Source of the DNA: Apophysomyces variabilis
Taxonomy: Eukaryota > Mucoromycota > Mucoromycetes > Mucorales > Mucoraceae
Length of the DNA: 64,000 bases
Reading direction: 5' to 3'
Assembly: GCA_002749535.1 (NCBI GenBank)
Contig: MZZL01000409.1
Coordinates: 3,840,775 to 3,904,774, forward strand
A model generated the notes under the pieces. It was not told the origin of the DNA. It worked only from the letters and a program-made list of their open reading frames with translations, and did not search any database. The translations under genes and the position numbers were made by a program. Shown here piece after piece: positions 1 to 64,000 of the stretch. Numbering within the stretch: the stretch's first letter is position 1; each line of letters opens with the position of its first letter.

Positions 1-752
1 GCGAAATTGTTTTTGGGAGATATTGTATATATAACACACATGTGCGGCAGAATATGCTTTGTCAAAACAGAATTGCTTGGAAGTTTCACTAGCCGAGTTT
101 ACGGGAAGGATGGCTATGGAAACTGGTTTCATTGATCGCCAGTGGTTAGAACTGTTTTGGATGATACAGGAAGAGATTCTGGACGCAAAAACTAGACCAA
201 TGTTTTAGTTAGCACAAATTAAGGACCTGAAAGATTCGGCGTTACAACACCTTCATTGTACAGACTTCTTCATTTTCGAACAGATGCATCTACTTGATTC
301 TAGGCCTCAGCCATTCATGGATGTAACGATTCACATCCCTTTTCTGCTTCCCTGACTCCAATATTGTCCTGGAAAGGGCACACATGGATAAACTAAGCAT
401 ACAACGCCATCCGGTCCTTGGTGAGAATCTTCCAATCTATATGCGTATTGATTGAGATCATGCTATTACCAGCTTGTAAGTGGCAGATTTTCTTCCTTAG
501 ATTGGTTGGCGCACGTTCCATTGATTGGATTGAGCTTCCAGTATATGTCACTGTGGGATAAAACAGCTTCACAGGTCGCATAAATCGTATAAATCGCATA
601 CAACTGGTACAGACGCCTAATTCAAAGTTGCGCAAATCTGGCAGAAGTCGCACTTTATATGGCATGCGACTTTCTTGCGACGTGTGTAGCTTTTCTATCC
701 CGTAGTGTAACCGGCCGTCAGCAGTGCATCACTTCTCCAGACGGAACAAATC
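1..752. other. Unassigned leading sequence
   Basis: No gene can be recognised here. A 90-codon frame on the minus strand (393-665) is open but has no family resemblance, no clear splice sites and no promoter. The stretch could contain the end of a gene lying to the left of the window, but nothing supports a specific model. Confidence 0.3.
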
Positions 753-1196
753 ATGGATCAAAAACTTACCAATACGTTCTGGCTCAGCGACTCAGAGGAG
801 TCTGATCCTGAACTAAAGGTCCGGCCACTTGGAGATGTTTGTGTCGATCACTATCACGGATACGACCTAAAGTGTCATTTGTGCAAGTTCTGGAGGAGAG
901 AACTGCAAAAAGATGCGCTAAAGCGCGAAATGGTTAGCACAGTGAAGATCGAGGGCGCTTACTCAAGGATGCAATGCTGTTCACATAGATCCCGAGGCCA
1001 AAACCGGGCTGCGAAGCTCGCGATCTTCGTTCAAACGGTCCTGCCTTCGATGTGTGGGCGATTCATCGAATGCTGGCAATCAAATGGACTTAGTATGGTG
1101 CGAGTTTTATGGATAAAACTTATTTTTTTCCATCGTTCTCATGTTGGCTGCACCGAAAAAGGAATGCAAGAGGTAAATGTGAAAATACATCGCTAA
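753..1196 (+). CDS. Hypothetical protein with Cys/His-rich N-terminal half
   Basis: An open frame of 147 codons begins at an ATG preceded by an A-rich context. The first 80 residues are acidic then charged, with a C-x2-C pair in DLKCHLCKFW and further Cys residues near residue 75. I do not recognise the family. The last third, after about residue 105, turns hydrophobic and low in quality, so the true gene may use a donor near 1098 (a GTGCGA site) and continue in another exon. The start is plausible; the 3' end is uncertain. It may also be a relic. Confidence 0.3.
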   Translation: MDQKLTNTFWLSDSEESDPELKVRPLGDVCVDHYHGYDLKCHLCKFWRRELQKDALKREMVSTVKIEGAYSRMQCCSHRSRGQNRAAKLAIFVQTVLPSMCGRFIECWQSNGLSMVRVLWIKLIFFHRSHVGCTEKGMQEVNVKIHR

Positions 1197-1340
1197 TTGA
1201 AAGTTGCGTAGAATATTCTTGCATTCCATCCTTGCTTTGTATCCTCTCGCAAGTCCATGCAAATGGAGCTGGTGTGGATGACACAGAGTTGTTCTTTGGA
1301 TATATGCCCGTTCCGGTGCTGCCAAAGGCAGACTCTTCAC

Positions 1341-2094
1341 CCTTGACGTAGATTATTTAGAAGATCCGCATAGGAGCAATGGATTCCCACAAATTCATCA
1401 CATGTATATAGCCGCTACTACTATACGTATCTGAATCTATCCCAGATGAAGTTGAACTTGAATATGTTTAATAAACAAACGGTAAACAAAACGAACAGTG
1501 AAACAATGTTTTACGTGAGAAAGCGATAGTGGAGAGGCATTTGAACTGGCTTAAGAGTGTTTTAACCGCTATTAGGGATTACGATGGCTGTTTTTCCAGT
1601 TTGGCTGTACCGTCTCTCTGTCATATTCTAGCTTTTGTAGCAGCATACTAATGGAAGACTAATTTATCATACTTGTGATGGAGAACTTCTAGAAGAAGAA
1701 ATAAAAGAAGAGAAAAAAAGGAAAAGAACAATGAATCGCGTATTGAAAATACGCTCTCGATGAATGGAAAGGTATTGTTGAATTAGAAGAATTGTCGTAT
1801 TTCGACATACACACAGACCAATAAACGTCTTCAGATTCCACAAGAATTAGTGGTGAAATGTTTTTGTTAAGCAATTGTTTATGGGATATAAAGCTCCAAT
1901 GGTGACATTCTAATAGGCAACATCAATGGACGGCTTGGCTCTGGACTGGATTCCTGTTGATTGTCTCTGCTTGCATCAATTTGTGATTTTTTGTCGCTCT
2001 CATGGCTAGTAGGACCATCACTTGTAGAGGTATTATTAACAGTGCTGGCAGGATTTTTTTCTAATTAAAAAATTACAGTCTGTTCACACCGCCG
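1341..2094. other. Intergenic sequence
   Basis: AT-rich sequence without a convincing gene. A short minus-strand frame at 1689-1874 encodes a low-complexity Phe-rich tail and is judged spurious. Nothing else is seen. Confidence 0.4.
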
Positions 2095-2757
2095 TTACAA
2101 GCCGGTAACGGTACAAACTGCTGGCAAACCTGACTGATCATACTTACCAGCCCGCTTTCTTTTTCGACCCCTTTGACGCTCATAGTTACAGCTTCTTTCG
2201 AGCATTCGTCTGGCGATCCAAGAGCCAGCAGCCATTTTTACAGGTATACATGGTTTTGCCTTGACTGCTTCATCCTCCAGCATATTGATTGCTTTTCTGA
2301 AATCTTCTCCACGGAACAATGTTGGAAAATGACATCCTTCAAAAAAATATTCATAGGCATCATAGTTATCATAGACATCATCATCTGGCTGCACCAAAGA
2401 TGCTTTTGCTATGCTTGTTGCTCGTTCCAGACTCTGTTTAGCAGCCTGCAGGGAACCATCGTCTCTAGAAAGACCACCGTATTTGATCCCGAATTCCTCA
2501 ATATGACCCCAGTTGATGCGGTCAAGCTTTGTAGGTCTAGGTACCGATCTTTTTTCTGTGGTATGCGGTACGGAACGCCCAGACTCCTCATTTTCTGGAG
2601 TTCTGTCCGTCTTCCTCTTGAGTTCTTTAAATTGGGTATTTAAACTGTTCAAGGTCTCTTCTTGTCGATCCATTCTTTTCTTGATTTCCTCCATATCTGC
2701 AACTAATTTCCGTAGTAGGCTCACAGATTCTGGGCTGTCTGTGTAGTACTGATACAT
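2095..2757 (-). CDS. Hypothetical coiled-coil protein, 220 aa
   Basis: A single uninterrupted 220-codon frame. Residues about 8-50 have heptad-like spacing and high Lys/Glu content, suggesting a coiled coil. A Ser/Thr/Pro linker follows, then a mixed acidic region with a DDDVYDNYDAYEYF patch and a very basic tail (GRKRKR near residue 200) that could act as a nuclear localisation signal. I do not recognise the family and no catalytic motif is visible. The composition looks coding throughout, and the start at 2757 is the first ATG in frame. Single-exon structure contrasts with the intron-rich genes elsewhere in the window, so it could be lineage-specific or element-derived; that is inference. 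Confidence 0.55.
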   Translation of the reverse strand: MYQYYTDSPESVSLLRKLVADMEEIKKRMDRQEETLNSLNTQFKELKRKTDRTPENEESGRSVPHTTEKRSVPRPTKLDRINWGHIEEFGIKYGGLSRDDGSLQAAKQSLERATSIAKASLVQPDDDVYDNYDAYEYFFEGCHFPTLFRGEDFRKAINMLEDEAVKAKPCIPVKMAAGSWIARRMLERSCNYERQRGRKRKRAGKYDQSGLPAVCTVTGL

Positions 2758-3640
2758 TTTCTGGTAACAAAGGAAAAAGAAAAGGGGAATAGCACAGGCT
2801 GTGTTATTTTATGCACCAGGCAACGGCTTAGCGTGATACCACCAAACTTAATTTATATCTTTCTTGCATGTGGCACACTTCTCCGGACGTAATCTTCAAA
2901 TGCCATAGTTTGGACCCAGAAAACGGAATGATAAAGACTAATCGTATATCTTTCGTAGTGATTACTTTCCGCATCTTACTTTCTTTCAGCATCTTCCGAT
3001 GTATCGTTCATATTTGATATCTTAGCGGGCAATGAGGAACTAGTTTGTCACCCGTGTTATCGAAGTCATCGGTCATCGATTGCCGTTACTCCTATTCTTT
3101 CCGTTTATGAAGCTGCTGCTATGTGCGTTAACAAAAACACATATGAAAAGCTATTGTATTTTTTAATATGCCCTATCCACCAATGGACAATGGTATTTTC
3201 TGTTTGCGTTGGATAAAGCGGTTGATTCAGTTATGTCGTATGTGATGAGTATCATAAGCGAACCATTCTTATAACAAGTATCACAGCTCATATCATACTG
3301 CTATTCATCTCCGCAGTGTTGATGCACTGCGAATTATCGTCGAATATTATCTTTTACAGAAGAGCCTAAAACGGAGATGCTATGCCAAACTTCAAGCCTA
3401 AACCATTCTTGATTATTATTATGTTGGGACGTGTAGTTCTCTCTGACGAGGGGATGGTGAATACGAGCTACTTTCAGCCATTCCGAGCATGGTTATCTCA
3501 TTGCGAGTTCTGCAGGTGGTGATGTGTAGCCAAGACTATGGTTTGTTATAGCATCACCTTTCTTGTTTTTATATTTCCGTGACAAAGCGCTCATGCCTTC
3601 CCCTTTCTTTTTTTATTTCTTGCCTTGGGTGATGGATATA
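2758..3640. other. Intergenic sequence
   Basis: About 0.9 kb of AT-rich sequence between the coiled-coil ORF and the minisatellite. No gene, RNA or repeat is recognised. Confidence 0.4.
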
Positions 3641-4006
3641 CTCGTCTATCCTCGTCCATCCTAGGTTATTCTACAGATGCAACACCTTGTCGGTGTTTTC
3701 TAATTTTCACCTTGCTATCCTCGTCCATCCTCGTCCATCCTAGGTTATCCTACAGATACAACACCTTGTCGGTGTTTTCTAATTTTCACCTTGCTATCCT
3801 CGTCCATCCTCGTCCATCCTAGGTTATTCTACAGATGCAACACCTTGTCGGTGTTTTCTAATTTTCTCCTTGGTAAGGACGTATCCTCATCTATCCTCGT
3901 CCATCCTAGGTTATCCTACAGATACAACACCTTGTCGGTGTTTTCTAATTTTCACCTTGGTAAGGACGTATCCTCATCTATCCTCGTCCATCCTAGGTTA
4001 TCCTAT
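3641..4006. repeat. Minisatellite of about five diverged units
   Basis: Units of roughly 70-95 bp are repeated head to tail. Each contains one to three copies of a TCCTCGTCCATCC block, then TAGGTTATYCTACAGAT, then AACACCTTGTCGGTGTT, then TCTAATTTTC. AACACC and GGTGTT form a 6-bp stem with a 5-nt loop in each of the four complete units. Units alternate between TTATTCTACAGATGC and TTATCCTACAGATAC variants, and the last two gain a GTAAGGACGTATCCTCAT insert. Two frames remain open through the array only because of the repeat. It sits about 60 bp upstream of the TATA box of the zinc-finger gene, so it might affect that promoter; this is speculative. Confidence 0.85.
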
Positions 4007-4065
4007 GTAGTGGTGAATCATATACTATCAAACACTGTTAAGTCGTAGTATTTCCTCGTGAGAGA

Positions 4066-4084
4066 CAAATATATATATATAAGG
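4066..4084 (+). promoter_or_regulatory. Probable TATA box of the C2H2 gene
   Basis: An ATATATATATATAAGG run lies about 120 bp upstream of the ATG at 4200 and is followed by a pyrimidine-rich stretch, which is typical of a fungal core promoter. Called from spacing and composition only. Confidence 0.45.
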
Positions 4085-4199
4085 TACCAACAATGTATTC
4101 ATCCCACATCTCCCATTCTCTTTTCCTTTGTCTGTATTACAGAGCGATTTTTCGGTGCTGCACCTTTAAAAACATAACCCAAAAAACCGAGTAGCTCAA

Positions 4200-5149
4200 A
4201 TGGTAAATGGTCATTTACCTATACGCATCTCTTTGTTCATTGTTAGTTACAAGGATAATCAAATATCACCATCTGCGTTGCTGGAATTATCACCATCACA
4301 TATAGAGTGTCAGCAAGAAGACTACACTAATATGGTGCAACAAATCCCATATATTGAATCAAGCTACGCAAATATCTCTGAATATCTTGGCGATTTAACA
4401 AACATTGACGGTTCCACGACAGTGCTGCTCCATCCGTGCAGCACTGATTTAGTTAATGAGCAAGTTCATTCTTTTACAGCTTTGCCAGGATTTATAGATG
4501 AAATTACAATTACCGAGGAACAACTCTCCACAGAACAGTGGTTTCCAGAACAATGCCTTGTGCAAGCCTATCAAGAAATCTGGTTAACGCCTCCTCTGCA
4601 AGTTGAAGGTAAATCCTACTAAAAAAAGAATTTGTTTAGTCGCTTGCTAACAATCCAAACCTTACATCAGCAATGGAGTGTGCAACCACAACAAGTATTG
4701 CTAGTTCCGAGGAAGCCCCGATCATAGACGAGTACTCTATGCGTACAATTGCCCAAGACATTGCCGATCAAGATCGAATTTCCGCTTTTCAACCTTTTCA
4801 GGTCCAAACATCCATTACTGAATATCCCAAGGTTGAGCCAACCTATATTTCAAACGCTTCCGTTTTCTCATCTAACAACGAATCGGTTCTCGAACACCCC
4901 CAGCCATCAGTTACTTGTCCACCACCTACCGAATGTAAAGAGCCAGGTCAACAATCTACCGTGCAGCAGTATTATTGCGTTCCATGTGGGCTATACTACA
5001 AGAACCGGTGGGTTTACAATCGTCATCTGGAGTCTAAAAATCATTGCAAGAAAACAAGTATCCCACCTAAGCAGTTCGAATGTCAAAATTGCCGCCGAAT
5101 ATATATGCGCAAGGATATTCTGGCTAAACACATAAAAACCGCCCATTGA
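4200..5149 (+). CDS. C2H2 zinc-finger protein, 295 aa
   Basis: Two exons, 4200-4608 and 4671-5149, flank a 62-bp intron with a GTAAAT donor, a TGCTAAC branch point and a CATCAG acceptor. The phase-1 join gives 295 residues. The first 230 residues are acidic, Ser/Thr/Gln/Pro-rich and without a recognised fold, as in many activation regions. Two C2H2 fingers lie at the C terminus: one starts YYCVPC and ends ESKNH with a 5-residue His spacing, the other starts FECQNC and ends HIKTAH. It probably binds DNA as a transcription factor; the target is unknown. The Helitron begins about 110 bp after the stop codon, so the 3' UTR may be element-derived. An alternative reading of a very short intron right after the ATG was tested and gives an immediate stop. 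Confidence 0.75.
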
Positions 5150-5260
5150 TCGATGACCGCTCAAGTTGTTATAGTTGTATTATTTTTCGTACAATGTTAA
5201 GAGTCCTCTATAAATCATTTTATTAGATACGAATACAACAGTCAATGAAATAACTTTCGG

Positions 5261-5286
5261 TATCTCTCTATAGTATCTCTCTATAG
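5261..5286 (+). repeat. 13-bp direct duplication at the Helitron 5' end
   Basis: TATCTCTCTATAG occurs twice in tandem (5261-5273 and 5274-5286). Helitrons begin with TC after a host A, so the left terminus could be at 5263 or 5276. The duplication may mark an earlier insertion of a related element at the same site. Confidence 0.6.
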
Positions 5287-5439
5287 TATACTGTAATATC
5301 CAAAAATTTTTACGCGCAAAAACCTTTTACCGACAGTAAAAAAAACCTGTTCTGCACGATTCTTTTTCCGATTGTTCCTACCCCTCTCACATCATAGATA
5401 AAGAATTGAACAATGGCAAATAATAATAATAATAATAAA
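5275..5439 (+). repeat. Left copy of a 165-bp sequence flanking the assembly gap
   Basis: This segment is identical to 6146-6310. Both copies hold the element's 5' leader and the start codon plus the Asn-rich first codons of the Helitron protein. The left copy ends exactly where the Ns begin. Confidence 0.9.
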
Positions 5440-6145
5440 NNNNNNNNNNNNNNNNNNNNNNNNNNNNNNNNNNNNNNNNNNNNNNNNNNNNNNNNNNNNN
5501 NNNNNNNNNNNNNNNNNNNNNNNNNNNNNNNNNNNNNNNNNNNNNNNNNNNNNNNNNNNNNNNNNNNNNNNNNNNNNNNNNNNNNNNNNNNNNNNNNNNN
5601 NNNNNNNNNNNNNNNNNNNNNNNNNNNNNNNNNNNNNNNNNNNNNNNNNNNNNNNNNNNNNNNNNNNNNNNNNNNNNNNNNNNNNNNNNNNNNNNNNNNN
5701 NNNNNNNNNNNNNNNNNNNNNNNNNNNNNNNNNNNNNNNNNNNNNNNNNNNNNNNNNNNNNNNNNNNNNNNNNNNNNNNNNNNNNNNNNNNNNNNNNNNN
5801 NNNNNNNNNNNNNNNNNNNNNNNNNNNNNNNNNNNNNNNNNNNNNNNNNNNNNNNNNNNNNNNNNNNNNNNNNNNNNNNNNNNNNNNNNNNNNNNNNNNN
5901 NNNNNNNNNNNNNNNNNNNNNNNNNNNNNNNNNNNNNNNNNNNNNNNNNNNNNNNNNNNNNNNNNNNNNNNNNNNNNNNNNNNNNNNNNNNNNNNNNNNN
6001 NNNNNNNNNNNNNNNNNNNNNNNNNNNNNNNNNNNNNNNNNNNNNNNNNNNNNNNNNNNNNNNNNNNNNNNNNNNNNNNNNNNNNNNNNNNNNNNNNNNN
6101 NNNNNNNNNNNNNNNNNNNNNNNNNNNNNNNNNNNNNNNNNNNNN
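5440..6145. other. Assembly gap of 706 Ns
   Basis: Only N is present. Any reading frame drawn through it is an artefact. Its flanks are identical 165-bp sequences that abut the gap exactly on both sides, which is what two overlapping contig ends placed side by side would look like. Confidence 0.97.
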
Positions 6146-6310
6146 ATCTCTCTATAGTATACTGTAATATCCAAAAATTTTTACGCGCAAAAACCTTTTA
6201 CCGACAGTAAAAAAAACCTGTTCTGCACGATTCTTTTTCCGATTGTTCCTACCCCTCTCACATCATAGATAAAGAATTGAACAATGGCAAATAATAATAA
6301 TAATAATAAA
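6146..6310 (+). repeat. Right copy of the 165-bp gap-flanking sequence
   Basis: Identical to 5275-5439 and starting at the first base after the Ns. The sequence continues past 6310 into the zinc-finger coding region of the Helitron protein, so this copy is the functional reading. Confidence 0.9.
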
Positions 6311-9300
6311 TGCCCTAAATGTAAACAGCTCTTGATACCAGATCGAGGTAACGTGCCATAGCTCTACTCTGAACAACAACCAGGGACATCACTTACCGAG
6401 TCAAACGCCAACGGTTACCACCATTAGATGGCGGTAAAAAGACATGCCTTCCGTGCAGGCTGCGTACCCGTGCTTGGTATTATCGTAAACGTCAAAGAGA
6501 ATCGGACGAAACACGACCAGGATCCTCAGGTCCTGTTACTCAGCGTCGTCGTCCCATGTCAGAAGATTCCAGCACCAACATCGACAAAACCACCATTACC
6601 AGTGTTGACAACCCAGACGCTGTCCCTTCGATCACTGATCGCCATATTGCTCCCGACAGCGATCTTATGGAAGTTGAACAATTCGTTAACAATGAGACGC
6701 GGCGACGTCGACTTCCCCTGGCATTCAGATCTCGACTGGGAAATCTGACGCCATTTGACCTTGGTCGGATGAATGTAGAATGTCCCCACTGTCATGCCTT
6801 GCATTGGCTTGCCGAGCATGATTCCCATTCTTCAGAGAGGGAGCCGAGATTTGAAAGTTGCTGCAAGAGAAATGCTGTGAACCTTCGTTTACTCCAGGAT
6901 CCTCCAGAGTATCTGAAACGTCTATATGATGGGAGACACCCTCTTTCCTCTCATTTTTTGAAAAATATACGAAGGTTCAATGCAGCCTTCGCGTTTACTT
7001 CTCTGGATGTCAAATAGAAACTTCATTGAACGACGGGCGCGGCCCTACCGTTTTCCAGGTTCATGGAGAAGTATATCATTTCCAGGGACAACTTCTTCCT
7101 GAGGAAGGCTCACCTCCTTCTTTCAGTCAGTTTTACATATATGACCCTTCATATGCCAGCACTGCTCGCTCCACACAGTATGCCGAGCTTGACGCAGAAG
7201 TCATTCGACATTTAACTGAGATGTTATATGAAATCAATAATCCTTTCATTCGCGTATACAAAACAGCCCTTGAAGTTTTGCGAGAGCATGACAATGGGCA
7301 AGAAATAGGAGAAAGTGCTCATGTTGCGATCAGCCCATCGATGAGGATGCGGCTGATTCAAGGTTTAGATCACCGTATGGAGAACTTACCTACGGCGGAT
7401 GAAGTTGCTGCGATAGTGCCTGAGCAAGTGGCAAGTTTTGAAGCGAGATCCGAGACCACTGGATCTTACAGAGACATCGTCATCAGATATCGACGCACTG
7501 ATGGTCAGTCAGCCTTCACCCGTATAAATCAAACTCATGGTGCATACATGCCGTTACATTACGTGTTACTTTTTCCACATGGTGATTTTGGTTGGACATG
7601 GGGTCTTTCACTTGAAGCTATTGACACCACGGCTGGTACTCAACGTCAGCGTATGCGTTTGGGACAGCGTGCATTTTACCGTTTTCGGTTACACTTGCGT
7701 CAGGGAGAGTTTTCCACACTTTTCTATGCTCAACGTCTGTTCCAGCAATTTTTGGTAGATGCATGGGCTATATGCGACCAGACAAAGCTTGAATGGCTCC
7801 GCAACAATCAAAAAAAGATCCACGTCGATCTTTACAACGGTTTGGCTGATGTACTGGTGCAGGACGACGTGGATATCTCTGCTGTTGGCCGACGGTTTGT
7901 TTTGCCCAGCAGCTATAATGGCGGCCCAAGGTTCATGGCGCAGCTGTTCCAGAATTCCATGGCAATTGTTCGCCATTTAGGCAAGCCATCCCTGTTCATC
8001 ACTTTCACAGCAAATCCAAGACGGCCTGAAATCACTGCAGAGTTGTTTGCTGGACAGTCAGCTTCTGACAGGCCCGATCTAATCGCCAGAGTCTTCAACT
8101 TGAAGTTGCGTGAACTTCTCCACGATCTGAAGACAAAGAACGTTTTTGGGAAATTTAAAGGCATCGTGCGGACCATTGAGTTTCAGAAGCGAGGTCTCCC
8201 GCACGTGCATATCCTTCTCTTCATCGATAACAAGTTCAATGATATTGATGACATTGATGAGATTATCAGTGCTGAGCTTCCTGATGCCGATGAGGATCGT
8301 GAGTTGTATGAGATAGTGACATCCTGCATGATCCACGGGCCATGTGGGTCAACTGTGAACCCAAGGTCTCCATGCATGAAAGAAAATGGCACGAGACCTG
8401 GAGAACTTGCTTGCTCCAAGAAATATCCTAAGGCCTTCCAACCTGAAACACGGTTAGGAACAGATGGCTATCCATTGTACCGTCGACGTGACAATGGAAG
8501 GAGGCATGCCATTCGCCATCCTTCTCATTCTGGAGAAACATTTTATGTCGACAACACGTGGGTTGTACCATATAATCCTTATTTGCTCAAGAAATACAAG
8601 GCACACATTAACGTGGAAGTGTGTGCAACAGTTAAGAGCATCAAATACATCAACAAGTATGTTTATAAGGGACCCGACCACACTAGCTTGGAAATCAGGA
8701 ATGAACAAGATGAGATCCAGCGGTATTTGCGCGGTAGGTACATCGGTCCCACAGAAGCTGCATGGAATCTCTTTGAATTCCCTTTTACATGAAGAGTTTC
8801 CACCGGTACTACCTCTTAGTGTACATCTTCCCGGAGAACAGCCCGTGTTTTTGACCAAGATGGTGACCGAGAAGAGATCGCACAACGTATGGAGAATAGT
8901 CGCACGACGCTTATGGGCTACTTTGAGTATTATCGACAAAATCCAGATGCGATCAAGTACCTTTATCATGACTTTCCTGCCGATTTCCGCTGGGAGCACC
9001 GAAGGCGAGTTTGGCTTCATCGAAGACGAGGGTATCAGATAGGTAGGATGTATCATTGTAGTCCTTTTGCTGGCGAAAGGTACTATCTACGGATGCTGTT
9101 GACAGTCGTACTCGGTCCTTCTTCCTTTGAAGATCTGCGCACTACAACAGACGACCAAGGTAGACGCACTGTCCACGCAACATTTAAACAGGCATGTGTT
9201 GCTCGAGGTCTTCTACAGGATGATAATGACTGGGTCCTTTGCTTTAATGAAGCAATCCATGTGTGCTCTGCCAACAGCCTGCGACAACTTTTCATTTTAG

Positions 9301-11030
9301 CATTACTTCATGGAGACATGACAGACGCTGTGTATATATGGGAAAAATTTAAAGCTCATTTTTGTGATGATCTCCTACAAGATAGGCTACAAAGGGAGTA
9401 TGAAAGAGCCAATCAGAATAATCCGGATGCACCACCCTTTCAACAACTGGAGAATTCTGCAAATGATTATGGACTCTACCTGATACGAAGATAGCTCGCA
9501 GACATGGGTTATGATGTGCAACAGCACGGACTACCATCTCCTTGCTACAACTGGGCATTTCGATCTTCAGGGAACCAGCTGATAGACAATGAACAGCAAC
9601 AGTATGATACCCGCCAGGAAGCCAGTGCTTTTGAAAGCATGTATAGCCGATTGAATCCAGATCAAGAGCTTGCCTTTGGAACAATCGTGTCGCAAATTCA
9701 ATCGTCGTCTGAACCAGCACGTTTTTTCCTGCAAGGCCCAGCAGGGACAGGAAAGACCTTTTTATACACCACTTTGTGCAGCTACTTCCGCAGAAACGGC
9801 CAGATAGTAATTTGCGTGGCATCTTCTGGTATTGCAACTCTACTACTCCCAGGTGGAAGAACCTCGCATTCCCGCTTCAAGATCCCACTTAATATAGAAG
9901 AAAGCTCAATAACCGGTATCAAAACCAATTCCCAATTGGCGGATCTGATTCGTCATACAGCCCTAATCATATGGGACGAGGTTCCTATGCAGCATCGCTT
10001 TTGCTTTGAGGCCTTTGACAGGACGATGCGAGATATTTGTCAACATGATGAGCTCTTTGGCGGTAAACCAGTTATCCTTGGAGGAGACTTTGCCCAAATA
10101 TCACCAGTTGTCCGTGGTAATAGAGATCAAACGGTCGAAGCATCATTGACCAGTTCATATATTTGGCCGCAACTCCACAAACTTAACCTTCGCATCAACA
10201 TGCGCGTTTGTTCGGCATCAGGTACCGACCAGCAATTCGCAGAATGGGTTGGTGCGTTGCCATACAGCTCTTCTTTATATGGCAATATTCGCCTTCCGTC
10301 ATACATCCATTGTGTCGAATCCGAGCAGGAACTAATTCAAAGAATTTATCCGGCGGATGAGCTTACAAATACCGAGCCGACGGAATTCTTCAGAGCTCGA
10401 GCCATTCTGGCGTCAACCAATGAAAAGGTTGATGCTTTAAATGAAACAATGCTGTCCAGGGTTGACGGTCAACAGATTTCGATCCTGTCCTCAGACTCTT
10501 GCGACGTCAACGAGGAAGACGGTGTGGATGAGATTGCCCAAGAGGCCTTGCGAAGCTTCAATACCCCTGGGCTTCCTCCGGCAGAGCTCAAGTTGAAAGT
10601 TGGTGCACCCATCATCTTGCTACGCAATCTCCACCCGAGGGATGGCCTTTGTAATGGAACCCGGATGATTGTCAGAAGAGTTACACAAAACCTTTTGACA
10701 GCGTCCATTCTAGGACATCAGCACCATGGTAAAATAGTTTCTATCCCCAAGATCGTTCTATCAAGTAATGATGAACTGCCATTCATTCTCAAAAGGCGCC
10801 AATTTCCAGTGAAACTATCTTTTGCCATGACAATTAACAAGTCCCAAGGCCAATCATTGTCCCACGTCGGTGTTGATCTTCGTGAACCCGTATTCACTCA
10901 TGGCCAGCTTTATGTCGCAATGTCAAGAGTTACCAGCGCTTCTGGGCTCACAGTCCTATTACCAGAGGGTTCCCAGCGTATAACCAAAAATGTCGTATAC
11001 CCTGAATTACTATTATCCCATGCATCTTAA
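6284..11030 (+). pseudogene. Helitron Rep/helicase (HUH Y2 transposase fused to PIF1 helicase), disrupted
   Basis: The gene starts MANNNNNNKCPKCK. A phase-consistent intron (6348-6427) joins it to a CLPC motif, giving a C4 zinc finger. The conserved N-terminal block with CPHCHALHW and ESCCKRN follows (to 7014). The Rep domain carries the HUH motif PHVHILLF (His codons at 8202 and 8208) and the tyrosine motif KYINKYVYKG near 8650. The PIF1-type helicase has Walker A GPAGTGKT near 9740 and Walker B ALIIWDE near 9970, and ends at 11030. Lesions: one base lost in an A run near 7014, one T gained near 8785, one T lost near 8850, and an in-frame TAG at 9492-9494 between Rep and helicase. The three indels are all in homopolymers, so they could be sequencing errors; the TAG is a substitution. 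Otherwise the frame is remarkably intact, suggesting recent activity. Confidence 0.9.
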
Positions 11031-11320
11031 CACCAGTATGACTATAAGTACATATGCTTTCTAATGCATCCTATGCCTTCTATGCCTTATGTTCTCCGTA
11101 TATTTATCCCTCTATGCCCTTTCCTATGCTCTACTTTATTTGCATTCTACTTGACACAATCCTTTTTTCATATGCCTTTTTCTTTTACCTTAGTTTATCT
11201 TGCTGTTATTTTTATATAGTAAGCTTTTCTTTCATTAAATAGACGCACTAATGGCCTCAAAATTTTCTCATATTTCTACCAAAAAAAAAGAATTTTCCTA
11301 GAACAACATCTATTCAGCTC

Positions 11321-11336
11321 CAGCCGCGTGCGGCTG
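11321..11336 (+). terminator. Helitron 3' terminal hairpin
   Basis: CAGCCG and CGGCTG form a perfect 6-bp GC-rich stem with a CGTG loop, 35 nt before the CTAG terminus. Helitrons use such a hairpin near the 3' end as a replication terminator. A GAGCGAAGCGAG imperfect repeat lies between the hairpin and the end. Confidence 0.8.
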
Positions 11337-11367
11337 CAACGGAACGAGCGAAGCGAGTGGAGAAAGG

Positions 11368-11371
11368 CTAG
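11368..11371 (+). other. Helitron 3' terminus (CTAG) next to host T
   Basis: CTAG fits the CTRR rule for Helitron 3' ends and is followed by T at 11372, consistent with insertion into an A-T dinucleotide (host A at 5262 or 5275). Confidence 0.75.
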
Positions 11372-11704
11372 TCATCAGTGTACTGTATCAAAGCACTCAT
11401 TTGGCGACAATGCTAGTCTCCAAAACAATTGCGTGCCGTAACAATTGCGTGCCGTAACAGGATAGAGTTGGCTCTAGATAGAAAATAGCACAAAGGAGGC
11501 CTTGCATAACCATGGTCACATTTAAGTAAGTACTTACCATAGTATACACCTTTCTTTTATGAGTCGCTTTGTTCTGTATAGATAGGATGATGATGCGAAT
11601 TCGCGCGATCAGTATGTCGGGTTCTGAAAAAATGAAAAAACTGACATTGAAATTGTTATTCTTCCTTTTCCGGACGTTCAAGCACACGTTATCTTTGCTC
11701 TGCC

Positions 11705-12342
11705 ATGTCTTCCGTTCCAGTATACGCCGATAGCGAGGAACTTGTGACATTACTTCGTGATAAATCTAAAGTCATTGGGAAAGATTACGTTGTAATTGAC
11801 GTAAGAGACAAGGATTTCGAGGTAAGCATTGTTCTGTTGAACAGATCGTACAAGGCAACATGATTTGGAACCAAAAAATATCAAAAAGGGCGGCAACATT
11901 CCTGGAGCGATTAATGTGCCTGCTGGGACGCTCTTGGACAATGTGGACACGTTGATTACCGAGTATAGCAAGGTGCCAGTGGTTTATTTTCATTGCGCAC
12001 TTTCACAGGTTCGAGGTAAACGGGAAAGGGATAAAAATGCAAAGAAAGAACGGGGAGTATGGTGTTCTTAGGGTTTTTGTATGTGGGTAAAACGGTAGGT
12101 CCGAAATCAGCTCGTATCTACAAGGAATCTCTTTCTCTGCGCGGATATCAGCTTGATCAAGAGGTAAACTATCTTTTGTTTATCGATAACGAAAAGACAT
12201 GGGAACGTCAACTGTTTTTTTTTCGGGATTATAGATCAAGGTTTTGCGAGGTGGATTCGAAGGATGGCAAGCAAAGTATAAAAATGAAAAAGATCTGATA
12301 GAGAATTACAATCCTGCTTTTTGGGCAGAGGAGTTCTTCTAA
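11705..12342 (+). CDS. Cdc25/Acr2-type rhodanese phosphatase (arsenate reductase-like), 138 aa
   Basis: Four exons (11705-11821, 11889-12015, 12099-12163, 12235-12342) join in phase to give 138 residues, the usual size of the small single-domain Cdc25/Ibp1/Acr2 family. The rhodanese fold signature VVIDVRDKDFEGGNIPGA is followed by the catalytic loop HCALSQVRG, which keeps the C-x5-R arrangement needed for phosphatase or arsenate reductase activity; the ending FEGW is also typical. It is therefore expected to be catalytically active in the cytoplasm or nucleus. Arsenate reduction and Tyr-phosphatase roles cannot be separated from sequence. The Helitron ends only 334 bp upstream, so it may have displaced or supplied promoter sequence. 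Confidence 0.85.
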
Positions 12343-12422
12343 GGAAAAGAGAAAATGCATTTTCTGTATACATTAACATTTACGACGTACTAAAAGCTCT
12401 ATATAACCCAACGATGTCAAAT

Positions 12423-14938
12423 CTAAAAACTTCCGATGATCGCATGTTGTTTTCCAGTCGGAAATACGATCAGTGTGGAAAGATATAGACCAATAACAAT
12501 GCCGATAGCTGCTCGGATCATGGTTAATGCAAAATGAGCACCATCGCCCCCAGCACTAGCGGTGCCGTCGAAAGCAAGACCGCTGCGCAAACCAGTTGAA
12601 CCTACATTATAGAGATAGATGAATAACAATGATTTTCTTTCTTATGCACTTTGCCATTTACCCGGCACCAGCATAAAGGCCTAAAGAAACATGAATATGA
12701 AAAGCGAAATAATATTGATAGGTCAACTTACACCAAGAAGGATGGCGTCAAACGATAAATTTCCTGAAAACCTTGTATACAAGTTGCCTAGCAAACCAAC
12801 CAGGAATGCAGGCGCAAATTGGATTACTTCATCCGTGGTGTGAGTCCAATTGCTGAGGGCATAGTAAGCGGCGAAGCCTGCACAGGCCACGGCGATCATT
12901 CTCGGCCACCGACTCGGAAATGCTCGGATGAAGATGCAAAAAACGACCTAATAACGAAATCCAGAATGAGGAGGATAAGATTTTACGCAGTTCATGATTG
13001 GATTAATTACGCAGAACAGCGGGACCAATAAAAAATAGAACCATCTGTTCACGTCGTTGGGGCAAGTGGGTGGATTGTATAGACTGGCTTTCCGATCTAT
13101 CGTCAGATAGAGTCCTTGTCCCGTTGTCAAGCCATATGCCAGTATGTACGAGTATAGCAAGGCAAAGACCAACCGGATGATGCCACTGATAAGGTTCCGG
13201 CTCGCCAATTCAACGATCGCGCTAGTTTATCCCGAAGTCAGACAAAAGGATGTTAAACTTTTTTTTGGGTGTACCTTGTCATGGTCCATCCTGGAAGTAA
13301 CACAACAACCGCACCAAATGCTGTCGGTACAAAACAAACTTGACTACGTCCAGCAGCTTCAAAGACAATCATTTTTGTTAGAGAGAAGGGAAATAGGTTG
13401 TTTCGCTTACCCTTTTGCTCTCTGTTTTTATTTCTTTTCACACTCACCTGTTGCTAAGAAACCAATAAAAATGCACACTGTTACATCAAAAAGGGGGCCA
13501 AGGCCTTGCCATACGATGGTTAGGAATTCATACGCTGCGAGAAACAATGCCAAGCCAGCCGCCACGCCTGCTTCTTTCCAGCCACCACCGTAAAAGATGA
13601 TAGCCGAAGCGAATCCTCCGAGGGCATAGGAAGCCGAGCGAATCCATGTCGGAAGATACTCCGATCTATCCGCGACCAAATTAAGGTAGGTCAGGGCTTC
13701 ATCCACGGTCACTTTATTTCCCATTAACAGCTGATCGAGTCGGTATATCTCGTTTAGGCGTTGCATGTCAAATCCTTGCATTTCTCCGATAAAATACGTT
13801 TCCGTCGTATGTGCATCCTTGTCAATAAAGTTCAACAGTACCACATTGGGCATATAGATAAATGAAAGATCCACGTCGAGCATCACGGCCATTTTACGGA
13901 TAAACGTCTGTACGCGATGGGAAGGGCAACCATACCGCAGGAGAGACTGTGCCAGTTTCCGTATAAAGGCTTGTTTCTGAAGGTAATCGGCAATGGCCAA
14001 TGTGAGGCGGACCCGTTCCTCGAGTTCTACATCTTCCTTTCCTTGGTTTGATTTCTTAGAGTCAAGAGAGGAGGCGGATATTGATTGCCGTGGTGATGGC
14101 GATGACATGGCAATCTTATGGATGTTAGGAACAATATAAGTTTGTTTCCATCGCTCTTTGCATTTCCTTCGTTTTCCGAAGCGACGAAACTTCCAATGTT
14201 TATGTTCCTAAAAAAAAAAGGTTGAAAAACATGAAACGTTGAAAGGAGAAAAAGAAACTTGCAGAAACCCAAAATAAGAAAAGCAAAGAGATGACGAACC
14301 TTTTTTATCACTTCTTGTTTTAATGACGTTATCTCTGGTTCTTCTGGAATGGTTTCCTTTTGAACTCTTTCATAGTTCATAAAAGCGGATCGGATGCCTC
14401 TGCAGGTGCTTTCCCTTCGAAGAGGGTGCTGCGGTGTGCTTTCTCCGCTTCGAACGGATTTCGTACCAAATGTCTGATCGACCAAGCGGGCCGATTGGGC
14501 TACATATTTGGCATAGGATCCTTTCTCCAGCACTGCTTTCCTAATCTTGATCATCTCATCGGTTTCCATATCATAGGTTTGCGAATCAGTTGAGAAATAA
14601 CGTTCCGTACCAATACTTTCTGGAGCCTGTCCCTGCAGTTCATCTCTCTCCTGCTCTTGTACTTCATCCTCTTTTTGCTCCTGCATAACAGTAGATTGAC
14701 TGCGGCCTTTTTCACGCTTTTCTTTCATCAAGATTGCTGCTCGCAATGCTTGGTATTCCAGAGGAGAAGGCTCTGTTTCTCCCCAATTGGTCATGTCCGG
14801 TTCATGAAGTTGGTCATGGTCTGGTTCAGAGACACGCACATCAATTGAACCCCATCGTTGGGGCTCACCCGTTGCCACACTTGTTCTTCCTGTCAAACTA
14901 TTTGCTATTGTGGCACTTCGTCTTAGCATGTGCTCCAT
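12423..14938 (-). CDS. PRM10: Prm10-like ThrE-family membrane transporter, 670 aa
   Basis: Seven exons on the minus strand: 14938-14300, 14114-13448, 13356-13275, 13221-13011, 12947-12732, 12680-12662, 12601-12423. All joins are in phase (670 aa). The N-terminal 210 residues are hydrophilic. The conserved ThrE/DUF1212 block begins LAQSLLRYGCPSHRVQ and is followed by about ten membrane segments; the C-terminal half contains VVVLLPGWTMT and MLVPGSTGLRS, diagnostic for the family. Bacterial ThrE exports threonine and serine; yeast Prm10 is a pheromone-regulated membrane protein of unknown substrate. One exon is only 19 nt and encodes the middle of the MLVPG motif, so automated calls may break here. 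The first donor is GTTCGT, weaker than the others. Start chosen at MEHMLRR because the frame upstream is Lys-rich UTR-like sequence. Confidence 0.88.
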
Positions 14939-16104
14939 AGAAGTAACAAAAAAAAACTTTACAGCGTTGCTCAAAAAGAACAAAAAGAGACGTGTGTTAT
15001 TCAAACCAGACTTTTGTTTCTCCCTTCTTCCTCTTTTCTCTTTCAGAAACCTATAATAAAGCCCTATCACAGTGGAACATGTACAATAAGACGGGATGAT
15101 GGGGTTTGAAAACCGTTTCCCAAAACAGTGCTGGCGATCCGTGCCGCTTAACAGAGAACTAAGTTGACCATCGTTTTGCCTTTTTTTCCCTTTCCAGAAG
15201 ACGCGCTATGACATTTCTTGCTTTGCTCCTTTTTTTCCCATCGCTAGTACAGAAAAAAAAAGTCAAAAAGCTGCTGATGTTTTGTCAAAATCCCCTTATT
15301 CTTGAAGGTTCTTCTTGTCCTCCTTCACGTGCCACGGGATAAAAGCACTTTTTCTTACTATAGACGTGTCCACGAGCCACGTGCGACTGCGGTAGTAGCA
15401 TTTTTCTTATTGCTTTTCAACTTTCTCACTTTTTACCTCCTTTCTTTCTTGAGGTAACTTCTTTTATAATATGCAAGCTAGTTCATTTGGAACACAGATC
15501 TGGTTCTGGGAACTTTTTGAGAATGCAAGTGCACATCGTCCATCAAGTCAGGTGCTGCTTTTGTTTGTAGCAGAAGGCGGAGTACAGGTTGTTGTACAAA
15601 GCCGAGGGCCGATCATTTTTCATTACCTACTTTCAAGAGCCCCTCCTCCCCCTCCCCCAAAATCCACAGCTAATTAACTCTCGGGGGAACCTCTCAAAAG
15701 AACGAAATCTTCGTGAAACAAACCCTATGATTGGTCAAGTCAATAGACAAATACCCATATCAGAGTGCTTCGGTTTCCGGGTGCACTTTTTTTTTCTGTT
15801 ATCATCCGTGTGACGTGAGCAAACGAAACATAAGGATGACAGGTATATAGAACACCAACTGTCACGGGCCCTTCATCTCACTTGCATCCAACTACTTTTT
15901 TTTTTGGTAGGGTGCAACCATTCAAATAGCCGCACATACTCACACATAGTACACATAAAAGAAAGCCATCTTATAGGCTTATTTCAATTACCTTTTCGCT
16001 TGGCTCTTTCCATCCCACAAATATAAACGACCTTTCTACTTTCTTCTCTATCAGAATTCTTTCACTTCCCTTTCCTTTTCTATTTCCTTTTCCCTTCTTT
16101 CTCG
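14939..16104. promoter_or_regulatory. Divergent promoter region between PRM10-like and CID1-like genes
   Basis: About 1.2 kb with no supported gene. A TATAAA at 16022-16027 lies about 80 bp before the plus-strand start codon, followed by a long pyrimidine tract (CTTTCC-rich, about 16030-16104) of the kind seen ahead of many fungal start codons. Short open frames at 15471-15813 have no recognisable features. Confidence 0.45.
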
Positions 16105-18143
16105 ATGCTAGCTCACTCACCCTTCACGACGTCTTACGACCCGACAGTTCGGATACTTTCTGTGGATCATGATCTCCAGAAGTTTCATTTACCATCACGG
16201 ATGACCCGATCATCGACAAAGGACGCACGCCTTTACGAAGACTTCATTTCAGACAATTTCACCGATGAAGCTACAGACGTGTCATCCTCCACTTACGATT
16301 CGACACTTGACCTTCCACTCTTACCTGTACCCTTCCTATTGCCGCGCTGGGCAGAAGATAATTTATCTTTTGACATTCTTTCCATGTATGAGGTAAAAAG
16401 AAAAAGAAAGAAAGAAAAAGAATATGTCTGTATTTATTCTAATGGGTGAATAGAAATTATTGCCCACACCAGACACCTTTCAACGACGCAGAGCTTTAGT
16501 TAAGAAAATAGAAGCAATCTTGAATGCTGAGTGGCCAGGGCGGAACATACGCGCTCGTTTATTCGGGTATGGTTTGAAAACGGAAAAAAAAAAGAAGACG
16601 CCGGCTGTCAAATCACTTTTACTTATCCAAAACCACGTTCTATATCTCCTGCAGGTCATCCGCAAATGATCTAGGCACTTGTTCGTCCGATGTCGATCTT
16701 TGTCTGACAACCCAATGGCCAGGGTTAAACTCTATATCCACTTTGGCAACGGTGCTAGAAAAACGTAAATGAAGTAACCGTGCTCCTGAGAAAAATTTCT
16801 AAACAAATCATACATTAGATGGGATGCAGTCCGTGCATACGGTGCCTCGCGCCAAAGTGCCTATTGTAAAATGTGTAGACCCATTGTTGTAAGTTTCATC
16901 TCTCTTTTTTTTCTACATAGGTTCTAAGGTGTGAACAAACGGCAGGATAGATGTCGTTATTGCTTATCATTTTTTTTTCTTTTTTTTTTCTTGTTTTTTC
17001 CCACACAATAACCCTCTTTTTCTTTTTTAGGCAGCTGGCTTGCGACATGAATGTGAATAACACTCTTGCACTGTATAATACTCATATGATTAAATCCTAC
17101 GTCGCCATCGATCCCCGTGTACGTCCTTTGATAATGATTATTAAACACTGGACAAAACAAAGAGCAATCAATAATGCAGGTAAATTGAAAAAAAAATATT
17201 GTCATTCGGGAATTTTAAAGCTAAAGTGTTTTTATTTCCTTTCTTTTCAGCGGATGGTGGGACACTGTCTACATACACATGGACTTGCATGATAATCAAC
17301 TTTTTGCAAATGCGGGATCCCCCCATCCTTCCTGTACTGCATCGCATCAACCATGTGAAATCTAATACTATGGTGGATGGATGTGATCCCTCATTCTATG
17401 ATAATGTGGAATCGCTACGAAATTTTGGTCAAGACAACCGGGAAAGTCTTGGCGGATTACTGTTTGCTTTCTTTCGCAGATTTGCGTACGAATTTGATTA
17501 CGAGACGCAAGTGATTTCTGTGAGACATGGCACCTACCTTCATAAATCGGAAAAAGGTTGGGACCGAGGACCCAATAGACGAATGTTATGTGTGGAGGAA
17601 CCATTTAACGTGGATCGGAACCTGGGTAATTCCGCCGATGACACGTCCGTGCAGGGTCTCCGGCGAGAATTCCGACGTGCCGTGCACATGCTATGGGAGA
17701 CGGGCGATTGGAGCAGCGTCTGTTCGCCCTATGTGGCTCCTACATTCAAAGATCGACCACAGCAACCATCATCGTCACCCTTATCTTCATCTTCATCGTG
17801 TTCATCCTCATCCTCTTCCTGGACATCAACATTAACATTGGTTGCACCGTTACCAGCCTCCACGCGAACAAGTCCAGATACCTCGATGCAGGCTAGACAT
17901 CATTACTACACTCCGCCCCCCACGCCACCACAACCACAACCACAAACCTCGTCAATATATCACCAGCACTTTATACCGCCGCAAGGGTTCACCAGCCCTG
18001 GCCGATATATCACAAGTACGGAACAATCATCGTATGAGGATAGGCAAGTTCCACCCCGGCGGAGATCCAAGAAAAAAGATGATCACCGTCATCGGTCCTA
18101 TTATGCAAATCTTCCGTTCAACGAAGGAAGAAAAATTGGATGA
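16105..18143 (+). CDS. Cid1-family poly(A)/poly(U) RNA polymerase, 540 aa
   Basis: Six exons (16105-16392, 16454-16566, 16655-16764, 16819-16888, 17031-17179, 17251-18143) join in phase. The nucleotidyltransferase core is FGSSANDLGTCSSDVDLCL, containing the G-S motif and the two metal-binding Asp residues of DVD; the PAP/25A-associated part includes CDMNVNNTLALYN, IIKHW and the YTW segment. The C-terminal 150 residues are Pro/Ser/Gln-rich and end in a basic stretch, probably disordered. Cid1-type enzymes add A or U tails to RNA in the cytoplasm; a strict choice between poly(A) and poly(U) cannot be made. The G-S-S loop is split by an intron, which would be lost in a single-frame search. Start is the first ATG after the TATA box and pyrimidine leader. 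Confidence 0.88.
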
Positions 18144-18432
18144 CAAAATTCTTATACATAAAAGACGTACAGAATACAAATAGTCAAGCAAACAGGATTA
18201 TTGCTGGTCCTCATCTCGTTTATTTACCGAGTGAATAGCTCGTAATAAAAAAGCTTCAATAAAGGAAAGACAGTGTAATTTAGTAAATAAGACTATTTCC
18301 CTCGGAACGTGAGTTTTTCCCTCCATTCCTTTTTTACCTTTTTTCTTCTTTCTTCTTTCTTCTCTTTGTTCACACATTTCCCCCTTTTATCCTTTTCTCC
18401 TTTTTTTCCCTTTTTTGTTTCTACTGCCGGTT

Positions 18433-19964
18433 ATGGATACCACCACTGGAGCAGCTGGTCCAAGTGAGCCAACATTACCAGCAGCTGCAGCATTACGACC
18501 ACCATTCCATGAGTCCCGACAGCCAACTCAAGCTGGTCTTGCCGCGCCCTCGAGAACAGTTCGGTCCAATTGGCTTCGTTATCTCAGTGAAGCATGGCAT
18601 CGAATATCACGTACTAGCAAAGCTTTACTTTTGTTCTCGGTCTTCCTCGTCATTGCACAGGTAAAGAAAAAAAACAAAAACAAAAGGAAGCTTTCTTCTT
18701 TTGTATTTCTGGACGAGTTGGGAACCCCTGAGATTAACCTTCTTTGCCCTCCAAATAATTAAAAACAGATAGCATCCACGGTTGCTGTTCTTGTTGTGGC
18801 ACGCCATGAAACATGCGATAAACCTTTGGATCTATTTTTAATTGTCTATGTCGCTCGAGTTGGTTGTTCCGTCCCCTTTCTATTATACCAGCATCTGTCC
18901 CCATCCAATAGATCTTTGCTTCGACGTAATCAAGATGCAAATACTCAAGAACAATCAAGTTCTCAAGCAACCATCGTAAGCGGTTGGGTGGATAGGTAGA
19001 TACAAAAAAGAACCTACATTACTGAGAGAGAGAGAGAGAGGAGACATGACTAATCAATTCTGTATTCGTCTTCTTAACTTTGCCATAGAATCAAGTCGTT
19101 ATTGGTAAGTGGCCTTTCTAATTTGCTTTCAAGGATATATTCTCTATGTATTGCGTATCTCAAACCTGCTCTTTTTTCTTCCTTTTTTTTTTTTTTTCCT
19201 TCGGTAGGATCTTTTTGCCGTGCTATGGTTCATCATCGGAAACTATCTTCTTTTTACCTCTGAAACTTGTCCACGCGCCGCACCAACTTTATTTTACACG
19301 ACCCTTGCATGGGTATTGTTGGGTTATTTGCTTATTCTTATTCCCCTCTTGCTCTGTGCCTCTGTCATCTTTTGCTTGCCATGTGTCCTGGTGGCCATGC
19401 GTGTGCTGCAGATGGATATGGCCGCAGGCGGTCAAAAAGATGAGATTCAGCAAATTCCCGTGTATAAATACAAAGCTCCAGAGGGTGTACCAGCAGCATC
19501 CCCAGCAGCATCACCACCAATATTATCATCGACAACAACAACAACAACAACAACAACAACAGCAACAGCAACAGCAACAACCAAACCCACTTCGTCATCA
19601 CCATGGAAAGTCGAATTTTGGAGACGATGGCTTCGTCCCGAAGAAAAAGATCCAGAGCAGGCCCTGGAAGAATTAACCATACCTCAAGATGATGCAACCT
19701 GTTCCATTTGCTTGTGTGAATACGCCCACGGCGAGCTGTTGTGTAAATTATGGCAAGTGCACTACTACCACAATTCCCCTTGCTTTCTTCAACATTTCCC
19801 TTACCTTTGTTTGCATTAGGTGTGACCACCACTTCCATAGAGATTGTGTCCATGAGTGGTTGGCCCTGAATCGCAAGTGTCCGTTATGTAAACGCGACTT
19901 TAGAGGAAAGGAGTATACCGACGAAGACGAAGAAGGGCAATCACCTTCACAGGAAAATGTGTAA
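18433..19964 (+). CDS. Multi-pass membrane RING-H2 protein (putative E3 ubiquitin ligase), 386 aa
   Basis: Five exons (18433-18660, 18769-18995, 19089-19104, 19208-19752, 19820-19964) give 386 residues. About five hydrophobic segments occur between residues 60 and 230, including LLDLFAVLWFIIGNYLLF. A Thr/Ser-rich low-complexity stretch encoded by a CAA-type microsatellite follows. The C-terminal RING-H2 domain has CSICLCEY, then CDHHFHRDC, then CPLC, matching the C3H2C3 pattern, so zinc and E2 binding should be intact. Exon 3 is only 16 nt; using it together with the donor after GAT AG restores the frame through DRIKSLLDL. Intron 4 begins with GCAAGT rather than GT and splits the RING domain between LW and CD. 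Such proteins usually act in endomembrane quality control; the substrate is unknown. Confidence 0.85.
19527..19592 (+). repeat. CAA-type microsatellite inside the RING gene
   Basis: An imperfect run of ACA/ACAGCA units encodes poly-Thr with Ala interruptions in the real frame. Frames on both strands stay open across it, producing spurious Gln and Leu runs. Confidence 0.85.
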
Positions 19965-20502
19965 ATAGATTTGTGTTTTTTTATCTAGCTGTATAGTAAG
20001 AAGTTTTAGAGTATAAAATTTTTCGATGAATATGTGAGTATGTATATGTACATCTTTGTTTTCCGTATACTGAACCCTGTTTTAAGTTTGATTGTCGTCC
20101 GATGATAGCAACATGTTAGCTATCCAGGCATGTCAATAAACGAAAATATTGCTAAAGCATTTTAACTACTACATAGCCAGATCTTTCATATGGCCTTGCT
20201 ACACAACTCTTTGAACGCTGTAGTAATGCTCTCCTGCTTAATGCAGATGCAGATAAAATAAGACAGTAAGCTCTTCAATCAATTCTAGAGACTTTATTAA
20301 TTATTACAAAAGGCGGAGATGTCATTTGAATAAGCCATATTCCATAATACGTAGTTTGAACTAGCAATACGAAGTGTTTGTCAAAGGACACAGATAATCA
20401 GTGGGGCAAAGAGGGATCCTGCGGGGTACCAGGCCGGTTAAACAATCTTGCTTTCCTTTTTGGGCGTACAAAGATTTCCCTTTTTCTCACACACTATCTT
20501 GT
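19965..20502. other. Intergenic region
   Basis: Contains the 3' UTR of the RING gene and the promoter of the next gene. No other feature is recognised. Confidence 0.4.
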
Positions 20503-21989
20503 ATGTCGCCTAAACAAGTTCCAGTGGGCGATCTAGCCTGTCAACGAGATACCTATCTTTGCGAATTAAATACAAAGTGTATCGCCTGTTCGGAAAAGCC
20601 GAACAAGGAAGGTTTCTACGAAGTGAAACTCCATGACACGAGTAAATAAAAAGAAAAGCACCTGGGGCGATCGTGTTTTACCTTCATTTCATCCTCTCAT
20701 ACCATTGTCTTGTTATAGTCTTGTTTCCTGAAGGTGGAGGCCAACCTTCTGATACTGGTTTTATTGATAACGTGCAAGTTTACGATGTTCAACGCCGACA
20801 ATTGGAACATGTCCATTTCACGAAAGAACCAGTGCAAGTGAATAAAGATGTTCATGTGAAGCTAGACTGGGCTCGTCGCTGGTAAAAAAAAGGATCTTTT
20901 TGCTTTACTCTATCGCTATCCCTGGTTCCGTTTGGATTGATGCAACAATTCCTCCCGAAATTCAAACTTTTGTAGGGATCATGTTCAGCAACATAGTGGC
21001 CAACATTTGCTCTCTGCAATTTTAGAACAAGAACCCTTCTTCTTCGACACGGTATCCTGGTACGTTGTATTTCTCAAAGCATGCAATGGGCACGAACAGA
21101 TCAGGCTTGCCATTCTTTCAATGAGTGCGTATCATTCTCTAATTCCGTGGTTCTCAGGTATATGGGCGCGACCAAGAGTTACGTTGAACTCGGTACTGCT
21201 AAATCAAAGCCGCCTACAGCAGATCAGCTAGAAGCAGTAGAACGCAAAGCGAATGAGCAAATTTTAGCGGCTGTGCCTGTGAAATTGCATGTGCAGACGA
21301 ATGATGGAAGAACGGTCGAGACGTTACCCGAGGATTATATTGGTGGGGTGCTGCGAACGATCGAGATTGCCGATCTAGATAAGAATCCATGCTGTGGCAC
21401 CCATGTGCGTCATCTTGGACATCTGCAATGTCTGAAGTTATTGCATACCGAAAAGGTCCGAGGCGGCAACACACGTCTATTCTTCCTGGTGGGGCAACGC
21501 GTCCTTCAGACAGCAGGGGAGCTCTACTCTGTTTCCCGTCAACTGACTTCTCTTCTGTCCGGTGATTCCTTGGTAGAGAATGTCCAACGTTTGCAGCTTC
21601 AATCGCGTGAACATTTCAAACAAACGAAGCGGTTAATGACCGAATTGGCCCAGTATGCTGCCAAGGATCTTTTAACAGGATTGGGTCATCGTCCTTATGG
21701 TTTACTGTATCGTGAAGATGCCGACCTGGAATACCTTAATGCTGTGGCAACAGCACTCAAGGACAAACTCACATCTGATCAAGTGATTGTGTTGGCAGCG
21801 GGCGAAAAGAAATCAGGAGGTCCTATCCTTATTGCGGGAGGATCTGATGAAATGATCCAGAAGACGGCCAAAGTTGTTGCCACTGTGGTGGAAGTCAAGG
21901 GCGGAGGAAAAGGTCGATGGCAAGGAAAGACGAAATCATGGAAAGGTGTAGAAAATATCGAGAAAGAACTTGAGAAACTGTTCCTGTAA
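20503..21989 (+). CDS. Alanyl-tRNA editing protein, AlaX/AARSD1 type, 405 aa
   Basis: Four exons (20503-20641, 20719-20881, 20976-21059, 21158-21989) give 405 residues, close to the usual length of eukaryotic AARSD1. The ILFPEGGGQPSD segment starts the editing domain. Zinc and catalytic ligands are present as HVQQHSGQH (H-x3-H) and CCGTH (C-x3-H). The C terminus has the Gly-rich GGGKGRWQGK motif of the C-Ala-like region. The protein should hydrolyse Ser-tRNA(Ala) (mischarged tRNA) in trans in the cytoplasm. Start at the ATG giving MSPKQVPVGDLACQ, a common N terminus in this family. The join at 21059/21158 (through SWYMGAT) is the least certain one, since the reading frame also stays open through much of the intron. 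Confidence 0.87.
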
Positions 21990-24165
21990 TATGGGAGTAC
22001 AAACACAGCGATTCCTCGGTACAAGGACATCGGCAATTGAAATTGAGCCACGCTCATCCACGGCTGATGCACTCATCAAATCTGTATAATCTGTCTAGAA
22101 TAGTGGGTCTCAATATTGAAAAAAGAATCAGTTATTCCAAAAGGGAATTTAAATTTTGGCCAAAAGAAACTGATAACCAGAATAACCAGTTATTGATGTT
22201 CGATAGCACCTAAAGTCATCAGCTTGATTATATGATAATGTCATAAGGCAACCGCTTGACAGTTACCTCGAGACTATTCAAGAGATACTTCAAGAGACCC
22301 ATTAACTGGCATTTGACAGTTAGCCCATAAAATACATAAAGAACCCCATCTTAGATACTTTTCCTACTTTGTCTATTATTTTATCAATCTTATTCTCAAT
22401 AACTTCAATAAATATTAGTTGGCCAAATATCCTTCAGTCTTTGCAAGTATTCAGTACCCCGTAAGGGAATCAATCGTAAAAGAAAAAGAAAGAAAATCAA
22501 TATGATAATAGACAATCAAGCAGCGCGGGTACAACAGCGGAATTGTTGGCCTTGGCCAGGTATGATGACAAGAGGCTGGCCAGAACCTTAGCTTGCACGT
22601 TCAAAGCAGAATTGTCAATAATGGAGATGGTGCTGTCGTTGTCGTCGCTATCAAAGATATCCAAAATGGTTGCAAAGGTGGCTCTCACCTTGCCATTGAC
22701 TGTGGAGTCATCGTGGCACTTCAGAACCGTTTTGCGAGTCAAAGCCGGGACATCATCATCACAGGCAATCACTTAGAATGCCATGGTCGTGAAAAAACAG
22801 GATGCAACTTTTCCACCAGTCGTCCTTTCGTCTTCAAAGGTGCGATATGTGTATATTGAAAATGGCTGTTGCAGTGGCCCATTCAGGAGGGGCCGCGCGA
22901 CATGCCTTATGTGTCGATGGCATGTGGAATTTTGTTCCAAGTTGGGGTAATTGTGCAAGACAGCCATTTCTTTCAATGAGCCTTGCCTTCGGGATCATTT
23001 GCAAGTACCAATGTTGTCGCTCAAGATGCCTTATTCACATATACCTTGCAGTCTAACGAAGACTGTCGGTCTAGCACAAAATTGAGCGTATTAGGGCCAC
23101 ACTCACGATTGCAGGCTTTGTCGATTCATATACTGTTGATCACCAAGGCATTTGAATTTATTCGTGCCAATCACCGATTCGATAGCCATTTTGCCGCCTT
23201 CATGCTGAGTGAGACTGGTGGCCCAAAAGCCGGTGTACTTCGTACCATGCGGTGGATATCGAGAGTGAAGTTAAGGAGATTTTATAGTAGTTCATTTTGT
23301 TTGCAGTGGTTCCGTCAACAAAGTTTAGCTACTCATTTTGCTGGCCATACAATGCAGCAGTCATTCTTATACTGAAACTTTCATTATTTATAGAACGTAG
23401 TAGGGACGGAAACTTGCAATCATTTCTGGTAAATCAGTAATATTCGAAAGCGTTGTCTTTTATTCTATACTTGTCCAAACTACAGCATTACCCATCCCTA
23501 ACCAATCATATATCGTCCTTCAAGTTTTAAGCATCTACCTGCTTTCGATACCAGATGTTAAAAAATACTTCTATTTTCTACAGCAGCTTAGGAGAATTAC
23601 ATTGTAGAGTCATTTTTGGTTTACAGCGCAGTGTCAGCCAATTTCTGGGTGATAGAGTGCAAAAGCCGGTTACCACTATTCTACATATCACTGCTAAACT
23701 AAGTAAGGGGGTTAAAGAGCCAACATGCAACCCATCTGTTCAACACTGATTCGGATCCGGGATTTGCTTTTCTTCGTGTTCAAGACTTCTTCCGGCGTTG
23801 TGGTAAGGAACGATTAAATCTCATCCAATCGTTTTGTTGACGTCATTTGATTCAATTTTCCTCTGTGAGCGAGTCCTGTTGCAAAAAACAAAAAAAAGCG
23901 TTGCTGTTATTTCACGTACCCGTCAACACACGTAAGTACATGTTTTTCGATAACTTCCCGTGTCTGTGTTCATTTTATGCGAATGGCTAGCTGAGAAGGT
24001 TGGCGTGAACTTACCATAATTTCTCTGTTTTTTTATTATATATATCCTGTTCGCTATCGATTACCCCACTTTTCGAACTCTTGAACTAATTACCCAATTG
24101 GCGAATTCCACCCACTACGCTGATCGTTTTCTTCATTCTCCTTTCACCTTTGTCAACTATTCAGC
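21990..24165. other. Intergenic region with unclassified ORF relics
   Basis: About 2.2 kb without a gene I can defend. A 91-codon minus frame (22497-22772) and a 130-codon plus frame (22983-23375) have codon-like composition but no start or splice context and no family. They may be remnants of a decayed gene. A pyrimidine-rich stretch near 24120-24160 leads into the next gene. Confidence 0.35.
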
Positions 24166-24868
24166 ATGCCCGTGAAGCAATTCAACACCGCTTATCCAGT
24201 CATCGACACTGATCCCCATTTCTTCCGTGTCGTTCGTTATTTCAGACCCTCGGACTACGCTGCAATGGCTGTGGGTACGGCTGCTGCCCCTGCCTTGATG
24301 CTTGGTTTCGGTAAATGACGAGCGGAGAGAAGCGTCACGTCGAAGCTAACAACTTTTGTTCGTCGAAAAAAAGAGAAAATGAACCCTGTTGGCCCCGCAC
24401 GTAACGGTGCCTTGCCGCTCCGTATCGCCACTTTGATTGGCGCTTTCGGCGGATTCTTGTACGCATATCAGAACAGCAGTCGTAAGTGTAGAGACAGAGA
24501 GAGCGTGGATAGATGAGGAGGCATGAGCTGAAATATCTGGTGTTGGTGACAGTCCGTTTCTGGGGTTGGACCGAGAACTCGATCGAAGTGGAGAAGGACA
24601 AGGCTGAAATGGCACAACGTATCAAAGACCATCAAGCTTTGTACGGTGACAGTTTGATGCCCGATCATGTCCAGCAAGCTTCCGCTAGCAACTCCCGACA
24701 GGCTCAATTGAAGTTTGGTAAGTGGACTCTCTCTTTTTCTTTTTCTCCTTGATGATATGGGAGAGAATAAGTCGCTAAAGAAAAGTTCTTTATTTAGCTG
24801 CAATTCCATGGTTTAACTTTGCCAACCACAACAAGCACGGTGTGGATACTTCCAAGTACTCGGAATAA
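24166..24868 (+). CDS. NADH:ubiquinone oxidoreductase 21 kDa subunit (complex I, fungal NUXM/nuo-21 type), 162 aa
   Basis: Four exons (24166-24310, 24374-24481, 24553-24717, 24798-24868), all with phase-1 joins, give 162 residues. The N-terminal half carries a hydrophobic segment (AAMAVGTAAAPALMLGF) followed by GPARNGALPLRIATLIG and a second membrane-like stretch; the C-terminal half starts RFWGWTENSIEVEKDK and is charged, ending VDTSKYSE. This two-part architecture matches the fungal 21 kDa accessory subunit of the respiratory complex I membrane arm in the mitochondrial inner membrane. No separate presequence is evident. Start is the first ATG after a CT-rich leader. Confidence rests on pattern recognition of the family rather than a search. 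Confidence 0.8.
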
Positions 24869-26380
24869 GTTGACAGAACTCCACAGTAAAAAAAAAAATA
24901 CACATATATACACTCTTTTTCAAAATCAAAAGTCGTGATTAGCTTGTTTTTGAACTCGCAGGTTGTCAAAAACAGAAGTAGGTTTTGGTCAGAAATCTTT
25001 GCGTGCCATGACAAAGTGAAATGGCATAAGCGTGCTCCCGTCACAGGAAAACGGCCCGTTGACTTCTCACATATTGGAAGGCTGCGAAAAACCTTTCAGC
25101 AACAGCTTTTTACACACTGAGTCTGTGCGGGAGCTACGTTTGGCTTCAACTCTTGGCTTCTGAGTTTGTCGCATTCTCTGTTAGACACGCCAATGATACA
25201 ATACGGTCTGATGCACACCAGAGCAGCTGTTATTTATAGTAAGGTTTCGTTTGACTGGGGTCGGCTCGAGAGATTCTTTCACGATATATGCAGTTCTTCT
25301 TGGCTTCCGAAATAGGTTGAAGTGATTTGTTGCAGATATCAACGATCACGATAAGGGTTTATTTGATGGAAATATTTTGTATTTGATCACAGACGACTGG
25401 CAACGAAAACTATGTCAAACTAATCATAACACCTACTTTTTTTTCTCCTTCGTGAGATACTGCAGTCCCATTTCCCTGCCGAGTATTATTGCTCGCCATA
25501 GGATCCGAGCGGTAGAGCTGCTATAGTCGTTATTCGACGTTTATGATGATTTCGCTATTTGCAAGTCAAACGAGCCTTGTCCTTACTGGCAAAAGGAGCA
25601 AATCGGCCTAAATTTTTTCTTTGAGTAAATCCTTGAGATTCTCTCCAATATTCTGTAACATCCCAAAACGCTTTTTTGTAGAGGCCTTTAAATGTTTCGG
25701 AAGCTGCTGAAAAATCCGTGATCCCAACCGTGACACGGTAGTGTTGCTCGATCCATAACTGCTCTGCAACAGATCGCACAAAGTGAACACCATCGCAGGC
25801 TTTGTCAAGTCACCGCGGGGAGTATCCAAAGTGAAGCGACAGGCGCGTGTGAGAGTTGAATTCTCAAAACAAAGTCTCAGGCTACATTGAACCACATCAG
25901 AGACGCAGCATAAAACCAAGATAATTGTCGTCTTTTGTTTAGGTTTTGGCCCAGTAACGACTGTAGAGAAAACATTCTTTGACTATGGCATGCTACACTT
26001 CATGCTAATATGAAAGGCAGACATATTAACAGGTTTTACTAAACAACGGTCTAAAGAGCGTCCATGGACTCAAGGACTACCATGTTCGTCAACGACGTGG
26101 CTTCGTCTATCTTCATAAGAACATTGAGTGCGTTATTTTTGACAATCTATGATATGAGAGCTGAGGCTGATTGGCGACTTCGATCCATCTCAAGAGCTGA
26201 CATTTAAAGTTTTCGAAATGTGATTGGGGACTTTGATTTTTGGTGTGAGAAGGAACAGCCATCCCAAAAACGGGCGTCGATCACTCAATGGTCATTCAAG
26301 CGCCGACGGATCGCTTTTGTATTCCTATTTTCTCTTTCTAATTTCCTTTGGCTTGGTGCCCCTTGGCTGTGAAGTGTGTA
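24869..26380. other. Intergenic region with an unclassified minus-strand frame
   Basis: Two overlapping minus-strand frames lie at 25555-25919. One reads through VTVGITDFSAASETFK and looks protein-like, but no start, donor or family can be assigned. The rest shows nothing recognisable. Confidence 0.35.
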
Positions 26381-28080
26381 ATGCATGACGCTGGAGCATG
26401 CGAACGAAAGGGTACCATGAATCGTTGGACAACCATGGTCGCAGCCAACTTTAGACCAGTCCGATTCTTCTTGAATTGGCACATTCTGTTCCTTTCACTA
26501 TTCACCGCTTGCATGGGCACAATCCTTTTCTCTATCACACCATCGTCTGTTGCTCCATTCTATATGTCTGCTAGGTCCATGTCACTCGACACCGATGAAT
26601 CCGTGCTTGCTCCCATGACTAGTCGCCGCATAGCTTTTAAATGGCGAGCTAGTCTAACTCAGCGTTATGAAATGGACCGAGTGGGTCATCCCAAACGTAG
26701 GTTTTTACTTGCTGATTTAGCACGGAAACTTAAGTTCTTTCTGTAAAACTCTAAAGTATATTATCCACGACATTGTCCTTCCCAACAGCGACTTTGTGCC
26801 AAACTCGTACCGTCCTTTATCTTTGCAGGCAGCGAGCTTTCTGGTACATCCTATGCCTTCCGTACGCTGAGTCAACATCCTCAGGTTTTACAACTAAAAA
26901 AGCATCCTGAGTTTGATATTGAGGCTTTCGATGATGCAACGGCTTTTGAATCTTATCTTGCTCAATTTCCTTCGTTACCAGAAGATATGTTAGAACAGAA
27001 GGAAATGATCGTAGGAGAACATGCGCCGCATTATTTGTATCATAGTTATCGAACAGCCCGTCGATTAAGGGAAACGTTACCTCACGTCAAGGTACTAGTA
27101 CCTTCATAATACGTTTATATACGGTGATTAATTGCTAGGCATAGTTGGTGTTTATATTGAGGGATCCGATTGAGCGAGCTTATGCTCAATACAACCAACA
27201 AGGTATATTAAGTACTCCGAAGCGGATTAATTTTATTCATTCGACGTCTTGACCGTAGGTAGCAATAACTCCCTATCATTTGAAAGACAGGTGGACCTAG
27301 AAATATCAATGATAAGGCAGTGCGGCCATACCAGTTATCAATCTGGATGGGAGGGATTCGTGCAATGTCTTAAGAGTCATGAAATAAGAGGTAAAAAAAA
27401 AAATAAGGGACAAATCTAGTAAATTACTTATTTTCGTTACTGATATTTTACACTAGTTTCGTGGAACATGACTGATCAGACTCATGGTAAACATAGTGGT
27501 ACTGGAATGGCTAGCTGTATGACTAAGCTATCCATACATTTTTGTTTTCATTTTCTTAGAAAAGCGTACGTTGGACTCACTTGCTCGAGGCATGTATCTT
27601 CCGGCTCTTCTTCCATTTCTTCAAAACTTTCCATCCTCGCAGCTGTTCGTGATGCGAACAGAAGACTTTCTGGACAATCCTTCTGCATCATTGCAACGAC
27701 TAGCACGGTTTTTGGGAATTGACGAAACATTCTTCTCGGAACGCAATTTTTATCAAGATGAGCTCACCGAAGACGAGTTATTGAGCGATGGGCTACATCG
27801 ACGACCAAAACCGCAACCCCATCGTCGACCGGGAGATCTCTACTCTCACCACGCCAAGCTACGACATAGTCGAGTGACTTCGATGATGATGGAGGATGCA
27901 GATAATATACCCGAAAATGAAGAACGCAGCGATGCCAACAAAGCAGAACCACCTTCACTACAGCTTTCGATAAGATACAGGTTACAGAAAGTATTTGGAC
28001 AGATTAACACAAGATTAACGGAGCTTTTTGAAAACGCAAATGATTTTAAACAATGGGAATATGATGTTGATCAAGGCTAA
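26381..28080 (+). CDS. Golgi-type carbohydrate sulfotransferase
   Basis: The N terminus has a single hydrophobic segment (LNWHILFLSLFTACMGTILF), as in type II Golgi enzymes. After an intron the PAPS-binding 5' loop reads VPSFIFAGSELSGTSYAF; the 3'-phosphate motif is VFILRDPIERAYAQYN; GMYLPALLPFLQNFPSSQLF is the typical late block. Exons: about 26381-26680 or 26696, about 26789-27091, 27145-27202, 27259-27390, 27457-27486, 27560-28080. The exon 1/2 join is unresolved: the GTAGGT donor at 26697 is one base out of phase with the only good acceptor, while a GTGGGT donor near 26680 keeps phase. Two start ATGs are possible (26381, 26417). The C-terminal 130 residues are His/Arg/Glu-rich. It should transfer sulfate from PAPS to a glycan; the acceptor is unknown. 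Its stop is 30 bp from the end of the convergent PPAT gene. Confidence 0.8.
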
Positions 28081-28110
28081 CGATATAATATATATGTACT
28101 CTATATCACA

Positions 28111-29300
28111 TCATGCACGATGTTCTGCTAAATATTGCCGTATCCAGGTCGAACTTATCTTGAGCATCATGTCTTTCTCTTGGACAGATGCATTATCTGG
28201 TGCGATGACATCGATTGTGCGAAGTTCTAAAGCTGGAAAATCTAGTTTGGAGCGTTCACGATTGACTGAAAGAAGAAATTAATGAAGCGACACACAGGAC
28301 TTCTGTTAATTTTTTTGAGCTTACCTGCCTCGCCACCTTTTAGTGTTTCATGTGAGCAAATCAAAGCTTCAATGGTTGGATCGGTAATAGTAGGACCAAA
28401 TGGGTCCGAAATGGGAACCACCTTCGCAAAAGTGAATACCGATTGCCCATACTTATATCTTTTTTGAAAGAAAAACCTACCTCATACGTGATTCCACGCT
28501 TAATCACGTGTAAATATTGGCGTACGTTTTCAATGCGATCTTGCACTGAAGCAATGTATTCCCGGTATTTTTTGTTCTTCAGCATTTCATCATCTACAGT
28601 GAAAGGTGTGTCCATGACGTTTTAGGCATCTATGCTTCCTATAGAGGAGCTCTCTACAGCTTCGTACCAGTAACGCCCACTACGAGACGAGTAGTGGTGC
28701 ATAATGCAGCCATTGTCAACAAGATCTTATGACCGGCATGAAGATGGTCAAAAGTTCCTCCCAAAGCGACATGACGAAAAGTCTCCCAAGGCTTATGGTT
28801 CTTATCCGTAGCCTCGGTGAATGGCGTCTCGGCGTTATCGACTACTAGGACGTCAATATTGCATGTTGGCAAGGCCGCAGCAGAACGTTGGTTATTCCAG
28901 TTTTCCAGTTGGGGCCTATCTGACGGAGAAAAGACAAAGGGTAAGGTGTTGATACCGGGTTAAGACGGTAAATAAGCAAACCTTGCTGGGAACATAGGAC
29001 AGAGGACCAATTTGGCTCCAGCGCGATATTGTAGCCTGAGAGAGGTTCGAGAATAATGTTGCAGTCAAACAATGGTTTGCCGTGATCGTAGGCTGTGGTG
29101 AGCTGAACGACATAAATGTTACCGAGCAATGTTTGCAGAATTTCCCAGTTGTAGTTGCCCAACGACTCGGGCCATGTTACGACAATGATAAGACGTTGCT
29201 GGTCCAATGTACGTATGACTGCTTGACGAATCCATTCTTTATGGACCGTGGACAATGTGAACGACTGAATGGTTAGATAAAGTACCACGTTGGCGGACAT
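28111..29300 (-). CDS. Phosphopantetheine adenylyltransferase (Cab4/CoaD type), 311 aa
   Basis: Five exons on the minus strand (29300-28982, 28919-28668, 28593-28481, 28421-28325, 28265-28111) give 311 residues. The nucleotidyltransferase signature is FRHVALGGTFDHLHAGHK, with the HAGH motif, and the C-terminal motif ISSTWIRQYL matches ISSTxxR; the middle includes IKRGITYEVVPISDPFGP. The enzyme converts 4'-phosphopantetheine and ATP to dephospho-CoA, the fourth step of CoA synthesis, in the cytoplasm. The first 120 residues form a fungal-type N-terminal extension. It converges on the sulfotransferase with only 30 bp between stop codons, so the transcripts must overlap. Confidence 0.92.
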
Positions 29301-29705
29301 TGCTGAGAAAGAAGAGAGGTTGTAGAAAACTTAGCTCCCTTTGGTCTGGTTTCGCGTTATCTGTACACTCTTTTCTTTCCAATGTGTCTCAGGCTCACCG
29401 TCACTCTCATTGCTCCAATCAGAAATTGGATGATGAGAAACCAAAGGCACGCAGAAGCATTGGAAGAAGAGAAATTCCTTTGAAACAAACACTTATCCAA
29501 TGGAACTGCTGTGCCTTTGGATAATCTTTATTGAAGTAAAATTTTTTTGCTGGGATTCAGACATATAAGTTTCAGAAATACTTATATAAAGGCATCGTCC
29601 AAACCGCCATCGTTCTCGATATCCAGCCCACTCTCTTTCTTGCAGAGCCCATCCCTTTCTTTTTCATCTATATCCAATTTACCTTCCTTTATATTTTCCC
29701 TAAAT
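29301..29705 (+). promoter_or_regulatory. Divergent promoter region; TATA box of the thaumatin-like gene at 29583-29590
   Basis: TATATAAAG lies about 120 bp before the ATG at 29706, followed by a CT-rich leader. The frame is open upstream of the ATG but has UTR-like Ser/Phe-rich composition. The left half should hold the promoter of the PPAT gene. Confidence 0.5.
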
Positions 29706-30398
29706 ATGCGTTCCTCCATCTTCTTCCTCGCCGGTTTGATTGCCATGGCTTCCGCTGCCCCCGCTACACCGGCTCCTTATGTTGTTGTTCAGAACAACTG
29801 TAACCACGATATCATCGCCGGTCAATCAGAAAATGGCCATTTGTCCGGTGGTTCGCTCAAGGTCACTGCAGGCGGCTCGCACACCTTCCGCTTTGCTCCT
29901 CACTGGAAAGGCCGTGTCTGGGCCAGAGAAATCTGTGATGCAGGTGATGATTGCGACTATGCTGGCATTGGCGCACCCGCTTCCCTCGCTGAGTTCCTCT
30001 TTGCGGACCAGAAAGGAGACGATTATTACGATATCTCGTTTGTCGATGGTCACAACTTACCACTCAAGATTGATCCTATCAAACCTTATGGTCTCGAACG
30101 CCATGACTCTTACCACTGTGGCTCCCCTACCTGTTCTTCTTTGCCTACCTGTCCTGAAGGGTTTGAAGTCAAGAAAAATGGTAAAGTGGTCGGCTGCATG
30201 AGCGCCTGTACCAAGTATGGTACGGATGAACACTGCTGCACGGGTGATCTGAACTCGCCCAATGTCTGTAAACCCACCGCCTTGTCCAAGGCCGTTAAAT
30301 CCGGTTGCCCTGATGCCTACAGTTATGCCTATGATGATGCCACAAGTACCTTTATGTGCCAGTCCGAAGGTTACAAGGTCACTTTCTGTCCAAACTAA
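29706..30398 (+). CDS. Secreted thaumatin-like protein, 230 aa
   Basis: A single exon. Residues 1-18 form a signal peptide (hydrophobic FFLAGLIAMASA) and the mature protein begins near APATPAPYVV. The VVQNNCNHDI start, the FRFAPHWKGRVWAREIC strand, the PLKIDP segment and about 14 Cys residues match the thaumatin fold, with paired Cys toward the C terminus (HCCTG, GCPDAYSYAYDD, TFCPN). Fungal members may bind or hydrolyse beta-glucans of cell walls. The acidic cleft residues are plausible (REICDAGDDCD), but activity cannot be read from sequence. It is intron-free in an intron-rich region, common for secreted small proteins. A strong TATA box suggests regulated, high expression. Confidence 0.88.
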   Translation: MRSSIFFLAGLIAMASAAPATPAPYVVVQNNCNHDIIAGQSENGHLSGGSLKVTAGGSHTFRFAPHWKGRVWAREICDAGDDCDYAGIGAPASLAEFLFADQKGDDYYDISFVDGHNLPLKIDPIKPYGLERHDSYHCGSPTCSSLPTCPEGFEVKKNGKVVGCMSACTKYGTDEHCCTGDLNSPNVCKPTALSKAVKSGCPDAYSYAYDDATSTFMCQSEGYKVTFCPN

Positions 30399-31166
30399 GG
30401 AAGAAAGGAAATTCCATTTTACGGGCAATACCCCCCTCTTGAAGGATGGAGTCCGGCACTTCTTTCCTCTTACATATGTGACGTTAGACATATCCATTTT
30501 AATGTTATCATGAACATCTCATGGATCTAGAACGAAAAGACACAATTCAACCAATAAAACAAAAAGTCATCTATAAAACACTTCCACATTTCTAGTTCTA
30601 GCTGTGTTGCTCCTTCTATTTGATTTGCTTTTCTACCAAGCGTAACGGCACCATTTGCAATCAAAAGTCCTTTAAGCCAATGAATACTTCACTTGAAATA
30701 ATATTGATAGCTTTTTCCATGGGCTGGTCTCGTATAGAATGCCTTAAGACCCAAGCCCTACATACTAAGCTGGAGTCTTTTCCGTATATATAAAATATTC
30801 AAGGATATGGCATTGTTTCTTCTGATATTGATAAGTTTTCGGTGAGACAGTTACCGTTTTTGACAATAAGCTAGAAGTAATACTTGAATTAAGGGAAGAG
30901 CATGCTAAGCCTACGACAAGATAACAGAGCATACATCAGGCCTGCTGATCGCTTCGAAAAATTAGCGAACTGAAATCACCGAGCACACCATGGAACGAAC
31001 TTTGGTGCTGATAATGCTCTACAGTCGGAGCCAATCAGCATGCAACGATTATCGACCAATCATTCTAATAAACAACGTCATCCCTGCAGCGCCGTTTTCT
31101 TTTTTTATGTGGTCCTTTTACCTTTTCGGTCTTCTTTCTCTTTCCGTGGTTAAGCATTGAAAGATC
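30399..31166. other. Intergenic region
   Basis: Contains the thaumatin-like 3' UTR and the promoter of the SF3b gene, with a CT-rich tract at 31090-31145. No other feature seen. Confidence 0.4.
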
Positions 31167-31794
31167 ATGAATCCATCACGCAATGTGAGTTTCTGACGGG
31201 ATAATTGCTTCCTTCATTAAGCTTTTTGGACTAATGCACTCTGATTTTTCAGGCACGATTACCACCTGAAGTCAATCGGGTTCTGTTCGTAAGGTAAATA
31301 AGGATTACTTGCACAATGCATGATCTGAATGTAGACGGATCGTCCTGTTTAGAAACCTACCGTTCAAAATCACAGCAGAAGAGATGTACGAAGTATTTGG
31401 AAAATACGGACCCATTCGCCAAATCCGAGTGTAAATATTCTCGAATCATTCCGTTGACGTTTGTATTAATGGTAATCATTATCGTTTTCAGTGGCAATGC
31501 ATCCGATACGCGAGGCACAGCATTCGTTGTGTATGAAGATATCTTTGATGCGAAGAATGCATGCGAGCACCTTCAGGGTTTCAATATTCTTGGCCGATAC
31601 TTGATTGTTTTATATTACCAGCAAAACAAGGTCACCAGGAAGATGAACCTTCAAAAGAAAGAAGAGGAGTTAAGAGAATTGAAGACGTAAGTTTCTTGAT
31701 TAAAAAAGGGAGGAGGGAAGAAGCAGAGGAAAACAATGGATAAATTAATTAATCATACATTTATATTAGACGATACGGTGTTGGCGATGATTAA
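31167..31794 (+). CDS. Splicing factor SF3b 14 kDa subunit (p14/SF3B6), 118 aa
   Basis: Five exons (31167-31184, 31253-31293, 31353-31430, 31492-31686, 31770-31794), the first only 18 nt and the last 25 nt, give 118 residues; animal SF3B6 is about 125. The start [20 protein letters not shown] and the RRM with RNP2 (LFVRNLPF) and RNP1 ([10 protein letters not shown]) are near-diagnostic, and the C-terminal helix with [14 protein letters not shown] is conserved. The protein sits in the U2 snRNP SF3b complex and contacts the branch-point adenosine during early spliceosome assembly. Placement of all five exons is fixed by phase and by the highly conserved protein. Confidence 0.95.
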
Positions 31795-32508
31795 ACGAGA
31801 CATAAGGGTTTCATATCCCTCGACCATCCTACGCTCTTTCCTCGACTTACAACTACCTCTCTTTACAAAGTTTTGAAAAAAAAAAAAAAAAAAAATATAC
31901 GACGACCATGAACCGTTTCTTTAAATACGTTTCCACGGTTGGATAACAACAAAAGAAAGAAAAGGCAGCAGATGTCAAACATTGTCTATACTTTTACAAA
32001 GAGACCCTTTTCCTCCTTTTCCCTGTCTTTTTCACGAGCATACACACATGAAGCACGCCAACACCCGCGCTTAGATGCAGAATTGTATACAAAATGAACA
32101 ATAAAAAAACTTCCCGCTGCTTATTTTTTCATGGAGGATTATTGGCTATTGAACTGAGCGTCTTGCGATAACAAATGAGATGAAAACAAGCCGGTCTATA
32201 TTGTGATAGCTACAAAAAAAAAGAGAGCAGTAATTAGAAGGAATAAGCTTTCTATTGAAAATGGAACAGGGACGGAGCAAAGCAAAGGCATATTCGACTG
32301 CTGTTTTATGTTTTATTAGTTTTGTCGTTAAGCACACAATATGGTAACGGGACTTCTATCCTTATTTCGTTTGTACAGCAAACAACATGAACGAAGAAAA
32401 AGAACAAGAGTAACAATCAAACACTAAAATCATAAAAAACGACCGACCGATTTTATTTTATCTCCTTTCGAAAAAGATTATCTCGTCTCGACGTTCAACG
32501 ATTCCTCC
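31795..32508. other. Intergenic region with an A19 run
   Basis: A long poly-A run near 31878-31896 follows the SF3b gene. The rest is AT-rich with no supported gene. Confidence 0.4.
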
Positions 32509-33987
32509 ATGTTTTTTATCCGATCCGCCGTTCTACTTTTTCTTTGTCAATGCATCGTCTCCCAACCTGTTCAGCATAAACCTCACAAGGTCAGCCTTAA
32601 GAAACAAGCTTTTCCGACGGATCTCGATGCAGTATCCTCCATGGGACAAATTGGCCATTCTTTCATGGTGGTCAAAGAGAAGCAAGTAGGCTATCGCCAT
32701 GGCAGTGGTAAAAATCACAATCCCTATATAACCAAAACAAAACAAAAGAAAAAAGAAAAACAAAAGAACACTATGAATTTGATGCGAATGGATAGGTTAT
32801 TACGGTTCTATTACGATTGGTCGGCCGGCACAGCCTTTTAACGTTGTCTTTGACACAGGCAGTGCTGACATCTGGGTTGTGTCGTCCGATTGTTCGACAC
32901 AGGATGTATGCAGCCGTCATCGTCAATTCAAACATAGTCGGTCCCATTCCTATGTAGAACTAGGGGACGACAATGGCTTTGAGGAAGAGAGTACGGAGGA
33001 GGATCAGGAAGAAGAAGAGGAAGAGACGGAGATCGAGGTGCGGTATGGCACAGGTCAGGTGCGGGCCAAGCTTGGACGGGACACGATCAACGTCGCTGGC
33101 TTGATGCTCGAAGACCAGGTGTTTGGGGAAGCCACAAGTCTATCGCGCGATTTTGTCGGCACGCCCTTTGACGGCATCTTTGGTCTAGGCCTTGCTGATT
33201 TGAGCAGCACGAGCAATAGTGGGTTCGGTGGTAGCAGAGATGACGCCTCGGCGCATCTTCCTCCATTCTACAACATGGTCCAGCAGGGTTTATTAGATGA
33301 GCCAGTGTTTGCGATCTACACCCAGCAGAATGGAGGCGAAATTGACTTTGGCGGGATTGATCCGGATAGGTTTCGAGGCGATGTTGTCTTTGCTGATGTG
33401 ATTGATACAGGCTACTGGATGGTTCGGATCAATGATATTAAATACGGAGATCAAGAGTTCAACGGTCGTGATGCCATCATTGACAGCGGTAAAGGATTAG
33501 AAAAAAAAAAGAAAAGAAGACAGAGCGTGATGGCATTAAACTGAAAGCATTCTGTTTTGCAAAGGAACAACGTTGATTATCACCACACCCGAAGATGCCG
33601 AACGATTCCACAAACAGATCCCGGGAGCATTGAGTAACGGAGATACTACATGGTCCATTCCTTGTCATACTGTCCATGCCTTGGAGCCGCTTGTCCTAAC
33701 CATTAGCGGTGTTCCATTGATCATTCGACCGGAGGATTATGTATTACTCCCTATGAATCCGAAAAGTGCGATGTGTCTATCGGGTATTGCTGGTCAAATG
33801 TTAGGTAGCAGCCACCCAAATACTTGGATTCTCGGAGATGTGTTTATGAAGAACTTTTATACCGTAAGTATCCAGTTCTCCCCCTCATTCATGTCGTAAA
33901 CGACTAAATACCACGTTGTTCTAGATTTTCGATCTCGGTCACCGACGAGTTGGATTCGCCGAAGCCGTTCCTGACCCAACGATTTAA
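32509..33987 (+). CDS. Pepsin-like aspartic protease (family A1), secreted, 417 aa
   Basis: Four exons (32509-32707, 32796-33488, 33565-33863, 33925-33987) give 417 residues. Residues 1-20 are a signal peptide, followed by a basic propeptide. Both catalytic motifs are present, VVFDTGSADIW and AIIDSGTTLI, the second split by an intron after DSG. The YYGSITIG entry motif and the ILGDVFMKNFYTIFD ending are typical. A very acidic insert (about 20 residues, including EEESTEEDQEEEEEETE) lies between the first catalytic motif and the flap region, which is unusual. The mature protein is probably secreted or vacuolar. No GPI signal is seen at the C terminus. Confidence 0.92.
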
Positions 33988-34742
33988 GAAAAAATGCATT
34001 AAACTGTGCCATGCTTTATCCTACTCTGATCTGGTCCTGCTGGATTCCTTTAATAAGAAAATAAGTAAAAATCTGTTGGGTGATGAAATCATATAATACG
34101 CTTTTCTTATCGTCCGTTACGTGGTAGCAAGTGGGAACGACAAAATATAATTCACAGACTTAACAAAGAGTCCTTATTTTTTTGTCTATGCAGTTCAATG
34201 AAAGATACTTTCTAATGACCGGTGCATATATAAAAGTATGTCGAGATTCTTCAGAGGCATATCACTGATTACGAAGCAAAACAGAGTCACTTGTACGCAA
34301 TGGTCGGTTGTCATGATAGCATCAACATTCTTGGTTAGGTGGTCTGACCATCATTTTGTGCACATATATATGCAGGGTAAATGTATCTTTTGTTTCTTTA
34401 GGAGTCCTGCAGAGTGCTTGCACGTTACAGTCAAATAGGTTAGATCACGTCTTCAAATAGGACCTGTTGGGGAGGTGAGGGCAACGCAATGCAGAACGTA
34501 GAATGCAAGGAGTTTTTACAGTGACAAGAGAAATGGATAGAAAAACATTCATGACGCTGTGACCATCATTAGCAACGACAAGTTGCTCATGCATATCACA
34601 GATGATATTCATGTTTATTCCTTTGTCCTTTGTCATTCTCATTGATAAAGCAACCCAAAACGCCATTCAGAATTTTTGTTTTGCAATTGACACCATTCTC
34701 ACCAACACTCCGTTACGCACTTTAGCCTTTTCGGTTACGAAT
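33988..34742. other. Intergenic region
   Basis: Lies between convergent genes and holds their 3' UTRs. No other feature is recognised. Confidence 0.4.
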
Positions 34743-35549
34743 CTATTTTAATTCTGCAGCTATCTTCTCATATACTGACTCTAATTCTTCTGCTTGGGAA
34801 TCTGGTACAAACTTGATGGATAATGGCCGTGGAATCTGAGCGTGGCTCCGTATCAGCGCGGCTAATAGATGGTTATGTTTTCGTATTGCATCGTGTACAG
34901 TTGTTTTCTATTTATTTTTATACAAGGCCTATTAGTTATTCTTTTGCTTTAGAAGAACCTTCTCTTTGCTCTTTACCTTAGAGTCATTCGTCGTTAGAGG
35001 TTGATAGGAAATTTGGCATCGGCGAAGGTTGCGGGAAACCTTGACCTAATAAAACCAGACCATATCGACATTTAGATTACAAAGATGTGCCGTCTCGATC
35101 CGTAACCTACGTTATATATTCTAATAGCTGAAGGTGTAATAAGGTGAGTCGGTAGTGATTCAACAGAGTAAACCATGCTCAGGGCTCTATTGATTCTTTC
35201 CGCCATGCGCTCCTGGGCTTTAGAAGGTGAGGAATCGAATTCATTTTGCACAAATGCACGTGGGGCTTTGGTATGAATGTGTTCAAATCCAACGAAGGAA
35301 TCTGTCTAATAACCCTTTTATTAGACAATGGTTTTCGTACTGTATAGAGAGGCAAGAATAAAATACATTTTCTGCGGAGGAGGATTTGCTTTTTTTGTTG
35401 TCCTTGAAGAAATGCAAGTATTGACCTGGGATCAATACCCCATTCACCATGTTACGGTTCTCATTTAGCTTCTTTGCTGTACAGGCTGTGACAGAAGTAG
35501 CAAAGGTACGTCGAAGTATGCATGAAGAAGATGATCGTAGCATGAACAT
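34743..35549 (-). CDS. Mitochondrial ribosome-binding factor A (RbfA-like), 182 aa
   Basis: Four minus-strand exons (35549-35426, 35301-35111, 35045-34977, 34907-34743) join in phase to 182 residues. The N terminus is rich in Ser, Arg and Ala with few acids (MFMLRSSSSCILRRTFATSV), as a mitochondrial presequence. The core has AQERMAERINRALSMVYS and then VKVSRNLRRCQISY, the KH-like signature of RbfA, and ends with helices including LLAALIRSHAQIPRPLSIKF. RbfA assists late small-subunit rRNA maturation; the eukaryotic form acts in the mitochondrial matrix. Only exon 1 stands out as an open frame, so the gene is easily missed. The acceptor of exon 2 (GACAG) is the only one that keeps phase. Confidence 0.85.
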
Positions 35550-35697
35550 GACTATCTGAAAGGGGAAGGAAGCGTAAGAAAAGACTGATTCGGTATCTGA
35601 ACTCTAAAACTCCTCTGTGACTCAAATAAAGCGTTAAAATTGTTTCTCAGTCTCAGAGTACCTGTTTCTCTTACCTGAGGCATAGGTCCTGATAACT

Positions 35698-35714
35698 CCT
35701 GTCATAGCGACAGG
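35698..35714. other. Perfect short hairpin in the Fanzor 3' flank
   Basis: CCTGTC and GACAGG pair over a 5-nt ATAGC loop, about 150 bp beyond the Fanzor stop codon. Fanzor guide (omega) RNAs are usually encoded near the end of the ORF or in its flank, so structured RNA here is of interest, but a single 6-bp stem is weak evidence. Confidence 0.3.
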
Positions 35715-35865
35715 TCCCGGTTCTCTCAACCTTCATTGTCATAAGAACTATTATCGCAAGGGCAGAACTACTACTTACTCTTCACAGAGCTTCCGAGAAG
35801 AATTCACGCACCTTTAACGTCAGGACACATGATGAATACGCAATAATTATTTGATAGAAGCCGAC

Positions 35866-38800
35866 TTACCAAAAATTGGTGGCGCCGGGAACAAACGGTT
35901 TTCCAGCCGAGAATATGCTGGGGTCAAATGGGGTCAACGTGCTTCTGTTTGCTGATAGGATGTTACTGGCAGATGCCAGACCTATTGCTACAGCCGCTTG
36001 AACATCTCTGTTTTGCGTGGCATGGCCGGACTGGTACGCCGGACAGCAGGGGTTTACGCATTGTGAGGCACCGTTTACTCTCACAGTCTTCCACTGTCTG
36101 CTCTTTCTTCGCCGTGCTTTAGCTCGTTCAACTCGTTCAAAACAGTAGACGCATAACTGGGAACTTCTGTGTTCATTGGTCATGGATACAGGCACATATC
36201 GGCGATGACGTTTACGGAGCCATTTTCCCCCTCGTTTTAAATGTCCTTTCAGACGTAGACCGACTCCAGTTCCTTGAGTGCCGATGGCCATAATCGGTAA
36301 AGCCTTTTGGCGCCCATCGGTCTGTGTCGTCGCTGCAGCCTTAATAAACTTGCGCTCTTGGGCGGCCACTTGATCATAGATGCGATCCGTATACAGTTTT
36401 TGTGTGCGCTTTTCATGCTCTGCCCGATTCGAATGATAGAAAGCTCGCAATTCTCTTCGGCAGTTCCTCTTTACCTACATGTATGTTATTATGAGTTAGA
36501 GGCAGAAGGAAGCCGAAGGATAATACCGCTTGCGACTCTAAAACTTGCTCCACCGTGGTTGCTGAGGCGGATGATCTTTTCGATAGCGTCTTCTCTGCAC
36601 TGATAACCGCAGGGTTATTCTAAAGACAAAGTGAGTCAACCTAAAACTTAGCGGCTATCTTTATCATACCTTTTTCCTCCTCTCTCTTTTTTTGCGAAAA
36701 CTCCTACATAAGGTTTTCTCCTCCAGATAACCAGCTGTGATTCTCATCGGCTTAGGAAGCGTAGACATTTCTTTAGGAATAGACACAGGCGTCTGCCCGT
36801 CACCAAATTGGCGATTATACAGGTCGAAATGTAGACGAGCGCGTTCCATAGTGACCGGCACCGTTGTCGCCAAAGTCCTCAAGCCATAGTCCGTTCCGCC
36901 AAAAGTAATAGTCTTCTTGGGATCCTGCTTGACTTCTTGATGCAGCTCTGAGATGTCCAGAAACTCTGTATTGGCTTCGCAACCTGGGCGATTCCAACTC
37001 GCAACTTTACATAGCTTAGTCTCCTGTTCTTGTTCATCATCTTTTGGTTTCGTCTCTTTGTTCGTTTGTTGCTTCTTCAGAATATCCAGCTGCTATAGTT
37101 TCGTTTATTTTCTTGTTTAGCTAATGCATATGATATTCTTCACTTACCTTCTGATATATGTATCGCAGTCTTCGTTGATCCGCGAGCTGTGACCTTATCT
37201 TGCTTAGTTCAGATTGGCTCTTTGCGCGCTCGAGTTTAGCCGCCTTTAAATCTTTATATATGTCGGTCTGTTTCTGTTTCGCTCTGGAATCATAGATATC
37301 GAATTTCTCACTCTTACGCTTATCGCGGACTTTTCTTCGAGCTACGTCCTTGCTTCTCCGATAACTCTCCATTCGGCTTTCGACGACTTCCTCCCTCTGC
37401 CGCAACGCGTTTTTTATCTGCTTTTCAGCCGACTCCAGAGCTTTCACCCTCTGTTTTGCATCTTCTAATGAGCATGTAATATTGGCGATGTCTAAGCCGG
37501 ATTTATCTTCAAATTGACTACTTGCGCTATCTGCACGCTTTCCTTTCGACTTTTTCTTTCTTTCTTCGTAGTGAGAAGTATCTATAACCCTCCCTTTTTT
37601 TACATCACCGTCAATCACGGCCATTTGATGAGGTGTAATGGTGATTCGCCACCGCGGTTCCAAACCTCGAGTATTGCAAATATGCTTAACTTTTTCTTGA
37701 TCAAAGAAGGAACCAATCACAGCAGATTTGTTCGTACGAGCTTCTCTGATATTGTCGATTGTGCTTCCATCTTCTTTGTATAGATTGAACTTTGCAGAAT
37801 TGGAACCAAACATCTCATACATGGACGCCGCATCGAGAGGTAGAGCATGGATTGAGGCAGGGCTGATAGTTGGGCAGATATTTGCAGTGAACTTGGAATA
37901 TCCTGTCGCATGAAGAATCGCATTTGATAACAAAACAAATCGCAAACGAAGAGATATTGCGCTGCTTAATCGACCTTTCGGCACGTATGGTCTAAGTGCG
38001 TTTGCAAGTTTCACGACGATATCTATCTCGACCTTCTGGAGCTCATCGTTGTCGTTCCATATATCCGACACATCACTAGCTTGTACGTTCCCGTCGATGT
38101 CTGTTGACAGCAGTAGTTTCTTGGTGATAGCTTGGATTCTTATCAACCTTCTTCTGCTGGGTTCTTTCTTCAGTGTCTTTATCTCAACTTCTTCCAACTC
38201 GTCCTGTGCCTCTTCGATCGCTGTTTCTATCGTCTCTTCGATTTCTTCATCATCCATGACACTGATATCGGCTGAAATAGCTAACTTGTCCATATCGCCT
38301 CTTGCCTAATTGACGTTTGTTCAGCTCATATATCAACGTTATGACAAGTAATTCTCACCTCTTCATCTTTTTGATGTGGCTGGTTATCAGCCTTTTTAGG
38401 CCTGTACTTTTCCTTTGCCTGTTTCTCCAGTCGTCTGATTGCTTCGACGCATGACTTCTTCCGCTGCAAAAGATTGGCTCTTTGATTCCCATCCATTTCT
38501 ATTCCCAAGCGCTTCTCCAGCCGTCGCAAACTTTTGCGTTCTTGTTTTAGTCTACCTTTTATCTTGCGTCTGCGCCATTCTTTTTTTCTCCGCATCGTTC
38601 TGGAGCTCTCTTCCCGCTGCTTTTCCTTTTCTTGTAGTTTTTTCTCGGTAATTTCCTGAATCTTCTTTTCTCGTTCAGAGGCAAGATTGATCCTGAGCAG
38701 GATACGAAGCAAGTGATTAATTGATTTGTGGAATAATCCGCCTGCCCACATGTTCTGCAGGTCTGTGGCATACTGCTTCAACTGGAAGTGCATGACGGTG

Positions 38801-39849
38801 CTTAAGCCTGCAGGTGGTTTTGGCAAGTCCTTCAAGCCTTGGTGCTGTAAGGAAGACCAGAAAGATTTTCCTTGAGCTTTGTAGCTTTGTCTTCCAAAAT
38901 AGTCTGAATGAAGGAACTGTAGATGTGCTTCGGTAAAGAGGTTTAGGAATTCGTCATTGTGTTTTTTCGGCAAAGCTTTTACATAATTCTTGATGTTATC
39001 AGGCATTGGGGCCACAGCTATTGCCAATTCTGAGTTCAAAAGTTCTGGATGTCGAATCCACTCTTCATGTATGACATCCAAAACATTAAATGTCTTGCCA
39101 TCTTGTTGATAGTGCGCTTGCTTTGACTCTGCATCCAAGACTACCGAGCCGGATGCGTACTTGAGCATGGTTGCATGTACTGCGGTTCCCAGCTCAGAAG
39201 CGTAGTTGGTGGCCTGTTCGGATGTGATAGCAATGGTCTCAAGAAATGTCTGCTTCACTTGATTGTCAAGGTCTTCTCGTAAGATTTTTGATAATCTAAC
39301 GGAACATGTTCGTATTATTTCTTTTTCCTCTTTACTGTCGTCATTCACAGTAACTTCTTTGCTGGAACCAGCTTCTTCTACTTCTCCGTGCTCCTCAAGT
39401 CTCGCCCGTGCTTCCGCCACGGCGTCATTGAAATGAGCTGCAGCGTAATCTCTCCAAAGCTTGCCGATTGATGCTGGCTCAGGATAGTGAAAACAGAGGG
39501 TTCTACGAATCGTTCCCCGTGTTACATTTATTGAGTCATCGGCTTGCTCGAGTGAAGTTCTTGGGACACGATCCGCTTTCTCTAAACGCGTTCGTAGCTC
39601 TTGCAGGATTTTGTTGGTTTTTGCTTGTTTTTCAACTTCTGACTGAAATCTCGCTTTCTTTGCCGTGTTTTTCCTTGGTTTATCCTCAAGTTCTTTTGAA
39701 ATGATTGTAACTAACTGGTTCTGAAACACGTCGTGCAAGGCTTCAATCGCCTTGTCCAAGGATATATTTGATTGAATTACTCTCTTTCTTTTGCGTTTGT
39801 TTTCTCGTATTTGCGGGTGCGGTACTTGCATGGCTGACAAACGGAACAT
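35866..39849 (-). CDS. Fanzor (eukaryotic TnpB-like RNA-guided nuclease), about 1257 aa
   Basis: Five minus-strand exons (39849-38359, 38305-37148, 37092-36670, 36619-36527, 36474-35866), all phase 0, give an uninterrupted 1257-residue protein. The C-terminal third holds a split RuvC domain: FGGTDYGLRTLATT (first Asp near residue 951), TNEHRSSQLCVYC (Glu near 1156, leading into the zinc-finger Cys pair), a second Cys set (QCVNPCC), then NRDVQAAVAIG (last Asp near 1212). Spacing and motifs match the TnpB/Fanzor family. The first 880 residues are largely helical and Lys/Arg/Glu-rich, with RRKKEWRRRKIKGR as a possible nuclear signal. Known Fanzors cut DNA guided by an omega RNA and ride on transposons. 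No transposase or clear terminal repeats are seen here. The two long first exons might instead be a separate gene; the phase fit argues for one. Confidence 0.85.
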
Positions 39850-40823
39850 GTTTTGTTAGTTCAGTTTATGTACATCTCATTCAACGGGAATTCACCTCAA
39901 ACAACGAAAATATTGTTATCATAAGAGAAAGAGCAGTGTAACAATTTCAGTTGTCAATTGGTGAAGTCAGTTCGGCATGATGATCTTGTAACTAGTCTAT
40001 TTTTAGATGAGCAACTCTGACTGGATAAACATTTGAACAAAGAAGTTTCAGGTCTTTTATGTATAGTCATTTGAGGAGGAAACTGAAAATGCATAAAAGC
40101 CAAGGCACAGGACAGCAGAAAATGTTATAATCATTCGTAGGATCAGCTGCAAATGAACCAACAATTAATCTCTGGTCGACTCCAGCTACGAACTTTCTTC
40201 TAATAGTATCAGGTTATGGTATTCAAGACCATGATTAACCTTCATGACTCTGACATTGTATTCAGATCATTGAGTTAGAGTACCGGTGCCTGTCTGAGAT
40301 ATAATTACCAAATCATTAACACATGAACTTGTCTGATTCATCCCTGCTGTATTATCTCACGATCGTAGTTCTTATCATATCTATTCAGATATGGAATATA
40401 CCAAGTATTGTACTAAAGTATCAACCATATTTTAGCCTGGTTATCACTCTACTGTTGTCCATTCTATCAGAATTCGACAGAAGAGATGATTTCCCTCTGG
40501 ATCTCACTCCGCTTGAGTCTCAGGACTGAGGGAATACCCACTCGGTAATTTTAGCCGGACCTCCATTCAAGTCCGGACAGCCCGGTCGTGCATTGTTCTC
40601 CACACACCGTTCAAAGATGAACGTTCCCTTTCTCATCCGCTTTGGTGTAATATCGTAAGGTAAGGAAGCAAAACATTAGAGAAAATTAGTATGCAAGAAA
40701 GGATGGATGGATCTAACCTTCGACGGATGATTATGATTTACCTTTATTTTGCTTTGCCTCTATCAACTTCCATCGATAAAAAAATTATTCGACTGCATTC
40801 CAACATTGTCAATCTACACAGCA
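39850..40823. other. Region between Fanzor and eL34 genes
   Basis: Contains both divergent promoters. A probable 5' UTR intron of the eL34 gene (AAG|GTAAGG at 40660 to CACAG at 40821) lies at the right end. A CCGGAC/GTCCGG hairpin with a 10-nt loop is at 40555-40576. No convincing terminal inverted repeat of a transposon was found. Confidence 0.4.
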
Positions 40824-41298
40824 ATGGCTCAAAGACTCACGTACAGACGCCGCCTTTCCTACAACACCCGTTCCAACCGTGTTCGTGTCGTCAAGACCCC
40901 CGGTAAGCTTTGAAAAGAAAAGAGAAGATAAGTAAATGTTCGGATGGAAAACTTACGGGGGTTATTCTATTTTAGGTGCCAAGTTGGTCTACCAGTACGA
41001 GAAGAAGCCTGTGAAGGCTCCTCGTTGCGGTGACTGTGGTGAGACTCTTCAGGGCGTAAGTATACGCAATCAGAATGAATTAGGAAAGAGAAAAAAACAA
41101 ATGGCTGACGAATCTGTTCGATTCTAGATCAAGGCTCTTCGTGCCCGTCAGTTCGCCAACATCTCCAAGACCCAGAAGTCTGTCAGCCGCTCCTATGGTG
41201 GATCCCGTTGCGCTCACTGTGTCCGCAACCGCATTGTTCGTGCTTTCTTGATCGAGGAACAGAAGATCGTCAAGCGTGTGCTCAAGGCCCAAAAATAA
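40824..41298 (+). CDS. RPL34: 60S ribosomal protein eL34, 109 aa
   Basis: Three exons (40824-40902, 40976-41055, 41128-41298) give 109 residues. The start [19 protein letters not shown] is highly conserved, and zinc ligands are present as CGDC and CAHC. The C terminus is basic ([19 protein letters not shown]). It is a structural protein of the large cytosolic ribosomal subunit. A likely 5' UTR intron ends two bases before the start codon, as in many fungal ribosomal protein genes. Confidence 0.96.
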
Positions 41299-42303
41299 AT
41301 TTGTGCAAAAATAAAAAAAGAAGAGAACCCTGTTTTTGGACAGTGATTTAACCCATTCAAACTTGTTGCTAGCGCCAGAGAGAGAGAGAAACAAGAATGA
41401 CCGAAGGCGTTTTCTTTTCTTTGAGGGTGGGAGAGAGGAGGGTATGGTGAACTAGATCGAATCCTTTGATGTGTTCCATAGAGTGAGAGTTTCTATGAGT
41501 CATTTGTTGATCTACATAATACAGGAAATATAATGTAGTTGAGAACATGAGGATTGTTCTCGTTTCGGTCAATACATGGATACCTTATCTGCAGGTGTCC
41601 TTAATATCGGCAAACGGATGATATGTCCGAGCTGGTTTAACCCAAAATTACAAACAATTTAAGTCCTGACCAACTATCAGTAGTAGTACAGCGTGGTTAT
41701 AGTAAAGAATCGAAGAATGCAGTAATAAAGCTATATAAGCTCCACGATCAACAAAGCGTTGCTTATTGATAGATTCTATGTCAATTAAACATAGTGATAC
41801 TATGTAGCCCCGCACTGTGCTATGGCGAGGGCCAATAAAACTGCCACGCTTTGGTAGCACGCCCTTGTGGGACGAAAAAGAGAACTGCATGCAGCATTTC
41901 TATTATCTAAGTTTTCTAAACACACAATCAACGTCTTTTGCAGAAAAGGAGAAACGGTTGTTTTTTGTTGTTTCACTAGAGATAAGAAATGGTTGTAGTT
42001 CACTTGTCTCTATCGGAAATGATAAAGACTGTTCATTGCTATATTACCTTAGCTATCTCCAGACAAGTAATAGAGCATTCAACTAGCATCTGCGTAGGAT
42101 ATAGAGATGTGTATAAGCGTGTCTCTGATTTATCAAGTAGGTTTCTGATAGCGGGGTGAGAAATGAGAACTTGAGCCCTGTTGGAGCATGAAATTACCAA
42201 AAATGAAAAGCTGACTCGGAAATCATTTATAAACGCTTATTGAAATTAAGCACTTTGCTTATCATCTTCCTTGCTCCTTTCTCTCTCTTCTTCTTTCTTC
42301 ATC
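41299..42303. other. Intergenic region
   Basis: About 1 kb with no gene recognised. A TTTATAAA near 42222 lies about 80 bp before the transporter start and is a possible TATA box; a CT-rich tract follows. Confidence 0.4.
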
Positions 42304-43918
42304 ATGTCCGCCCAAAGACAAACACTCATGTACATACTTTCATTTGCACTTGCATTGATAGTAGCCAATTTATCTGGCCCACAATATGTATATCCTATCT
42401 TCGGCACTTCATTAACCACCCAATTACACTGGTCTGCAGTTGAAAATAGCGTTGTCAGTACTGCTACCTTTGTAGGCATGTCATTTTCCGGGCCATTGTG
42501 CGCCTGGATGGTAGAACGATGGGGATCAGCAAGGTGGGTCTCATAGAACTGCACTGGCTTGCTAATGCAGATCATTGTGCCTTTTTTGTGTTTATTCTTT
42601 GTTTGCAGTACCCTGCGAATATCGGGTCTGGTGGCCTTTCTGGGCCCGTTTTTACTAGCGCAAACATATGCTGGTCATCTGCCTAATTATATGGTACTCT
42701 GCGCGTTCTACCTCGTTGCCACCGGTATCGCTGGGTCAGCCAGTTATCTCTGCGCACTGGATTCTCAGGTATATCGACGGTGAAAACAAAGGAAGTCAGG
42801 AAACTGATTGGTGGCTCGTCATCACAGTCGCACAATTTTAGATCCCATCCCGGACTGGTTCTAGGTGCCACCAGTACAGCAATCGGTGTCAGTGGATTTG
42901 TTTTCTCCCAAATCAACGAACATTTTTTCAAAGATACGGAGAGTGATAATGTATCGGGCTTCATTTATTTCTGGGGTATTAGTATGCTTATCGGTTACTT
43001 TGCCGGTTCCATCGTTCTTGGTCCTATCAACCCAGAAACAGAAAAGGAACCGGTCGAAGCAGAGGAAACACCTTTGTTGGGTGAAGAAAATGCGTCTCTG
43101 CGGCAAAAGCAAGATATCTCTGGTAAAGCGCTACTGACCAACCCCTACGCAATAGCGGTGTTCTGCACGTTGTTCATGAGTCTTGGTCTGGGCTACGTTT
43201 ACCTAGCCAACCTCGGTCAGATCTTATTGGCGCTGTCGCCCACAGCAGGATCTGCAGGTTCCGCAGGATCTGCGCAACATCTGCGAAATGTCCATGTCTC
43301 CCTGTTTAGTGGTGTAAACTGCAGTTCGCGTGTCATTTTTGGTTTCCTCAGCGATCTGTTGAAGCGCCGATATGGCATCCATCGAATCTGGACAATGTGG
43401 TTTTGCGTCATCCTCCTGCTCGCCACGTTGCTCTATCTTACCACAGCCGTAGTCACTCAGGAGGCATTGATCCTTGGTACAAGCTTGATGGGTATAGTTT
43501 ATGGACTTGCTTTCGGTGTCACACCAGCAGCCATCTCCGAGTTCGGAAGAAAGGTGAAGCTTTAGTAAGATTGGTTCGCATTCTGAATTTTTAAGATAGG
43601 TCTTTGCCCGCAACTGGTTAGTCCCACAAACCTTACAGAAAGTAAACCAGCGCTGTATAACTAACTTGTGCTATTATTATTCTTTTAAGGGGATGGATGC
43701 TTTATGCTCCAGCTATCGGTAGCCAAACTTTTAGCATTGTATTCGGTATTTTATACGACGCTGAAGCACAACGTGAAGGAGCTGATGTCTGCTACGGTGT
43801 CGGATGCTTCCGTTCAACATTCACCGTTGGTATCGTGTGCACATCGTTATGCTTGCTGCTTGTTTCCTGGGCAATCGTCCGAGGGAAACTATACAAACGA
43901 GAACATCGATACGTCTAA
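42304..43918 (+). CDS. Mch1-like major facilitator (nodulin-like) transporter, 453 aa
   Basis: Five exons (42304-42533, 42609-42768, 42828-43553, 43600-43616, 43690-43918) give 453 residues with about 12 membrane segments. Segment 1 reads LALIVANLSGPQYVYPIFG; after the central hydrophilic loop (EETPLLGEENASLRQK) the second half includes GVNCSSRVIFGFLSDLL and the late motif FGRKVFARNWGWMLYAPAIG. The last is assembled across a 17-nt exon (43600-43616) and is diagnostic for the nodulin-like/Mch1 branch. Yeast Mch1 resembles monocarboxylate transporters but its substrate is unknown, and a vacuolar membrane location is usual. A GSAGSAGSA repeat in the loop after TM7 is an oddity that may be polymorphic. 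Confidence 0.85.
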
Positions 43919-44270
43919 TAGCACTCGCTTCGTTGATCGAAACCGGATGGACGTTTTGGCACAACGAATAATGAATCTATACTATGATTTCGCTGAAAAA
44001 GCATACCATTCTCCTTCTCTTTTTATCTCTTAGTCTCGTCTGAAGTTAGAATAAATAGTCCGTATAAATACTTCTTCCGAAACTGACTGCTTTCCCACGC
44101 TGCAAATCATAGAAAATAGGACTGTTGTCAATAGAATCATTAAAGTTTATTCGGTTGAATAACATGTAAAAACAATGACAATGATGTCTACGTACACTTC
44201 CCCCGCCTTACATGTATGTTACAAATTATATCCAAGAGATGCTTATGTTTTACAAAAGAAAAGGAGGCTG
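43919..44270. other. Intergenic region between convergent genes
   Basis: Holds the 3' UTRs of the transporter and the TMEM94-like gene. No other feature is seen. Confidence 0.4.
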
Positions 44271-47200
44271 TTACAAAGGAGAATGCATGCCAAGCTAATC
44301 GGAACAAGGTTATTACTGTACATATACTAAGCGCAAATGGGCATTACCTTTGTGCTAAACTCAAGCTTGGATCGCTTCTGGAAACGGCTGAATTCCTTGT
44401 TATCATGCATTTTAACCAGCTCTTGAGCGGGTACTATGACAATCGGCCAGATGAAGCCTATAAAGTAGACAAACCAAGGAACCTTGGAAAGATATAGTGG
44501 TCCATGGGCTAGTGAAACTGCGCAGAAGCAAAACTGCAATACAATGCTGTAGTCGTTGAGCATGTGTTAACCGTATCTGTAACAATTGATAGAGGCGTTT
44601 TACCTCGCAAAGAAAGCTGCCACCCAGATTTTGTTTCGGAAAGGAACAAATTCAATCAAGGACGAGGTGCGATGCAAAAATGAAGGTGACATCCATGCTA
44701 GGTACCAAACAAAAACGACCAACATAAAATTCTGGGCATATAATACAGCCCACTGCTCCTCGTCTGACCAATGTAACCACCCATGAGTACCGTAACTGCC
44801 AAACATGTCTACTGCTTTCATATCCATTAAATAAGCAAGAGACCTACAACCCGATTAGAAAAATGGAATTGCTTTCTTGATCTTACAATATATAGACGGC
44901 GAGAGACATAACAATGGATAGCAGAAAACGAAGGCCAAAGTAAGTCAAAAACCTCCACAGATCTGTCAAATGTTCGATATTTTTTCCTAATAAAAAATCG
45001 TACATTCTGTAAGATAAAATATAATGTGGTGATGTTGATAGTACCTGGCATGAGCAACATGATGTTATCATCGTGCGGTGAAAACAACATAGAGGCAGAA
45101 AGCAACGGTAAGATAATCCACATCAGCCACAAGATTTGATAGCCCGAAAGTAATGGAGGAAGTAGCATGCATAAAGAAACCAATTGCATTATGGAGAGTG
45201 CCATGCATGTACCAGCATAGAAACAAAATCCCTAGGACCAACCGGTCAAAACGCACTTTCCCGGACGACTATACTTACCATGCGAACACAGCTTAATAGC
45301 CGCCGAGCATCTCTTATCAACTGAGTTACAGCATACAAGCTGGTCTCGTACTGCATAAACAAACCGCAAGGAAGACTGACTAGTGATGCACCGACCGCAA
45401 GAGGAGGTTGGCGACTGTTCAATGAAAGTCGTCCCTTAGTTTGAGCTCTTGTATGCATTGGCTCCATTGCGATACTAACATCCGCCTGAAAGAAAAGGAA
45501 GAATTGAGCTATGTATCAATGAAAAGCAAAAAGAAAAAATTACCAAAGCAAATGATTCGGTGTTCTTGACATTCAAGGCATTACCGATGCAGCATACAAC
45601 TTCACCGTATTCCTGGAATATACGTATCATCTCTTTCATTGCGCGTGGAGTGCATTCTGCAAATAAAGACACATGGAGTGGTATGTCATCGACGTCTTCG
45701 ATATGAGGACGAATCTGATCGATGCCACGCGGCAGCTGTGCCTTGATATCATGACTCTGTAAATAGCCGTTCCCACAGTTCTCATCATCGGGACTAGAGA
45801 GGAGAATGCAACTATTCCAATCCGTTTCAAGACCCAACCGCTCGGCAAATGCTAATAAAGTAGGTTAATGGTCGAACTCCATTGTAAGGACGAAATGTCA
45901 CCTTTTGATTCTCTCTCTGCTGTAGGGGAAAAATAGACAAACCGAATACCAGCTAACCCAAGATCTTCAATGAAATCAACAACGTTCTATCATTGAAACG
46001 TCAATTACCATACTTAAGAATCTGATTATTACTTACCTGCTTTGGTCGGTGACACATAGCTGCCATACCAAGGAAGATTTGGCCTTTCACAACCTCCTTG
46101 TAAAACGTCTCCTCTTCCTGTTCGTCTACCGGTTCATCCTCTTCGAACGAATAATCCGTAGAATCATTTTCGCTCGAGCTAGTCTCTTCAACCGTTTCAC
46201 TTGTGCTTTTGGACGTTTGCTGGCGTCGCCCTTGCCCACGAGAAGTAGATGATCCACCAACGCCGTTTTCAAGTGACAGTGGAGGCGAAAGTGATGAATC
46301 GGATGACACAGAATCATTATCAGAACTTGAACTGTCCGAACTAGAAGACTTGTAAGGTAGGACGACAAATGCGCATCCTGGATCCTCTTGCTCGTCATTC
46401 GAAGGATTTAAAAACGAAATTCGGTGACCATTCGCGGTATTAATAGGTCTGTAAGCATAAGCAATGCATTGCATATCGTGAACAAGCGCATTGTGGAAAA
46501 AATCGTTGATCTTTTTTTCCATCTATTACGTATGAACAGTTAATGGAAGCTATTAGGCGAGTTACACTTACTGTCTCACTCATTGTTTGAAGAGAACTAC
46601 CATCCCAATAATCAGAGCACTTGTCCAATACAAGCGAAGGGTGTCCATCGGTTAATAGCTGATAGCTCCCTAATAGAATGATTTAACAACTTATAGCAAA
46701 TTTTACATACCTGCCTACCTGAGTCTCTTTCTTCAAATACTGTAGACAGTGCGTTTGGTACTTCAAAGCTAAAGTATTGGTTGTATTGATATCGAGGTGT
46801 TTTGAGAATCTCGTGGTAAGGCGCAAACGTGTATATCTCAGCTCTCAAGGCAAAGGATTGTAATGCTTCTTCTCTAAAACCAATGCATTTGCCCATTTTA
46901 CAGAGACATGCTATATATAAGGTTATGCTATCAGCTCTCCTATTTGTCTTCCGTGACTGAAACGTACATTGTCTGGCACATGAAGTCTTCCCGTAGACAT
47001 GGAGTTTTGATCGGCGACGGTGATACTCCGACCTCTTCCTTCCTTGTATGACACCACAGTTCGTATTTAGCATGAAATTCAGCCCGAGAGGTTTTAAGCA
47101 TCTAAATTAACGGAATCAGTAACATCGAAACATGGTACAAAGGCTTCATACGGGAGATATTGTTCCCAATCTTGCTCTTCAAATCGAATGCCATACGGAC

Positions 47201-49731
47201 TATCCTCGTCTTCCTCTACATCCAGGTAGCTAATATCGTCTTCCATATTTGGGAACATTAGTTGCTCCACAGTTGGAAATGGCTACACACGGGTATCAGC
47301 GGGTATTCCATACAAAACACACTCTTTGACAATGGTACTTACGTTAGCAATAGTTCCCTCCCTATCCAAACAACAGATCACCGTTGTGCTCCCGAGTGAT
47401 TCGAACAAATTCGTAGACCGAGTCAAAGAGAGGTTATCCCACGAGGTAAGCAAGGTGCAGAACCGATCCCAAACAGCGTCTATGCAAAGGCTTAGATGGA
47501 TTCGCTCAACCTATTTCAATTTCTAACTTGGACTAAGCTCTACATCTTTTGTCGGTGGGGGAGCTTCCACGTCAAACTCGTCGACTTCATCGTCATCCTC
47601 ATATTCCGTTTTCGAAATCTGCAGGGCCTCGAACAATATGAGCAATTGTGCGTTCCCGAAGCATCGTGCGATAATCCACAGCGTTGGTAAGCAAAATGGC
47701 AATAGCGGGAGTATGACATAAAAGGGTAAAGTTAACAAAAGCTCTGCAACCTGGTCCACGGGAAACTCATTCGTCATTCTGTCCCTGAGCCCAAATCGTA
47801 ATAGATTAACGATCAATGCTGCTGCAAGCATGATCCATATAATGTATCGATAGAATATACGAGTAATTACGCGTGTTTCATTAGCAATAACCGTTGTAGG
47901 CCGTTGTTGGGTAAGAGCCGTTCGTAAGTTCTTTTCTAAAGGCGTTTCTAATAATATAAACTGGTGTCGCCCGCGAGCCTGTAAATATTCCTCCATTAAG
48001 CCTGTAGGAGGCGGAATACCAAAGAACGATGGCTTAAAAGTCTGATCTTGTGCAATATAGTATTCACGTGTTTGTAGATCGCTTTTCCATGTCTGGTCGG
48101 CTTTACTGGGTGCGCTACTTGCTGTTTCGTTATTGGAACGAGAAATAACCTCATCAAGCGAACTCGATTGATGAATGTATTTCATTCTACCAGGCGCAAC
48201 ATCCCCATAGAGCATTTCGACAACGTCTCCCTCTACCAAGAGATTGACGGGGAATATTCGAACCACACCGTCGCGTACTACTTTAGCGACAGTCATCGAT
48301 GGAATAAACGGTATTTTTGTATCCTGCCGGTATGAATATAAATGATCAACTAGTCAAACCGAACAACTGATGCTTCTACCTGCACCATATTCATTCCACT
48401 ATGCTCTAAGGCAGCAATGATAGTCGCCGCGCGATCCGCCATTTCCCAGTAAGTAAGAATTTGTTCTCTACGATAAAGATAGCCGTTCCACACTGTCGTA
48501 AGTAAAACCAAGATAGCTTCGACGAGTGCTGCGGTTACTCGATATTGATACGGATCGCTTTTCAGGTAACCGGTAATGAAATAAGCCAACAGAGAGAAAA
48601 CGGTTATTATGCTAAGCAGAGTTTCGGGTCGAAACACCCAATCACGGATATCTGCGAATCAAGTAAGCTCACCGTTGCCTAGAAACTAAGAAAACCACTT
48701 GCCAATTTTTGCTTGAATTTGAGCCTTCTCTTCTTCCAATATCTGACGAGCAATGCTCAGTAATTTTCTAAACAAGGTTACGCTTCAAACCACGCACAGA
48801 GACTAAGTATAACTTTTACTTACTCAAGCGCTTGATCACTTGATAATCCTGAATGACGGTGGGCTTCCATACTTTCCCGCCTACTCCACGAATGGGATTG
48901 CAGATCAGCCTGTAATGCACGCAGATTTTTCTTTTTGAGTTTCCGGCGTGAGGATAAGTTAGCATCCGTTTCATTGACATAATGATCATCCTTGTCATCG
49001 GAAATATAATGTGCTACATTCTGTCGCCGTAATCGCTCTTGATCCCAACTAGGAATCTCATCCATCAAATCTTCATGCTCGTCCATATAGACCGTCATTC
49101 TACGGGTACGATGGATACTTTCGGAATCATCCTCGTTATGTTCCGTTGAGCTTCCCCATTGAGGTTTTTTCCCTTTTCCTGAAGTGTCCAAAGAGAATTC
49201 GCCAGCTTCACCGTTTTTCAAGCTCATGCTATCGCTTGCTGAACCGCCTACGGAAGAACGTCGTTCGGTATCGATATTGGCTCCATGCTGGGCTCGATCG
49301 GACGATATGGTCATGTCGTGATCGCGTCTAGCCGATGTCAAACTATAAGCATAATCGCTTTCCGATTCGTCATCTCGTCGGCGCAACAGATGACCGGCGC
49401 CGCGTTTCTCTAGCAGTCTTGGTAGAGAACTTCCATGGTCAATGACAACCTGCGCAGATACACTGGAACTAGAAGAATTGGAACTACTATCACTAGATAC
49501 GCTTGCATTATCTCCGTTATCTGGTCTTTCTTCCGTAGGTGTGCTTATATCGAGAAGGAAATACGTCGTATCGTTGCCGGCCGTATTTGGCATGTCAGGA
49601 GCCGTACTCTCCTCCGAATGGTGAGGATCGGTCGGCTGTAGTTGTTCGTTGTTATTCAGAGGGGTCTGCGATGTGAAAGAAACAACGGAGACGGAGCGTG
49701 TCGAAGGCACTCCGCGATTATCTGTCGACAT
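44271..49731 (-). CDS. TMEM94/ERMA-like P-type ATPase-related membrane protein, about 1522 aa
   Basis: Eighteen minus-strand exons: 49731-48824, 48767-48703, 48651-48380, 48323-47528, 47479-47343, 47282-47152, 47101-46968, 46910-46719, 46669-46572, 46522-46037, 45986-45902, 45851-45544, 45485-45279, 45231-45045, 44986-44887, 44843-44604, 44546-44348, 44294-44271. All are in phase. After a 290-residue disordered N terminus come two membrane segments, an actuator-like block (VNLLVEGDVVEMLYGDVAPG), two more segments, CCLDREGT where P-type pumps have DKTGT, a long cytoplasmic part with an acidic Ser-rich insert, a HAD-like block (LFAECTPRAMKEM), about six C-terminal segments, and the conserved end KLGMHSP. 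Animal TMEM94 has been described as an ER magnesium transporter. Intron 2 uses a GC donor. The exact donor of exon 4 has two options. Confidence 0.85.
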
Positions 49732-52720
49732 CAAATCGATAATTCATAGGATAAGTAGAAAACACGGGGCCGCCTCCGCTTTCGTACGTGCTCCACAGAT
49801 TCACTCGGCTTATTATTCAGCCGTTCGAATAGCCATTTTTGGTTCATGCTTAAAAAAAACCTGGAAAAACTAGAAACTGCTTCTATGCACAAAACATTCC
49901 ATTAGCGTGTAGCTTTGTGCGTCTCTTTCATACAAGCATTGCAACGATCCAAAATCGATGATACCAGATCTCTACCACGTCACTTTTAACAGTACCGTTA
50001 GTAAAGCATTATTGGCCCCTGTTCTTCTTTCCACCGGTTTTTCTTACGTATCGCATCTCGAATCTATCAAAGGGTAACAATCGACAGGCCTTAACATAGC
50101 ATTCGCTTTTTGTATGCCATAATGTCCGGAAAAAGTGACCGCGCCTTGCTGGCAGTCGAGGTGTACAAGGTGGAACTGTAGCTTAATTTCGGGCTTTGTT
50201 AAGTGACATTGGTACCAAAAAAGTACCTCTGCAGAAAGATATGCTACTCAGTATTCATAATAAGCCGAGTTTTGAGGATCTTACTCCCATGATATAAGTA
50301 ATATGTAAGAAGAACTTAACCATGTGTCTTAATCTTTAAATGTTATTGCACTGCGCTGCACAATGGAAACATTTCACATTCGAATTATTATGCCACGCAA
50401 CAAGCACATCGAGGCGACCAATTTCACAACGGCGTTGGAGCACGACAAGCGTACTTCATGCATATTTTTCACCAGAATTTTTGTTTGACTTGTCACTGAT
50501 ACTTATACTTGCATGCACCACATACAGTCGGTATTGCCGTTCGAAAAATGGTTAGCAAAAAATGGGTACACTATGGGAAGCGGTTCCAGATATACTATTT
50601 TTCATTAAGTAAGAAATAGTACATCAGGAACCAGAACTAATTCAATGGGAACTGATGGAGGCCAGAGAGAACCAGCATTTCCCATAGTGTAGTTGCACCA
50701 CACTACCTACTGTGGTCATGCAGGACGCAGATTCTATAAGATTTACACGCAACTTTTCTTTCTTTAATTCAATGAACTTGCTAATAATGACAGAAAATTG
50801 AATTCGCAAGCAAAATCTATGATAATGCAGGAGTAGTATTCATAAACTTTCATTTGTAGTATAGCAACAAACCTCTTGCACCATCCGTCACAGTCGTTTA
50901 CAACACCGTGATAGCTTACTTAGTTAGTGAATTCGATTGCTTATGTACTTATACAATATGTTGCAAAGACTATAGTCCGTGCAAGCATTTGTTTGCCAAA
51001 ATTAGCTAATTATGGCAATGAATGGCTACGGTTTCTGTCGTAGTCAGGTGTTAAAACAGAAGATATCCCTCGGAGAAAATTGGCCTACTTACTAAAATCT
51101 GCTGCATTGGACCTGTGAGGATCATGCTTCCAGTCATGGCGTTATTCCAATTTGGTACTATGCAAATGCTTCTATGTCACGAAGCATCAATAAGGTCAGA
51201 GCTATCGAGGTTTAGATAATCCATGTAGTGCAATAATGCAATAACTGTCCTCTCTTTTCTGCATAATGATCGGGAGAAGAAGCAGGTGACTCATCAGTTG
51301 TTATCGTTCAGAAAGGGGAAATTGTGTGTTTTGTACAATGTTTGTGTGTGCATCTTACAGTTGCCATTCAAGCAAGAAATAGATACAAGTGACACGCAAC
51401 GGTTATCGGACTTTCCTGTTTAGTAGGTTATTGCCTTTTGTTTTTATCGCCAATATCATGAGCCTTTTTTTTTTTTTTTTTTTTTTTTGAACCCCTACGA
51501 GATGGTAATTGTTCGACATATCTCCATTAGCTATCAATTCGCACTTATTCCCTTCATGAAAAGTAAATATAAACATACTCTCCGAATGATTGTACAAGGC
51601 ACTCATAATCGTACAGCGTCGTGCCCGCATTTCGTACCATTTCATATGAGAGCAAGTAGTGAAGGCACAGCCAAATGCTTAAATTTTTTTCATTTTTTAC
51701 GTAAGTGGGTTAAAGTTTTTTTGGTATAGTTTCCAGAGATCAAAGAACGTGAACTGTGTGTTCAAATCTGAGATTAAGTTGACAGGGGTCCTTGACCCAA
51801 CATGTAGATCAATGTTGCCCTATCATTGAATTAAAGGCACTGTTATCTGTACCTGATACGGCCCACAACATTTACAACTCTTTTCATGTTTCGTATACAT
51901 AGAAACAAATATTTACTGTCAACTTTATTATCGGTATTTGGATTCCAATTTAATACTTTTGGAATTGCATTTCTTAAATAATGTTTAAACCCCGTGTGGG
52001 CAAAACCAGGGGCTTTTTGGCTGCGGTTTTTTGGGAAGATCAGTCGATTCCATCGTTCCCAATAAATGACTGGTTATTTGAACGTCAAAGCTTCTCTTGG
52101 TCCATCGGTTCTATTGATCGGCATTGATGATGCTACATTACCCTTTGATTACTGAGCATGTGGATCGAATTCGGCAAGATGAAGATATCGACATAACGAG
52201 TCGATGATTTAAACCGTAATAGACGCCGGTCTTTTTTTTTCGTCTATCTCAATTAATGCGGCAGATTCGTACGACCGTATTCAAGTGCAACGACAGGTGT
52301 GGTGCATTCTTGTGTCACAGTACTGTCTGACAGAAATGCTTAGTTCGACTGAATCATTCTGCTACCTTTTCCTGATACAGTTCCAAAGGGTCCACCCGTT
52401 CACTGAGGAAGGAACATCTTGTATTTGCATGACATAAACGATAGTTTAACATAAACAAAATAGCAATTACTTATCATCATGACAGAGCAAAACAAAGAAC
52501 GATAAAATAATTCATATAAATTTGAGCTTTTTGTGGTACAGTATGCTAATTTTGTACCTTATTACCTTTTTTTGAATCTGTATTAGATAAAGCTCAAATC
52601 ACAAGATCAACGATATGAAAAAGAGTATATGAAGGTTAAAAAAGAGGCATTGTTTTCTCAATTTCCTTGTGGTTCATCTTTATCCCTTCGGCCTTTTTTG
52701 CTTTGTGTCCTTACCACAAG
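49732..52720. other. Gene-poor region of about 3 kb
   Basis: No gene is supported. It contains a MITE (50569-50689) and a T22 run near 51465-51488. A few open frames (for example 51487-51729) cross low-complexity sequence and are judged spurious. Confidence 0.45.
50569..50689. mobile_element. 121-bp MITE, Tc1/mariner-like
   Basis: CACTATGGGAA at the left end and TTCCCATAGTG at the right end are perfect 11-bp inverted repeats, each flanked on its outer side by TA (50567-50568 and 50690-50691), the target duplication of Tc1/mariner elements. Inside, GGTTCC pairs with GGAACC and TACTATTT pairs with AAATAGTA, so most of the element can fold into one long hairpin. It has no coding capacity and would need a transposase in trans. 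Confidence 0.75.
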
Positions 52721-54608
52721 ATGCAAGTACAGCTATGGGGCGTTTGGCTGCTCGTCAGCACCCTGCTTGCCGCATGTAACGCAATGGTTCATCCTCTTAG
52801 TCGACAAACCATGATTGACATGTAAGTTCTTCCCGGGTCTCGGTTGAATGGGAAGCTTTTCTTACGCGTTTTTTTGTATCAAAGGCAAATCAAGTCCATC
52901 CAGAAGTCAATGAAACGACCTGCTAAATCGCATGGCCCCTATTATTTCAACCAGCTGATTGATCATTCAGATCCACAATCCGGAACTTTCAAGCAACGTT
53001 TCTGGGCTAATACTGAATGGTATAAACCCGGTGGACCTGTGGTTCGTAAGTGAACAGCCTTCTTCTGTCATGTTGAATCTGTTGCTAATGAACAAATTCA
53101 AGTCTACTGCCCTGGTGAACAGGATGCTTCGGTATTTGGTGTTTATGGCACAAACAATATGTCTATGGCCTTACTCGCTAAGGAACTTCAAGGCATTATT
53201 GTCATTATTGAACACCGTTTTTACGGTCAATCTCTTCCAGCACCGGTATAATTAAACAAAAAAAGCAGAAAGCGATCCTTGATTATAACGTCTTTCTCTA
53301 CATGTAGGATTTCTCTGCTGAGAGCCTCAAGACATTGAACACAAAGGATGCATTGGCAGACCTGGCTTACTTTATCCAACACGTTAAGGTAAGGGTCTCC
53401 TCACTTTCAGTTATCGAACCTGTGAAGACTAACGCTATGGTATCTCATTGACAGATGCCGGCCTTAAGAACACCATTGCCTCCCCCTCCAAAGACCAAAT
53501 GGATCATGTATGGTGGCAGTTACAGTGGTGCTCTCGCGGCATGGATGCGGTACAAATACAGTGATATTGTGTTCGCTACTATCCCAGCATCTGCACCTGT
53601 TGAAGCACAGTACGACTTTTACCAATATTTTGAACCCATTCGCAAATATGGGCCCAAGAAGTGCATTCGCGCCATTGAAAGTGTGATCCAGTACGTCGAC
53701 CGAATTTTGTTCGGTTCTTCCGAGTACCGCAAGCAGCAATTAAAAGCTCAGTTCGGATTGGAAGGCCTCCGATACGATGATGATTTTGCAAGCAGTAAGT
53801 ACAATGGATCATTAGTATAACCATTGGACTCACTTTGTCTTTGCTCCAGCATTGACATTGCCGCTGGGCTATTGGCAAGGCATGTCACCCTTTTCCAATC
53901 CATTTAAGGACGAGTTTTGTACCATTTTTGACGAGGCCACTGGATTACAAGGTTATGTGGACGCTTTTAGTCAGTTTATTAGACGTTATGTCCAGCAAAC
54001 TTGCCGAGGCTATCCCGTGGAGACGTGTCTAGGCACACATGATGCAAGTTCCCCGGTGTACACGAATGTGAGCGATCCTTCCCGATCATGGATGTGGCAA
54101 ACGTGCACTGAGTACGCCTACTGGCAAGTAAGCCCTCCCCAAGGACTTCCCAGTTTGGTCTCGCGTAAGCTCGATCAGAACTACTACGAACGCATGTGCC
54201 CATTATATTTTGGCGCGCACAATATCCCTGCTAGGCCCATCACTCAAGAAATTGACCAAGTCTATGGTGGGTGGAACGTGAACATAAGCAAGGCTATCTT
54301 TATCGATGGTGAATGGGATCCCTGGAGAATGTTGAGCGTTCAAAGCCCTAACGCACCCGATCGAAGCAGCTGGAACCAGAAAGACGTGCATTATGTGATC
54401 CTGCCTAAATCCGTCCACTGCTGGGTAAGTTCATTTTACAATAAACATTGCGATATTCCTGTGTTACTTATAGTTATACATCTAGGATGTTTACGCTGAT
54501 AGCAGTAGACTCCCATCCAGTATCAGGAATGTCCACAAACTGATGCAGACTACCTTGCGCGGCTGGCTCGACGCGGCTGACTCAACAAACACAACCTTAC
54601 GCCTTTAA
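52721..54608 (+). CDS. Secreted serine peptidase, family S28 (PRSS16/lysosomal Pro-X type), 507 aa
   Basis: Seven exons (52721-52821, 52885-53045, 53103-53245, 53308-53388, 53455-53794, 53850-54424, 54486-54608) give 507 residues. A signal peptide covers residues 1-21 (LLVSTLLAACNA). FNQLIDHSDPQSGTFKQRFW is the family entry motif and IVIIEHRFYGQS follows. The catalytic Ser lies in GGSYSGALAAW, the Asp in IDGEWDPW and the His in SVHCWD, with the last intron right after HCW. The family cleaves after proline (exo- or endo-acting) in lysosome-like compartments or outside the cell. Start is the ATG giving MQVQLWGVWLL, directly after an upstream CT-rich leader. Confidence 0.92.
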
Positions 54609-55063
54609 ATCTCTTTTAAACTAGAAACAAGATGCTTTTGTATACACATATCCCTTATTTATTAAACGTGCCAATACGTTACAACATCCAATGACTTCAT
54701 TGGATCCCAAATCATTATTTGCTGGACAATGTAACCCGAACGAGTAGTCATGTGTACAGGGTTTGCGGACAGGTTTACGCATGAAACAAATGGTTAGTCA
54801 GCCAAGGATACATGTGCATATCCACTGCATTCAAAGTTCCCGAGCATAATTCATATATCTGACGCTGTAATTCAAAACGGAGACAGATGTTAATGTTTTT
54901 ATTTGGTCCAAAAAAAAGCATTCAAGACAAGCGAAAAAAAGGAACACATGTTTAGGTGGATACAAGGAAATTAACATGAAAAAGGAATTGAAATGAGACT
55001 AAGAAAAGAATATACATAGTATAAATGCGTTGTAAGAATTCTGTGTGTTTTGAGCTGATCCCC
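54609..55063. other. Intergenic region between convergent genes
   Basis: Holds 3' UTRs of the S28 peptidase and the G-domain-like gene. No other feature is recognised. Confidence 0.4.
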
Positions 55064-56625
55064 TCAAGGTCCATGGCGTGAAGGTGTTGGTATCCATTTT
55101 TTGGTGAAGCTACGCTGAAGAGATACTGTGTGCGGCTTGTCCTTCTTACGCGCCAATATAACAAACATGTCATTCATATCGTCATCATCGCTACTATCTG
55201 TGCGGGTCATTGCATGGTTATTCTCGGATTCTGAAGATAGAACCGCATCCCCACGGCACCAGCCTTGCATACTATGGCCGGAAACAATTTTCCATAGGAT
55301 TTGGCGGCATGAATTCTCGTATTCATCAGCAGAAAACCTGGATCGATGCTCCATATCCTTGTAGGTTCTTGTGCTGATGAACATAATTGACGGAGCGTGG
55401 GGTAGAGCGTATCGACGTTGTATGTCTGGCAGGATATATTTTATCATCGACTCACGCTGCTGCATAACCCGCTCTAAGCGATTTTCTCCTTGGTTGAACA
55501 CAAGCACCAGGCGGTCCCACCAGTTTGTCGTACGTGAGTTTCCGGGAAGCGTCATTAATATACTGTCTAACAATTCGAAGATGGAATTTCTGTGCGACAA
55601 AAATTATTGTTAAACCTTCGCCACATGAAAAATAGTTGAAAGAAAAAGCCAAACTTACAGCCTGGATTCGACAGAAGTGATAGCTAAAACTGTGGTAATA
55701 CCAAGCCGATTGCCAAGTAATCCATTAAGATAATTTGTATTTTCGATGTACTGGTTTTCCTCCAGTAGTTCATTGGGCATCTGTATGGTCGTCAGGGTTG
55801 CCATTTTGTCATGAACACGCCATAATCTGGTCCTTTCACGTAGTTGGTTTCCCTAGAAATTCCCATATCGAACATTTTTGAGTCATTTCGAATACTATAT
55901 GCTAAAAAGAGATCATGTTACCTGAGAAGCATCGACTTTATCCCGGAAAAATAGTCGCATCATATCATGCTTTCCATGTTTAGTCTATAAAAGAAAGAAC
56001 GTTAACTCTGTATCTTTGTCGATTTCGTCTTCTATTCTTTTACATGGCCGAATGCAGCAATGACAAAATGAGGCTGAGTCTTGGGAGGATGGGCATGCAC
56101 TGTCTGCGAAGGGAACGGTTGCCAGCTGCTAGGCTTAATGGGCTGATTAATTCCGACTTGCTGTAATGAAAGTCGGATTGTTTCGACACTGTCGGATGAC
56201 TGTTTTAGACGTAAAGGTTCCTGATCGTTGTCGTAAGCATTAGGCGATTGGTAAGTTATACTGCTGGGGCGGTATTGATCAGGTGTTGAATGAAATGATT
56301 GCCTTGACGATGTGATGGAGGATGCTCTTGAGTGTAAACTAGAGCGAGAATCTGTGGAGCGACTGGATGCGTAGGATGATACGGAATTCTGGTATGAAAG
56401 ATCAGCGGCTGTGTAAAGAGGTATAGTGGTTTCGTTCGTTGGAGAAGTCACAGGGAGGGCCATCAATCGTTTAGGTTGCTACAAGACATGATTGTTAGCA
56501 ATGATAATTCTTTTCGGCGCCCCATGTGTTTTCGAGTGGAGCGTCCTTACGTCTGAAACAAATACTTCATCCATCTGGTTATCGAAACCCCATTGCCCGG
56601 TCTCTGTATCTCGAAACCGTCGCAT
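55064..56625 (-). CDS. Uncharacterised protein with degenerate P-loop (AIG1-like G domain?), 430 aa
   Basis: Five minus-strand exons (56625-56551, 56478-56044, 55984-55922, 55852-55659, 55589-55064) give 430 residues. The start MRRFRDTETGQWGF is followed by a Ser/Tyr-rich disordered region of about 120 residues. The fold then begins FVIAAFGHTKHGKHDMMR: the spacing is that of a GxxxxGK[ST] P-loop, but the last residue is His instead of Ser/Thr. Later, WWDRLVLVFNQGEN resembles the strand and loop that carry base specificity in AIG1/septin-like GTPases. If so, it may be a pseudo-GTPase or bind nucleotide unusually. The C terminus is acidic then basic. The P-loop is split by an intron. No confident family name can be given. 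Confidence 0.6.
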
Positions 56626-57212
56626 AAAAAACAAACTACGGAGAAAGAAAAAGAGAGAAAAGGAACAAGATGGCGGTGTGGCTGGAATATTCTGGCGTAA
56701 ACTTTCTCTTCACGCAGTAGACGAATGTGTGTAACCACAATAGATGAACTGATCTCATGCAACATTGCTGGATCGACCATCCCTGGCCTCGAATAGTGTC
56801 TATTCTGTACTTCGGTTACATACAGTTGTATCTATAATGGTTACAACAAACACAATAGTCAAGACATTTCAAACCATTGTGTTGGACCCGACAATGTTTA
56901 GTCATAAGACCCATTCTTGTTTATATAGACAACTAAACATATTCTGCAAAGCATACAATAACCCATCTTTGCGTGGTTGCCTCTAAAAAAAGGGTGTCAT
57001 ATTCTGTAATCAGCCTTTTCTTAAGTTCATCCTATAGTAGTGCAGAAAAATATAGTGTAACCACACTGTGTGCAAGTCTTTCTCCCCAAATCAATTGTTG
57101 GTAATGGTAGAAAAGGACCTTGCCTTCATTCTGGCAGCCCTCCCGATATTTTATTCCGTCTTTTATATTCTTTTCTTTTTCGTGTTTGGATATATTTATA
57201 TGTATCGCAGGA
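56626..57212. other. Intergenic region
   Basis: Carries the G-domain-like gene's promoter and the 3' UTR of the next gene. No other feature is recognised. Confidence 0.4.
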
Positions 57213-58792
57213 TTATTGTTTTGTTTTGAGACATAGAACTCTTCCTTTTTCAAGTGGTCGATAAGGCGGCGTGATGACCACAAAGGGAGGACATATACAG
57301 AATTCAATAATACCAGATGACAGGCCGTCTTCATCCACCATGATGTCTGGATCAAATCGTTGTATACCTTCGCGGATATCGGATGCTGTTATGTCAACTT
57401 CCTGTCCCTTAATTGCAAAGCCTAATGCAACAGCCTGCTCAACAAGGACCTGCACTTTAGCTCCGTAATGTTTCCGCACATCAGGTTCTGCTTTGTCGTG
57501 CTGATAGATAAATGGATAAGCTTTAGTCAAGCCACCATACAGATATTTCCAGTTGTTCTGCACGGCATTATGCAATGCTTGATCGATATCACTGCCTTTT
57601 GCATTTTTCTCTGCCACTACCAGAGCAAGTTCTTGCCGCAGCCGTATTGCAAAAGAGGGATTATGAGTCTCGAGGAAGGATTGTAGCTGATTGTAGGGTT
57701 CAGTGATATCGAGGCCTGGGAAAACATTGAGATTGAGGTTTTGTACAAGCACATCCATGATAAACTTTTCCGTAAGCATCCTTATCCGATGAGGCGGGAG
57801 GTTAGGCTCGCACATCCGCTTGATCTGGTCATGCAGATTCAACCAAAAGGTGCTTAGTGCGCGCGTTGCTACCACAGGATCGACATGCCCTTGAAGTTCA
57901 TTGGCCAGCTCTCGAATCAGTTGCTTTAGTGTCCGTAACTTCTCCGCAATACTCTGCAGGTCATCGTCTGTTGCCCGCATCGAACGTAGATGATTGTCAT
58001 AGTTCTGCTGCAATGATTTGATATCCTCAGTCCGCTGATTCGTCTTCTCATTTATTTTCGCAATTCGATCTTGAAGCATCTGACTATCGTTTTGATATTG
58101 TTCCTTTTCCCTTTCCATCTGTTCCAGCACTTGACGTTGTCGAGAAAGCTCGGCCTTGAGGGCTGCCACGGAAGAAGGAGGATTGGGTGGCGGGGTTGAC
58201 GCGATCACATTGGCGGGTGATGTAGGCGCTGTATAGTGTACACTTCTTCGTGATGAAGTTCTTGAAGGTGGATTTGCGGGGAATAATGAAACTCGATGAC
58301 TTTCATAGGGTGGCGGTGGTGGTAATTGATCTAAGTTTCAAATAAATTGAGGTTCACATCTCGCTCAGGAGATGCAGCTGCAAGCTATTTACCTGTCTCC
58401 TGAAACTCTTGGTCTGCCTGAGTCTGATCGCTATGTTGCGGGGGTGGGGGCGGTTTAGACTTGAGTATGAGTAGAGAATCACTTCTCCTAGGCGGCTTTT
58501 TGTGTTCATTCTTCTGTTGTGTCGTACTTGTGCTCGGCAAAGGACCAACATGACTACTTGTAGCACTGCTCACACTACCGAATCGCCGTCTTTCGGAAGG
58601 ATCAGCAAGCGATGAGGCCAGGGATAAGGTCGAGAATGAGGGCGTGAGGGACGAGGTAGGTGAAGGCTGTTTCTTTTTTGGCTTCTTCTGAAATAACCTG
58701 GAGATACGCTCCAATGATTTCTTCTTGGGTGTATTTGATTCTTCAGGTTGTAACCAATCTGATGAATGTATATCTTCCGAGCGTAGCATCAT
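57213..58792 (-). CDS. Uncharacterised coiled-coil protein, 505 aa
   Basis: Two minus-strand exons (58792-58393, 58330-57213) give 505 residues. The first 190 residues are Ser/Pro/Lys-rich and disordered, with two proline runs (SKPPPPPQHS and LPPPPPYESH) that could bind SH3 or WW domains. Residues about 205-285 form a coiled coil (SRQRQVLEQMEREKEQYQND onward). The C-terminal 220 residues are globular, with conserved-looking blocks NLNVFPGLDITEPYNQL and FCICPPFVV. I recognise the layout from fungal hypothetical proteins but cannot name the family. A cytoskeletal or polarity scaffold would fit the architecture; this is inference only. Confidence 0.7.
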
Positions 58793-60330
58793 TTATGTGA
58801 ACTATAAAGGTGATAAAAACAGAAGGGAGAAAAAGAAAAAGAACAGTAAGGGCCAAACCATCAGTAAGGCCTTTTTTTGGAGTTAAGATGCGCAAAGTGA
58901 TTAAATGTCCGCTGACCCGCAATAATCAGAGCCATTGATCTCGATCAACACGATTATCTCATAGCTCCGTTGCTTCGTTAGCTGTGGCAAATAAACGTTA
59001 GCACAGTGTATTTGTACACAAAAGATGGAATTTGTTACATAAAAAGCGTGAGATTTTCCTTTTAAAGCTCTAGTACCTGCGTCCAATCTTGTTATAGAAG
59101 TCTCCTTTCAAGTATTATCATCGTTGTGGCAAGCATCTTATTCATGGAATATATCTCTGCTATTATATGCCTCACTATTCTGATAAACTAACGTTTACAT
59201 ATAACAACCGATCACGCTGTAGTCATAAATTTCCCTGGACGGTGTTAATATCAGTTTAAACGTGGTTCCACAGAACCCATATCATGGCTAGCCAACATGC
59301 GCCACACTAACAATAGAAGTGAAATGCGCAGTCTGCCTAAAAGCCAAGTACTGTATATCCTTTGTATCCATAGCCTGCATGAGGTCAGGAGGATTCGATT
59401 CTAACGTGGATAATATGAACCAAAGCTTCGCATTCGCTAGCGTTGCGCCTGTCAAGGCTCAACGTTGTTATGTGATGCAAGTAGCAAGAATAACCGACAA
59501 AACAAGTGCTGAGAAGGAAACGTCTACGGGGGCTTTCAATTCTGAACTGGTACAAGAAAAGTATTTCGTTATTCATAGTCGCCGAAAAATTGAACGAGTA
59601 CCAATACACATAGAAACATATCTTCCAACCACTGTCTTTCAAAGAGTAAGAGAACATTTCGGGCTAAATATCGTGTAGTCAACAAAAACTTATTATCAAG
59701 GAGTGTACGATTATTATGAAGTTATTAAAGGACACGTTGTCACTATGCTGAAAATAGTCTTCTACTGCCGATTGCAGCGCCACTTGCGCAAATAGAAAGT
59801 ACGCAACCAGATCTTGAGATCAGTACAAATGCTAACATCTGTCTACTGTAGCGTGACCAGGATATTCCGCAGACTAGCTCTACATGCTACAATTTACTTT
59901 TTTTCTGATACGATTTTGGGAAAAGTATACTTGTAGTCATCTTTGTTCGAAAATGCAGAGTTGTACTGAGGACTATAAGACCATGCGTTCTTCCTTTCGC
60001 TCATTTGTTTCGTTTCCGTCGATGTTGGTTTATTCGAAGAGCAGTATACAATGAGTGTGCAACACATTGGTTATTTTTGTTTGCAATCTGTTCACATTGA
60101 CCGGCAAGAGTTCGGATCCATGTTCTACTTTACCCCCACCCCCCTGATCGGTCTTTTTAACGGTCCATTAGAAGTTGGATATAGTTAATTTTCATAAAAA
60201 ACAGCAAAGAAGGAAAGCTGCAGTGTCATGGAACGATCCAGGGTAGATATCATAACGTTGCCAAATTTCTCTGAGAGTGTAACATGTTTACATTTTGTTC
60301 TTTTTTCATGTTTTTGCTTTGTTTTTTTTT
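58793..60330. other. Intergenic region
   Basis: About 1.5 kb. A 119-codon plus frame at 59319-59678 has no recognisable family, promoter or splice sites and is left uncalled. Nothing else is seen. Confidence 0.35.
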
Positions 60331-61281
60331 CTACATAAAGTCATCGAAATCATCGTATGAATCTGCGTAGTCATTCACATCCTCACGAACAGCAGTCTTG
60401 CCTGCACCTGCCAATTGTGGCTTGCCCTTTTTCTTGCTCTTTGTTGCCTCTTTGGCTTGGCGTTGCTTATCATTTGCCAAAGCAGTCAACGTCGATGCGG
60501 CTTTGCGAACGTCCATGTCCTTCATTGGAGCAGCAAGTTCGCGAACCAACTTTTCAATGAACGAAGGGTAGTTGATGCTTTTCTGTAAAAGAATATGGCA
60601 CGTTAGAACCTTTCAAGTAGTAATCGGTCGCATCATACCGAGTGAGCAGTGATCATTTCAGCCAATCGTTTCTGATATGCCTCGAATTCCACACGTGTCT
60701 TGGGCTTGACTTGCTCAATCGGAGTCTCGTTGCCATCCTCTACCAGAATACAGAAGAAATGAATCACCCTTTTCCATCCATTTGTTTCCCTTTACTTGAC
60801 ACAGAGACGCCAGCGAAGAGATCAGTGGCATTGTTTAAATCAGCTTCGAGTTCCAACTGACGCATACGTTGTTTACGCTCGAACGCATCTTCTTCAGTCT
60901 CTTCTTCCATAGCCTTGGCCTGAATTTCAAAGTATATCAATACTCTAATCCACTACCATATCAGTTCTCTTTTTTACCAATGCTGCCTTCTTTTCAGCTG
61001 CCTCTTTCTTGCGTTGCTCCTCTGCCGCATTCTTCTCGGCAATCTTTTGCGCAAGAGGCACTCTTTTCCTTACGGGTGGTGCAGCTGCAGGCTTCTTCTC
61101 CTCTTCAGAGTCTGACTGTTCCCAGTCATCCTTGACATCGTCCTCCGCGTCTTCATCGTCCCACTTTTGCTTCTTAGGGATTGCAACCTCAACTTCAATC
61201 TCGTCTTCTATTATTTATCAAGTCTAAGTTGCCATTCTTTTTGAAGCCTTATTATATGTGACCAGTACCCCAATCGCTCAT
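60331..61281 (-). CDS. HCR1: Translation initiation factor eIF3 subunit J (Hcr1), 239 aa
   Basis: Five minus-strand exons (61281-61269, 61207-60978, 60919-60796, 60739-60639, 60582-60331) give 239 residues. The first exon is 13 nt and encodes MSDW plus one base; the join gives MSDWEDEIEVEVAIPKKQKW, the usual acidic start. A Lys/Glu/Ala helix follows, then DLFAGVS, TPIEQVKPKTRVEFEAY and YPSFIEKLVRELAAPM, and the acidic end YDDFDDFM, all typical of eIF3j. The factor sits in the decoding centre and helps 40S loading and recycling. The exon 3 donor is the only option that keeps phase. Confidence 0.93.
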
Positions 61282-61818
61282 TTTCTTTGTACTGCTGGTT
61301 TTGGTTGAATTACACAGTTTTGAATTTTTGTTTGGAATCGGGTTTCTTTGAAATTCCGTGAAGCCGTCACCATGCAAGTGACTTTCTTTTAGCTGCTGTC
61401 AATGATCCAAGCGGGAACACGCAGGAAGGGTGGATGACTGAAAGCAGTTTATATGTCTCTGGAGGATTGTTTACGCTAGTCGAGATGTTTGTTTTGCGTC
61501 AAAGTCGAAGGAACTCTGTGCTAGAAAGCAATCAAGTAGACATAAATACAAGTGCTTTGCATGATCTACCATATCATTTTTGTACTAACACAGCTGCCTT
61601 AGACTTAGTCTCGTTGATGCAAAAGAAAGCATTCCCAACACTGCAATAATTATGCCATCCGTATCTTTTGTCGATATACCATACAAGGCTTAACAATGTT
61701 CCTGATATCCTATGATGCAATTTTTTTAATCTCAGTCACAATGGCAGAAAAATGCTTTCGTATTTTGCAAGTTAATTTGCGCAAGTGAATTAATGTTTGT
61801 ATTCTAAGTACATTGCTG
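61282..61818. other. Region upstream of eIF3j and the small membrane protein
   Basis: Contains the eIF3j promoter. Earlier exons of the plus-strand membrane protein may also lie here, but none could be placed. Confidence 0.35.
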
Positions 61819-62560
61819 ATGACCAATCAATATAAGGTGCAGGTGCATGAGTACGCCTTTGTCTTGACAGATCGCTCTTCAATACAACTGGTCCAGGTTT
61901 GGGTTAACATTGTATCTCTCTGTGCTTTCCTCTTTTTACCTGCCATCTTACACTGTATGAGCGATATCGCTTCCAATGCCTATGAAGCGAGCAAATACCT
62001 TTGTTGTCATTATTTGCTGCTGAAGCGTGTGGTCCAGACTATCTCAGGATGGCGTTCGGCAAGATATTATGACGATGTTTCAGATACGTTCCTTTATAAA
62101 CGCGTATGGATTGCTGTCGCTTTTTTCTCTTCTCTTTTCCCAGGACTCATTCCCCTATTGGTAAGTAACACACTTTATAATTGCAATCTCTGCCCTAGAC
62201 TGGATTTACCTTGGACAGTGTTCTCGTGGTCTATGCGGTCAAAGTGCCTTCGCTCTCATGGCTCTCCCGCTCACACTTTCTTTTTTCTTCTGTCTCTCTT
62301 CCCAGGATGAGCACCAACGCCTCCTAACGGAGTGCGTATGCCATTGGCTTAGATAAGGTGTCTGTAAGTACCTTATATTTTATTGAATGAACAATTGCAT
62401 ACTGACAACACCTTTTTCCATCTGTAGCTCCTGGCGGCTTTTTCGTTTTTAACAAGTGTTTACTTGTTCTTTGTAAACAATCTATATACTGTAGGCCACC
62501 CTGGATTGGATGCGCCGCGGTTCCCAACCCATGTGTTGGGATTACCCTTCGGGGATTAAG
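61819..62560 (+). CDS. Small multi-pass membrane protein, incomplete model
   Basis: Three exons are supported: from the ATG at 61819 to a CTATTG|GTAAGT donor at about 62160, a 30-nt exon at about 62308-62337 (encoding DEHQRLLTEC), and a last exon from about 62428 ending with TAA at about 62559. Phases agree and hydrophobic segments fall at VWVNIVSLCAFLFLPAILHC, VWIAVAFFSSLFPGLIPLL and LLAAFSFLTSVYLFFVNN. The C terminus reads GHPGLDAPRFPTHVLGLPFG. I do not recognise the family. The true start may lie further upstream in an unseen exon. Exon edges are approximate. Confidence 0.5.
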
Positions 62561-63311
62561 TAGACATCATATCATTCCCATTTACCAAACCATGAATTAT
62601 ATTTCACGCTACTCCAATGGATTTTGTGTCCACTGAAGGATCAAGTTCACGTAGGTAAAGATGCATTTACCACATAACGTATATACTAAGGACGCATATG
62701 TACTTTACTTTTAGCGCAGACTTAGTCCTTTCCATGGGCGCAAAATTTATTTCAGAATAGCCCAAAATGTATTCAATAAATAGTAATTCTTATCCCCAAA
62801 AGATGACAGCCATTGCTTTGCAATCAATGGACGTCTAATCAATGACAACAGTACAATGATATAATGAGTAAAATAATGTCTTGCATGAATCCACGATTCC
62901 ATACTGCAATAGATGTATATATAAGATAAAAAGAACATCACATTAGTGTCAATGGATATTGTATGAAAAGACAGGCAACATAATCAAATCAAAGCTAAAG
63001 AGGATATCTTCAACTTAACGCATATGCTTTGACCTAATCGAAGCGAAATGCATACTCAACAGTGGCAATCTATCCTATGCAACAGAACGAAATTTTTTTT
63101 CTCTATAGGGAGGGGTGACTGACCCCCGCAAACCTTCCTCGGTTTTATTTTTTCCCTACTTCATCGCATGCCATAGATATTGACCGTGCTTTCCTGATCG
63201 TCCCTGTCTTCCGTTAGAACCCTCTTAATTGCATCCTTTTGGTAATAGACTGCAACACATACTTGGCGATTGCACATTGACCCAGATTCTATTTCAGATC
63301 TGTATTATAAT
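62561..63311. other. Intergenic region
   Basis: AT-rich sequence with no gene recognised; the right part holds the promoter of the RUS-family gene. Confidence 0.4.
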
Positions 63312-64000
63312 ATGTTGCGTTGTATTCCATCCGTGGCACGATCAGCGAGTCATTCGCGCTGTCAATGGCTCATTTGCCGACGTTATACCTCAGCTCCACC
63401 CAACAAACACAGCACTATTTTGACCGAGAATATCTACGGGCGTACACGTATCTACACAAGCTTGCCGACCATGGCGAAAGGCAAAGCAGCTACGACGTCC
63501 AATATACGTTTAGCTAGCCCCGTTACATCCCAGCCTTTGTCTTGGGAATGGCTTCACAATGAGGACGACCATAATGCGGCACCAAGTAGCAAGTCTTGGA
63601 CACGGAAAAAAACTGGCATAGGGGGTTATGGTATAGTTGGTACCATCAAGCAAAACTTGAGAGAGATGTTTCTTCCAGTCGGGTAAAGCAAAAGGGCGAT
63701 GTTTGTTATCCAGCTTTGACTTTTTTTTTTGCCACGTTAAGTTACCCAGAATCTGTTCATCCATGCTATAAGAAATTCCATTTGTGGTTTGGTCTGGAAA
63801 CCTTTGTTGGGTCAACGGTAGGATTCTGGAAGCAACAAAGTCTCAATATGATACAACGGATAAAGATAGATCGGCGTATTATGCTCTCAAGCTATGCTGG
63901 CATCGTTAGGTCTAGGAACAGTTGAAGCAACTGGAGGCGCTGTGGCAATTCAATGGTTAGTTAGAGCGCAATGGCTGAGAAGTAAATTCTTAATTGCATT
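63312..64000 (+). CDS. RUS family (DUF647) protein, N-terminal part
   Basis: Three exons are visible (63312-63682, 63742-63817, 63870-63955, then a GTTAGT donor) and the gene runs off the window. The start MLRCIPSVARSASHSRCQW is Arg/Ser-rich without acids, suggesting mitochondrial import. After a variable linker come LREMFLPVGYPESVHPCY, a segment with HLWFGLETFVGST, and IGVLCSQAMLASLGLG followed by GGAVAIQW, the conserved entry to the DUF647/RUS domain (plant ROOT UVB SENSITIVE, animal C16orf58). The biochemical role is not established; plant members act in vitamin B6-linked UV-B responses. The last two exons are out of frame with each other on the genome and are only joined by splicing. Confidence 0.8.

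Follow-up and report, generated by a model that had tools for sequence, protein, structure and literature searches.

We have identified a mobile element of ~4.96 kb, present in 12 copies in the genome of Apophysomyces variabilis, whose gene encodes an unusually large Fanzor relative, probably a DNA cutter guided by RNA and roughly double the typical length. The element lies in a 64,000-nucleotide stretch of DNA (the window), was recently amplified, and carries this Fanzor-like gene as the only one recognised. The protein represents a giant, recently active and presumably RNA-guided subgroup of Fanzor1, and the element may be a natural example of an RNA-guided cutter that is still moving. Our overall reading, a Fanzor1-type nuclease with a large extra N-terminus that is the sole recognised gene of a recently amplified element and acts by the mechanism proposed below, seems to us quite probable.

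The element occupies 35591..40551 of the window (minus strand) and recurs at unrelated sites, the 11 other copies being 99.80–99.96% identical to the window copy over 4.93–4.98 kb. Setting aside the outermost alignment columns (~60 on the left, ~20 on the right), the 12 copies differ by substitution at eight positions (six coding, five of which alter the protein); a small gap occurs on the left in one of them. The left terminus (40543..40551, minus strand) reads AAATTACCG in the window copy, AAACACCGAATGGG in L047 and AAATACCG in the other 10, where it is followed by AGTGGG; the preceding base is a purine in all 12 (R-AAATACCG-AGTGGG in the 10). The right terminus, ATACCG (35591..35596, minus strand), is shared by 11 copies, which read ...CAGATACCG before giving way to unique, unrelated host sequence; it is ATACCA in L044. 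The left ends (40460–40551 in the window, and in other copies) vary by small deletions between the short repeats CTCAGTCCTGAGACTCAAG, CTCAGACTCAAG and CTCAAG, in contrast to the nearly invariant remainder of the element.

Among the best 40 of 397 candidates scored, 23 of the 24 flanks matched only themselves, and the joined flanks of the 12 copies gave no spanning match that would mark an empty site (best 40 of 397 first-look candidates scored). Thus the gene, with 12 copies, fixed ends and unrelated flanks, is encoded by a mobile element, as is characteristic of Fanzor1. Of the flanks, only the left one of L044 falls within a dispersed repeat (also at L064–L069) that is 92–94% identical in the 16 matches listed and ends near CACAGTAAAT; we rejected this repeat as an empty site because it stops at about the insertion point. 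The window copy ends ~272 bp upstream of the apparent start, at 40824, of a ribosomal gene, from which the element points away and whose product, translated by eye, we take to be ribosomal protein eL34. An aspartic-protease-like gene (translation by eye) lies on the other side.

The strongest alternative concerns how the element moves: it could be a recombinase-type element, Crypton-like or of an unknown class, that carries the Fanzor as a passenger and has ATACCG as the core of site-specific recombination. We take this possibility seriously without favouring it. ATACCG stands at both ends, and neither terminal inverted repeats (TIRs) nor variable target-site duplications (TSDs) were seen at the ends of the 12 copies. 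The Mucor circinelloides Fanzor elements MCi-2 and MCi-5 likewise have no recognisable TIRs; a putative TSD of 6 bp, constant in sequence, is reported for MCi-5, and MCi-2A holds a partial Crypton transposase (PMC3627910). However, neither a transposase nor a recombinase was recognised in our element when the protein was compared with Pfam and NCBIfam, and there is no second gene of at least 80 amino acids, all other frames of that length lying within the gene's span; non-autonomous members would lack a recombinase too. Additionally, the left-end sequence was found in the genome only in these 12 copies, and so no transposase-bearing partner sharing it was seen.

The gene runs from 39849 to 35866 on the minus strand as five phase-0 exons that encode 1257 amino acids, and its introns (53, 55, 50 and 52 nt) are GT–AG and phase 0 in all four cases. 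Exon 1 (39849–38359, residues 1–497) encodes an N-terminal extension; exon 2 (38305–37148, residues 498–883) holds the end of the extension and then the probable start of the Fanzor core near residue 650; exon 3 (37092–36670, residues 884–1024) carries RuvC-I, with D951 in a DYG motif; exon 4 (36619–36527) covers residues 1025–1055; and exon 5 (36474–35866, residues 1056–1257 and the stop of the first-pass annotation) carries E1156, the zinc finger C1163/C1166/C1194/C1199 and R1211-D1212. The first-pass annotation had proposed this five-exon structure from the letters alone, and comparison bears it out. The closest database protein, P0002 (EC973_007782, from Apophysomyces ossiformis, Mucorales), begins at M7, is spliced at the same four joins and carries three substitutions across the shared length; its differences at residues 730 and 885 fall at positions constant across the 12 genome copies, so it probably comes from another assembly. 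The five-exon frame is open in all 12 copies.

The same genome holds a sister giant-Fanzor family, family B (L051, L052 and others), with 38–59% amino acid identity by exon to the family of the window element (family A). Its frame shifts at the positions of all four window-gene introns: introns 1 and 4 show both splice sites, intron 2 shows its donor, and intron 3 is evident from the frame change alone. Between the two families, pN and pS are 0.42 and 0.83 in exon 1 (478 codons) and 0.29 and 0.89 in exon 5 (198 codons), with pS saturated in both; in exons 1, 2 and 5 nonsynonymous change is well under the saturated synonymous change. On this comparative sequence evidence, the gene is confirmed as real and not a product of chance. 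We listed 15 N-terminal exons of family B, whose element exceeds 6.5 kb, its left end lying beyond the sequence examined; ATACTG was considered as its right end and dropped, as the sequence shared by two B copies stops earlier.

The 3' end of the gene is known from two models, both predictions. P0002 skips the stop at 35866, splicing instead from 35870 and, through three further introns, adding 34 residues, and thus that stop may not be the true end. The longer model has possible exons 6–8 at 35811–35779, 35730–35675 and 35620–35604 (minus strand), would finish exon 5 at 35870, and yields 1291 amino acids from the first-pass ATG, with a stop 13 bp short of the element's right end. In family B, reading by eye shows a possible intron and an exon like exon 6 (CVQSS versus CVNSS) at the corresponding position. 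The proposed stop at 35866 may lie in an intron donor. Three GTAAG donors occur within the supposed 3' noncoding part (35604–35870, minus strand), which may be both intron–exon and guide-RNA sequence.

The protein agrees with the motif published for Fanzors and with the rule on the placement of the glutamate. Fanzor1 proteins are described by the motif D-X(125,275)-[TS][TS]XX-[C4 finger]-X(5,50)-RD (PMC3627910), and here D951 is followed by 207 residues, S1159, S1160, Q and L, the finger C1163..C1166..C1194..C1199, 11 residues, and R1211 D1212. The three RuvC acids D951, E1156 and D1212 and the paired cysteines lie where the first-pass annotation placed them, and neither these acids nor the four cysteines of the finger vary in any of the 12 aligned sequences. 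In SpuFz1, from Spizellomyces punctatus, the counterparts of E1156 and D1212 are E541 and D606. The catalytic glutamate of Fanzor1 is reported to have moved to six residues ahead of the zinc finger (PMC10711439); E1156 likewise precedes C1163 by six residues, with identical spacing in SpuFz1 in the alignment. RuvC-I, in contrast, departs from the DPG described as 'near exclusively' Fanzor (PMC10711439), reading D951-Y-G here, DYG in 11 of the 12 aligned sequences and DRG in P0016. As SpuFz1 itself uses D383 and N385 at this site (PMC10432273), a D-x-N arrangement, DPG is a tendency and not a definition.

Profile searches and fold comparison point the same way. Against Pfam and NCBIfam the whole protein returned nothing named; the C-terminal part gave a weak match to Pfam TNB at 9.1–9.3 bits, which is under the cut-off of 26.3 (not itself a Fanzor1 requirement). 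Matches to DUF2963, Synaptobrevin and PE-PPE were dismissed as below cut-off, and a scan of viral contigs found no relative of the protein. In the predicted structure of a Mortierella relative, which shows the RuvC and TNB folds, Fanzor structures were the top Foldseek matches and PpFz1 was second, the match being weak in numbers. Together, the weak profile match and the fold support the grouping of the C-terminal part with Fanzors and, with the invariant residues, back the original identification of a Fanzor with an intact split RuvC. The span aligned with SpuFz1, which may take in the WED and REC domains that lie ahead of RuvC in Fanzor1, starts near residue 650 (model residue 199 against chain residue 27, the alignment giving first and last residues only and the model being of middling confidence there), and thus the modelled Fanzor core probably extends over ~650–1240 rather than 940–1220.

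At 1257 or 1291 amino acids, the protein lies outside the described size range of Fanzor1, mostly 600–700 amino acids with some of ~800 (PMC11423790, PMC10711439), a descriptive criterion, and so the suggestion of an unusual subgroup longer than typical Fanzors holds. An N-terminal part of ~880 residues of no nameable similarity had also been proposed; it is indeed very long and residues 1–640 contain no domain recognised in profile scans, but the span aligned with SpuFz1 already begins near 650. The exon 1 model, folded with 16 other rows, is mostly helical (pLDDT 62.5), with a long helix at 351–448, and matched no solved structure at E ≤ 0.001; its mean confidence is too low for a claim of fold novelty.

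Residues 1–640 might be a separate functional unit, the gene joining a Fanzor with an unrelated protein as a result of transposon capture or of a wrong gene model; a fusion had also been raised at first. The missing domain and structure matches and the start of the SpuFz1-aligned span after these residues are consistent with such a fusion, as is the database model of one relative (P0017), which carries PF13358, a DDE transposase domain. Against it, the N-terminus is collinear in 8 of the 11 aligned relatives, being missing from the short models P0003, P0006 and P0008, and in family B, whose frame changes fall at the same places. Relative to the Fanzor core, residues 1 to ~640 are extra and are collinear in the long Mortierella relatives. 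Searching the genome with exon 1 gave 84 places at E ≤ 0.01: 12 of family A, 15 of family B and 57 others, some of which are decayed element copies. Six of these 57 sit 1.8–2.8 kb 5' of a same-strand Pfam TNB match, and five of the six, being nearly equal in spacing, probably represent a single family present in several copies. At least one or two more Fanzor families appear, from their sequence, to share this layout of N-terminus and TNB. We therefore think a fusion unlikely; with exon-1 sequence recurring in the genome and lying near TNB matches at six places, the N-terminal region is better described as an ancestral part of the clade.

Five relatives (P0009, P0011, P0014, P0015 and P0016) have an additional N-terminal domain ahead of the shared extension, where Pfam gave no match; an OTU-protease-like domain was suspected by eye in some Mortierella relatives and was unconfirmed in seven proteins. 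At E ≤ 0.001, Pfam TNB also matches 73 places in the genome (some under the curated cut-off), which do not include the window gene. The ordinary Fanzor pattern DE[YF]..TS..C..C....RD was readable in four of eight such loci (L002, L003, L004 and L006), the remaining four having been viewed in the wrong direction.

Older copies of the element provide evidence on its 3' end. The right end recurs 11 more times (L053–L063) at 76–91% identity, and these old copies are 73–83% identical to family A over the 3' part. Read further upstream, two of them (L056 with L071, L059 with L070) have 1.75 kb in common at 81%, in which pieces of the family A 5' region and exon 1 up to about codon 58 are fused to the last ~100 codons of the gene. 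Exon-1 protein matches lie immediately 5' of the 3' part in L055, L056, L057, L059, L060 and L061, and the alignment adds L053 as a seventh with the same junction; 7 of the 11 are thus internally deleted alike, from about residue 58 to about 1158. In 30-nt steps across eight old copies (L054, L062 and L063, as the most diverged or truncated, being left out of this profile, and L062 and L063 also out of alignment A4), pairwise identity is 0.86–0.89 over ~35660–35749 and 0.62–0.85 elsewhere, and falls from 0.77 to 0.33 across the element end. The 3' end is therefore the best kept part and its conservation stops at the element edge, as a guide-RNA gene predicts; a terminal sequence required by a transposase would give the same conservation. 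Part of this stretch, 35675–35730, is an exon in the longer gene model.

A guide RNA had been suspected within 35560–35866; the conserved 3' end narrows this to a putative omega RNA region at ~35591..35780 (minus strand), inside the right end, with the adjoining flank as the candidate guide. The best-conserved segment includes a hairpin, CCTGTC-GCTAT-GACAGG (35698..35714, minus strand), whose family B counterpart, TCCGTC-GCTAT-GACGGA, has the same loop and two pairs changed on both sides, a likeness reached by 16 of 500 shuffles. For the 170-nt 3' end, the folding energy is -42.5 kcal/mol (z -1.8; 8 of 200 shuffles equally good); for that of family B, z is -1.6 (9 of 200), its best fold being without the named hairpin. 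With a covariation term of +0.12, the consensus fold gives no overall support, and Rfam returned only a weak snoZ30 match (22.9 bits versus 50).

We propose that the terminal ~190 nt of the element (35591–35780, minus strand) would give rise to an RNA that folds as an omega RNA and whose 3' end runs beyond ATACCG into host DNA, which would act as the guide. This RNA would be bound by the protein from ~650 on, which would also bind a short motif to the left of the target (predicted as ...ATACCG or a portion of that sequence); cutting would fall to the rearranged RuvC site (D951, E1156 and D1212). With its guide taken from the right flank and its motif from the left, each copy would cleave the empty version of its own insertion site and thereby favour repair by which the element is restored or copied. 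The movement itself would depend on a recombinase or transposase acting in trans, and the ~640-residue N-terminus may be an accessory lobe that binds RNA, DNA or a partner. We consider it quite unlikely that this N-terminus is itself the mobility module, which would make the element a self-contained, site-specific, RNA-guided eukaryotic transposon that cuts empty sites by means of its own RNA. A domesticated host Fanzor gene with segmental duplicates would account for the open intron-bearing frame and the signs of purifying selection between families, but is highly improbable, as the 12 copies have sharply defined ends and unrelated flanking sequence.

The biological role of Fanzors is described as unknown (PMC10432273). 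With twelve near-identical open copies, others that are decayed and deleted, and known ends, a direct test of whether a Fanzor aids the spread of its element would be possible, as a guide and an empty site can be predicted for each copy individually. Additionally, a clade predicted at 1257–1497 residues, spanning Mucorales and the Mortierella group, would widen the described size range of Fanzors and provide natural accessory domains on an RNA-guided nuclease.

Among known systems, SpuFz1 and its element SPu-1 from S. punctatus are similar in being Fanzor1 with a rearranged catalytic glutamate, zinc finger and RD, and a one-gene element in many copies, accompanied by gene-less copies that keep the ends and RNA region (PMC3627910, PMC10432273). 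The deleted old copies described here resemble the Spizellomyces ghost elements, of which 134 'ghost' loci without the gene are reported (PMC10432273). SPu-1, however, has 33-bp TIRs and putative TA TSDs, in contrast to ATACCG at both ends of our element (PMC3627910, PMC10432273). Its protein, of 633 amino acids, is without an aligned counterpart of the N-terminal ~640 residues, and the window gene further differs in having introns and DYG at RuvC-I.

Parasitella parasitica belongs to the same fungal order as the window fungus. Its PpFz1 is likewise a Fanzor1, noted for a ~100-residue RuvC insertion and not for an N-terminal extension (PMC11423790). MCi-2 and MCi-5 share with our element a mucoralean host, the lack of recognisable TIRs and constant or patterned short end repeats, and MCi-2 also a high similarity between copies (99% over the 6 kb at the 3' end), but some MCi elements carry other transposase genes; this comparison is one of described features (PMC3627910). 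A literature search, with bioRxiv and most subscription journals outside it, found no report joining Fanzor with Mortierella, with Apophysomyces or with 'N-terminal extension'. Further close counterparts are the long, hypothetical or unnamed proteins of the Mortierella group (for example P0004, P0007, P0009–P0011 and P0014–P0016), some of which add a further N-terminal domain that the window protein lacks. Most Mortierella relatives (P0004, P0006–P0011 and P0014) also have a CxxC..HH..C insert between RuvC helices, possibly an extra zinc finger, that is likewise absent from the window protein. Yet the long proteins are homologous to it over their whole length, with the same catalytic and zinc-binding residues.
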